Assembly (NCBI GenBank): GCA_031272035.1
Contig: JAISUO010000104.1
Coordinates: 1 to 39,904 of the forward strand
Reading direction: 5' to 3'
DNA length: 39,904 nucleotides
From: Synergistaceae bacterium
GTDB taxonomy: Bacteria > Synergistota > Synergistia > Synergistales > Aminobacteriaceae
In this document: positions 1 to 39,904 of the stretch, in pieces
Position numbering within the stretch: position 1 is the first letter of the stretch
Layout of the letters: each line of letters begins with the position of its first letter
Translations under genes and position numbers: made by a program
The notes under the pieces: generated by a model
What the model was told of the DNA's origin: nothing
The model's database searches: none
The model's input: only the letters and a program-made list of their open reading frames with translations

Positions 1-380
1 ATACGGATCGGGTTTACCTCGACCCCGCGTTTTCTCCGAAACAGGCCGCCAATCGCTATATTGGCTGGATTGGCGACGAAATCGAACGAGGCTGCGATCT
101 TTACAAACTGATCTATAAAGATCAGAGCATCGGTTTTTTCACGTTCAAAGATTTGGGCGAAGGGGTCTATTTTCCGTTTCTGTCAGGAATGTATAGCGGC
201 TTTAAACAGGGAGGCTTGGGGCTTGGTACTGCATATTACCCAGTTATAGAGACAAAAAAGAGAGATGGAAAACAAACTTCTTCTTATATTTCTTCAAATA
301 ATGTGAGTACTGTAAAAAACCATGTTTTTTTAAAATATTATTTTGATGATATAAATTATGTCTATGTAAAACATAATTAG
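1..380 (+). CDS. GNAT-family N-acetyltransferase, 5'-truncated by the window edge
   Basis: The frame is open from base 3 to the TAG at 378-380, giving about 125 C-terminal residues. Early residues include YLDPAFSPKQAANRYIGWI, followed by strands such as KLIYKDQSIGFFTFKD and a GMYSGFKQGGLGLG loop. This loop sits where GNAT enzymes hold their acetyl-CoA pyrophosphate-binding turn. The protein ends INYVYVKHN. Acetyltransferases of this kind are found in O-antigen and polysaccharide loci and acetylate amino sugars or similar acceptors; the substrate here is unknown. The dehydrogenase gene follows after 17 bases, probably in one operon. Base composition changes inside the gene: about the first 225 bases are GC-rich and the rest is AT-rich, as in the next genes, which suggests a recombination junction. 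The GNAT assignment is from fold-level pattern recognition. Confidence 0.62.
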   Translation, partial: TDRVYLDPAFSPKQAANRYIGWIGDEIERGCDLYKLIYKDQSIGFFTFKDLGEGVYFPFLSGMYSGFKQGGLGLGTAYYPVIETKKRDGKQTSSYISSNNVSTVKNHVFLKYYFDDINYVYVKHN

Positions 381-397
381 AAGGTGGAATAAAAGTA

Positions 398-1144
398 ATG
401 CTTTTGAAAGATAAAAACGCAGTAATCACTGGCGCCAGAAAAGGTATTGGGAAAAGTATAGTAGAAATGTTCGCTAAAAATGGAGCAAACATTTGGGCAT
501 GTTTTCGTACTCAGGATGCTCAATATGAAGCTTGGGCAAAGACATTGGAACAATCATGCGGGGTGTGGATAAAATTACTTCGTTTTGATTTGAATGATTC
601 TACCGCAATGAAGATGGCTGTAAGACAAATATCAGCAGAGAGAAAAACAGTGGATATACTGGTAAATAATGCAGGTATGATCTCTGAGAGATCTTCTTTT
701 TCTATGACTCCTGTATCTAAAATGAAAGAATTGTTTAATATTAATTTTTTTGCTCAGATGGAATTTACACAATATATATCAAGGATAATGACAAGAACAA
801 AATCCGGAAGCGTAATTAATATGGCGTCAATTTCGGGTATGGATATTATTCCGGAACAGTTTGAGTATGTCTCAAGTAAAGCTGCGATGATAGGAGCAAC
901 GCGAAAACTTGCTTTGGAGCTTGGAGAATTTGGGATACGTGTAAATGCAGTGGCACCTGGACTTATAAATACGGAAATGAGTCGAACTTCTGATGAAGAA
1001 ACTGTACAAAATATCATAAATCAGTCAATCATGCAACGTTATGGAACAGCAGAAGAAGTAGCAGGAGTTGCACTGTTTTTGGCTTCAGATTTATCTTCTT
1101 ATATTACAGGACAAATTATTCGTGTAGATGGAGGTATTGCATGA
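398..1144 (+). CDS. Short-chain dehydrogenase/reductase, FabG-like
   Basis: 248 residues, the usual length of classical SDR enzymes. The NAD(P)-binding glycine motif TGARKGIG is at residues 11-18 and NNAG at 90-93. The catalytic set is complete: N116, S144, Y157 and K161 (Y-x-x-x-K). The C-terminus has the family's PG...T and DGG signatures. Such enzymes reduce 3-oxoacyl-ACP or oxidise and reduce sugar and polyol hydroxyls. With an ACP gene next door, a role on an ACP-bound acyl group is plausible, though a sugar substrate cannot be excluded. The start follows AGGTGG at 382-387, a usable ribosome-binding site about 10 bases upstream. The gene is distinctly AT-rich compared with genes to the right, consistent with recent transfer. 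Confidence 0.85.
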   Translation: MLLKDKNAVITGARKGIGKSIVEMFAKNGANIWACFRTQDAQYEAWAKTLEQSCGVWIKLLRFDLNDSTAMKMAVRQISAERKTVDILVNNAGMISERSSFSMTPVSKMKELFNINFFAQMEFTQYISRIMTRTKSGSVINMASISGMDIIPEQFEYVSSKAAMIGATRKLALELGEFGIRVNAVAPGLINTEMSRTSDEETVQNIINQSIMQRYGTAEEVAGVALFLASDLSSYITGQIIRVDGGIA

Positions 1145-1342
1145 CCATCAGACGAATAACTGCATCAATGAAAGTGTGAATGTCTGATTATTTGATGGAT
1201 CGTATCTATGATGCCGGAGCGAAGGACGTTTTTGAAGTATGTTTTTGACAGATGCTCTTACGCGTAAAAAAGATAAGAAATACACTACAGATAAAGAAAA
1301 GTTGCCGAAAATGTACATATATTGATGGAGTGATAAAAAAAG
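1145..1342 (+). other. 198-bp intergenic stretch with no recognisable gene
   Basis: The stretch lies between the dehydrogenase and the ACP gene. A short open frame near 1194-1251 reads LMDRIYDAGAKDVFEVCF before a stop and is slightly more GC-rich than its surroundings. It could be a decayed fragment, but I cannot name a parent gene. No clear promoter or terminator is visible. Confidence 0.4.
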
Positions 1343-1582
1343 ATGGATAACCAGGAAAAATACAGGGAATGTTTTGTGAAAGCATTTGGGCTGTCGCCGG
1401 AGATCAAGGTGGAATCTCTTGAATATCAGTCCATCGAAGAATGGGATTCTGTTGGCCATATGGGACTTATGACAATTCTGGAAGAAACTTTTGACATCAT
1501 GCTCGACACGGATGATATTATCGATTTCTCTTCATATGAAAAGGGAAGAGAAATTTTGTTAAAATATGAAGTAAATATTTGA
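1343..1582 (+). CDS. Acyl carrier protein
   Basis: 79 residues, standard ACP length. The phosphopantetheine attachment site is EEWDSVGHMG, with the modified serine at residue 36, followed by the usual acidic helix and a C-terminal third helix. It would carry an acyl chain or small acid as a thioester. Neighbours encode an SDR reductase, an adenylating ligase and LuxE/LuxC-type proteins, so it is probably a dedicated carrier for this cluster and not the fatty-acid-synthesis AcpP. A GGAGTG sequence about 10 bases upstream can serve as the ribosome-binding site. Its last 18 residues match, at 13 positions, the product of the truncated ACP remnant at 3479-3538. Confidence 0.85.
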   Translation: MDNQEKYRECFVKAFGLSPEIKVESLEYQSIEEWDSVGHMGLMTILEETFDIMLDTDDIIDFSSYEKGREILLKYEVNI

Positions 1583-1624
1583 ATAACAGGCATTATATCA
1601 ATTTGATTGAGGAGCGATGTCGTA

Positions 1625-2449
1625 TTGGATGAAGAACGACTTTTAAAGATAGCAAATAAAGTAAGGTTTCATATCATAGAAATGGCATACCAATGTGGAG
1701 GCAATGCTCATTTGGGAGGAGCTTTGTCTCTGGTGGAAATACTCGCTGTTCTTTATGGAGAGATTTTACATTTCAATTCCCAATTTCCCCTTTTACTGGA
1801 AAGAGATCGCTTTATACTGAGTAAAGGACATGGGGTTCTGGCATACTATGCGATTTTGGCAGAAATGGGTTTTTTCCCTTTAACTCTCTTAAAGACATTC
1901 CAACAAAATGGGACAGCGTTGGTTGCGCATCCCGTAATGAATTTAAAACTGGGAATTGAATCGTCGAACGGAAGCCTGGGACAGGGATTATCGATGGCGT
2001 GTGGGATAGCGCTTTATGGAAAACTTCAGGAGAAATCTTATAAGGTATATGTAATTTTAGGGAATGGCGAATGCAATGAAGGGGCAGTCTGGGAAGCTGT
2101 AATGATGGCCGCTCAATTTAAGCTGAAAAACCTTACAGTCGTCATTGATGCAAATGGAATGCAGTCTGATGGGAATAGTGCAAATATCGTTGACTTAACG
2201 CCTTTTGCTCAAAAATTTTCTGCTTTTGGATGGAATGTAGCTGAAGTCGATGGACATGATATGAAAGAGCTTTACTCCGCTTTTTCTTCGCAGAATGAAT
2301 CAGAATGCCCCAAAGTGGTTATAGCGAAAACAATCAAGGGCAAAGGTATTTCATTTATGGAAAACAGTATTGAATGGCATCACAACAGACTGACGAAAAC
2401 TTTATATGAACAGGCTTTGACAGAATTGGAGAACAAAGCGAATGTTTGA
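1625..2449 (+). CDS. Transketolase, N-terminal (TPP-binding) subunit, split form
   Basis: About 274 residues. It covers the N-terminal, TPP-binding half of transketolase and pairs with the next gene. The conserved transketolase histidines are present: AHLGG (first), ILSKGHG (second) and VAHP (third). The TPP/Mg motif is LGNGECNEG...DANGMQSDG, with Asn in place of the usual Asp of GDG. The enzyme would transfer a two-carbon ketol unit from a ketose to an aldehyde. I placed the start at TTG 1625 because AGGAG at 1610-1614 sits 10 bases before it; an in-frame TTG at 1607 has no ribosome-binding site. The gene overlaps the C-terminal subunit by 8 bases, so they are translationally coupled. AT-rich. 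In this context it may act on a sugar or aldehyde used in glycan or lipid assembly, not in the pentose-phosphate pathway. Confidence 0.85.
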   Translation: MDEERLLKIANKVRFHIIEMAYQCGGNAHLGGALSLVEILAVLYGEILHFNSQFPLLLERDRFILSKGHGVLAYYAILAEMGFFPLTLLKTFQQNGTALVAHPVMNLKLGIESSNGSLGQGLSMACGIALYGKLQEKSYKVYVILGNGECNEGAVWEAVMMAAQFKLKNLTVVIDANGMQSDGNSANIVDLTPFAQKFSAFGWNVAEVDGHDMKELYSAFSSQNESECPKVVIAKTIKGKGISFMENSIEWHHNRLTKTLYEQALTELENKANV

Positions 2450-3413
2450 GATCACAGAGGCGAAATGCAAAATATGGGCGCGAATGGGTGCCCGTGCCAC
2501 GTTGGGAGCGGCTTTATTCGATCTTGTGTCTCAAAGAGAAGACATATTTGTACTGTCTGCCGATCTTGTTACTTCTTCAGGATTGGCGCGTCTCCAAAAA
2601 ACATTTCCGAACAGATGTATCAACGTTGGAATAGCAGAACAAAATCTTATAGGAATTGCTTCGGGCATGGCCAAAGAAGGCGCCGTTGTTTTTGTTACGT
2701 CCTTTGCCCCCTTTGTGACAATGCGAGCATGTGAGCAAATTCGTATGAACATGGGATACATGAAAATGAATGTAAAAGCTGTTGGATTAGGCAGTGGACT
2801 TGCTATGGCGCATTTGGGCACCTCTCATTATGGACTTGAAGATATTTCAATTATGCGTTCTATTCCAAATATAACAGTTCTATGTCCGTCTGATGGAGCA
2901 GAAATTTTCAAATGTGTATTTGCGGCGTCTGAGCATGAGGGACCTGTTTATATAAGATTATCAGGAGGAGTTAATAATCCTGTTGTATTTGACTCAGATT
3001 TTAACTTTATGATTGGAAAAGCAATCAAATTTAAAAACGGCAATGATGCTGTGTTTTTTACGAATGGGATGATGTTGTCACAATGTCTCATCGCAGCTGA
3101 AATTTTGGAAGGCAGAGGTATTTCCGTTGCGGTGATAGATATGCATACAGTAAAACCTCTGGATACCGGCGCTATAGATGAAGCAATTACGGCTGGACTT
3201 TCTCTTATTACTGTAGAAGAACACAGCGTGATCGGGGGTTTGGGAAGCGCCGTTGCTGAATATAAATCTGGATTAAAAGATGCTCCTCCTCATTTGATAA
3301 TAGGACTCCCTGATGCATATGGCAAATCAGGAGAACATACATACCTTCTTGAAGAATATGGTCTGAATGCAGAATCAATAGCATGTAGAGTTGAAAAATT
3401 TTTAAAAAAATAA
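2442..3413 (+). CDS. Transketolase, C-terminal subunit, split form
   Basis: 323 residues, comprising the pyrimidine-binding and C-terminal domains of transketolase. GIAEQN at residues 63-68 contains the glutamate (E66) that activates TPP. The following region (GMAKEGAVVFVTSFAPF, later HYGLEDISIMR) matches the family. The C-terminal domain includes TVEEHSVIGGLGSAVAE, typical of TPP enzymes of this class. It forms the active enzyme with the product of the preceding gene, because TPP sits at the subunit interface. ATG 2442 lies inside the end of the upstream gene. It is AT-rich like its partner, and a second, unrelated-looking transketolase pair lies at 12094-14062. Confidence 0.87.
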   Translation: MFEITEAKCKIWARMGARATLGAALFDLVSQREDIFVLSADLVTSSGLARLQKTFPNRCINVGIAEQNLIGIASGMAKEGAVVFVTSFAPFVTMRACEQIRMNMGYMKMNVKAVGLGSGLAMAHLGTSHYGLEDISIMRSIPNITVLCPSDGAEIFKCVFAASEHEGPVYIRLSGGVNNPVVFDSDFNFMIGKAIKFKNGNDAVFFTNGMMLSQCLIAAEILEGRGISVAVIDMHTVKPLDTGAIDEAITAGLSLITVEEHSVIGGLGSAVAEYKSGLKDAPPHLIIGLPDAYGKSGEHTYLLEEYGLNAESIACRVEKFLKK

Positions 3414-3478
3414 CTGTCGAAAATTAAATTCTGGAAAAGAAGCATATTCTGTTAGTAATGTAAGTAAAAGAAACCTAA

Positions 3479-3538
3479 ATTTTCAGCTCTTTCGAGAAAG
3501 GCAGGGAAATCCTGAAAAAGTACGATGTGGAACTTTAA
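3479..3538 (+). pseudogene. 3' remnant of a second acyl carrier protein gene
   Basis: Reading from 3479 the frame gives FSSFEKGREILKKYDVEL then TAA at 3536-3538. This aligns without gaps to the end of the intact ACP (FSSYEKGREILLKYEVNI), with 13 of 18 residues identical. The frame is closed immediately upstream by TAA at 3476-3478, so only the last ACP helix survives. The remnant is more GC-rich than the AT-rich DNA on its left and resembles the ligase gene on its right. Its stop codon overlaps the ligase start by 14 bases, as expected if an ancestral ACP gene was directly coupled to the ligase. I infer that recombination replaced the upstream part of that ACP. Confidence 0.72.
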
Positions 3539-4925
3539 AGCTTTTTCCGGCAATACGGCGATTATCGACGAGGGCGGGAAGAATTATTCCTATTCCTGGC
3601 TGGACGGCGAGTGCGGGAAACTTGCGGAAAATGTAAAATCGGGCCGCTGTCTCGTGTTCAATCTGTGCTCCAACGAACCGGGCTCGCTGATTGGCTACGC
3701 GGCGTTCATCGACCACTCCATCGTACCGGTCATGCTGGACGCTCACATGGACAGAGGACTTCTCGCATCGCTGATCGACACATATCAGCCCGATTATCTC
3801 TGGCTTCCCTCCGGCATGGCGGAGGAGTTTCCCTCCTGTGCGGAGCGGTACTCCTCAGTGGGGTATTCTTTGCTGAAAACGCCTTTCACGAAGGTTTTTC
3901 CGCTTTATGAAGAACTGGGCCTGCTGCTCACCACTTCCGGCTCCACGGGCAGCCCCAAATTTGTGCGTCAAAGTTACGCCAACATTCGGGCGAACACCGA
4001 ATCCATCGTGCGGTATCTGGAACTGGACAGCACGGAGCGCCCCATTACGACGCTTCCCATGAGCTATACCTACGGTCTGTCCATCGTGAACACCCATCTG
4101 TACGTGGGCGCTTCGATCATTTTGACGCAAAAGGCGCTGATGCAGAAGGAATTTTGGCAGCTGCTCAAAAATCATGGAGCAACGTCCTTCGGTGGGGTTC
4201 CCTACACTTACGAAATGCTGGAAAAACTTCGATTTTTCCGTATGGATCTGCCGACGCTCCGTACGATGACGCAGGCGGGGGGAAAACTGTCGCCGGAGCT
4301 GCATAAAAAGTTTGCTGAATACGCGCTCGACAAAGGAAAGCACTTTGTTGTCATGTATGGCCAGGCGGAGGCCACGGCGCGGATGTCCTATCTGCCTCAT
4401 GAAAAATCTCTCGAAAAGTACGGCAGCATGGGGATCGCCATTCCCGGCGGCGAATTTTCTCTGATCGACGTCAACGGAAAAGAGATCATGGCGCCGGATG
4501 TTGTGGGCGAGCTTGTTTATAAGGGAAAAAACGTCACCCTCGGTTACGCGGAATCGGGAAAAGATCTGATAAAGGGCGACGAGCGCGGCGGAGTCCTCCT
4601 TACAGGCGACATGGCGCGACGGGACGAGGACGGCTATTATTACATCGTCGGGCGCAAAAAACGATTTTTGAAGCTCTACGGCAGCCGCGTCAACCTGGTC
4701 GAGGTTGAAGAGCTTCTGAAAAAGAAAAACTACGAGGCGGCCTGCGTCGGAGAGGACGACCATATGCGCATTTATACCACCAGCGAGGACACGGCCGGAC
4801 TGCACAGTTACATCGCGTCGATTATGGGGATCAACCGGGCCGCTTTCGAGGTATTCCACATTGCCGCGATACCGAGAAACGAAGCAGGAAAGGTTTTGTA
4901 TTCAAACCTGGAGGTGCAAAAGTGA
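3525..4925 (+). CDS. AMP-dependent acyl-adenylate synthetase/ligase (ANL superfamily)
   Basis: 466 residues, slightly short for the adenylate-forming family (about 500-550). The ATP-binding P-loop TTSGSTGSPK is at residues 136-145. The adenylation core includes YGQAEAT and TGDMARRDEDGYYYIVGRKKRFLK, which spans the hinge, and the C-terminal domain carries the catalytic-lysine region NEAGKVLYS. It would activate a carboxylic acid as acyl-AMP and pass it to a thiol, most likely the phosphopantetheine of a cluster ACP. The ATG at 3525 is the most upstream start, because TGA at 3513-3515 closes the frame, and it lies inside the ACP remnant. The gene is GC-rich, unlike its neighbours on both sides. 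It ends in a 4-base overlap (GTGA) with the methyltransferase gene. Confidence 0.85.
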   Translation: MWNFKAFSGNTAIIDEGGKNYSYSWLDGECGKLAENVKSGRCLVFNLCSNEPGSLIGYAAFIDHSIVPVMLDAHMDRGLLASLIDTYQPDYLWLPSGMAEEFPSCAERYSSVGYSLLKTPFTKVFPLYEELGLLLTTSGSTGSPKFVRQSYANIRANTESIVRYLELDSTERPITTLPMSYTYGLSIVNTHLYVGASIILTQKALMQKEFWQLLKNHGATSFGGVPYTYEMLEKLRFFRMDLPTLRTMTQAGGKLSPELHKKFAEYALDKGKHFVVMYGQAEATARMSYLPHEKSLEKYGSMGIAIPGGEFSLIDVNGKEIMAPDVVGELVYKGKNVTLGYAESGKDLIKGDERGGVLLTGDMARRDEDGYYYIVGRKKRFLKLYGSRVNLVEVEELLKKKNYEAACVGEDDHMRIYTTSEDTAGLHSYIASIMGINRAAFEVFHIAAIPRNEAGKVLYSNLEVQK

Positions 4926-6028
4926 AAGATTCTTTAAAAAGTCTGCTGGAATTAAGAGAAAATAATGATGAAAGTACGTTGGAATATCTTGCAAAATCGT
5001 CTCTCCCTTTGGTTATTTACGGGGCAGGAGTGAGAGCGTCCAGACTTGCAGAACTCCTGTCAAAAAATAACATACATAATTATGTATTTGCAGTAGATCG
5101 AGGTTTTGAGAAGGAAGGAACGGTCTTCTTCTCTGAAGAAATCGATGGACTGTATGAAAAATATAATTTATTACTGGGGCATTCATTTTTACATTCTCTT
5201 GAGATTCCGCCTCAATTTAAACATGCGGCAAAAATGTTCTCCATAGTCGGAGTAACCAGGAATGAAAGTATAAGCCATTCTTTTTTGGAAGAACACCTTG
5301 CCCTCTTCGAAGAAACGTTGTCGTGGCAACAGGATGAACTCTCCGTCAAAAGCATGTTGGCTTATTTAAAAGGGAAACTTACTTATAACGGAAGTTATTT
5401 GGTTCCATATATAAAAGCCCCTCAGTATTTTCAACAGGAAATATTTACCCAGAGGGGAGATATTGTCTATGTGGACTGTGGCGCTTATACAGGCGATACG
5501 ATTGCAAAGTTTATAACGTTTTATCCAAACTATAATAAAATCATTGCTGTTGAACCTTCACCTTCAAACCTTGTCGCGTTACAGGCCTATATCGAACGTG
5601 AAAGGCTGAAAAATATCGAAATCGTGCAAAAAGGTTGTGCGGATTATTCCGGAGTGGTTAAATTTGTCGATGATTGTGGAAACAAAATGGGTAATATGAT
5701 CTCTGAAAATGGCAATCTGACGATTGAAGTAGAGAAAATGGATAATTTTGTAGACAAAACCAGTCCTGTCAGTCTGATCAAAATGGATATTGAGGGCGCC
5801 GAACTTTCTGCGCTTAAAGGCGCGCGCGAGACTATTCTGCGAAATGAGCCGGTGTTGGCCATATGCGCTTATCATAAGCCTGATGATTTAATAACAATCC
5901 CACAGTATATTAAGAGTCTTGTCCCGGAGTATCGTTTTTATTTTCGCCTGCATCCAGGCGCGCTGGTATTGGACGAGGCAGTTTTGTATGCTGTGACAGA
6001 CAAACATGCTGTTAAATCAGGAGAATGA
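4922..6028 (+). CDS. FkbM-family SAM-dependent methyltransferase with N-terminal Rossmann-like domain
   Basis: 368 residues. The C-terminal half is an FkbM-type methyltransferase: motif I VYVDCGAYTGDT at residues 182-193, the acidic cofactor contact AVEPSPSN near 209-216, and the FkbM signature KMDIEGAELSALKGA from 287. The N-terminal 110 residues hold a separate alpha/beta segment starting LPLVIYGAGVRASRLAELL, which resembles a nucleotide- or sugar-binding Rossmann fold. FkbM enzymes O-methylate hydroxyls on sugars and polyketides, so this one probably methylates the glycan or lipid made by the cluster. The GTG start overlaps the ligase stop by 4 bases and has GGAGG about 8 bases upstream. 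The gene is AT-rich between two GC-rich genes, a second composition switch in this cluster. Confidence 0.82.
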   Translation: MKDSLKSLLELRENNDESTLEYLAKSSLPLVIYGAGVRASRLAELLSKNNIHNYVFAVDRGFEKEGTVFFSEEIDGLYEKYNLLLGHSFLHSLEIPPQFKHAAKMFSIVGVTRNESISHSFLEEHLALFEETLSWQQDELSVKSMLAYLKGKLTYNGSYLVPYIKAPQYFQQEIFTQRGDIVYVDCGAYTGDTIAKFITFYPNYNKIIAVEPSPSNLVALQAYIERERLKNIEIVQKGCADYSGVVKFVDDCGNKMGNMISENGNLTIEVEKMDNFVDKTSPVSLIKMDIEGAELSALKGARETILRNEPVLAICAYHKPDDLITIPQYIKSLVPEYRFYFRLHPGALVLDEAVLYAVTDKHAVKSGE

Positions 6029-6034
6029 TGACCT

Positions 6035-7078
6035 TTGCTCGACTATCAAAAAATCTTTGAACTGCCGGTGTTTGGGATGAAGCGGGACGAAAAGGACGCG
6101 TTTTTCCGAAGCGCCCTTTCCGAACTCACCGATCATCATCGAGACAACTGCGAGGCGTACCGGCGCATCACCGACGTTGCGGGAAGAGATTCTCCTCTGC
6201 CCGTGCGTCTCTTCAAGGAGTACGAACTCCTGAGCGTCCCGCGGGAAGCGGTGATAAAAACGATGACCTCCTCAGGCACCACCGGACAGGCGGTTTCAAG
6301 GATCTTCCTCGACCGGGACACCTCGGCGCGGCAGAGCAAAGCCCTCTCGAAGATCGTTTCTCAATTTATCGGCAAGACGCGCCTGCCGATGCTGATCGTG
6401 GATTCTCCCGCCGTGCTGAAGGACCGCAACATGTTTTCCGCCCGAGGCGCGGGTATTCTCGGTTTTTCCATGCTGGGGCGCGATCTCACCTGGGCGCTGG
6501 ACGAGAACATGGAACCGGATATGACGATCATCGACAATTTTTCCAAAAAGCATGAAGGAGAAAATGTTCTGTTATTCGGGTTTACCTTCATGATCTGGCA
6601 GCATTTCATTCAGGCTCTCGTCAGCAGAGAAGAGACGCTCGCCTTCGAGGGCATCCTCGTTCATGGGGGAGGCTGGAAGAAGATGGCGGACCAGAGCGTC
6701 GACAACGAACGATTCAAACAGACTGTGCGCGACGTCACGGGCATTGGCCGGGTCTGCAACTACTATGGCATGGTGGAGCAGACAGGATCCATCTTCATGG
6801 AATGCGAACAGGGACATCTTCACGCTTCCGTCTTTTCGGACATCCGGATTCTGGACGGGCAGAACTTCGCTCCGGTCGAACAAAAACGGGGCCTGATCGA
6901 GTGCGCTTCTCTTCTGCCCACGAGTTACCCCGGTCACAGGCTCCTGACAGAGGACGAGGGTGAACTGCTTGGAGTGGACGACTGTCCCTGCGGACGGGCG
7001 GGGAAGTATTTCAGGGTGTACGGCAGAGTGAAAGGCGCCGAAATACGGGGGTGCAGCGATACGTATGAGCGACGTTGA
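6035..7078 (+). CDS. LuxE-like acyl-protein synthetase
   Basis: 347 residues, close to bacterial LuxE (about 370). It has the adenylation loop MTSSGTTGQ at residues 77-85, a central HGGGWKK motif, and a C-terminal region with DDCPCGRAG and YGRVKGAE, typical of the family. In luminous bacteria LuxE activates a fatty acid with ATP, holds it on a cysteine and hands it to LuxC for reduction to the aldehyde. The luxC-like gene follows with a 14-base overlap, so the two products very likely work together. No luciferase genes are present, so the aldehyde has another use. TTG 6035 is the only start near the ribosome-binding site (GGAG at about 6020-6023); TGA closes the frame just upstream. Confidence 0.82.
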   Translation: MLDYQKIFELPVFGMKRDEKDAFFRSALSELTDHHRDNCEAYRRITDVAGRDSPLPVRLFKEYELLSVPREAVIKTMTSSGTTGQAVSRIFLDRDTSARQSKALSKIVSQFIGKTRLPMLIVDSPAVLKDRNMFSARGAGILGFSMLGRDLTWALDENMEPDMTIIDNFSKKHEGENVLLFGFTFMIWQHFIQALVSREETLAFEGILVHGGGWKKMADQSVDNERFKQTVRDVTGIGRVCNYYGMVEQTGSIFMECEQGHLHASVFSDIRILDGQNFAPVEQKRGLIECASLLPTSYPGHRLLTEDEGELLGVDDCPCGRAGKYFRVYGRVKGAEIRGCSDTYERR

Positions 7079-8231
7079 ATACGTGATCGGTTCTGAAAAT
7101 ATCTCCAATATTCCCATGCAGACGTATTCCGACGACATCTGCCGTTTTGTCGAGGCGCTTTCCGAAAAATTGACGAAATTCGGCGACGTGAGACGTTACC
7201 CCGATGTGGCGGCGCTGGCTTTTTGGTGCAGAAAAGGCAATATCGGCCGCCTGAAGGCGGATTTCGGAAGCACGGAGTTTCGATTGGGGCGTGGGCTGTG
7301 TTTTCATGTAGCGCCCTCGAATATTCCGGTCAATTTCGCCTTTTCGTGGCTTTTTGCGCTTCTTGCGGGGAACGCCAGTGTCGTCCGGCTGCCAGGCAAA
7401 GAATATCCGCAAATTGAAATCATCTGCAACATTTTGCGGGGCGCGCTGAGGGATTTTCCCGAAATAGAGGAACGTACGGCCTTTGTCCGTTATCCCGCGC
7501 AAAACGAGATCACGGCGAAATTCTGCGAAATCGCGGACGCACGGATGATCTGGGGCGGCGACGGCACTGTGACGGAGATTCGCGGACTGCGGACAAAACC
7601 GCGCTGCGTGGATCTGACTTTTGCGGATCGATATTCTCTGTGCGTCATCAATGGCAAAGCGATACTCGACACGGACGAAAACGGGCTTTCACGGCTGGCG
7701 GAGCATTTTTTCAACGATACCTGGCTGATGGATCAAAACGCCTGTTCCTCTCCGCAGCTGATTTTATGGATAAACGACAGCGAGGAGGCCCGGGGGCGCT
7801 TCTGGGATGCCGCACTGGTCTGCGCGTCAGAACGTTACGAACTGCAAACCGCCGTTGCGGTGGAAAAATACGCGCGGATGTGCGAGGATGCTCTGGAACT
7901 GGAGACGCTTGTCGGAGTGCGGCGCGACGGCAACCTGCTTTACCGGGCGGAGCTGAAGGCTCTGCGGGGCCCGATTGAAAATCTTCGCGGCCGGGGCGGA
8001 TATTTTTACGAGTATCGCCTGAAAAATCTGGATGAACTGGCCGCGGTGGTGACGGATAAGTACCAGACGCTGACGCAGTTTGGAATGAACGAGGATGAAC
8101 TGCGGGGCTTTGTGCTGCAAAATCGTCTGAGGGGAATCGACAGAGTCGTTCCTGTGGGTCGGGCGATGGATATTGACGTCGTGTGGGACGGCTTCGACAT
8201 TGTGCGAATGCTGTCGAGAGTGATCGCCTGA
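7065..8231 (+). CDS. LuxC-like acyl-CoA/acyl-protein reductase
   Basis: 388 residues. It belongs to the LuxC branch of the aldehyde-dehydrogenase-like superfamily. The catalytic cysteine is C227 in DQNACSSPQL. The N-terminal segment RGLCFHVAPSNIPVNFAFSW and VVRLPGKEYPQ fit the NADPH-binding part of the family. It would reduce an acyl thioester, delivered by the LuxE-like protein, to a fatty or other aldehyde. The gene overlaps the LuxE-like gene by 14 bases, and a GC-rich hairpin follows it. With the ACP, ligase, SDR and transketolase genes upstream it suggests a route to a modified aldehyde or polyol. Function at this level is family knowledge; the physiological substrate is unknown. Confidence 0.83.
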   Translation: MSDVEYVIGSENISNIPMQTYSDDICRFVEALSEKLTKFGDVRRYPDVAALAFWCRKGNIGRLKADFGSTEFRLGRGLCFHVAPSNIPVNFAFSWLFALLAGNASVVRLPGKEYPQIEIICNILRGALRDFPEIEERTAFVRYPAQNEITAKFCEIADARMIWGGDGTVTEIRGLRTKPRCVDLTFADRYSLCVINGKAILDTDENGLSRLAEHFFNDTWLMDQNACSSPQLILWINDSEEARGRFWDAALVCASERYELQTAVAVEKYARMCEDALELETLVGVRRDGNLLYRAELKALRGPIENLRGRGGYFYEYRLKNLDELAAVVTDKYQTLTQFGMNEDELRGFVLQNRLRGIDRVVPVGRAMDIDVVWDGFDIVRMLSRVIA

Positions 8232-8238
8232 GAAAGCA

Positions 8239-8270
8239 GGGGCGCGGAATCCCCACAGGGCCCGCGCCCC
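8239..8270. terminator. GC-rich hairpin between convergent genes
   Basis: A 9-bp stem, GGGGCGCGG (8239-8247) with CCGCGCCCC (8262-8270), has a 14-base loop. It lies between the plus-strand luxC-like gene and the minus-strand phosphate acyltransferase gene. There is no good T-run on the plus side; on the minus side a loose TGCTTTCTC follows. It may act as a bidirectional terminator. Confidence 0.5.
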
Positions 8271-8277
8271 CTCAGAG

Positions 8278-9186
8278 CTAGCCGTTTGCAATAGCGGCCG
8301 CCAGCACCAGTGACAAGTATTTCTCTTCCGGGGAAGACCCTCTCGACGTCAAAATGATGGGAACCCGAGCCCCCAAAACGACGCCCGCCATGCGACCTCC
8401 GCCGAGGACGACGATACTTTTGCCCAGCGCGTTGCCCGTGTGGATGTTGGGGACGATGATGACGTCCGCGTCGCCTGCGACGGGGCTTTTGTAGTTTTTC
8501 AGCGCCGCGGCTTCGGGATCCAGCGCCAGATCCAGGGAAATGGGGCCTTCTACGACGCAGTTTTTGATCGTTCCTTCGCGGCTCATCCGGGCGAGCGTAT
8601 CGGCGTCCTGGGTCTCCGGCATTTTGGGATTGAGTTTTTCCACGGCCGCCAAAATTCCTACTTTCGGCTTCTCGTATCCCAGTACCCTCAGCGCTTCGAC
8701 CGTATTTTCAATGATTCCCTTTTTTTGTTCCAGAGTCGGGTAGGTCACCATGCCCCCGTCCGTCACGACAAGCAGTTTAGAGTAGCGAGGCGACTGAAAA
8801 ATCACGAAATGGGACATCAGCCTGCCCGTGCCGATGCCGGTTTCCCTGTTGACGACCGGCTTCAGCATCTGGGCCGTCTCCAGTTTGCCCTTCATGAGAA
8901 AGTCGCCTCTGCCCTCACGGATGAGAGACACGGCTTTTTTCGCGGCTTCTTCCGCGTCGGGGACGTCGTAAATGTCGTCCGGGGATAACACGACGCCCAG
9001 CTTCGAGAGGATTTCGGAGATTTGTGTTTTATCGCCCACCAGAACGGGGTTCACAAGCCCGTCTTTTTGCGCGTGAAATATGGCCTCCAGGGAGTGCTCA
9101 TCCGCCGCGGAAGCCACGATCGCCCTGCATGGACGGGTAAAGCCCTTCACTTTTGCGACCAGTTCATCGAAATTGCGCAACACCAT
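8278..9186 (-). CDS. ptb: Phosphate acyltransferase, phosphate butyryl/acetyltransferase family
   Basis: About 302 residues, the length of phosphotransbutyrylases. The sequence follows the PTA_PTB fold throughout: LVNPVLVGD near the N-terminus, DFLMKGKLETAQMLKPVVN with its conserved lysine, VTDGGMVTYPTL, then VVEGPISLDLALD and DVIIVPNIHTGN. It transfers an acyl group between CoA and phosphate; with a butyrate or acetate kinase it would yield ATP by substrate-level phosphorylation. No kinase gene is next to it, so the chain length is not fixed and the symbol is tentative. I start at ATG 9186 because GAGG sits 9 bases before it; the in-frame GTG at 9195 directly abuts that ribosome-binding site. 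The tRNA-operon terminator lies just upstream. Confidence 0.83.
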   Translation of the reverse strand: MVLRNFDELVAKVKGFTRPCRAIVASAADEHSLEAIFHAQKDGLVNPVLVGDKTQISEILSKLGVVLSPDDIYDVPDAEEAAKKAVSLIREGRGDFLMKGKLETAQMLKPVVNRETGIGTGRLMSHFVIFQSPRYSKLLVVTDGGMVTYPTLEQKKGIIENTVEALRVLGYEKPKVGILAAVEKLNPKMPETQDADTLARMSREGTIKNCVVEGPISLDLALDPEAAALKNYKSPVAGDADVIIVPNIHTGNALGKSIVVLGGGRMAGVVLGARVPIILTSRGSSPEEKYLSLVLAAAIANG

Positions 9187-9246
9187 CGTTTTCACCCTCG
9201 CTTTAAAATTTATATGAACTTCAGACTGGCACGAGCAGATAAAAAT

Positions 9247-9270
9247 AAACCCCGTCCAAAAACGGGGTTT
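9247..9270 (-). terminator. Rho-independent terminator after the tRNA pair
   Basis: A perfect 9-bp stem, AAACCCCGT (9247-9255) with ACGGGGTTT (9262-9270), has a 6-base loop. On the minus strand the stem is followed by a T-rich tract (TTTATTTTTATC). It ends the minus-strand tRNA transcript before the phosphate acyltransferase gene. Confidence 0.8.
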
Positions 9271-9366
9271 TCTTCAAATTTGAAATTTAAAGATCAAAAC
9301 ATCATTCCCATATAAATATGTCATGACAAATATCAAAATAACATCCGCACGTTCTATTTGGAAAAA

Positions 9367-9443
9367 TGGCGCGGCAGGCAGGATTCGAACCCACGACCTA
9401 AGGCTCCGTAGGCCTTCGCTCTATCCAGCTGAGCTACTGCCGC
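9367..9443 (-). tRNA. tRNA-Arg (anticodon ACG)
   Basis: The minus strand folds as a full cloverleaf: acceptor GCGGCAG paired with CTGCCGC, D-arm GCTC...GAGC, anticodon stem AAGGC/GCCTT around loop CTACGGA (anticodon ACG), and a T-arm with GTTCGAATC. The CCA end is encoded (TGG at 9367-9369 on the plus strand). The ACG anticodon would be deaminated at its first base to inosine to read CGU, CGC and CGA. Confidence 0.95.
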
Positions 9444-9458
9444 GTTCTTCCGCATCTA

Positions 9459-9552
9459 TGGCGGTGAGTGAGAGATTCGAACTCTCGATAGAGGTTTTAG
9501 CCCCTATACTCGCTTAGCAGGCGAGTGCCTTCAGCCTCTCGGCCAACTCACC
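9459..9552 (-). tRNA. tRNA-Ser (anticodon GCT)
   Basis: A class II tRNA with a long variable arm, as expected for serine. Acceptor GGTGAGT pairs with ACTCACC; the anticodon stem ACTCGC/GCGAGT holds loop CTGCTAA (anticodon GCT, reading AGC and AGU). The variable arm is followed by a T-arm with GTTCGAATC. CCA is encoded. It lies 15 bases upstream of tRNA-Arg on the same strand, so the two are probably co-transcribed. Confidence 0.95.
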
Positions 9553-9572
9553 TTCACAAACACACGCGGGAT

Positions 9573-9600
9573 ATTATAGCGTCTAAACGCTTTCTGTCAA
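9573..9600 (-). promoter_or_regulatory. Consensus sigma-70-type promoter for the tRNA pair
   Basis: Minus strand: TTGACA (plus 9595-9600), 16-base spacer, TATAAT (plus 9573-9578). Both hexamers are perfect. Transcription would begin about 14 bases before the tRNA-Ser 5' end at 9552. The promoter sits in the gap between the chaperone gene and the tRNAs. Confidence 0.85.
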
Positions 9601-9624
9601 CCTTGGACTTCTTCCAGTGTCCGA

Positions 9625-10782
9625 TCAATCCCCGCTGACGACGGCGGTATCGGCGGAAAGGGGTGAATCCGCGGAGGTCGGCGCGACGGAAGAATCCTTT
9701 GAAACATCCCCTGATGCCACATCGCCGCTCTGCGTGTTTTCGCTCACGGGCAGAACCACCGGAGCGGCCGGGAACAGGGAATTGTCGTGAATGACGATCC
9801 GGGACTCGGAGAGCAGGCGCTGTGAAAAATTGTCCACCGCCTCGCGTTCCTTTCTCTGCTGAAGCATGAGGCGAAGATCGGCGCTGACCTCGTTGTAGGG
9901 CGTGACCTTTTCAGCCACGACTTCGTTCTTTATGCCAACGGCATAGTCGTCGCTGGCGGCTTCGAACACGGGGCTGATTTCCCCAATGGCGAGAGTTTTC
10001 ATGGGCGCCAGACGTCCATCGAACACGGAATCCGGAACAAAAACCGGCTCCGGCGTAATTCTGATGACATCCGCGGAAGCCGTTACGTCACCCGAGGTCG
10101 CGGCGGCCCACTCTGTACCGGAGACGAGCAGAGCTCTCACCTTTTCGGCCGCGTCTCTGGAGGTGAAATCAGCCAGGCTGACCATGGTTCCCGCAGGCTG
10201 TTTGAAGAGGAAATCCTTTGTCGAGTCGTAGAACTCCACGGTCTCGTCCTCGCTGACCGTGATCCCTTCGATGACGGATTGGATCAGTTTCTGAATCGCC
10301 ATTTGCGCGGCCACGTCTTTTTGGTAATCCGCGAGTTTTTTCCCGGAACGTTCGAGAGACTGATAAAAAGCCTCTCTGGTGGGGAAAGCCTGATCCGCGT
10401 AATCCTTGACCGCCTGCTCCGCTTCGGCGTTGCTGATGGAGATTCCGCTGTTTTTAACTTCTTTGTTCAACTGAAGCTCCACCGCGTACTGGTTGAGCGC
10501 CGCCTGATAAATGTAAGGCCAGTCTCCGGAGGCAATTTCTCTGGATCCCGTCTGTTCGATGTACAGGGCCACCCGCCGGTCCAACATGGAGCGCAGCAGA
10601 TCCTGCCCGTTCACTTCAGCGACCACGTAATCCTCCAGACGTCCGTCTTCGGATGGAGACGGCCTGCGACGCCGGGATCCTCCGGACTCGTACATCAAAA
10701 ACGTGGACAGGAGAAAAGCCACTACAATTATGCCCATAATCAACCGCATCTGCGTTCTCAGTCTCTGAATCAAACCAACCAT
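9625..10782 (-). CDS. Membrane-anchored SurA/PpiD-like periplasmic folding factor
   Basis: 385 residues. One N-terminal membrane helix (RLIMGIIVVAFLLSTFLM, about residues 13-30) anchors the protein with the rest outside the cytoplasm. Residues 50-190 resemble the SurA N-terminal chaperone domain: AEVNGQDLLRSML, then helical YQAALNQYAVELQLNKE and ISISNAEAEQAVKDYA. Residues 195-310 resemble a degenerate parvulin (PpiC-type) domain with LAIGEISPVFEA. The last 40 residues are Ser/Asp/Val-rich and probably disordered, with SGDV repeated. Such proteins assist folding of exported or outer-membrane proteins, which fits a two-membrane envelope. The start codon follows AAGGAAG closely. I am sure of the family but not of isomerase activity. 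Confidence 0.78.
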   Translation of the reverse strand: MVGLIQRLRTQMRLIMGIIVVAFLLSTFLMYESGGSRRRRPSPSEDGRLEDYVVAEVNGQDLLRSMLDRRVALYIEQTGSREIASGDWPYIYQAALNQYAVELQLNKEVKNSGISISNAEAEQAVKDYADQAFPTREAFYQSLERSGKKLADYQKDVAAQMAIQKLIQSVIEGITVSEDETVEFYDSTKDFLFKQPAGTMVSLADFTSRDAAEKVRALLVSGTEWAAATSGDVTASADVIRITPEPVFVPDSVFDGRLAPMKTLAIGEISPVFEAASDDYAVGIKNEVVAEKVTPYNEVSADLRLMLQQRKEREAVDNFSQRLLSESRIVIHDNSLFPAAPVVLPVSENTQSGDVASGDVSKDSSVAPTSADSPLSADTAVVSGD

Positions 10783-10907
10783 CTTCCTTTATATATTGAG
10801 TCTTTTTGGAAACGCACATTCGCAAAATGAGATTTTATCATATTCTGCCGCAAAACATATGGTCTTTCTGTCAATGGAGCATTGAAGCCCCTTCGACAAA
10901 GAGAACA

Positions 10908-10922
10908 GGCTGTCCGCCAGCC
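10908..10922 (-). terminator. Weak hairpin after the RuBisCO-like gene
   Basis: A 5-bp stem, GGCTG (10908-10912) with CAGCC (10918-10922), is followed on the minus strand by TGTTCTCTTTG. It lies 13 bases beyond the RuBisCO-like gene's stop and could be a weak terminator. The stem is short, so this is tentative. Confidence 0.3.
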
Positions 10923-10934
10923 GGTGAAGCGCGT

Positions 10935-12092
10935 TCACCGCTCCAGCGCGGCGCGAAAACGCCGGCAGTTTTCGACGAGGTCGCCGCCGCAGGTGAAAAG
11001 CCCTCCTCCCACCAGGACCAGCATGTCGTCGCCGTAGGTCCGCCTCATGTCGTCGATGTTTCCCAGTTCCATCCCGCCGGCCGGGGCGGGGAAAATGGGC
11101 TCGAAGTTTTCCGGATTCTCTCTGCAGGCCGCCGCAATCCCCAGGCAATCCTCCTTCGAAAGGGGAAAACGACCGCCGCAGTTGGGAAAGATCGTGGCGT
11201 CCGCTCCCGCCATGCGCATGAAAGTGCCGAACAGCAGGTCGGCGGCGATGCCCTGGCGGGTGAGAGCGTAACTTCCGAGAAAAGCGGGGTGCGTAAAGAT
11301 GGGCAGTTCTCCCTCTGTCCGCTCCGAAATTTCCCGCACCGCATCCAGACCCGTGAGACCAGGCGACACCAGAAGTCCACCCGCCCCCAGTTCACGGGCT
11401 CTTTGCACCCGCTCCGGCAATTGAGAGGCCGGGGCGGTGACGTTGGGGACGTACAGGGCTTTGCGCCCCAGCTTCGCGGCGGACTCTCGCACCGCGGCGG
11501 CGCAGAGGGCGACGCGCTCTTCGAAGGGAGCGAACACCTGATTGGTGAGGCCGTGGTCGTCTTTGACGATGTCCACTCCCCCCTCCACGAATTGGGCGGC
11601 CAGCCTCGCCATTTCGGAGGACGAGAGCCCCATGGGCTTGAGCGCGGTGAAAAGCAGAGGACGACGGGGCACGCCGAGAAGGGCGCGAATCCCCTTCACT
11701 CCAAAACGGGGCCCGCGTAAAAACGAGCGAACGCCCCTTCCCGGATGGATTCGCACAACCTGGATTCCGGGCTTGATGCTGATGTTGCCAAAAATCACGT
11801 CGAGAAACTGAGTGAACTCCCCCGCGGCGGTTTCGTCCGCAAAACTGACGGAGGCGAGGTACTGTCCTTCGCGTTCTTTTTCCAGGTTTTCAAGACGGCC
11901 CCGCACCTCCGAGAGAATGGCGCCGGGGGGCAGCAGCGGAACCGGAAACTCCACAGTCTGCTCGGTGCAGATGTCCTCCGCCCTCTCCCGAGCCGCCTGT
12001 TCATTGTCCGCGTACAGGCGATAGAGAACCAGAAAGCGCCCTCCGCCGACCAGGCTTCGGGTTCGCGCGTCGTCGTGGTCTTCGAAAAACAT
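10935..12092 (-). CDS. RuBisCO-like protein (form IV family, function unknown)
   Basis: 385 residues, a RuBisCO large-chain homologue. The N-terminal domain is residues 1-140 and the TIM barrel about 145-380. Barrel motifs: FTALKPMG with K152 (equivalent to Rubisco K175), GGVDIVKDDHGL with K177 and D179 (equivalent to K201 and D203), FTHPAFLG, GGRF, and phosphate-binding VGGGLF near 361-366. The third metal ligand of the usual KDDE motif is His (H180), so true carboxylase activity is unlikely. Family members catalyse enolisation, isomerisation or decarboxylation of phosphorylated sugars. The gene follows the split transketolase with one base between stop and start, so it is co-transcribed, and the substrate is probably a phosphosugar shared with that enzyme. 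Confidence 0.87.
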   Translation of the reverse strand: MFFEDHDDARTRSLVGGGRFLVLYRLYADNEQAARERAEDICTEQTVEFPVPLLPPGAILSEVRGRLENLEKEREGQYLASVSFADETAAGEFTQFLDVIFGNISIKPGIQVVRIHPGRGVRSFLRGPRFGVKGIRALLGVPRRPLLFTALKPMGLSSSEMARLAAQFVEGGVDIVKDDHGLTNQVFAPFEERVALCAAAVRESAAKLGRKALYVPNVTAPASQLPERVQRARELGAGGLLVSPGLTGLDAVREISERTEGELPIFTHPAFLGSYALTRQGIAADLLFGTFMRMAGADATIFPNCGGRFPLSKEDCLGIAAACRENPENFEPIFPAPAGGMELGNIDDMRRTYGDDMLVLVGGGLFTCGGDLVENCRRFRAALER

Positions 12093-12093
12093 G

Positions 12094-13104
12094 CTACAGG
12101 GCCTCCGCCTTGGCGCTGCTGTGCAGGGCCGGCGTGTACGCTTCCGCCAGGCTGTTTTCGTCGATGAAAAACCGCTTTCCGGTGATCTCTTCCACCGCGC
12201 CTGTCAGAGCCAGTGCGTCCAGTCCGTATTCCCGCATCAGATGACGGCGACCGGCCCCGTGAACGAAGGTGTCGCGCAGGCCAAGACGACGCAGGGGCTT
12301 TCCCGTTCCGGCCTCCGCCATGCCCTCGGCCAGGATGGATCCCAGTCCGCCCAGGATGCTGTGGTTTTCGAGGGTGATCGCTCCCCACCGGCTGGCCGCG
12401 ATTTCTCTCACGATTTCCGGATGATTGAAGGGCTTGAGGGTGGAAACGTGATAGTGGGCAATGTCCAGCCCTCTCTCCCGCAGCGCCGCGACGGCTCTCA
12501 TGCCCTCTTCGGTGCATATCCCGGAGGTCAGCAGGACGAAATCGCCGCCCTCCGAGAGCTTGCGGCACGCCCCAGGTTTCAGCGGCTCCTTTGGGTCGAA
12601 AAGACGGGGAATCTCTCCGCGCAGCTGGCGGACGTACACCGGACCGGGTATGTCGCAGGCCGCCTCCAGAATCGACTCGGTCTCGGTGGCGTCGCCGGCC
12701 TCAAGAATGGTCATATTCGGGAGAGCCCGCATCACCGCGACGTCTTCAATGGCCTGATGGGTGGCGCCGCCCGGCGTGAGGATGCCCGGCAGAAAACCGA
12801 ACATTTTGACGGGCAGGTTGGGATAGGCCACGGACATGGCGACCTGGTCGAGAGCGCGGCGATAGATGAACACGGCGAACGTATGCACCAGCGGAATCAA
12901 CCCCTGACGCGCCATCCCTCCGGCGAAGGCGAGCATGTTCTGTTCGGCGATGCCCATGGACAAAAATCGTTCCGGAAAGGCGTCGCGAAATCCGTCCGCC
13001 TCGCAGGAGGAGGTCAAATCCGCCGACAGCACCCAGGCTTCGGGGTGGTTCCGTCCCCATTCAACCAGATGTTTCGCGTGTACTTTCGTCAGTATTTCCA
13101 TCAT
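12094..13104 (-). CDS. Transketolase-like protein, C-terminal subunit (RuBisCO-like operon)
   Basis: About 336 residues with the pyrimidine-binding and C-terminal domains of transketolase. MGIAEQNM contains the TPP-activating glutamate, E54; further landmarks are HTFAVFIYRRALDQ, GGATHQAIEDVAVMR and TLENHSILGGLGS. I start at ATG 13104, with AAGGG five bases upstream; the frame remains open to 13197 but would then overlap the partner gene. It forms a dimeric TPP enzyme with the product of the upstream gene. Its position between that gene and the RuBisCO-like gene suggests a dedicated sugar-phosphate pathway. An apulose-4-phosphate transketolase (AptA/AptB) is a described split enzyme of this kind from apiose catabolism, but no other apiose genes are visible. 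Confidence 0.84.
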   Translation of the reverse strand: MMEILTKVHAKHLVEWGRNHPEAWVLSADLTSSCEADGFRDAFPERFLSMGIAEQNMLAFAGGMARQGLIPLVHTFAVFIYRRALDQVAMSVAYPNLPVKMFGFLPGILTPGGATHQAIEDVAVMRALPNMTILEAGDATETESILEAACDIPGPVYVRQLRGEIPRLFDPKEPLKPGACRKLSEGGDFVLLTSGICTEEGMRAVAALRERGLDIAHYHVSTLKPFNHPEIVREIAASRWGAITLENHSILGGLGSILAEGMAEAGTGKPLRRLGLRDTFVHGAGRRHLMREYGLDALALTGAVEEITGKRFFIDENSLAEAYTPALHSSAKAEAL

Positions 13105-13120
13105 TATTGCCCTTTCTGCG

Positions 13121-14062
13121 TTACAGCCCTTCCTGGAATGTGTTCTCGTAAAATTTTCGATATTCTGCTTTTTCTTCAGGGGAGGCAAAACGGACATAGT
13201 GGAATTTCGGCCGGCGTTTTTGCAGAACGGCCATGTCCCGGCAGGGGTCCGTGTCGCAGAGGACGAAGGTGGGGACGTCGGCGGCTGGCGCTCTGCCGAG
13301 GCGGATCAGGGTTTTTATGTCGTGTCCGTCGATGCGGCGCACCCGGGCGCCGAAGGCCGCCAGACGCCTGTCGAAGGGTTCCAGCTGCATGACGGAGGTC
13401 ATCGGGCCGTCGCACTGACATCCGTTCATGTCGACGTAAGCGAGCATATTGCCGAGTTTATGAAAGCAGGTGGCCTGGACGGCCTCCCAGAACTCTCCGG
13501 ACTGACACTCTCCGTCGCTCATGAGGAGGATCACCCGGCCCGTTTCTCCCTTTACCCGACGGGCCAGCGCGATGCCTGCGGCCTGACTGATTCCCTGTCC
13601 CAGCGACCCCGTGGTCACCTCCATGCCCGGAGAGTGTTCCGCGCCTATCATCTCCACGGTGCTGCCATCGACGTTATAAGCCGCCATGCTTTTTTCGTCC
13701 ATCCGCCCGACCTCGACCAGCGCGGCGTACAGCGTCAGTGCGTACTGAGCAGGAGAAAGAATGAAATTATCGCAGTCCGGCTCGCCTCCGCCGTTGAAGA
13801 TCGCTCCGGTGAGAGCGGGACGGGCGGGCCCCGGCGTTCCTGCAAAGGGCAGGGCGCTCAGGGGCCGGTCGATTTTTTTCAGGTTCAGGACACAGGTGTA
13901 CAGCGCCGCGAAAATTTCCGCCGACGAACAGGCCTGGCTGAGGTATCCGCCGTCATGGGACAGCGTGTGGGCCAGCACGCGGCGACGAATGCCACGGGCC
14001 GCCCGCGCCGCCCGATCGATTTGATTTTCCCGGCCCTTTCGGCGGGCTGAATGATCTCCCAT
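13121..14062 (-). CDS. Transketolase-like protein, N-terminal subunit, with altered active-site motifs
   Basis: About 313 residues. The TPP/Mg motif is intact: SDGECQSGEFWEA (from about residue 182) with MNGCQCDG (from about 212), and VTTGSLGQGISQAAG matches the family. The first conserved histidine motif (SGHPG in transketolase) is replaced by DGGYLSQ, and SNGHG is replaced by SPAQYA, so two catalytic or substrate-contacting histidines are gone. There is also an insertion of roughly 20-25 residues (PLSALPFAGTPGPARPALTG) before the second motif. The protein may therefore use an atypical donor or acceptor. I start at ATG 14062, where AAGGGGG lies 8 bases upstream; an in-frame TTG at 14080 has none. 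The gene leads the operon with the C-subunit and RuBisCO-like genes. The AT-rich leader contains an 11-bp tandem repeat. Confidence 0.82.
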   Translation of the reverse strand: MGDHSARRKGRENQIDRAARAARGIRRRVLAHTLSHDGGYLSQACSSAEIFAALYTCVLNLKKIDRPLSALPFAGTPGPARPALTGAIFNGGGEPDCDNFILSPAQYALTLYAALVEVGRMDEKSMAAYNVDGSTVEMIGAEHSPGMEVTTGSLGQGISQAAGIALARRVKGETGRVILLMSDGECQSGEFWEAVQATCFHKLGNMLAYVDMNGCQCDGPMTSVMQLEPFDRRLAAFGARVRRIDGHDIKTLIRLGRAPAADVPTFVLCDTDPCRDMAVLQKRRPKFHYVRFASPEEKAEYRKFYENTFQEGL

Positions 14063-14077
14063 GCAACAGTCCCCCTT

Positions 14078-14110
14078 CAACTTTCAGCCAACTTTCACTC
14101 AACTTTCAGC
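14078..14110. repeat. Three tandem copies of an 11-bp unit upstream of the transketolase gene
   Basis: CAACTTTCAGC (14078-14088), CAACTTTCACT (14089-14099) and CAACTTTCAGC (14100-14110). The first and third copies are identical; the middle one differs in two bases. On the minus strand the array runs directly into the ribosome-binding site AAGGGGG of the transketolase N-subunit. Confidence 0.9.
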
Positions 14111-14215
14111 GGAGCCGCTTTTTTTACTTTCAGACCGCGGCCTTTATTTGTCCGCAATCATAACACCTGAACGGGGCGCTGCAAAAGATACCTGTCTGTT
14201 TGCGGTTCTGTGCGT

Positions 14216-14221
14216 TATACT
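14216..14221 (+). promoter_or_regulatory. Possible -10 element upstream of gpmA
   Basis: TATACT, 29 bases before the gpmA start, resembles a -10 hexamer. No good -35 lies at 16-18 bases; TTGCGG at 14200-14205 is too close. The 187-bp region also holds the 11-bp repeat array on the divergent side. Confidence 0.35.
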
Positions 14222-14249
14222 TTAGATACAAGACAAGGGAGGGATTTTA

Positions 14250-14996
14250 ATGTATAAAATTGTACTTGTTCGTCATGGAGAAAGCGCCTGGAACAAAGAA
14301 AATCGTTTTACCGGATGGACGGACGTTCCGCTGTCGGAAAAGGGGATCGCGGAGGCCCGGGATGCCGGAAAACTTCTGAAAAAAGAGGGATTTGTTTTCG
14401 ATATGGCCTACACGTCCGTTCTGAAGCGCGCCATCAAGACCCTGTGGCTGGTGCTGGAGGAAATGGACATGATGTGGATTCCCGTCGTTCGCTCCTGGCG
14501 TCTCAACGAACGCCATTATGGAGCTCTGCAGGGGCTGAACAAGGCGGAGACGGCGGCGAAATACGGCGACGATCAGGTGAAAATCTGGCGGCGCAGTTAC
14601 GACGTCCGCCCGCCGCTTCTCACGAAAGACGACGAGCGTCATCCCTCGGGCGACCCCCGTTACGCGTCCCTGAAAGCCGGCGAGATCCCCGATGGCGAGT
14701 GTCTGGCCGATACCGTGGCACGTGCCGTCCCTTACTGGGAAAATACCATCGTTCCGGAAATCCGGAGCGGGAAAAAGATTCTCATCGCGGCCCACGGCAA
14801 CAGTTTGCGCGCGCTGGTGAAATATCTGGACAACATCTCGGAAGAGGAGATCGTTGAACTCAATATTCCCACGGGCGCGCCTCTGGTGTATGAATTGAAT
14901 GAAGACATGAAACCCGTCGGTCATCGCTACCTCGGCGACCCCGAGGCCATTGCCAGAGCTCAGGCCGCCGTAGCCGGGCAGGGAAAGGCGAAATAA
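14250..14996 (+). CDS. gpmA: 2,3-bisphosphoglycerate-dependent phosphoglycerate mutase
   Basis: 248 residues, the standard length. The phosphohistidine motif LVRHGES is at residues 6-12 (H9 is phosphorylated), followed by [15 protein letters not shown]. The substrate-binding [15 protein letters not shown] and the second catalytic histidine in [10 protein letters not shown] are present. It interconverts 3- and 2-phosphoglycerate in glycolysis. GGAGGG lies 7 bases upstream of the ATG. The gene begins a co-directional block: the TerB-domain gene starts 25 bases after its stop with no terminator between, an unusual partner for a core glycolytic gene. Confidence 0.96.
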
Positions 14997-15021
14997 GAGA
15001 ATTTACAGGCTGAAAAATCAG

Positions 15022-16554
15022 ATGAAAGGGGCGGCGCCGTACGATTTCGATGCGCTGCGCCGTCTCAACAGGGGAAATTTCAGAACAGACGCGCCGCAAA
15101 AACCGGTGTCTGCCGATGTTGCAATTCAGCAAACGACCCCGTTGGGAGGAACAGAGGACCTCTCCGACAAAAAAGGCCTGATGTGGCTCGGAGAAAACGT
15201 GACGCTGCGGATGGGGAATTTTGTCGTTTCCGCCCCCATGACGTATTGCTATACGGGTCGCGCCGATCCGAAAGAAGCCTCATGCGTCTGCACCTCCCTG
15301 AGCGTCGCCGATCTTCCGGAGAGCGGAGGGCTGGGTTACTGGCCCTCGTATTTCGGAATGACGCCGGGGCAGAGGGCGTTTTATCTGCGATGGCTGGCGG
15401 AGGGGAAAAATACGCATCTCGACGACATCGGCTATGCGTTCGTCTATTTTTATGGGCTGGAACGGCGGGCCCTGATGGAAAAACAGGATATTCCCTGGAT
15501 AAGGGGAGAGGTTCGGCGTCTTTTGGCTCGTTATCCCGCCTCGCGCTCCTTTCGGAACTATCTGGGCGGTTTCCTTACATATCTTTACGCGGAAAATCTG
15601 AAGGATCTGACGGAGGCGGATTTGCTGGACCTTCACGCTTTTGCCCCGGCGCCGCCCGGAAAGTCGCTTCCTCTGCTGCTGGCCTGGTACGCGCTCCATG
15701 GCGTTTCACTTTCACCGGAGCAGAGCCTTTACGTTCTCCGCAGCCTTCCCGGCCACCGGATTTCCCTGCCCCTCCGCTGCAGGGAGCTGTTTTATGAGCG
15801 CTGCCGCCGGCTTTGGCCGTTGGGCTTCCCGCTTTCGGCCTCTTCCCGCCGCTGTCTGGTGGAATACGGCGCGGCCAGCGCGACGCTTTCCTTTGAGGGG
15901 GGAGAAAAATCTCCGCCTCCCGTGCCCATTGCGAACGTCCTGGGAAAAATGTCGCAGTTCAAAGAACTCCTGGCTCTTCGAAAAACCTGTCTTCAGGAGG
16001 ACAAAGACGAGCTTGTCCCCGTCCGCCGGACAAACGTCGACGGGGGGGCGAAAATTTCCGGAGAGCCCCTGCCTCCGAGAAAACGCCGAAGGAGAAGGAT
16101 AAAAACGTCGCTTCCTCCGACCCCGCCCCGGCCCCCGGAAATCCTCATCGACATGGAGAAGCTCGTCCGGCTGCGGCAGGAGACGGAAAGCGTGAACCGG
16201 CGACTGGAGGAAATTTTCAACAAAGAGGAAACAGACGAGCGAAACACCGCGGTTATCTCCGAAAAAGCGATCCAGGATCGAGAGGTTGGCTCCTTTGACC
16301 CTCTGCCGTTTTCCGAAGAGGCCCTGAACTGCCTCGACCCTCAGTATATTCCCGTCCTGTCCGAACTCCTGCGGCGTACGTCTCAGAGCGCCGGGAGCTG
16401 GGGAGAACTGGCCCGCCGTTACGGCTTTATGCCCAACGCGCTTCTCGATGCCCTCAACCTTTGGGGAGAAGAGGCGCTGGGTGATTTTCTCCTTCTGGAC
16501 GAAGGGGAGGGACCGGTTTTGAACCCCGATGTCGTAAAATCACACCATATGTAA
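15022..16554 (+). CDS. TerB-N/TerB-C domain protein
   Basis: 510 residues. Residues about 60-270 match the TerB N-terminal domain type, with YWPSYFGMTPGQRAFYLRWL followed by HLDDIGYAFVYFYGLERRAL. A basic stretch RKRRRRRIK (353-361) and proline-rich linker (about 364-373) follow, then a probable coiled coil (about 376-404). Residues 430-505 (FSEEALNCLDPQYIPVLSELL, YGFMPNALLDALNLWGEEAL) fit the TerB-C domain. TerB domains are linked to tellurite-resistance and stress or phage-response systems and often bind metal. The next two genes encode a BrxD-like ATPase and an Lhr-like helicase, a combination I associate with defence loci. The ribosome-binding site is poor, so the start is not certain. The domain assignment is by recognition, not by search. 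Confidence 0.72.
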   Translation: MKGAAPYDFDALRRLNRGNFRTDAPQKPVSADVAIQQTTPLGGTEDLSDKKGLMWLGENVTLRMGNFVVSAPMTYCYTGRADPKEASCVCTSLSVADLPESGGLGYWPSYFGMTPGQRAFYLRWLAEGKNTHLDDIGYAFVYFYGLERRALMEKQDIPWIRGEVRRLLARYPASRSFRNYLGGFLTYLYAENLKDLTEADLLDLHAFAPAPPGKSLPLLLAWYALHGVSLSPEQSLYVLRSLPGHRISLPLRCRELFYERCRRLWPLGFPLSASSRRCLVEYGAASATLSFEGGEKSPPPVPIANVLGKMSQFKELLALRKTCLQEDKDELVPVRRTNVDGGAKISGEPLPPRKRRRRRIKTSLPPTPPRPPEILIDMEKLVRLRQETESVNRRLEEIFNKEETDERNTAVISEKAIQDREVGSFDPLPFSEEALNCLDPQYIPVLSELLRRTSQSAGSWGELARRYGFMPNALLDALNLWGEEALGDFLLLDEGEGPVLNPDVVKSHHM

Positions 16555-16627
16555 TAAACTTCGAAGCTGAAAAGCGCGCGAAAGAACGCGGGAAATACGA
16601 CGAATACGTACGATGGAAGGTGTCGGT

Positions 16628-17977
16628 ATGGCGAACATCAGGCCCCGGGAGCGGGAGGCGATCGTTCAGTCTCTGATGGCGGGAGTCGTGCCGCGCATTG
16701 GACTGCATCATATTCAGGTGGGACGCAGAGAGGAAATCGAGGCCCTGCTGGAGGACCTGGCGCGAATTGCGGACGGCGGCGCGGCGGTTCGCTTCGTCAT
16801 CGGGCGTTTTGGAACGGGAAAGAGCTTTTTTCTGAACCTGGTGAAAACGGTGGCCCTGGAAAAGGGTTTTGTGGTCATGCAGGCGGATGTCGCTCCGACG
16901 CGGCGTCTGTACGCCTCCGGCGGATACGCTCAGGCGCTTTACACGGAGCTGGCGCGCAACATGGCGATCCGAACGAAGCCGGGAGGTGGCGCTCTGCCGG
17001 TGGTGATCGAACGCTGGATCTCCGCCTTTCTGGAGGAATTTGAACAGGGGAATAAAAGCGGGGGCGACGTTTTTCACGGGATCAGAGAGAAACTGGAGCC
17101 GCTGCAAAATCTTGTGAGCGGTTATGATTTCGCTTCAGTCCTCGGAAAATATCTGGAGGGTTATCGAGAAGGAAACGACGTTCTTACCCGTTCCTGTCTC
17201 CGCTGGCTGGCGGGAGAGTACGCCGTGCGCACGGAGGCCCGGGCCGACCTGGGCGTTCGTTCGATCATCGGAGATCGGGACCTGTACGATTATCTGAAAC
17301 TCTGGGGAACCTTCGCGCGGCTGGCGGGATATGCCGGAGTGCTCGTGGAGCTCGACGAGATGGGAGTGCTTTCTCACCGGCTCGCCAATGCCACGGCGCG
17401 AAACGGCAACTACGAAGTTCTGCTGCAGATCGTGAACGACTGTCTGCAGGGCGGCGTTTCAGGCGTCGGATTCATCTTCGCCGGGACGGACGCCTTCTTC
17501 GACGACCGCCGCCGGGGCGTCATGAGTTACGGCGCTCTGGCCGGGCGGTTGGCCGCCAACCCCTGGGCGCGGGACGGGCTGAAGGACATGGCCGGCCCGG
17601 TGATCCGTCTGGAGAGCCTGTCGCCTGAGGATCTGTGGCTGTTGCTTCAAAATATCCGGAATGTCTTTGCCTCCGGTGATGCCTCGAAATATCTCCTCCC
17701 TGACGAGGGAATCCGCGCCTTCATCCGGCGATGCGCGGCGACGCTGGGGGCGACGTTCTATCAGACGCCCCGGGACGCCTCGAAGGCTTTTGCCGGCCTT
17801 CTCTCCATACTGGAACGCAACCCCGGCGCCGACTGGCGAAAGCTTCTCGACGACGCCCCGATAGAAAAAGAAGAAATGGAAAAAGAGGAAATAGAAAAAG
17901 AGGAAATGGAAACGCCGGAAAACGGCCCGAAACCGACGGCCGCGGATGACGAACTCACGGGCTTCGTGCTGAAATGA
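16628..17977 (+). CDS. BrxD-like P-loop ATPase
   Basis: About 449 residues. Walker A is GRFGTGKS (about residues 59-66) and Walker B VLVELDEMG (about 238-246). The N-terminus RPREREAIVQSLMAGVVPRIGLHHIQVGR matches the BREX-system ATP-binding family (BrxD, formerly DUF2791). The middle contains FIFAGTDAFFDD, similar to the sensor region of STAND/AAA-type ATPases. I start at ATG 16628 because AAGGTG lies about 6 bases upstream; the in-frame ATG 16613 has no ribosome-binding site. The C-terminus is odd: about 20 residues of repeating EKEEM/EKEEI before a final acidic tail. The stop overlaps the helicase start by 4 bases, so the proteins probably form a complex. Confidence 0.78.
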   Translation: MANIRPREREAIVQSLMAGVVPRIGLHHIQVGRREEIEALLEDLARIADGGAAVRFVIGRFGTGKSFFLNLVKTVALEKGFVVMQADVAPTRRLYASGGYAQALYTELARNMAIRTKPGGGALPVVIERWISAFLEEFEQGNKSGGDVFHGIREKLEPLQNLVSGYDFASVLGKYLEGYREGNDVLTRSCLRWLAGEYAVRTEARADLGVRSIIGDRDLYDYLKLWGTFARLAGYAGVLVELDEMGVLSHRLANATARNGNYEVLLQIVNDCLQGGVSGVGFIFAGTDAFFDDRRRGVMSYGALAGRLAANPWARDGLKDMAGPVIRLESLSPEDLWLLLQNIRNVFASGDASKYLLPDEGIRAFIRRCAATLGATFYQTPRDASKAFAGLLSILERNPGADWRKLLDDAPIEKEEMEKEEIEKEEMETPENGPKPTAADDELTGFVLK

Positions 17978-20127
17978 CCCTGTCGGAGAGAATGTTCGAA
18001 AAACTTCACCCGCTGGTGCAGCGGAAGCTCTACGATATGCGATGGACCGAACTGCGCCCCATTCAGGCGGAAACGATAAGAGCGTTTTTCTCTCACGACC
18101 GCCACCTGATTCTGGCCGCGGAGACGGCGGCGGGAAAAACCGAGGCGGCGTTTTTGCCGATCCTTTCCCGGATGCTGACGGAGTCGCGGGAAAAGGGGCT
18201 TCGGGCCCTTTACGTCAGTCCCCTCAGAGCGTTGATCAATGACCAGTTCCACCGGCTGGACGACCTCTGCGAGCGCATGGAGATTCCCGTTTTCCGGTGG
18301 CACTCGGACGTGGGCTCCGCGCTGAAGAAAAAGTTTCTGGCCGACCCCCGGGGGCTGCTTCTGATCACGCCGGAGTCCATTGAGTCCCTTTTTATCAACC
18401 ACGGAGAGCATATCGGACATCTGTTCAAAACGACCTCCTGGGCGGTTCTCGACGAGATGCACGCCTTTACCGGAACGGAACGGGGGATGCACCTGCTAAG
18501 TCTGCTGGCCCGCATCGATCGGGTCCGAACGCGGCCCATGCGTCGGTTGGGGCTTTCCGCGACGATAGGAGATTTCGAGGCCTCGAAAAAGTGGCTTTGG
18601 GCGCGAGCTCCCGGCGAGGTGGAGGTCCTGGCCCCCGGAGGCGAGTCCAAAGAGATTCTTTACCGGGTGAAGGGTTACGAGATCGGCTTTGAGGGTTCGC
18701 AGTCTCCATGGGTGGAGGACATGGAGCGTCTGTTTCCCTCCACCTCTCTGATTTTTGTCAACTCCAGAACGATGCTCGAACATCTGACCTGGACGGTGCA
18801 GCGTTACGCGAAAAAGAAGGGGCTTCCCGACCGCTACCGGGTTCACCACGGCTCTTTGTCGAAAATCGAAAGGGAGGACACGGAAGATGCGCTCAAAACC
18901 CGGGAGGGAATCGTCACGTTCTGCTCCGCCACCCTGGAGCTGGGCATCGACGTGGGAAACGTGACCCGCGTGGGGCAGTTCGGCGCGCCCTGGTCCGTCA
19001 GCGCGCTTCGGCAGCGCCTGGGGCGCAGCGGCCGCCGGGACGGAGAAAGTTCAGCCCTGGTGATGTTCATTGCGGATAAAATTCCCAGGGGTGACGTGTC
19101 TTTTGTCCGTAAAATTCACCCGGAGCTTTTGCAGGCGATCGCCATGTCGGAGCTGATGTTCGACCGGTGGAGCGAACCTCCCGACGTGGAGCGGCTCCAC
19201 TGTTCCACGCTGGTTCAGCAGTGCCTGAGCGTCGTGGCGGAAAAAGGAGGAATCTCCGCTCCGGCGCTTTACGATCTGCTGATTTCCCGGGGGGCGTTCC
19301 GTCTTTCGAAGGCGGATTTCGGCGAACTGCTGAGATCGCTGGGGACCCACGACCTGCTGGATCAAACGGGAGAGGGAGATCTCGTCCTGGGCCTGGAAGG
19401 AGAAAAAATCGTCCGGAACTACGATTTCTACGCGGCCTTCACCGCGCCGAAGCAGCTTGCGGTCGTCCATCAGGGGCGGCCGGTGGGGAGCATTTTTCTG
19501 GCGCTCGACATGATTCCGGAGGGTTTTATTCTGCTGGCCGGGAAGCGCTGGAAAATTCGCGCCATTGATCTTGAAAGGGACGTCATCGATGTGGATTCCG
19601 CCGAGGACGGCAAGGCGCCTCCCTTTGGAGGAGACGAGGGGCCGGAAATTCACTCCCGCGTCCGGCAGAAAATGTTCGAATTGCTTACCGGAGGAGACGT
19701 TCCCGTCTATCTCGACGACAGAGCCGCTCAAATGCTGATGAATGCCCGGCAGGTCGCGGCCGAAGTCCGGATGGAAAGGGGGCGCTGTTCTCTCCTGAAG
19801 GAAAAGCGCAACCTGCTCTGGTTTCCCTGGGAAAGTTCCGCCGTGCATCGCACGCTTTACGCGATGGGGCTGCTTGCCGGAATGGAGCTCGAAGACCGGG
19901 GCATCGCGCTGGAGTTTAAACGGACGACTCCCTCGGAACTGGCAGAGGCGTACATTCCCTTTCTGGAGACGCCTCCCGAAGTGGAGCGAATCGTCGATAT
20001 CTTCGAACTGGCGGGCAAGGGAAAGGAGAAATACGACCGCTTCGTTCCGGCAAAATTTTTGCTGGAGGCCTTCGAAAGACAGTACCTGGACATCTCCGGC
20101 GCGCTGAGGGCCGTGACTCAACTATAA
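17974..20127 (+). CDS. Lhr-like superfamily 2 DNA/RNA helicase
   Basis: 717 residues. Helicase motifs: Q-like region LRPIQAETIRAFF, motif I AETAAGKTE (residues 49-57), motif Ia SPLRALINDQ, motif II DEMH (160-163), motif III SAT (195-197), motif V region SATLELGIDVG, and motif VI QRLGRSGRR (347-355). The C-terminal 300 residues resemble the winged-helix and Lhr-core region, with MPEGF-like DMIPEGFILLAGKRWKI. Full-length Lhr is about 1,400-1,500 residues, so this is an Lhr-core or BrxHII-sized protein. It would unwind or translocate on nucleic acid using ATP. The ATG overlaps the ATPase gene by 4 bases. The three-gene set is probably one functional unit. Confidence 0.84.
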   Translation: MTLSERMFEKLHPLVQRKLYDMRWTELRPIQAETIRAFFSHDRHLILAAETAAGKTEAAFLPILSRMLTESREKGLRALYVSPLRALINDQFHRLDDLCERMEIPVFRWHSDVGSALKKKFLADPRGLLLITPESIESLFINHGEHIGHLFKTTSWAVLDEMHAFTGTERGMHLLSLLARIDRVRTRPMRRLGLSATIGDFEASKKWLWARAPGEVEVLAPGGESKEILYRVKGYEIGFEGSQSPWVEDMERLFPSTSLIFVNSRTMLEHLTWTVQRYAKKKGLPDRYRVHHGSLSKIEREDTEDALKTREGIVTFCSATLELGIDVGNVTRVGQFGAPWSVSALRQRLGRSGRRDGESSALVMFIADKIPRGDVSFVRKIHPELLQAIAMSELMFDRWSEPPDVERLHCSTLVQQCLSVVAEKGGISAPALYDLLISRGAFRLSKADFGELLRSLGTHDLLDQTGEGDLVLGLEGEKIVRNYDFYAAFTAPKQLAVVHQGRPVGSIFLALDMIPEGFILLAGKRWKIRAIDLERDVIDVDSAEDGKAPPFGGDEGPEIHSRVRQKMFELLTGGDVPVYLDDRAAQMLMNARQVAAEVRMERGRCSLLKEKRNLLWFPWESSAVHRTLYAMGLLAGMELEDRGIALEFKRTTPSELAEAYIPFLETPPEVERIVDIFELAGKGKEKYDRFVPAKFLLEAFERQYLDISGALRAVTQL

Positions 20128-20155
20128 AATAAAAAGACTGTAAAATAAAAAGACT
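20125..20155. repeat. Two tandem copies of a 15-bp unit after the helicase stop
   Basis: TAAAATAAAAAGACT occurs at 20125-20139 and 20141-20155, a 16-base period. The first copy begins at the helicase stop codon (TAA, 20125-20127). The last T of the second copy is the first base of the TTGACA -35 box at 20155-20160. Confidence 0.9.
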
Positions 20156-20184
20156 TGACACCTCGGAATGAAAAACACTATAAT
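20155..20184 (+). promoter_or_regulatory. Consensus sigma-70-type promoter for the SRP operon
   Basis: TTGACA at 20155-20160 and TATAAT at 20179-20184 with an 18-base spacer. Both hexamers are perfect. Initiation near 20191 would give a leader of about 60 bases before ylxM. That leader contains a small hairpin, TCCCG-GGA-CGGGA (20203-20215). Confidence 0.87.
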
Positions 20185-20252
20185 GCTCTTCGTCGAAAAA
20201 GGTCCCGGGACGGGAATCTGATGATCGGCCAAAAAGGGGAGAACAGTCTGAT

Positions 20253-20567
20253 TTGAAGAGTCTGATTTCTGATGACGGAGTTCGCCTCGAACGACGGTTG
20301 CACGTCAACGCTCTTTACGATATTTACGGTCCTCTGCTGACTGAACGGCAGAGATCTGTATATGAAATGCGTTGTTTTTCAGATTTGTCACTGGCGGAAA
20401 TCGCTGAAACTCTGGGAATTACGCGTCAGGCCGTGCATATCGTGGTCAACAAAACGCAGGACAGGCTGGAAACGCTGGAAAGAGAGCTCGGTTTCGCCGC
20501 CCGCCTGGAACGGCTGGAAAACAGAATCAGAGAACTTGAAGCGCGATGTTCCGGCGGGGGATCCTGA
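20253..20567 (+). CDS. ylxM: YlxM/p13-like helix-turn-helix protein
   Basis: 104 residues. The N-terminal domain is a sigma-region-4-like helix-turn-helix: LLTERQRSVYEMRCFSDLS then LAEIAETLGITRQAVHIVV. The C-terminus is a charged helix (LERLENRIRELEARC). YlxM proteins are encoded directly upstream of ffh in many bacteria and are thought to modulate the signal recognition particle. The start is TTG at 20253, with GGGGAG at 20236-20241 about 11 bases upstream. The start codon lies in one copy of a 10-base repeat (AGTCTGATTT at 20245-20254 and 20259-20268), so the N-terminal codons may be a duplication product. ffh follows after 36 bases. Confidence 0.82.
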   Translation: MKSLISDDGVRLERRLHVNALYDIYGPLLTERQRSVYEMRCFSDLSLAEIAETLGITRQAVHIVVNKTQDRLETLERELGFAARLERLENRIRELEARCSGGGS

Positions 20568-20603
20568 CGAAAACGAGTTGCAGAAAACGGAGAAGATGCA
20601 GGG

Positions 20604-21968
20604 ATGTTTGAAGCACTGAGAGAAAAACTGGAATCGGCGTTTTCAAAACTCAGGAGCAGGGGGAAAATTTCCGAGGCCGACGTGGACGGGGCGCTGCGTG
20701 AAATTCGCAGATCCCTTCTGGAGGCGGATGTCGATCTGGGCGTCGTCAGAGGCCTGATCGAAAAAATCCGCGCCCGCGCGGTGACGCTTGACGTTCTTGA
20801 GTCGATCACCGCCGCGCAGCATATATCGACGGTGGTTTACGAGGAACTGATCGCGCTGATGGGGACGGACGTCGCGCCTGTCAGCATCGCCTCGAAGCCG
20901 CCCACCGTCATTTTGATGGCGGGCCTTCAGGGCAGCGGAAAGACCACTACCACGGTAAAGCTGGCGCGACGCCTGCAGAGCGGTCATAACCCTCTGGTGG
21001 TCGCCTGTGACCTTCGTCGTCCCGCCGCCGTGGAGCAGCTGAGGGTGTTGGCCGAGGCTTCCAAAGTCGCCTTCTTCGGTCCGGAACCGGGAGAGACCGA
21101 CGTGCTGAAGGTCGTTCGCGGCGCGTCCGCCTGGGCGGAGTCTCACCTGAACGACGTTATTCTTCTGGACACGGCCGGACGCCTTCACGTCGACCAGGAA
21201 CTCATGGACGAACTGAGCTCTGTGGCGAAACTGCTGCCGCCCCACGAAATTCTTCTGGTTGTGGACGCCATGACGGGGCAGGAGGCCGTGAACGTCGCGA
21301 AGTCCTTCCACAAACTTTTGAACGTGACAGGCCTCGTCCTGACCAAGCTGGACGGAGACGCCCGAGGCGGAAGCGCCCTTGCGATTCGGGCCGCGACAGG
21401 GATTCCCGTGAAGTTCGCCGGTATGGGAGAGGCTGTGGACGCCCTGGAGGTTTTCGACGCCAGACGCATGGCGGGCCGCATTATGGGCATGGGGGATATC
21501 GAGGGGCTGCTGGAGAAGGTCAGGGCCGTCGGAGCGGAAGATGTCGAAAAAATGGCCGAGAGCCTCCAGAGTCGGGAATTCACCCTGGAGACGCTGCTGC
21601 TTCAGTTTCAGCAGATCGAAAAAATGGGCCCCCTGGGCAAGGTGATGGAAATGATCCCGGGGTTCAGCCGGATCAAAGGGATGAACGAGGCGGAGATCGA
21701 CAACTCCATTATTGTTAAAAACAGGGCAATCATTCAGTCGATGACGCTTCAGGAGCGCCGCAACCCAAAAATCATCAAGGGCTCCCGGCGTCGGCGCATC
21801 GCACTGGGCTCCGGAACGTCGGTTCAGATGGTCAATCAGCTTCTGGCCCAGTACGAGCAGATGAAAAAACTCTTTAAAACCTTCTCCGGAGGGTCCGGAA
21901 AGGGATTCAACCTGAAGTCCCTTTTTGGAGGAAACCGACGGTTCAATTTTAAGCAGGGCAAAAACTAA
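20604..21968 (+). CDS. ffh: Signal recognition particle protein Ffh
   Basis: 454 residues, standard for Ffh. N domain about 1-95 and G domain about 96-295, with G1 GLQGSGKTTT (107-116), DTAGRL (189-194) and TKLDGDARGG (247-256). The C-terminal M domain begins near 330 and is methionine-rich, with the RNA-binding GSGTSVQMVNQLL. Ffh binds 4.5S RNA and signal sequences and delivers ribosomes to the membrane receptor FtsY. The gene sits in an operon with ylxM upstream and rpsP, khpA, rimM, trmD and rplS downstream, a common bacterial order. The 4.5S RNA gene is not in the window. Confidence 0.97.
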   Translation: MFEALREKLESAFSKLRSRGKISEADVDGALREIRRSLLEADVDLGVVRGLIEKIRARAVTLDVLESITAAQHISTVVYEELIALMGTDVAPVSIASKPPTVILMAGLQGSGKTTTTVKLARRLQSGHNPLVVACDLRRPAAVEQLRVLAEASKVAFFGPEPGETDVLKVVRGASAWAESHLNDVILLDTAGRLHVDQELMDELSSVAKLLPPHEILLVVDAMTGQEAVNVAKSFHKLLNVTGLVLTKLDGDARGGSALAIRAATGIPVKFAGMGEAVDALEVFDARRMAGRIMGMGDIEGLLEKVRAVGAEDVEKMAESLQSREFTLETLLLQFQQIEKMGPLGKVMEMIPGFSRIKGMNEAEIDNSIIVKNRAIIQSMTLQERRNPKIIKGSRRRRIALGSGTSVQMVNQLLAQYEQMKKLFKTFSGGSGKGFNLKSLFGGNRRFNFKQGKN

Positions 21969-22059
21969 AAATTTTTCAAGAGTAATTGTATTGTGCCGAG
22001 ATGGAATTGTGTTTCCACTCTGAAATTTTGCAGTAAAATAATCAGGAGGTGTCTTTTGT

Positions 22060-22329
22060 ATGGCAGTACGTATTCGTTTGTCGCGTCTCGGAAGGAAAAA
22101 GGCTCCATTTTACAGACTGGTGGTGGCCGATTCCCGTTCGCCCCGGGATGGACGTTTTATTGAGCTGATCGGAACTTATAATCCGATGACCGATCCGGCG
22201 GCGGTGGCGATTGACGAGGAGCGCGCGCTTTACTGGCTGAGCGTGGGGGCACAGCCCTCTGATACGGCGAGAGGGCTTTTGAAAAAACAGGGTATATGGG
22301 AAAAGTTCGAAGCGACGAAAAGCCATTGA
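22060..22329 (+). CDS. rpsP: 30S ribosomal protein S16
   Basis: 89 residues. The N-terminus [35 protein letters not shown] is a direct S16 hallmark (shown here only in outline: R-L-x-R-x-G-x-K-x-P-F-Y-R). S16 binds 16S rRNA and is needed for small-subunit assembly. A strong ribosome-binding site, AGGAGG, lies about 9 bases before the ATG. The 91-bp gap after ffh contains a small hairpin, TGGAA-TTGTGT-TTCCA, and no clear promoter. Confidence 0.96.
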
Positions 22330-22383
22330 CATCGTTGGAGGTTTTTCGTCGTCAGGGAAACAAAAAAACCGGGAGGTGCCGCA

Positions 22384-22626
22384 ATGGCCAATTATAAGGA
22401 ACTTGTCGAATTTGTCGCGAAACACCTTGTCACGCAGCCCGATGCCGTCAGCGTCGAGAGCACGGAGAGCGAAAACGGAATCAAGGTAATGATCCGCGTC
22501 GCTCATGAAGACGTGGGGCGCATCATCGGAAAGCGTGGAGCCACCATCAACGCAATTCGTCTTCTGGCCAAAGCTGCCGCCGTCAAGGCGGGAGAGAGGG
22601 TGGATGTCGACATCGTCGAAGAGTAG
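22384..22626 (+). CDS. khpA: KH-domain RNA-binding protein KhpA
   Basis: 80 residues, one KH domain. The GxxG loop is IIGKRGATINAIRLL, and the N-terminus YKELVEFVAKHLV is typical of the KhpA/YlqC family. KhpA binds RNA, usually with KhpB, and affects cell elongation and division in Gram-positive bacteria. Its place between rpsP and rimM is conserved in many phyla. GGGAGG precedes the ATG. The last 23 bases overlap the rimM start, which implies coupled translation. Confidence 0.92.
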   Translation: MANYKELVEFVAKHLVTQPDAVSVESTESENGIKVMIRVAHEDVGRIIGKRGATINAIRLLAKAAAVKAGERVDVDIVEE

Positions 22627-23146
22627 AGACCCCGAAGGAAAGGTGACCGTAGGATATATCTCTTCGGCCCACGGGCTGAAGGGAGAGGTGAGAATCGTTC
22701 CCCTGACGGACCACCCGGAGCGTTTTCGCGGGATGGACGTACTGAATCTTCACTCCTCCGACGGTCGTTTTGTTCGTACCTTTCACATCCGGAATCTGAG
22801 AGAGCACGAGGGCAAAGGAGAGTTCATCGCGGCGGGCGACCCTGTGGACAGGAACGAGGCGGAAAAACTCGTGGGACTGTCCATCCTGGTGGATCGGGAA
22901 GAACGTTTTCCCCTGCCGGAAGGGGAATTTTGGGTGGACGATCTCATTGGCCTTCAGGTCCAGGATACGGAAGGCAATCCTCTTGGCGAGGTGGTGGACT
23001 TTCTTTCCGCGGGCGGAAATGAAATTTACGCGGTGCGAGACGAAAAGGGCAGTTTGCATTATATCCCGGCGGTGGAAGAATTTGTGAAAGACATCGACCT
23101 CGCATCGGAAACAATGGTCGTGAAGCTGATCGAGGGTTTGTGGTGA
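22604..23146 (+). CDS. rimM: Ribosome maturation factor RimM
   Basis: About 180 residues. The N-terminal beta-barrel begins KVTVGYISSAHGLKGEVRIV; the C-terminal PRC-barrel includes FWVDDLIGLQVQDTEGNPLGEV and YIPAVEEFVKDID. RimM binds S19 in the 30S head and assists 16S rRNA processing. The frame is open further upstream, but ATG 22604 fits family length and follows GGAGAGAGGG. The gene overlaps khpA by 23 bases and trmD by 4, so this part of the operon is tightly coupled. Confidence 0.93.
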   Translation: MSTSSKSRDPEGKVTVGYISSAHGLKGEVRIVPLTDHPERFRGMDVLNLHSSDGRFVRTFHIRNLREHEGKGEFIAAGDPVDRNEAEKLVGLSILVDREERFPLPEGEFWVDDLIGLQVQDTEGNPLGEVVDFLSAGGNEIYAVRDEKGSLHYIPAVEEFVKDIDLASETMVVKLIEGLW

Positions 23147-24378
23147 AAGATCGCGAACAGGAATCGGATACCGGCAAAAAATCGAAAGGGATGCATTTTT
23201 CGATTATAACCGCGTTTCCGGAGTTTTTTAATGATTTTCTCTCGACCAGTATTATCGGCAGGGCAGTCAAAGCCGGTTTGGTTCGGGTGGATTTGGTTGA
23301 TTTGCGTCCTTTCGGCAGAGGCGGTTATCGTCAGATTGACGACTATGCTTTCGGTTCCGGAGGGATGGTGTTGATGGCGGAGCCGCTTTCCGAGGCGTTA
23401 CAGACGGCGCGTGCGGCCGGTGGAGGCGAAGAACGGGATTTTGTCGTTTATCCGACTCCGCAGGGGACGCTGCTGACGCAGGATATCGTGGACACTCTGG
23501 CGTGTCAGGAGCACGTCATCCTGGTCTGCGGGCACTATGAAGGCCTCGATGAACGCTTTACGGAGCGGATGGTCGACCTGGAGGTCACGATAGGAGACTG
23601 TGTGCTGACAGGCGGGGAAATTCCGGCAATGGCCATCATCGATGCGGTTTCCCGTCTGATACCGGGCGTCGTGGGCAAAAGCGAAGCGGTGGAAAACGAC
23701 TCTTTTTATCGGGGAATGCTGGATTGCCCTCACTATACCCGTCCCGCCTCCTGGGAGGGGATCGAGGCCCCCGAAGTTCTGCTTTCGGGAAATACCGCCG
23801 CCGTTGAGGAATGGAGGCGGCGTCAGGCGGTTGCTCGCACGGTTTCCCGGCGTCCTGACCTTTTAGCGCGCAGCGGCATGAAAGAGTACGTGCGAGGCGT
23901 TTATCTCGCGTTCACGGCAGAAACTGCCGATGACTGCGAAGTTGAGATTTTACGAAACCTGGAGGCCTTTGGGGATTCCTACGGTGTGGCGCGGGTCTTT
24001 TTGATCGTTCCGAAGCCGGACGCCCGGGAGTCCTTCAGAGAGGTTTTGAAGGAGGGCCGTTTCGGGCGTATTCGACTGATGCCTTCTCTGAAGCACGCGA
24101 CGGACTGGATTGCGAAGAAGGAAGGCCCGCCGCTGGTGACGGAGGTCTGCGATGTCGTCAAAAGCGGAGCGAGGCACTGGCTTGAACTGAAGCGTTTGTT
24201 CGTGGAAAAGGGAGAGCCCGTTCTGTTTTGTCTTTCGTTGAAAAACGGAGACGAATACCGGTGGGAACAAAAAAAGAATGGGGTTTGTTGTGGTTTTTCG
24301 ATGCTGCCCCTGCAGGAGGGGCTTTCCTTTTGCGGAAAGGCAGCCGTGTTGTGTGACCGTTTTTTGGGATCTCGATAA
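23143..24378 (+). CDS. trmD: TrmD tRNA (guanine-N1)-methyltransferase fused to a second SPOUT-type domain
   Basis: About 411 residues; TrmD alone is usually 230-250. The first part is a complete Trm[26 protein letters not shown], the knot loop [11 protein letters not shown] and [14 protein letters not shown]. It methylates G37 of tRNAs to prevent frameshifting. The extra 160 residues (about from 255) read [21 protein letters not shown], then [10 protein letters not shown] and [12 protein letters not shown], and match the RNA_Me_trans (SAM_MT) type also seen as a stand-alone protein next to trmD elsewhere. Its own substrate is unknown. The GTG at 23143 lies six bases after GAGGG; another GTG at 23140 is possible. 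Confidence 0.9.
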
Positions 24379-24422
24379 AAATTGAATTTCCTGTTTGGAA
24401 CTGCGAAGGAGGAACATCGGAA

Positions 24423-24770
24423 GTGAATATTTTAGATCTTGTTGAAAAAAGATATGTCCGGGGCGATCTTCCCGACTTTCGTCCGGGAGATACGCTGCGG
24501 GTGCACGTGAAGGTTACGGAAGGCGTAAGAGAGCGTATTCAGGTTTTCGAGGGTATTGTCATTGGACGTCAGCATGGCGGTCTGAACGAAACGTTTACCG
24601 TCCGCAAGATTTCCAGCGGAGTGGGTGTGGAGCGTATCTTTCCGCTGCACTGCCCGTCGATAGACAAAATCGAAATCAAACGTCAGGGCAAAGTGCGTCG
24701 GGCCAAGCTTTATTATCTGCGAAAACTCAGCGGAAAAGCCGCCCGCATCAAGGAGCGCCGCGAGTTTTAA
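24423..24770 (+). CDS. rplS: 50S ribosomal protein L19
   Basis: 115 residues, standard for L19. Signatures: [32 protein letters not shown] and a basic C-terminus [23 protein letters not shown]19 sits at the subunit interface. The start is GTG at 24423, with AGGAGG about 10 bases upstream; no in-frame ATG is near. It is the last gene of the operon, followed by tandem repeats and a terminator. Confidence 0.96.
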
Positions 24771-24778
24771 ATTTACAG

Positions 24779-24826
24779 GAATCGTTTGTTTTTCAAATCT
24801 TTCGTTCTTCAGATCCTTCGTTCTTT
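24779..24826. repeat. Three imperfect 16-bp tandem copies after rplS
   Basis: Units at 24779-24794, 24795-24810 and 24811-24826 share a core like AATCTTTCGTTCTTC. Copies 2 and 3 match at 13 of 16 bases; copies 1 and 2 at 12 of 16. The third copy supplies the left arm of the operon terminator. Confidence 0.8.
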
Positions 24827-24868
24827 CCCGGGGCCGTTCGGGGAGGGGCGAAGGATTTTTGTGTCTTT
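24813..24868 (+). terminator. Rho-independent terminator of the SRP operon
   Basis: ATCCTTCG (24813-24820) pairs with CGAAGGAT (24849-24856) in a perfect 8-bp stem. The interior can pair further through CCC/GGG runs. TTTT and GTGTCTTT follow. It lies between rplS and the convergent transporter gene, whose stop is at 24872, so it may serve both. Confidence 0.8.
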
Positions 24869-24871
24869 ATG

Positions 24872-25798
24872 TCAGACCAGCCCCAGAATATTGATCCACA
24901 GAGGCAGGGAGATCATGGAACAAAGCGTCGTCAGCGCGACGCCCCTGCCGCAGTATTCCCCGTCCATCCCCATTTCCTCGGCGATGATGGCGGTGTTGAT
25001 CCCAACCGGCATGGCGGTCAGCAGCACACTGGCCTGGAACATGGGGGAGGAGAGGCCGAAGAAAAGGAAAATCGAAGCCCCCAGGACGGGATGAAGCACC
25101 AGCTTGACGAACAGAATTTTCCAGACGGACTGAATCATTTTCAAAACGTTTTCGATATGCAGTCCGGCTCCCAGCATCAAAAGAGCCATTCCCGTGCTGA
25201 TGTCGGCCAGGATGCTCAGAGTCGAATCCATCCATTTTGGAAGATGGTTGAGCCCGGCGGTGTCCATCAGAAGCCCCAGAAGGCAGAACATAAAGAGCGG
25301 ATTTTTCAGAAGATGCTTCATGGTTGCGAGCATCGTCGTCCAGGAGGGTTTTCCGAAAAGAGCCAGCTGTCCGCTGCCGATGGACACGAGCTGCATGGCG
25401 ACCAGGGAGATCGCCAGGTTCAGCGTCGCCGCCTCCACTCCAGGCTGTCCCATGGCGAGGTAGATGATGGGAAGCCCGGCGAAAAAGTGATTGCCCCGGG
25501 TGGCGGACAGGGTCAGGGTGGAGAACCGTTCCCGGGTTTCGCCGTGGCGTCCGAAGATCCAGACGACAGTCGTGGTGGCCAGGTAGGGCAGCCACACCGC
25601 GGCGACGAATGAGGGATTCTGCAGGACGTTCAGGTCCGCGCCCAGGATGCCGCGCAGAATGACGCAGGGCATGGCAAACCAGTAGAGGACAGAGTTGTTT
25701 TCTCTGAGGGTCTGAGGAGAGATAACTTTTTTGTATCTCAAAATCCAGCCCATGGCCACGATAAGAAAAATAGGCAGCACGACCAAAACAGACTGCAT
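24872..25798 (-). CDS. AEC-family (auxin efflux carrier type) transporter
   Basis: 308 residues, almost entirely hydrophobic, with about ten predicted membrane helices in two repeats. The first helix is LVVLPIFLIVAMGWIL. Characteristic segments include SATRGNHFFAGLPIIYLAMG at the centre and the C-terminal LLTAMPVGINTAIIAEEMG, typical of this family. Related proteins (for example malonate or malate carriers) move organic acids or amino acids; the substrate here is unknown. GGAG lies about 11 bases before the ATG. The upstream gap holds a 13-bp tandem repeat (25822-25847) and the rubredoxin terminator. Confidence 0.86.
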   Translation of the reverse strand: MQSVLVVLPIFLIVAMGWILRYKKVISPQTLRENNSVLYWFAMPCVILRGILGADLNVLQNPSFVAAVWLPYLATTTVVWIFGRHGETRERFSTLTLSATRGNHFFAGLPIIYLAMGQPGVEAATLNLAISLVAMQLVSIGSGQLALFGKPSWTTMLATMKHLLKNPLFMFCLLGLLMDTAGLNHLPKWMDSTLSILADISTGMALLMLGAGLHIENVLKMIQSVWKILFVKLVLHPVLGASIFLFFGLSSPMFQASVLLTAMPVGINTAIIAEEMGMDGEYCGRGVALTTLCSMISLPLWINILGLV

Positions 25799-25821
25799 TG
25801 CCGATCAGCTCCATTTTTAGG

Positions 25822-25847
25822 GAAGTATTAATTAGAAGTATTAACTG
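25822..25847. repeat. Two tandem copies of a 13-bp unit upstream of the transporter
   Basis: GAAGTATTAATTA (25822-25834) and GAAGTATTAACTG (25835-25847), 10 of 13 identical, followed by the related TTAATAAG. The array is AT-rich and lies in the probable promoter region of the minus-strand transporter. Confidence 0.8.
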
Positions 25848-25849
25848 TT

Positions 25850-25891
25850 AATAAGAAAATAAAGAAAACGACCGACCCCCGGCCGATCGTT
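25850..25891 (-). terminator. Rho-independent terminator after rubredoxin
   Basis: A long hairpin at 25867-25891 (minus AACGATCGG...GTCGTT, with two G-T wobbles and a GGG loop) is followed on the minus strand by TTCTTTATTTTC. It separates the rubredoxin transcript from the transporter gene. Confidence 0.75.
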
Positions 25892-25954
25892 CATTTTACG
25901 ATCATCAGGAAAATATTTTGATCTTTCCTGTCTTCCGTGAGATTTTATAAGGTT

Positions 25955-26113
25955 TTACTCGGGTTCGAACATATCCTTCGTCACGGAACAGACCGGGCAC
26001 ACCCAGTCGTCGGGAATATCCTCAAAGGCGGTACCCGGCGCAATGCCGGAATCCGGATCTCCTGCCGCGGGATCATAAACATAACTGCAAACCGTGCATA
26101 CATATTTTTTCAC
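25955..26113 (-). CDS. Rubredoxin
   Basis: 52 residues, standard rubredoxin size. It has the two iron-binding knuckles [11 protein letters not shown] (C6 and C9) and [15 protein letters not shown] (C39 and C42), with the conserved [15 protein letters not shown] between them. A single iron is held by four cysteines; rubredoxins pass single electrons to oxygen- and peroxide-detoxifying enzymes in anaerobes. The start is GTG at 26113, with AAGGAGG 10 bases upstream. The gene has its own promoter and terminator, so it is probably monocistronic. It is easy to miss because it is short, starts with GTG, and lies opposite a long open frame. Confidence 0.95.
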
Positions 26114-26156
26114 TCGATTGTATCCTCCTTTCCATTCTTTCCATTGTCATGGGAGT

Positions 26157-26184
26157 ATTATAATCCTTTTCCTGGCGGACGCAA
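26157..26184 (-). promoter_or_regulatory. Probable rubredoxin promoter
   Basis: Minus strand: TTGCGT (plus 26179-26184), 16-base spacer, TATAAT (plus 26157-26162). The -10 is perfect and the -35 matches three of six positions. Initiation near 26150 gives a leader of about 37 bases ending in the AAGGAGG site. Confidence 0.6.
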
Positions 26185-26470
26185 ACGTCTTCCGACGTAC
26201 CCGGGATGGAGAGAAATATTTTTTTACAGAAAAATATCCGGTGAGGAAAGATTCTGTGACAAAATTTCTCCTGCTCATTTAAAAGCCGGAGACGGAAGTC
26301 CATGTTACAATCGAAGACGGGAATTTTCCCGAAGTTTTTCTTCGTTGATTCAGTCTCGAAACGAGCGTCAGGTGAACTCTGAAGAACGCGCAGTGAATAA
26401 TGCAGTGCAGTTAAAAGTGCAGAGTAAAGAGTATAGTATTGAAGAGTGTGGATTGAAGGAGGCCGAAAGT
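26185..26470 (+). promoter_or_regulatory. dnaX leader region with an extended -10, a hairpin and a GTG ladder
   Basis: No gene is visible between the rubredoxin promoter and dnaX. TGTTACAAT at 26303-26311 fits an extended -10 promoter (TGn plus TACAAT). CGGGA-ATTT-TCCCG (26318-26331) followed by AAGTTTTTC looks like a small terminator or attenuator just after it. From 26393, three GTG-headed 12-base units follow in frame with dnaX (26393, 26405, 26417). The dnaX frame is open through the whole region, but no start before 26471 has a good ribosome-binding site. Confidence 0.4.
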
Positions 26471-28264
26471 TTGGGTATTTCGCTGTATCGGCGGTATCGT
26501 CCTCAGAAATTTTCCGAAGTCGCGGGACAATCTGCAGCCGTCGATGTCCTGGTGAGAAGCCTTCAGCGGGCGCGCACAGGGCAGGCGTATCTTTTTTCCG
26601 GGCCCCGGGGCTGCGGCAAGACCACCGTCGCCCGACTGCTGGCCCGGGCCCTCAACTGTCTGGCCCCTGTTGAGGGGTACGAACCCTGTTGCAGCTGCAA
26701 GAACTGTCTCGCCATAGCCGCGGGGGAAAGTCTCGACGTCATCGAAATCGACGGGGCATCCAACAATGGAGTGGAGGAGATTCGCGAGCTCAGAAGCCAC
26801 ATCCTGTCGGTACCCATGTCGTCAAAATATAAAGTGTACATTATCGACGAGGTGCATATGCTCTCCATCTCCGCCTTCAACGCCCTGCTGAAAACGCTGG
26901 AAGAGCCCCCGGAACACGTGGTGTTCATTTTGGCCACCACCGAGGCCCACAAGGTTCCGGTGACGATTCGGTCCCGATGTCAGCACATTCCTTTTCATCG
27001 CATCGAGACGCGAATCATCTGCGAGCGCCTGATCCAGGTCTGCGAGGCGGAATCGGTGAAATTTCAGCCCGAAGCCCTGTGGGAGATTGCCCGTCAGGCG
27101 GATGGAGCCATGAGAGACGGTCTTTCCATGCTGGAGCAGGTGGCGGGCTCAGAAGAGGAAACCCTCACCCTGGCCGACGTGGAGACAGCGCTGGGACAGG
27201 CCAGTCGTTCTTCCCTGGAGCGATGGCTTGAAAGCTGGAGAAAGGGCGACATGTCCACCTTCTGCGAACTCGACCGGATGCTGGCCGGCGGAGCTTCTCC
27301 CCAGAGGTTTCTGGAGGAGCTGTTTTCGTTGGTTCGCAATCTGTGGCTGGTGGCCCGGTGGGGGGGTATCCTCGAAACTCTCGACGCATCCGGGCAGGAA
27401 AAGGAATATCTGAAGGCGGAAGCCCCCCGATGGAGGCCCCAGGAGCTGGAGCGGATCATGCGTTTTCTGGCCGGATTGCTTCCTCAAACGCGAATGGGGC
27501 TTAGAATGGACGTCCTGAGCGGGCTGCTGATGGCCGGAATCTCCAGCCCGGAGGTCGGCGCGCCCGAAAAAACGCTTCCTTCTTTGACTGCTTCTCCGAC
27601 GCGAAGACCTGTCGTTCCGGATATTCCAGCTCCGGAGCCGGGTTCTGCCAGGACGACCGCGCCGAAACCCGCCGTTCCGGAACCTGTCGTTTCGGCTCCC
27701 GCGGCTGCGGCCCCGGACGGGGTATCGGAGGTTCCGGAGGGAGAAGACTGTCCGGAGGAGCGTCGAAAAGAGACGTCAGAGGCTCTTTACGGGGAAGATT
27801 TCACGCTGTACTGCGGATTTGTGAGTTCAGCGGCTTTGACGGACGGCCGGCGTCTGATCCTGGATACGCCCTTCCGTTATGTATACGAGACCCTGAAGCT
27901 GGAGCAGAACCGCCGAGGGCTGAAGAAGATTCTGGGTCCCCTGTGGCCGGAGGGAATCCTTCTGCGCCACGGAGAGCTTACGGCTTCCTGCGACGAAGTT
28001 TACTCCGCGCCGGCGAAAATTTCGGAAAAGAGACGCTTCTCCGGAAAATCCGAAACTCCTTCCGCTTCCCCGTTTTCAGAGGAACCGGAATCGACCGGGA
28101 ACGAAAAAACGGAAGCGAAGGAGGCGCGGCTCCCCGGGGGAGTCCCTTTTGACGGGCTGGTCCGCGACGTTGCGCGCTGGATGCGGGGAGAGGTCATTCT
28201 GGTGCGTCGCGGCGCCGATGACGATATCGACGATGTCTCCGCCGAAGAATCAAAGGATTATTAA
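26471..28264 (+). CDS. dnaX: DNA polymerase III subunit gamma/tau
   Basis: About 597 residues from TTG 26471, giving the N-terminus MGISLYRRYRPQKFSEVAGQ, which is where DnaX proteins begin. AAGGAGG sits 8 bases before this TTG, so I prefer it over GTG codons further upstream. Walker A GPRGCGKT is at residues 44-51, the zinc cysteines C63, C73/C74, C76 and C79 follow, and Walker B is VYIIDEVHML with DEVH near 126. SRC is in TIRSRCQ. Domain III ends near 365. The Ala/Pro-rich tau linker (about 370-430) precedes a poorly conserved C-terminal domain. It is the clamp-loader ATPase. dnaE follows directly, so two replisome genes are paired. Confidence 0.93.
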   Translation: MGISLYRRYRPQKFSEVAGQSAAVDVLVRSLQRARTGQAYLFSGPRGCGKTTVARLLARALNCLAPVEGYEPCCSCKNCLAIAAGESLDVIEIDGASNNGVEEIRELRSHILSVPMSSKYKVYIIDEVHMLSISAFNALLKTLEEPPEHVVFILATTEAHKVPVTIRSRCQHIPFHRIETRIICERLIQVCEAESVKFQPEALWEIARQADGAMRDGLSMLEQVAGSEEETLTLADVETALGQASRSSLERWLESWRKGDMSTFCELDRMLAGGASPQRFLEELFSLVRNLWLVARWGGILETLDASGQEKEYLKAEAPRWRPQELERIMRFLAGLLPQTRMGLRMDVLSGLLMAGISSPEVGAPEKTLPSLTASPTRRPVVPDIPAPEPGSARTTAPKPAVPEPVVSAPAAAAPDGVSEVPEGEDCPEERRKETSEALYGEDFTLYCGFVSSAALTDGRRLILDTPFRYVYETLKLEQNRRGLKKILGPLWPEGILLRHGELTASCDEVYSAPAKISEKRRFSGKSETPSASPFSEEPESTGNEKTEAKEARLPGGVPFDGLVRDVARWMRGEVILVRRGADDDIDDVSAEESKDY

Positions 28265-28313
28265 AACAGATTATTAAAATGAAAAGATTAAATAATGAAA
28301 GATTAAAAATGAG
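28256..28313. repeat. Four imperfect tandem GATTA-headed units between dnaX and dnaE
   Basis: Units start at 28256, 28269, 28286 and 28301: GATTATTAAAACA, GATTATTAAAATGAAAA, GATTAAATAATGAAA and GATTAAAAATGAG. The first unit covers the last dnaX codons and its TAA stop. The last ends in GAGG, which forms the dnaE ribosome-binding site. Confidence 0.8.
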
Positions 28314-28322
28314 GTTTTTGTT

Positions 28323-31300
28323 ATGACGAGACCTTTTGTGCATCTGCATGTTCATACGGAATACAGTCTCCTGGACGGGGCCATCCGCACCGGATCCCTG
28401 GCGAAAAAGGTCGCCTCGTGGGAGGTGCCGGCCGTGGCCATGACGGACCACGGAGCGATGTACGGAACCATAGAGTTTTACGAGCAGTGCAAGGCCGCGG
28501 GGGTCAATCCCATCATCGGCTGCGAGGTATACGTGGATCCCGACGGACATCGCTCCCGTGAAAAAAAGGGAAAGAACAACCATCTGATCCTGCTGGCGGA
28601 GAACGACGAAGGCTGCCACAACCTTTTCAGGCTGGTCTCCATCGCCAACACGGATGGATTTTATTACAAGCCCCGTATCGATCACGACCTTCTGGCAAAG
28701 TACAGCAGGGGGCTGATCGCATCCTCGGCCTGCCTGGGCGGGGAGATTCCTCAGCTCATTCTGGCGGGGAAGGAGAAGGAGGCCGCGGACAGGGCGACGC
28801 TGTATCGGGACATCATGGGAAAGGATAATTTCTTTCTCGAAGTCATGTCGAACACGCTTCCCGAGCAGGCGAAAGTCAACAAGGCGCTCATACGGCTCTC
28901 CAGGGAGACGGGCATTCCCCTGATCGCCACCAGCGACGCCCATTATCAGGAAAAAGAGGATTTTGAGTGGCATAAACTTCTTCTTCGAATCAACACCCGG
29001 GCCGACGACACGGACGACGCCTTCGGTTTTTCCACCAACGACTTCTACCTGCGAAGCCCCGAGGAAATGGACGCGTTTTTCGGCGCGGAGCTGCCCGAAG
29101 CCCTGGACAACACCGTAAAAATTGCGGAGAGGTGCAGGGTGGATTTCAACCTGAATTCGGGGGACTACAAACTTCCCCGACTGGACCTGACGGAAGGGGT
29201 CACGCTTGAGCGCCATCTCGAAGACGAGGCCTGGAAGGGGCTTCGCGCCCGTCTTGGGGAGCAGCCTCCGGAGGAATACCGGAAACGCCTCGAATATGAG
29301 CTCGGAGTCATCAACAGCATGGGGTTCGCCGGATATTTCATCATTGTGGCGGGAATCATCCAGGCGGCAAAGGATAGAAACATCCCCATCGGGCCGGGGC
29401 GCGGCTCCGCGGCGGGGTCTCTCGTCGCCTGGAGCCTGCGGATAACGGAACTGGACCCCTTGGCCTGCGGGCTGCTTTTCGAAAGATTTTTAAACCCTGA
29501 GCGCATCAGTATGCCTGATATCGACACCGACGTTTCCGACAAGGGACGCGAGGAGCTTCTGAAGTATATCGTAGAGCAGTATGGCAGCGACCGCGTATCC
29601 CAGATCATTACCTTCGGGCGCATGAAAAGCCGTCAGGCGGTCAAGGACGTGGGGAGGGCCATGGGACTGGAGTACGCCAGAATGGACAGGCTCGCGAAGC
29701 TCATCCCCTTCGGCGTCAAAAGCATAAAAGAGGCGAAGGAGACGGTTCCTGAGCTGAAAGAGACGATAGAATCCGATCCGGAGCTGGCCCAGGTGGTAAA
29801 AATTGCGGAAAAGATCGAGGGACTGGCTCGTCATCCCTCTCAACACGCGGCTGGGGTTGTCATCACTCCGGACCCGGTGACGGATCTGGTTCCCATACGC
29901 CGAATCGGAGCGGCCGAGATAAACGGCGACGTTCTGGACATCAGCCAGACCGTGACCCAGTTCACCATGGAGCCCATTGAAAAACTGGGGCTGGTAAAGA
30001 TGGATTTTCTGGGACTGAGCACCCTCTCCATCATCGAAGAGGCCCTGGAAAACATTCGTCTCAACGGCAGAGAAGCTCCGGATATGAGTTCCCTGTCCCT
30101 GACCGATTCCCTGACGTATCAAATGCTGCAGAACGCGGACACCCTGGGAATATTCCAGCTCGAATCGGGGGGGATGCGGCGTTTGCTTCTGGACCTGAAG
30201 GTGGACTGCTTCGAGGACCTGGTCGCCGTTCTGGCCATGTATCGTCCGGGGCCTCTGGGCAGCGGCATGGTCAAACAGTATGTCGAGTGCAAGCATGGAC
30301 GTCAAAAACCCGAATATCCCCATCCGCTGCTGGAGGAGGTCCTGAAGGAAACCTACGGCGTGATTCTGTATCAGGAGCAGGTCATGCAGTGCGCGTCCAT
30401 TCTGGCCGGATACACCCTTGGCGAGGCGGACCTGCTGCGCCGGGCCATGGGAAAGAAAAAAGTGGAGGTCATGAAGCAGCAGCGGGCGAAGTTCGTGGAG
30501 GGCGCGTCGACCCGGGGCATCGATCTGAAGAAGGCCGAACATATTTTCGACCTGATTCAGGAGTTCGCCGGATACGGGTTCAATAAGTCCCACAGCGCGG
30601 CCTACGCCCTGATCTCGTACCAGACGGCCTATTTGAAGGCCCATTACCGGGCGGAGTTCATGGCCGCCTATCTTTCCAGCCAGATGAAAGCCATAAAAGA
30701 GGTTCTGGGCAGGTACGTCCGAGAGGTGCGCCGCAGCGGCGTACAGGTGCTCCAGCCGGACATCAACTCCTCCATGGAGAGCTTTACGGCGGTGGGGGAG
30801 GTCATTCGCTTCGGCCTGGGGGCCGTGGCCAAGGTGGGGCACAACGCCGTCGACGCCATCGTGGCCGCCCGGCGGGAGGGAAAATTTTCGTCCCTGTGGA
30901 ACTTTCTGACCCGCGTTGACCTGCGCGTCGTCAGCAAATCCGCCACGGAAAATTTGATTTACGCGGGGGCCTTCGACGAACTGGAGCCCAACCGGGCCAG
31001 GCTGGTGAGCGCGTTGGCGGACTTCGTGGCCGCCGCCCAGAAAAAGAACAGGGATGAGGGGCAATATTCCCTCTTCGAGCTGCTGGAGGAGGCCCCGGAG
31101 GATACCGACGGGCCGGACATGCCCGAGTGCGGGGACTTTTCTGTTTTCGAGCGCCTCGAACATGAAAAGGAAGTCATGGGAATTTATATTTCAGGACACC
31201 CTTTCGACAGCTATGAAGACAGGGTGAAACGCCATTCTACGTGTACAATAGAGGAGCTTCCATGCTGGAGAGGTTCCGGCCCCGCCAGGGTTGGGGGTAT

Positions 31301-31772
31301 AATTTTGGGCGTGACCGATAAAATGACGAAGAAGGGAACGACGATGGGACTTCTGACGCTGGAAGATTCCGACGGAAGCGTCGAAATGGTCGTCTTCCCA
31401 CAGCTTTGGGAGAGCCTGAAGACTCAGGTGAAAGTCGGGGAACCCTATATCGCGGAGGGGGAGCTGGGGGACAGAGAGCCCAGGAATTTCATTGTGCGAA
31501 AACTCACGCGTCTGGAGGATATAGGCGCCGACGAGGCGGGAATGATTCGCATTCGCCTGCGGGTGGACCTGATTCCTCAGTCGCTGGATTTTCGGGATTT
31601 CGCCGTGGCCCTGAAAGATTGCCCCGGACCTTCCACCGTTCTTCTGGAGCTGGCGGACGATCGGGACTCCTGCGTGCTGCTGCTGCCGGATTATCGAATC
31701 GATGAAACCGGCTCCATCAGGCAGCGTCTGTCCGAGGTCGTTCCCTCGGGAGCCTTCGAGGTTTTGTGTTGA
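28323..31772 (+). CDS. dnaE: DNA polymerase III subunit alpha
   Basis: 1149 residues, normal for DnaE1. The PHP domain opens FVHLHVHTEYSLLDG (residues 5-19) and includes MTDHG (40-44). Catalytic aspartates lie in MPDIDTD (397-403) and at D561 in VKMDFLGLSTL. The fingers segment MYRPGPLGSGM and the helix-hairpin-helix region follow. An OB-fold near 990-1060 includes GIILGVTDKMTKKGTTMGLL. It is the main replicative polymerase. The ATG follows GAGG with a spacer of 8 bases. The gene ends in TGA at 31770-31772, inside the first copy of a 16-bp repeat array that separates it from pyk. Confidence 0.97.
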   Translation: MTRPFVHLHVHTEYSLLDGAIRTGSLAKKVASWEVPAVAMTDHGAMYGTIEFYEQCKAAGVNPIIGCEVYVDPDGHRSREKKGKNNHLILLAENDEGCHNLFRLVSIANTDGFYYKPRIDHDLLAKYSRGLIASSACLGGEIPQLILAGKEKEAADRATLYRDIMGKDNFFLEVMSNTLPEQAKVNKALIRLSRETGIPLIATSDAHYQEKEDFEWHKLLLRINTRADDTDDAFGFSTNDFYLRSPEEMDAFFGAELPEALDNTVKIAERCRVDFNLNSGDYKLPRLDLTEGVTLERHLEDEAWKGLRARLGEQPPEEYRKRLEYELGVINSMGFAGYFIIVAGIIQAAKDRNIPIGPGRGSAAGSLVAWSLRITELDPLACGLLFERFLNPERISMPDIDTDVSDKGREELLKYIVEQYGSDRVSQIITFGRMKSRQAVKDVGRAMGLEYARMDRLAKLIPFGVKSIKEAKETVPELKETIESDPELAQVVKIAEKIEGLARHPSQHAAGVVITPDPVTDLVPIRRIGAAEINGDVLDISQTVTQFTMEPIEKLGLVKMDFLGLSTLSIIEEALENIRLNGREAPDMSSLSLTDSLTYQMLQNADTLGIFQLESGGMRRLLLDLKVDCFEDLVAVLAMYRPGPLGSGMVKQYVECKHGRQKPEYPHPLLEEVLKETYGVILYQEQVMQCASILAGYTLGEADLLRRAMGKKKVEVMKQQRAKFVEGASTRGIDLKKAEHIFDLIQEFAGYGFNKSHSAAYALISYQTAYLKAHYRAEFMAAYLSSQMKAIKEVLGRYVREVRRSGVQVLQPDINSSMESFTAVGEVIRFGLGAVAKVGHNAVDAIVAARREGKFSSLWNFLTRVDLRVVSKSATENLIYAGAFDELEPNRARLVSALADFVAAAQKKNRDEGQYSLFELLEEAPEDTDGPDMPECGDFSVFERLEHEKEVMGIYISGHPFDSYEDRVKRHSTCTIEELPCWRGSGPARVGGIILGVTDKMTKKGTTMGLLTLEDSDGSVEMVVFPQLWESLKTQVKVGEPYIAEGELGDREPRNFIVRKLTRLEDIGADEAGMIRIRLRVDLIPQSLDFRDFAVALKDCPGPSTVLLELADDRDSCVLLLPDYRIDETGSIRQRLSEVVPSGAFEVLC

Positions 31773-31818
31773 GTTTTGTATGCATTGAATTTTGTATGCA
31801 GTGAATTTTGTATTGTAT
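31771..31818. repeat. Three tandem 16-bp units after dnaE
   Basis: GAGTTTTGTATGCATT (31771-31786), GAATTTTGTATGCAGT (31787-31802) and GAATTTTGTATTGTAT (31803-31818). The dnaE end itself (GAGGTTTTGTGTTGA) looks like a diverged fourth copy. Each unit follows a T in TGA, so the array repeats the stop-codon region in phase. Confidence 0.88.
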
Positions 31819-31891
31819 CGAACTTAAAATTTTAGTTTTATTCTGAAATACCGAAAAAAGAAAGTGCCGATTTTTTTAAGGAGTTGTTTTT

Positions 31892-33640
31892 ATGTTTGTC
31901 AAAATTGTATGTACCATAGGCCCGGCAAGCGATAAATATGAAACTCTGCGGGCTATGGCGGAAGCGGGTATGAACGTGGCCCGTTTCAACTTCAGTCATG
32001 GCGATTACGAGGGACACAGGGCAAAACTGGAGTTGGTCCGTGAGGTGGAGCGGAATCTGGGTGTGCCCATTCCCGCGCTGCTGGACACCAAAGGACCGGA
32101 GATCCGTACGGGTGAAATGGAAAACGGAGAAATTTATCTGGATACGGGAAGCGCCGTCGTTCTCACCTCAGAACCCTGCGTTGGAACGCCGGAGCGGGTC
32201 CATATCAATTATCCCCTGCTGGCGGGCGAGGTCGCCAGGGGACAGGAAATTTACATCGACGACGGAACCCTGCAGCTCAAGGTGCGGAATATAGAGGGAA
32301 ACGATGTGGAGTGCGATGTCATCGTGGGCGGCTCTCTGAAGAATACCAAGGGCGTCAACGTTCCGGGGGCCAATGTCACTCTGCCCGCCCTTTCCGGAAA
32401 GGACAGGGAAGACATTGCCTGGGGCGTTCAACAGGGGATGGAATATCTGGCGGTCTCCTTCGTAAAGACCCGAAGCGACGTCCTCGACGTTCACAGGCTG
32501 CTTCGGTCCCTAGGGGGAAATATGCGAATCATCGCCAAAATTGAAACGCGTCAGGCCGTTCGTAATCTTGAAGAAATTGTGGACGTGGTGGACGGCATGA
32601 TGATCGCCCGGGGCGACCTTGGAGTGGAGATTCCCACCGAAGACGTTCCTCTGGTGCAAAAGCGCATTATCGAAATGTGCCGGTCCCGGGGGAAGGTGGT
32701 TATCGTCGCTACCCAGATGCTCGATTCGATGATCCGCAACCCTCGTCCCACCAGAGCGGAAGCCAGCGATGTGGCCAACGCCGTTCTGGACGGAACGGAC
32801 GCGGTCATGCTTTCGGGGGAAACCGCCTCCGGCGCCTGGCCGGTGCAGTCCGTGGCCACGATGAGGCGTATTGTGGACCGGGCGGAAAAGGAACTGACGA
32901 CCTGGGGCCTTTCCTGCAGGGAAAACCGCGGCGTGGCGGGAGTTCCCGACGCGGTCAGCAACGCGGCCGTATTGATAGCCAATCAGACGGGAGCCTCCTC
33001 CATTATTTCTCTGACCAAAAGCGGAACCACGGCCCGCATGATCAGCAAACATCGCCCCAACTGCCAGATTCTCGGGGTCACCCCCTCGCAGATGACGTGG
33101 CGGGAACTGGCCCTGTGGTGGGGAATTCATCCCGTCAAGGTGGCCGAGCTTTCGGACATCAACGTGGCCGCCAGAGAATCCGTCGCCGCCTGCATCGAGG
33201 GAGGCCATATCCGGGAGGGAGATCTGGCCGTAATCACCGCCGGCGTCCCTCTGGGGCTGCCTGGGACCACCAACATGGTGGAGGTGCTGACCACGGGCAA
33301 AATCATTCTCACGGGCATCCCTCTGGTGCGAAAAAATGCCACGGGAAAAGCCTGTATCGTGCGCGATTTCAAAAGCGACGAGGGGAAAATCACGGAGGGC
33401 TGCATTCTCGTGGTGCGGCACCTCAGCGGCGAATATCAGCAGGTGATGGACCGGGTAAGGGCGATTGTCTCGGAAAGCGGAGCCATGGGCGCGGAGGGAA
33501 ATATCATCGCCCTTGAGCATAACGTTCCCTGTGTCGTCGGAGTTACGGACGCCTTTTCTACCCTTTCCGACGGAATGGAAATCACGGTGGACGGAATGCG
33601 CGGATTGATCTATCAGGGCCGGGTGGAACTGGTCATTTGA
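31892..33640 (+). CDS. pyk: Pyruvate kinase with C-terminal PEP-utiliser-type domain
   Basis: 582 residues, longer than the 470-residue core. The core is canonical: FNFSHGDYEGH, DTKGPEIRTGEM, the catalytic region IIAKIETRQAVRNLEEI and MIARGDLGVEIPTEDVPLVQK. About 100 residues at the C-terminus form a swivel domain like that of Bacillus and Geobacillus pyruvate kinases (GKACIVRDF, later DGMEITVDGMRGLIYQG). The usual phosphorylatable TSHAA stretch there reads MGAEGN, so the histidine is missing. It converts PEP and ADP to pyruvate and ATP. AAGGAG lies 8 bases before the ATG. It overlaps cdaA by 4 bases, so glycolysis and c-di-AMP synthesis share a transcript. Confidence 0.95.
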   Translation: MFVKIVCTIGPASDKYETLRAMAEAGMNVARFNFSHGDYEGHRAKLELVREVERNLGVPIPALLDTKGPEIRTGEMENGEIYLDTGSAVVLTSEPCVGTPERVHINYPLLAGEVARGQEIYIDDGTLQLKVRNIEGNDVECDVIVGGSLKNTKGVNVPGANVTLPALSGKDREDIAWGVQQGMEYLAVSFVKTRSDVLDVHRLLRSLGGNMRIIAKIETRQAVRNLEEIVDVVDGMMIARGDLGVEIPTEDVPLVQKRIIEMCRSRGKVVIVATQMLDSMIRNPRPTRAEASDVANAVLDGTDAVMLSGETASGAWPVQSVATMRRIVDRAEKELTTWGLSCRENRGVAGVPDAVSNAAVLIANQTGASSIISLTKSGTTARMISKHRPNCQILGVTPSQMTWRELALWWGIHPVKVAELSDINVAARESVAACIEGGHIREGDLAVITAGVPLGLPGTTNMVEVLTTGKIILTGIPLVRKNATGKACIVRDFKSDEGKITEGCILVVRHLSGEYQQVMDRVRAIVSESGAMGAEGNIIALEHNVPCVVGVTDAFSTLSDGMEITVDGMRGLIYQGRVELVI

Positions 33641-34455
33641 CGTCCATGTGGGATGCCATCAGGGTTTTTTTCGACATCTTCATCGTCTCCATAATCATTT
33701 ACCGGATTCTCGTTTTGATGGTGGAGACGAGAGCTGTTCAGCTGGTGAAGGGATTCCTTCTGCTGGGCGTCCTGGGGTTGCTGGCCTCTTCTCTCGATCT
33801 GCGCCTGCTGTCCTGGTTTCTCAGCCGGATTCTGTGGGCTCTGGTCTTCGCGATTCCCATCGTTTTTCAGCCGGAGCTGCGCAAGATGCTCGATGAAATC
33901 GGCCGCGGCTACCTGTGGCATCGCCGTATGGACCAGGAGGAAGCCGAAAAACTCAGCGGCGAGATCATGGGCGCTCTGACCTATATGAAGTCCCAAAAAA
34001 TCGGGGCGTTGCTGGTGCTGCAGCGGGAGACGGGACTGAAGGACTACTGGACGACGGGTGTGAAGCTGGAGGCGCAGATCTCCAAAGAGCTGATCATCTC
34101 CGTGTTCTGGAAGAACAATCCGCTGCACGATGGAGCCATGATTCTGGATCGTGACGGCATTCTCGCGGCAGCCTGTTATTTGCCCCTGACGGACAACTCC
34201 GAAATTTCCCGGTGGTATGGAACCCGCCACAGGGCGGCCCTGGGTATCACGGAGGTCTCTGACGCCTCGGTGCTGGTCGTTTCCGAACAGCGGGGACAGG
34301 TGGCGCTGGCTTACAATGGACATCTTTCCAAAAATTTAAATGAGGCCCAGCTTCAAAAATATTTATCGTTTTATTTTTCCGGAACACGGGAAACCACCGC
34401 GAAAAACCTGAAAGACAGGCTTTTGAATCTGCTTCGCCCGCTTTGGTCGAAGTGA
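33637..34455 (+). CDS. cdaA: Diadenylate cyclase CdaA
   Basis: 272 residues. Three N-terminal membrane helices (about residues 8-75) precede a DisA_N cyclase domain. The signature motifs DGA (165-167, in NPLHDGAMI) and RHR (197-199, in GTRHRAALG) are intact. The enzyme makes cyclic di-AMP from two ATP. It is followed by cdaR and glmM, the classic arrangement in which both partners modulate the cyclase. The TTG at 33637 overlaps the pyk stop (TTGA); an ATG at 33646 is an alternative start three codons in. Confidence 0.95.
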   Translation: MTSMWDAIRVFFDIFIVSIIIYRILVLMVETRAVQLVKGFLLLGVLGLLASSLDLRLLSWFLSRILWALVFAIPIVFQPELRKMLDEIGRGYLWHRRMDQEEAEKLSGEIMGALTYMKSQKIGALLVLQRETGLKDYWTTGVKLEAQISKELIISVFWKNNPLHDGAMILDRDGILAAACYLPLTDNSEISRWYGTRHRAALGITEVSDASVLVVSEQRGQVALAYNGHLSKNLNEAQLQKYLSFYFSGTRETTAKNLKDRLLNLLRPLWSK

Positions 34456-34500
34456 GTCGTCAACGCGGGAGAAATTTATGCAAAGGAACTGTTCGTTATT

Positions 34501-35727
34501 ATGAACGTACCGAAAAAGCTCGATAATATTCTGGAATCTCCCGTTGTGCTGTGGGGAATATCAATTCTTGTCGCGGTGTCCATGTGGTTTTATGTGAGGG
34601 ACTCGGAAGATTCCGGACTCGCCAGGCGCAAGTTTTTGTGTCAGCTTGAGTACCGCGAGACGATGCCTCAGATTCTTGTGAAAAACACGATCAGCCAGAT
34701 CGAGGTGGAGGTGGGCGCACCTGAAAGCGTCATGAACCGGCTGCGGCATGACTCCATTGTCTGCGAGCTGGACCTGGTGGGTCTTTCTCCCGGCAAGTAC
34801 AGAGAGGAAGTGAAAGTGACGCTGCCCCAGAACGTCACGCTCTACAGCGTCAACCCGTCGGAGGTGGATATTGAACTGGTTCGTCAGACCACGCGGGTTT
34901 TTCAGGTGGAAGTGACGCTGCCCCGCAACATTCCGTCGGGGCAGTACCTGGAGAGCGTCGAGGTCGTCCCGAAGGAAGTTCATATTAAAGGAACGGAAAA
35001 AGATCTCGCGAAAATCGGGGCCGTCAATATAGAGCCTACTTTCGAAGAGCTGTCGGGGGGGCAGGAGCTGCTTCTGCCTCTTACGGTGTCTCGTTCGGAA
35101 CCCTTTGACGACGAGGTGGTAATAGAGCCGCAGCAGGTGAAAATGAACGCCACCCTGGTGAGAGGTCTCCCGAGAAAGAAAGTCCCCGTTACGGTCAGAA
35201 TGAGCGGCAAGCCCGTGGGGGATTACGCCGTGCGGTCGATGACTACGGAGCCCGCGGAGGTCATGCTGGAGGGGACGCAGGAGAAGCTGAACGGCATTTC
35301 TTCTATAGATACGGAAACGGTGGACATTACCGGAGTTTCTGCGGATCAGACGCTGGTGGTGCCTCTGCGCCTTCCCCGAGGCAAAGACGTGAAAGTTATC
35401 GATGTCCGGTCGGTGAAACTTCAGGTCAGCCTGGAGTCCATCTCCACCCAAAAGCGTTTTTCCAACGTTCCCGTGGCGGTCGAGGGGGCGGCCGGCGGAA
35501 AGAAATGGACTGTCACCCCGCCTGTGGTGGACGTGGTTGTGGAGGGAACGCCATCCCTGGTGAGCTCTCTCGACCTGAACGCACTGGGGTTCAGGGCCTG
35601 GGTCAACGTATCCGGGATTTTTCTTCGTTCGGCGACGTTGCCTGTACGGGCTTCGCCTGTTTCCGAGGATTTGAAGTCGATAAGGATAATTCCGGCCACG
35701 GTGTCCCTTACGGTGGTGGAGGAGTGA
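34501..35727 (+). CDS. cdaR: CdaR/YbbR-domain regulator of CdaA
   Basis: 408 residues. One N-terminal membrane helix (VLWGISILVAVSMWFYV, about 17-33) is followed by about three to four YbbR repeats of 80-90 residues, each with a pattern like VEVTLPRNIPSGQYLESVEVVP or VPVTVRMSGKPVGDYAV. YbbR proteins are anchored outside the membrane and bind or modulate CdaA. The gene sits 45 bases after cdaA and 12 before glmM, supporting a shared role. I see no enzymatic motif. Confidence 0.9.
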   Translation: MNVPKKLDNILESPVVLWGISILVAVSMWFYVRDSEDSGLARRKFLCQLEYRETMPQILVKNTISQIEVEVGAPESVMNRLRHDSIVCELDLVGLSPGKYREEVKVTLPQNVTLYSVNPSEVDIELVRQTTRVFQVEVTLPRNIPSGQYLESVEVVPKEVHIKGTEKDLAKIGAVNIEPTFEELSGGQELLLPLTVSRSEPFDDEVVIEPQQVKMNATLVRGLPRKKVPVTVRMSGKPVGDYAVRSMTTEPAEVMLEGTQEKLNGISSIDTETVDITGVSADQTLVVPLRLPRGKDVKVIDVRSVKLQVSLESISTQKRFSNVPVAVEGAAGGKKWTVTPPVVDVVVEGTPSLVSSLDLNALGFRAWVNVSGIFLRSATLPVRASPVSEDLKSIRIIPATVSLTVVEE

Positions 35728-35739
35728 GCGGGTGATGGC

Positions 35740-37140
35740 ATGTTGAACGTCTTGAATGAAAATATCGAGGGCGGAGAACCGGCATTGGGCGGCGACAGGC
35801 GGGTTCTTTTTGGAACTGACGGCGTCCGGGACGTGGCCAACAAGGGAGGAATGACTCCTGAGATGGCGTTGCGTCTGGGACGGGCTTTCATTCTTTTTCT
35901 GGCGGAGAGAGGGGTTCCCCGTCCTCGAATCGTACTGGGCAGAGATACGCGGCGTTCCGGAATGATGCTGGAAGGCGCTCTGTCCGCAGGAATGACCTCC
36001 GCGGGGGCGGAAGTTTTTTCCATCGGGGTCATTCCCACGCCGGGAGTCAGTTTCGGCATTCAGGACGCAGAGGCCGACGGAGGCGCGGTCATAAGCGCAT
36101 CTCACAATCCGGCCGAGTACAATGGCATCAAATTTTTGGACAGAGATGGCTGCAAACTTTCCGATGAGGCCGAAATCAGCATCGAGGAGTATCTGGGAGA
36201 CAACCTGACGGACGACTGGCGCCCCACAGGCGCTTCCATCGGAGAAATCAGACCTCTGGCTCATCTGGTTCCCAACTACGCAGAGCATTTGGCATCTCTG
36301 GTGCATTCCCCGGATTCGCTGCCCTCGTCTGTAGTTTTCGACTGCGCGAACGGAGCGGCGGGAGCGGTCCTGCCCTTTTTGATGAAACGGCTGGGCCTGA
36401 ACTGGACGCTGACAGCGGTGGAACCCGATGGACTCAATATCAACGAGGGCGTCGGCGTGATTCACATCCAGCATCTGGCGGATCGGGTCCGAGAGCTGGG
36501 CTGCCAAATGGGTTTTGCCTGCGACGGGGATGCCGACAGAGTTTTGACGGTGGATTCCGCCGGACGGGTGATTGACGGGGACATCGCCATATGGCTGCTG
36601 GCGCGGTGGATGGCGGCCAGAGGCGGTCTGGATGGCGGCGTGGTGGTCACGGGCATGAGCAACATGGCTCTGGAAGAACATCTTCTGCATGAAAACATCC
36701 GGGTCTTTCGCTGCTCCATCGGCGACCGCTACGTTCTGGAGTGCATGAGAAAACACGGGGCGCGGCTTGGCGGAGAACAGTCCGGCCATATTATCGCCAC
36801 CCCTTTCACCCGCACGGGAGACGGGCTCTGCACGGCCCTTCTGATGCTGAACGCCCTTCGAGATCTGAAAGAAGACGTAAACACGCTGGTGGATCGTTTT
36901 GGGCGTTATCCCCAGCGTCTGGACAATTTGACGATTGCCGAAGACTGCATTATAGATATGGAGTTCGTGCGCTCGATCTCCGACGAGATGGAAAAACGAA
37001 TGTGCGGAAACGGCAGGGTTTTGATCCGGCCCTCCGGGACGGAGCCTCTTCTCCGCATTCTGGTGGAGGCCAGGGATCGAGGCATGGTAGACGAAGTTTC
37101 CGAACACCTGACCACCGTTTTGCGCGCGCACTGTTCATGA
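35740..37140 (+). CDS. glmM: Phosphoglucosamine mutase
   Basis: 466 residues. The phosphoserine loop is ISASHNPAEYNG with the catalytic serine S121; the metal loop is CDGDADR, and the C-terminal phosphate-binding loop RPSGTEPLLRI. GTDGVRD near residue 25 is typical of the N-terminus, which here carries about 18 extra residues. It converts glucosamine-6-phosphate to glucosamine-1-phosphate for UDP-GlcNAc, hence peptidoglycan and lipopolysaccharide. GlmM is known to inhibit CdaA in other bacteria, and its place directly after cdaR fits that. galU follows 46 bases later. Confidence 0.96.
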   Translation: MLNVLNENIEGGEPALGGDRRVLFGTDGVRDVANKGGMTPEMALRLGRAFILFLAERGVPRPRIVLGRDTRRSGMMLEGALSAGMTSAGAEVFSIGVIPTPGVSFGIQDAEADGGAVISASHNPAEYNGIKFLDRDGCKLSDEAEISIEEYLGDNLTDDWRPTGASIGEIRPLAHLVPNYAEHLASLVHSPDSLPSSVVFDCANGAAGAVLPFLMKRLGLNWTLTAVEPDGLNINEGVGVIHIQHLADRVRELGCQMGFACDGDADRVLTVDSAGRVIDGDIAIWLLARWMAARGGLDGGVVVTGMSNMALEEHLLHENIRVFRCSIGDRYVLECMRKHGARLGGEQSGHIIATPFTRTGDGLCTALLMLNALRDLKEDVNTLVDRFGRYPQRLDNLTIAEDCIIDMEFVRSISDEMEKRMCGNGRVLIRPSGTEPLLRILVEARDRGMVDEVSEHLTTVLRAHCS

Positions 37141-37186
37141 CCCAAAACCAGGAGAACCGGAGCCTGAGAAGGGAGGCGCGGCGGGA

Positions 37187-38071
37187 ATGGCGGGGATAGA
37201 CGTCACCACGTGCCTTTTCCCTGTGGCGGGGCTGGGAACGCGTTTTTTGCCGGTAACCAAGGAAATCGCCAAGGAGATGCTGCCGCTGGTGGATCGTCCC
37301 GTCATTTCCTATGGCGTGGAGGAAGCTTTGGATTCCGGCTGCAGGGATCTCGTCATGATCACCGGACGAACAAAGAGGTCCATAGAAGACTATTTCGACA
37401 GCTCCTTCGAATTGGAAAGCGTCCTCAGAGAACGGGGAAAAATGGACCTGTATGAAAAAATTCGTTCCATTTCGGAAATGGCCAACATTTTTTACGTGAG
37501 ACAGAGGGAGCCCCTGGGACTGGGACACGCGGTCCTTTGCGGCGAGCCCTTTTGCAGGAACGGATACTTCGGCGTCATTCTGCCCGACGACGTATTTGTG
37601 TCCGAAACGCCGGTCATGGGTCAGCTTATCGACGTTCATCGCCTGAGGGGCGGGACGGTTATCGCCCTTGAGGAGGTCCCCCTCAGCGAGGTGTCGCGCT
37701 ACGGCATCGTGAAGCTGGAGGCTGGAAGCGAAGGCGTGCATCGTATCGTCGATATGGTGGAAAAGCCCTCCGCGGAAGATGCTCCGGGGAGATTCGCGAT
37801 TATGGGGCGTTATATCCTTTCTCCCGCTATTTTCCCGCTTCTGAGGGAGAACCAGAGAGGCGAGGGGGGCGAAATCCAGCTGACGGACGCGATTCGACGT
37901 CTTTTGAAAAGCGAACCCGTGTGGGGGGTCGTCTATCGAGGCAGGCGTTTTGACTGCGGAACTCAAAAGGGGTGGCTGGCGGCCAATGTTCAGCTTGCTC
38001 TGGAGGACCCCGAACTGCGGTCGGTGATTCTTGACAGTATTCAACGCGCAATAAATGGCGGAAAAGAATAA
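37187..38071 (+). CDS. galU: UTP-glucose-1-phosphate uridylyltransferase
   Basis: 294 residues, the usual length. The nucleotide-binding N-terminus contains FPVAGLGTRFLPVTKEI and AKEMLPLVDRPVISYGVEEA; GLGHAVLCGEPF and EKPSAEDAPG follow, and the C-terminal FDCGTQKGWLAANVQLAL matches. It makes UDP-glucose from UTP and glucose-1-phosphate for glycan synthesis. GGGAGG lies about 13 bases before the ATG. The downstream gene begins 31 bases after its stop. Confidence 0.95.
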   Translation: MAGIDVTTCLFPVAGLGTRFLPVTKEIAKEMLPLVDRPVISYGVEEALDSGCRDLVMITGRTKRSIEDYFDSSFELESVLRERGKMDLYEKIRSISEMANIFYVRQREPLGLGHAVLCGEPFCRNGYFGVILPDDVFVSETPVMGQLIDVHRLRGGTVIALEEVPLSEVSRYGIVKLEAGSEGVHRIVDMVEKPSAEDAPGRFAIMGRYILSPAIFPLLRENQRGEGGEIQLTDAIRRLLKSEPVWGVVYRGRRFDCGTQKGWLAANVQLALEDPELRSVILDSIQRAINGGKE

Positions 38072-38102
38072 AGATTTTCCGTTCACACAGGAGACGACTT
38101 CA

Positions 38103-39893
38103 ATGTTATTTTTCCCCCTTAAAAAAATACGCGCCGGCTTCGGCAGGAGTTTAATCCCTCTTTTTCCGGTTCTTTTCTTTCTGCTTTTCACCCTCGCTTT
38201 CCCCGCCGCCGCGGCGCCGGGCGGAGTGCCGCGAGAGGCGTTTCTCTCCCAGCTTCTGGGAGCGCGGGGCTTTGCCGGGAGCGCGGCGGTTTCATCCAAC
38301 GTCTCAGCCATTTTGAAAAGCGGTATCGTGACAGATGAGGTTTCTTCTCTTTCCGCGCCGGTGACGCGGGGACAGGCGCTGCGATGGATGATTCAGTCCC
38401 TTGGCCTTTCCGCGGAGGCCGGATTTCTCTCTGAGCTTCCCCTGCCTTTCAAAGACCTGAAGGAAATGAGCGCCTATGACCGCGGCTGCCTTGTGGTCGC
38501 AACCCATATGGATCCCCCTCTTTTCAAAAAACACAGCGGAGACTTCGCTCCGGGACATCTTCTTACCCCGAACGAGGTCAAATCTCTGATGGCTTCCGTC
38601 AAACGGGCCGATCAGCATCTGAGGCTCGAAGCGCGTTTTGCCCCGATAACCGGAATGGAGCTCGAACTTCATCGGGAAGGAACATTCAGCGGCTTCCCCA
38701 AATGGAGAGTTCATGTTTATGGCTTCGATGAAAAAATTGAGGCCGAGGCGGAGCAGCAAATTTTCGCGGAGGCTGGTTTTTCCATGGAGGTGAAGAACCC
38801 CAACTACGAATGGAGCCTTCGCAATACCGAATTGATGGAAGATTACGCCCAGGTGCGTCAGTTGTCTGAACTGGCCGGAAAAAGGGGAAAAGCCGTTTAC
38901 GTTTTTCCCTCTCTGATGAACGAAAATCTGGAAAATCAGCCGCTTTACTGGGCGCTTCTGACGATCGACCCCTCACGATATATGATTGAACCCATTATTG
39001 CTCCCGATGGAATTACGGCGCTGGCGCCTCTGTCCTCCATGATGAAAAACAGCGGCGTTCAGGCGGCCCTCAACGCCGGATTTTTCGCCGTAAGCGGACG
39101 GAACGCGGGCTCCCCCATCGGGACTCTGCAAATTGCCCGAACTCTGGTCAACAGGCCCTATAAGGGGCGCACCTCTCTGGGATGGAGCGCGAACAATCGA
39201 GCCACCTTCGGGGAGGTCTCCTGGGAGGGCATTCTTCGCATTGAAGAGGGCTGGATGACCGTCGATTCTCTGAACCACGCCGTCAAAGGAAACGCTGTCG
39301 CTCTCTACAACGTCTGGTACGGCAAACCCACGCCCCTGAGCGATGCGGTCACGGAAGCGATCGTCAGGGGCGATCGGTGCGTTTCCATTCGTTTCGGAGG
39401 CGGAACCGCTATTGAGCCGGGGTCGTACGTTCTGGCCGGCTACGGGACCAATGCCGATCTGCTGACCCGTTACCTGAAGACGGGAGACGCCGTTCATCTG
39501 GAAAGCACGTTCAACGGTGGCAATTCCCCCTGGGATGAGATGGACAACATCATCCAGGCGGGCCCATTCCTCCTGCGCGACGGAGAAATTCGCATAGAAT
39601 CCGAGGGGTTCAGCTCTTCGATCCTCAATTTGCGTCACCCCCGTTCTGCCATCGGTCTGACAAAGAAGGGCAAATGGATTTTCTTCGTGGGAGACGGCCG
39701 CAACGGACTGCACAGCGCGGGCTTCACTCTGCAGGATATGGCGCTCATTTTGCGAACGAAGGGCGTGGCCTGGGCACTGAACCTGGATGGAGGAGGTTCT
39801 TCTCAGATCATGGTGAAGGGTAAAATGTACAACCTTCCCTCGGACGGCAGAGAACGTCCTCTGAGTTACGCCGTAGGAGCGCGGCAAAGATAA
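38103..39893 (+). CDS. Secreted phosphodiester glycosidase-family (NAGPA) protein with SLH-like N-terminus
   Basis: About 596 residues. A signal peptide (basic MLFFPLKKIRAGFGRS, then a hydrophobic core ending AFPAAAA) marks export. Residues 45-145 have SLH-like repeats (SAPVTRGQALRWMIQSLGL, LPFKDLKEMSAYDRGCLVVATHM). The C-terminal half (about 285-595) is the NAGPA fold: ALNAGFFAVSG, QAGPFLLRDGE, LRHPRSAIGLTKKGKWIFFV, and ending LNLDGGGSSQIMVKG. In animals this family removes GlcNAc from mannose-6-phosphate; bacterial members act on cell-wall or exopolysaccharide phosphodiesters. I start at ATG 38103 because CAGGAG lies nearby and the signal peptide begins there; the frame is open further upstream. 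It is downstream of envelope genes. Confidence 0.84.
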   Translation: MLFFPLKKIRAGFGRSLIPLFPVLFFLLFTLAFPAAAAPGGVPREAFLSQLLGARGFAGSAAVSSNVSAILKSGIVTDEVSSLSAPVTRGQALRWMIQSLGLSAEAGFLSELPLPFKDLKEMSAYDRGCLVVATHMDPPLFKKHSGDFAPGHLLTPNEVKSLMASVKRADQHLRLEARFAPITGMELELHREGTFSGFPKWRVHVYGFDEKIEAEAEQQIFAEAGFSMEVKNPNYEWSLRNTELMEDYAQVRQLSELAGKRGKAVYVFPSLMNENLENQPLYWALLTIDPSRYMIEPIIAPDGITALAPLSSMMKNSGVQAALNAGFFAVSGRNAGSPIGTLQIARTLVNRPYKGRTSLGWSANNRATFGEVSWEGILRIEEGWMTVDSLNHAVKGNAVALYNVWYGKPTPLSDAVTEAIVRGDRCVSIRFGGGTAIEPGSYVLAGYGTNADLLTRYLKTGDAVHLESTFNGGNSPWDEMDNIIQAGPFLLRDGEIRIESEGFSSSILNLRHPRSAIGLTKKGKWIFFVGDGRNGLHSAGFTLQDMALILRTKGVAWALNLDGGGSSQIMVKGKMYNLPSDGRERPLSYAVGARQR

Positions 39894-39904
39894 GGAAGCC
39901 GCTG

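Follow-up and report, generated by a model that had tools for sequence, protein, structure and literature searches.

The three adjacent genes analysed here, located in a stretch of 39,904 nucleotides from a Synergistaceae bacterium (the window), are recognisable from their sequences as Shango (sngABC), an already described system, and not as BREX. We consider it fairly likely that they encode a variant Shango-type anti-phage system, with a SngA devoid of the TerB domain, that is inherited vertically in two Synergistaceae genera and would work as an ATP-driven complex. Shango (SngABC) was reportedly described by Millman et al. 2022 and Johnson et al. 2023. Once cloned, the system of P. aeruginosa PA14, composed of a TerB protein, an ATPase and a DEAD/DEAH helicase, conferred 10-100-fold protection in P. 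aeruginosa PAO1 (PMC10250203). No Shango mechanism was found in the literature searched.

Family identity and surroundings of the triad

The genes sngA, sngB and sngC are intact open reading frames, all on the forward strand and in the order A-B-C (Table 1). The sngB and sngC frames share 4 bp (ATGA, 17974-17977), an overlap that an earlier note on this DNA had observed. The start of sngB is probably the ATG at 16628 rather than position 16613, because the SngB proteins of relatives begin there with MANIKPRERE. Within the tail of sngB, an in-frame 15-bp repeat (17861-17920, IEKEEMEKEE) was noticed, and other in-frame repeat expansions occur in the SngB and SngC of relatives.

Table 1. Predicted features of the triad and of its immediate neighbours in the window
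Feature	Position	Strand	Description
gpmA	14250..14996	+	Neighbour outside the Shango system; NCBIfam PRK14115, 436.7 bits (cut-off 305)
sngA	15022..16554	+	510-aa TerB_N + TerB_C protein without central TerB (PF05099)
sngB	16628..17977	+	449-aa BrxC/BrxD-family P-loop ATPase; ORF opens at 16613
sngC	17974..20127	+	717-aa Lhr/BrxHI-like SF2 DExH helicase
sigma-70-type promoter (TTGACA-18-TATAAT)	20155..20184	+	Predicted; 12/12 consensus match
ylxM	20253..20567	+	Downstream housekeeping neighbour; Pfam UPF0122
ffh	20604-21968		Downstream of ylxM

Using the PADLOC models, SngA was detected with 133 bits (PDLC03958, E=5e-39), SngB with 494 bits (PDLC03959, E=9e-149) and SngC with 708 bits (PDLC03960, E=5e-213), whereas the BrxD model reached only 155 bits on SngB and BrxHI/HII, the second-best model for the helicase, 428 bits. 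The Shango models were thus ahead by 339 and 280 bits for SngB and SngC, respectively. Pfam domains were TerB_N (residues 70-188, 1.6e-24) and TerB_C (residues 372-506, 2.2e-17) in SngA, both above cut-off, BrxC_BrxD (1.6e-132) in SngB, and DEAD and Helicase_C in SngC. Profile searches hence agree with the TerB-N/TerB-C protein, BrxD-type ATPase and Lhr-like helicase that the earlier note had named. Its proposal of a probable defence module is also supported, but what it took for an unnamed BREX-like triad is the described Shango according to PADLOC. No nuclease domain was recognised with Pfam in any of the three proteins. Both Walker motifs of SngB (A, GRFGTGKS; B, VELDE) and motifs I, Ia, II (DEMH), III (SAT), V and VI (QRLGRSGR) of SngC are intact in the window, and likewise in five relatives.

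The window has in common with Shango a SngB and a SngC of the expected subfamilies, a TerB_N/TerB_C protein and the linked A-B-C order on one strand, combining a BrxD-like ATPase with an Lhr/BrxHI-like DExH helicase. It also resembles BREX loci carrying BrxD and BrxHI/BrxHII, in that a BrxC_BrxD ATPase lies beside a helicase of a related family. However, SngB scores 148.8 bits against the NCBIfam BREX_BrxD profile NF033438, far under its cut-off of 350, a SngA is present, and BrxA/B were not seen. No PglZ, BrxC or methylase, including the usual PglX, was found among the flanking ORFs scanned, as previously noted. SngC shares a related SF2 DExH core with Lhr and ligase-associated DEXH helicases, but with its 717 residues it remains far under the equivalog cut-offs of these families (191.9 bits for TIGR04121, cut-off 850; 165.8 bits for PRK13767, cut-off 849) and it sits with SngB. 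In the PDB it is best matched by 5v9x, the structure of an ATP-dependent DNA helicase that we take to be the mycobacterial Lhr core; the SngB profile retrieved no solved relative from the PDB. A published helicase phylogeny recovers SngC within an SF2 clade associated with defence, alongside BrxHI, DruE and DpdJ (PMC12278908).

Upstream, gpmA lies on the same strand and is separated from sngA by 25 bp, in which no terminator-like site was found, in line with the earlier description. Cotranscription of gpmA and sngABC is therefore plausible. The GC content of sngABC is 0.58-0.60, similar to that of the flanks, confirming the native base composition reported before. Downstream, the triad is delimited by the predicted promoter of Table 1, which opens the ylxM-ffh unit. 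Immediately 5' of this promoter, at the triad edge, positions 20121-20152 hold a 16-bp direct repeat (ACTATAAAATAAAAAG). The flanks scanned contain metabolic, translation and replication genes and no defence island, so that here, where the anti-phage activity is attributed by homology, the housekeeping surroundings differ from those of Shango. Further upstream, a gene for a RuBisCO-like protein adjoins a split transketolase-like gene pair (10935-14080), and a second such pair is located at 1607-3413.

SngA without its central TerB domain

We aligned 28 SngA-like proteins, including those of the window, its orthologues and two further sequences of the family (L049 and L051). About 250 residues located between the TerB_N half and TerB_C are missing in the window SngA and in its orthologues from four relatives: this region comprises 11-17 residues in the window clade versus 246-261 in canonical SngA. 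The clade proteins measure 503-516 aa where complete, and the TerB-less form was seen in all 5 clade sequences long enough to be judged, which span two genera; the SngA of G002 is a mere fragment at a contig edge. The Pfam TerB domain (PF05099) matches 21 of the 28 proteins. We infer that its carriers are all the proteins outside the window clade except L049 and L051, because 21 equals their number and the alignment agrees. Since TerB is regarded in the literature as the signature of Shango, the absence of the central domain from the ~510-aa SngA led us to classify the window triad as a variant of Shango instead of a canonical member.

The PDB matches of SngA were TerB-type entries only, and were obtained through the central part that is absent from the window protein. 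An AlphaFold model of the window SngA (mean pLDDT 79, pTM 0.58) gave no significant fold match in the PDB; a winged-helix resemblance of the C-terminal part, at E ~0.6, was set aside.

Other SngA-like proteins of the family were noticed. The central region of L049 (506 aa), from a more distant Shango of the same family (G030), is also short, with 104 residues. This divergent locus (L049:2975-17866) combines the shortened SngA with ~11 kb of other genes between sngB and sngC. Most genomes of the family encode a second TerB_N-like protein, for which the frames are ~650-880 aa long; in the window genome it lies apart from Shango and shares ~31-36% identity with SngA (G000:C71, L051:2329-4569). 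In G032, whose genome is ~100% complete, an apparently orphan canonical SngA of 721 aa (L050:2073-4238) is followed by a peptidase-like gene, and no SngB match was found.

Linkage, descent and selection

The linkage of the three genes was surveyed on the best 80 SngB loci from named genomes, 75 of which lie outside the window's lineage and could be tested upstream. In 73 of these 75 loci sngA adjoins sngB, and sngC follows sngB wherever the downstream side was testable; one locus (L088) was counted by hand, as the start of its called sngC ORF was overextended. The two exceptions are Anaerobiospirillum MAGs (L093 and L096) having sngBC without sngA. Neither assembly yielded any TerB_N protein, and the two may represent a two-gene form.

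The refuting condition set by the earlier note, genes found mostly apart, hence gives a divided answer: the three-gene order is kept across bacteria, but the genes are apart in the closest relatives of the window. Among two species of its genus and three of the sister genus, sngA and sngB are adjacent in 0/5 and sngA lies away from sngBC in 5/5. In G003 all three genes are apart, another gene following sngB and sngC being found behind an oligopeptidase-like gene. All relatives nevertheless keep SngB and SngC, and SngA too (as a contig-edge fragment in one of them). The gene upstream of sngB in relatives is glgC, gmd or bioY, as named from the translations. It is complete and on the same contig as sngB, which excludes contig ends as the reason for the unlinking. 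The six clade genomes are multi-contig drafts, the five relatives being 82-94% complete, and the linked state of the window is read from a single contig, where a misassembly is possible.

General scrambling of gene order is weakened as the whole cause of this dispersal. The order ylxM-ffh-rpsP-khpA-rimM-trmD is intact in G001, G002, G022 and G031, without sngC upstream. The pair dnaE-pyk also holds in the relatives where both genes were found, namely G001, G022 and G031, and in G002 as far as a contig end that cuts pyk. Because these blocks stay together while sngA and sngB never do in the five relatives, the dispersal exceeds general scrambling. Even so, some variation between species is seen around gpmA and upstream of ylxM as well. 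In no relative where this could be examined is gpmA next to sngA, or sngA next to ylxM-ffh. The gpmA site is hence local to the window, and the 'glycolysis transcript' previously proposed does not hold as a conserved coupling.

In two species of the sister genus, G022 and G031, sngA is positioned behind an SNF2 (DUF3670) helicase gene (L045:4544-8801 and L043:268-3540), and in G031 a SWIM-motif-like protein comes next. The SNF2 domain is similar to DpdE/ZorD. A close orthologue of this helicase is absent from the window genome, the best match being at 43%. In G022, a HerA-like ATPase gene and its partner adjoin sngBC in convergent orientation (L013:13358-16339).

SngB was detected in 6/6 sampled species of the two sister genera versus 5/77 others in the family. 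Among the best SngB loci, those nearest to the window come from Synergistaceae MAGs with named records (JAITPZ, JAISSA and JAISLU accessions), whose sample codes look termite-gut metagenomic, a presumed origin that is our guess. In a FastTree phylogeny of SngB and SngC, the six species group as a single clade (1.0 support), apart from other Synergistaceae Shango (g3, g15). The nearest branch as placed by FastTree is a Hydrogenedentota MAG, whose Shango is linked and has a TerB domain. At synonymous sites, sngB and sngC have diverged about as much as gpmA and ffh. Their dN/dS values are 0.11-0.27, compared with 0.24-0.33 for sngA, a fast evolving gene whose product shares 59% identity within the genus. 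The genes therefore descend vertically under purifying selection, and a recent import into the window is rejected, GC content being like that of the flanks and synonymous divergence like that of the two housekeeping genes. The long residence suggested by the earlier note is accordingly true for the clade, with its 6/6 species and housekeeping-like divergence, but not for the position behind gpmA, which no relative shares. Most likely, as far as the sequences indicate, the system entered once before the two genera split and was then kept by selection: the sequences form a single clade, synonymous divergence is housekeeping-like, dN/dS is well below 1 and the motifs are intact.

Within the genus, the trmD tree pairs G001 with G002 (97/98), the window being their sister; ffh gives the same pair (72/72), as does gpmA, weakly. 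In the sngB tree the window is paired with G002 (81/74), and the sngC tree gives no resolved pairing. This conflict is weak. The housekeeping topology implies that linkage was either lost twice or lost once and later regained, a choice beyond parsimony alone because the gene trees disagree. Separate losses are favoured, since a chance regain of the same order and strand is improbable. As regards mobile elements, a search of 50,697 phage records gave no SngB relative; among plasmids, 681 records (540 conjugative) carry relatives of less than 60% identity, a set that may include BrxD.

Alternative readings, proposed mechanism and meaning

The strongest rival to a defence system is a triad now serving the cell's own DNA or RNA, the proteins of this clade having left defence for a chromosomal task such as DNA/RNA remodelling, replication-fork or repair support. 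Repurposing would explain the fixation in all species, the vertical descent, the dispersal into housekeeping neighbourhoods and the TerB loss; the 6/6 retention against 5/77 elsewhere, the lack of a defence island in the flanks scanned, the dispersal without gene loss and the purifying selection are in its favour. However, the fast evolving SngA resembles an immune or adaptor gene more than a housekeeping one, the HerA-like gene adjoining sngBC in G022 is of a kind common in defence loci, and the helicase gene ahead of sngA in G022 and G031 is of the DpdE/ZorD-like SNF2 type. We regard this reading as rather unlikely, while recognising that the missing signature domain and the housekeeping neighbourhood count against defence, and that scattered, vertically inherited genes are atypical of a defence system and would equally fit repurposing.

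Two other readings appear highly improbable. The triad could be a reduced BREX remnant, with BrxD and a BrxHI-type helicase surviving from a type 2-like BREX locus next to a TerB gene unrelated to them. The BrxC_BrxD domain of SngB and the rank of BrxHI/HII as second-best helicase model agree with this, but it is rejected on the profile margins (149 bits for BREX_BrxD where 350 are needed) and on the partners missing from the window genes scanned, and the neighbouring tree branch is a linked A-B-C Shango. Domain loss in SngA and operon break-up might alternatively denote an eroding, non-functional Shango. Against such decay, the three frames are open with conserved catalytic motifs, dN/dS stays far under 1 between species of both genera, and every judgeable sequence retains the truncated SngA.

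Returning to the variant Shango-type defence system, its most likely mechanism is one modelled on its relatives. While the roles of the protein families are established, the way they act together here is proposed: SngB, an AAA+/BrxD-type ATPase, and SngC, a DExH helicase of Lhr/BrxHI type, would form an ATP-driven complex, which SngA would load through its TerB_N and TerB_C parts onto invading or abnormally structured DNA. The complex may stall or remodel phage DNA instead of cutting it, as no known nuclease domain was detected in the three proteins. A role of SngA as sensor or adaptor fits its fast evolution.

The Shango system itself was already known; beyond its naming, the analysis brings the TerB-less SngA, the unlinking in relatives and the vertical descent under selection. 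In this natural form the ATPase and the helicase persist with a SngA reduced to its outer parts, which points to TerB as a possibly dispensable part and to a minimal set. That sister species retain all three genes although these are unlinked provides independent evidence of their joint function, and locus-based defence finders that rely on adjacency could overlook systems of this sort in the genomes concerned. A bolder reading, which we hold to be less likely than not, is that a mobile defence system was turned into a fixed chromosomal part, which lost TerB and whose operon dissolved stepwise, from A-B-C to A / BC and then to A / B / C, while the separate loci were kept under purifying selection. 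If true, this would be an immune system of several unlinked genes that still works, or one repurposed for the cell's own nucleic acids.
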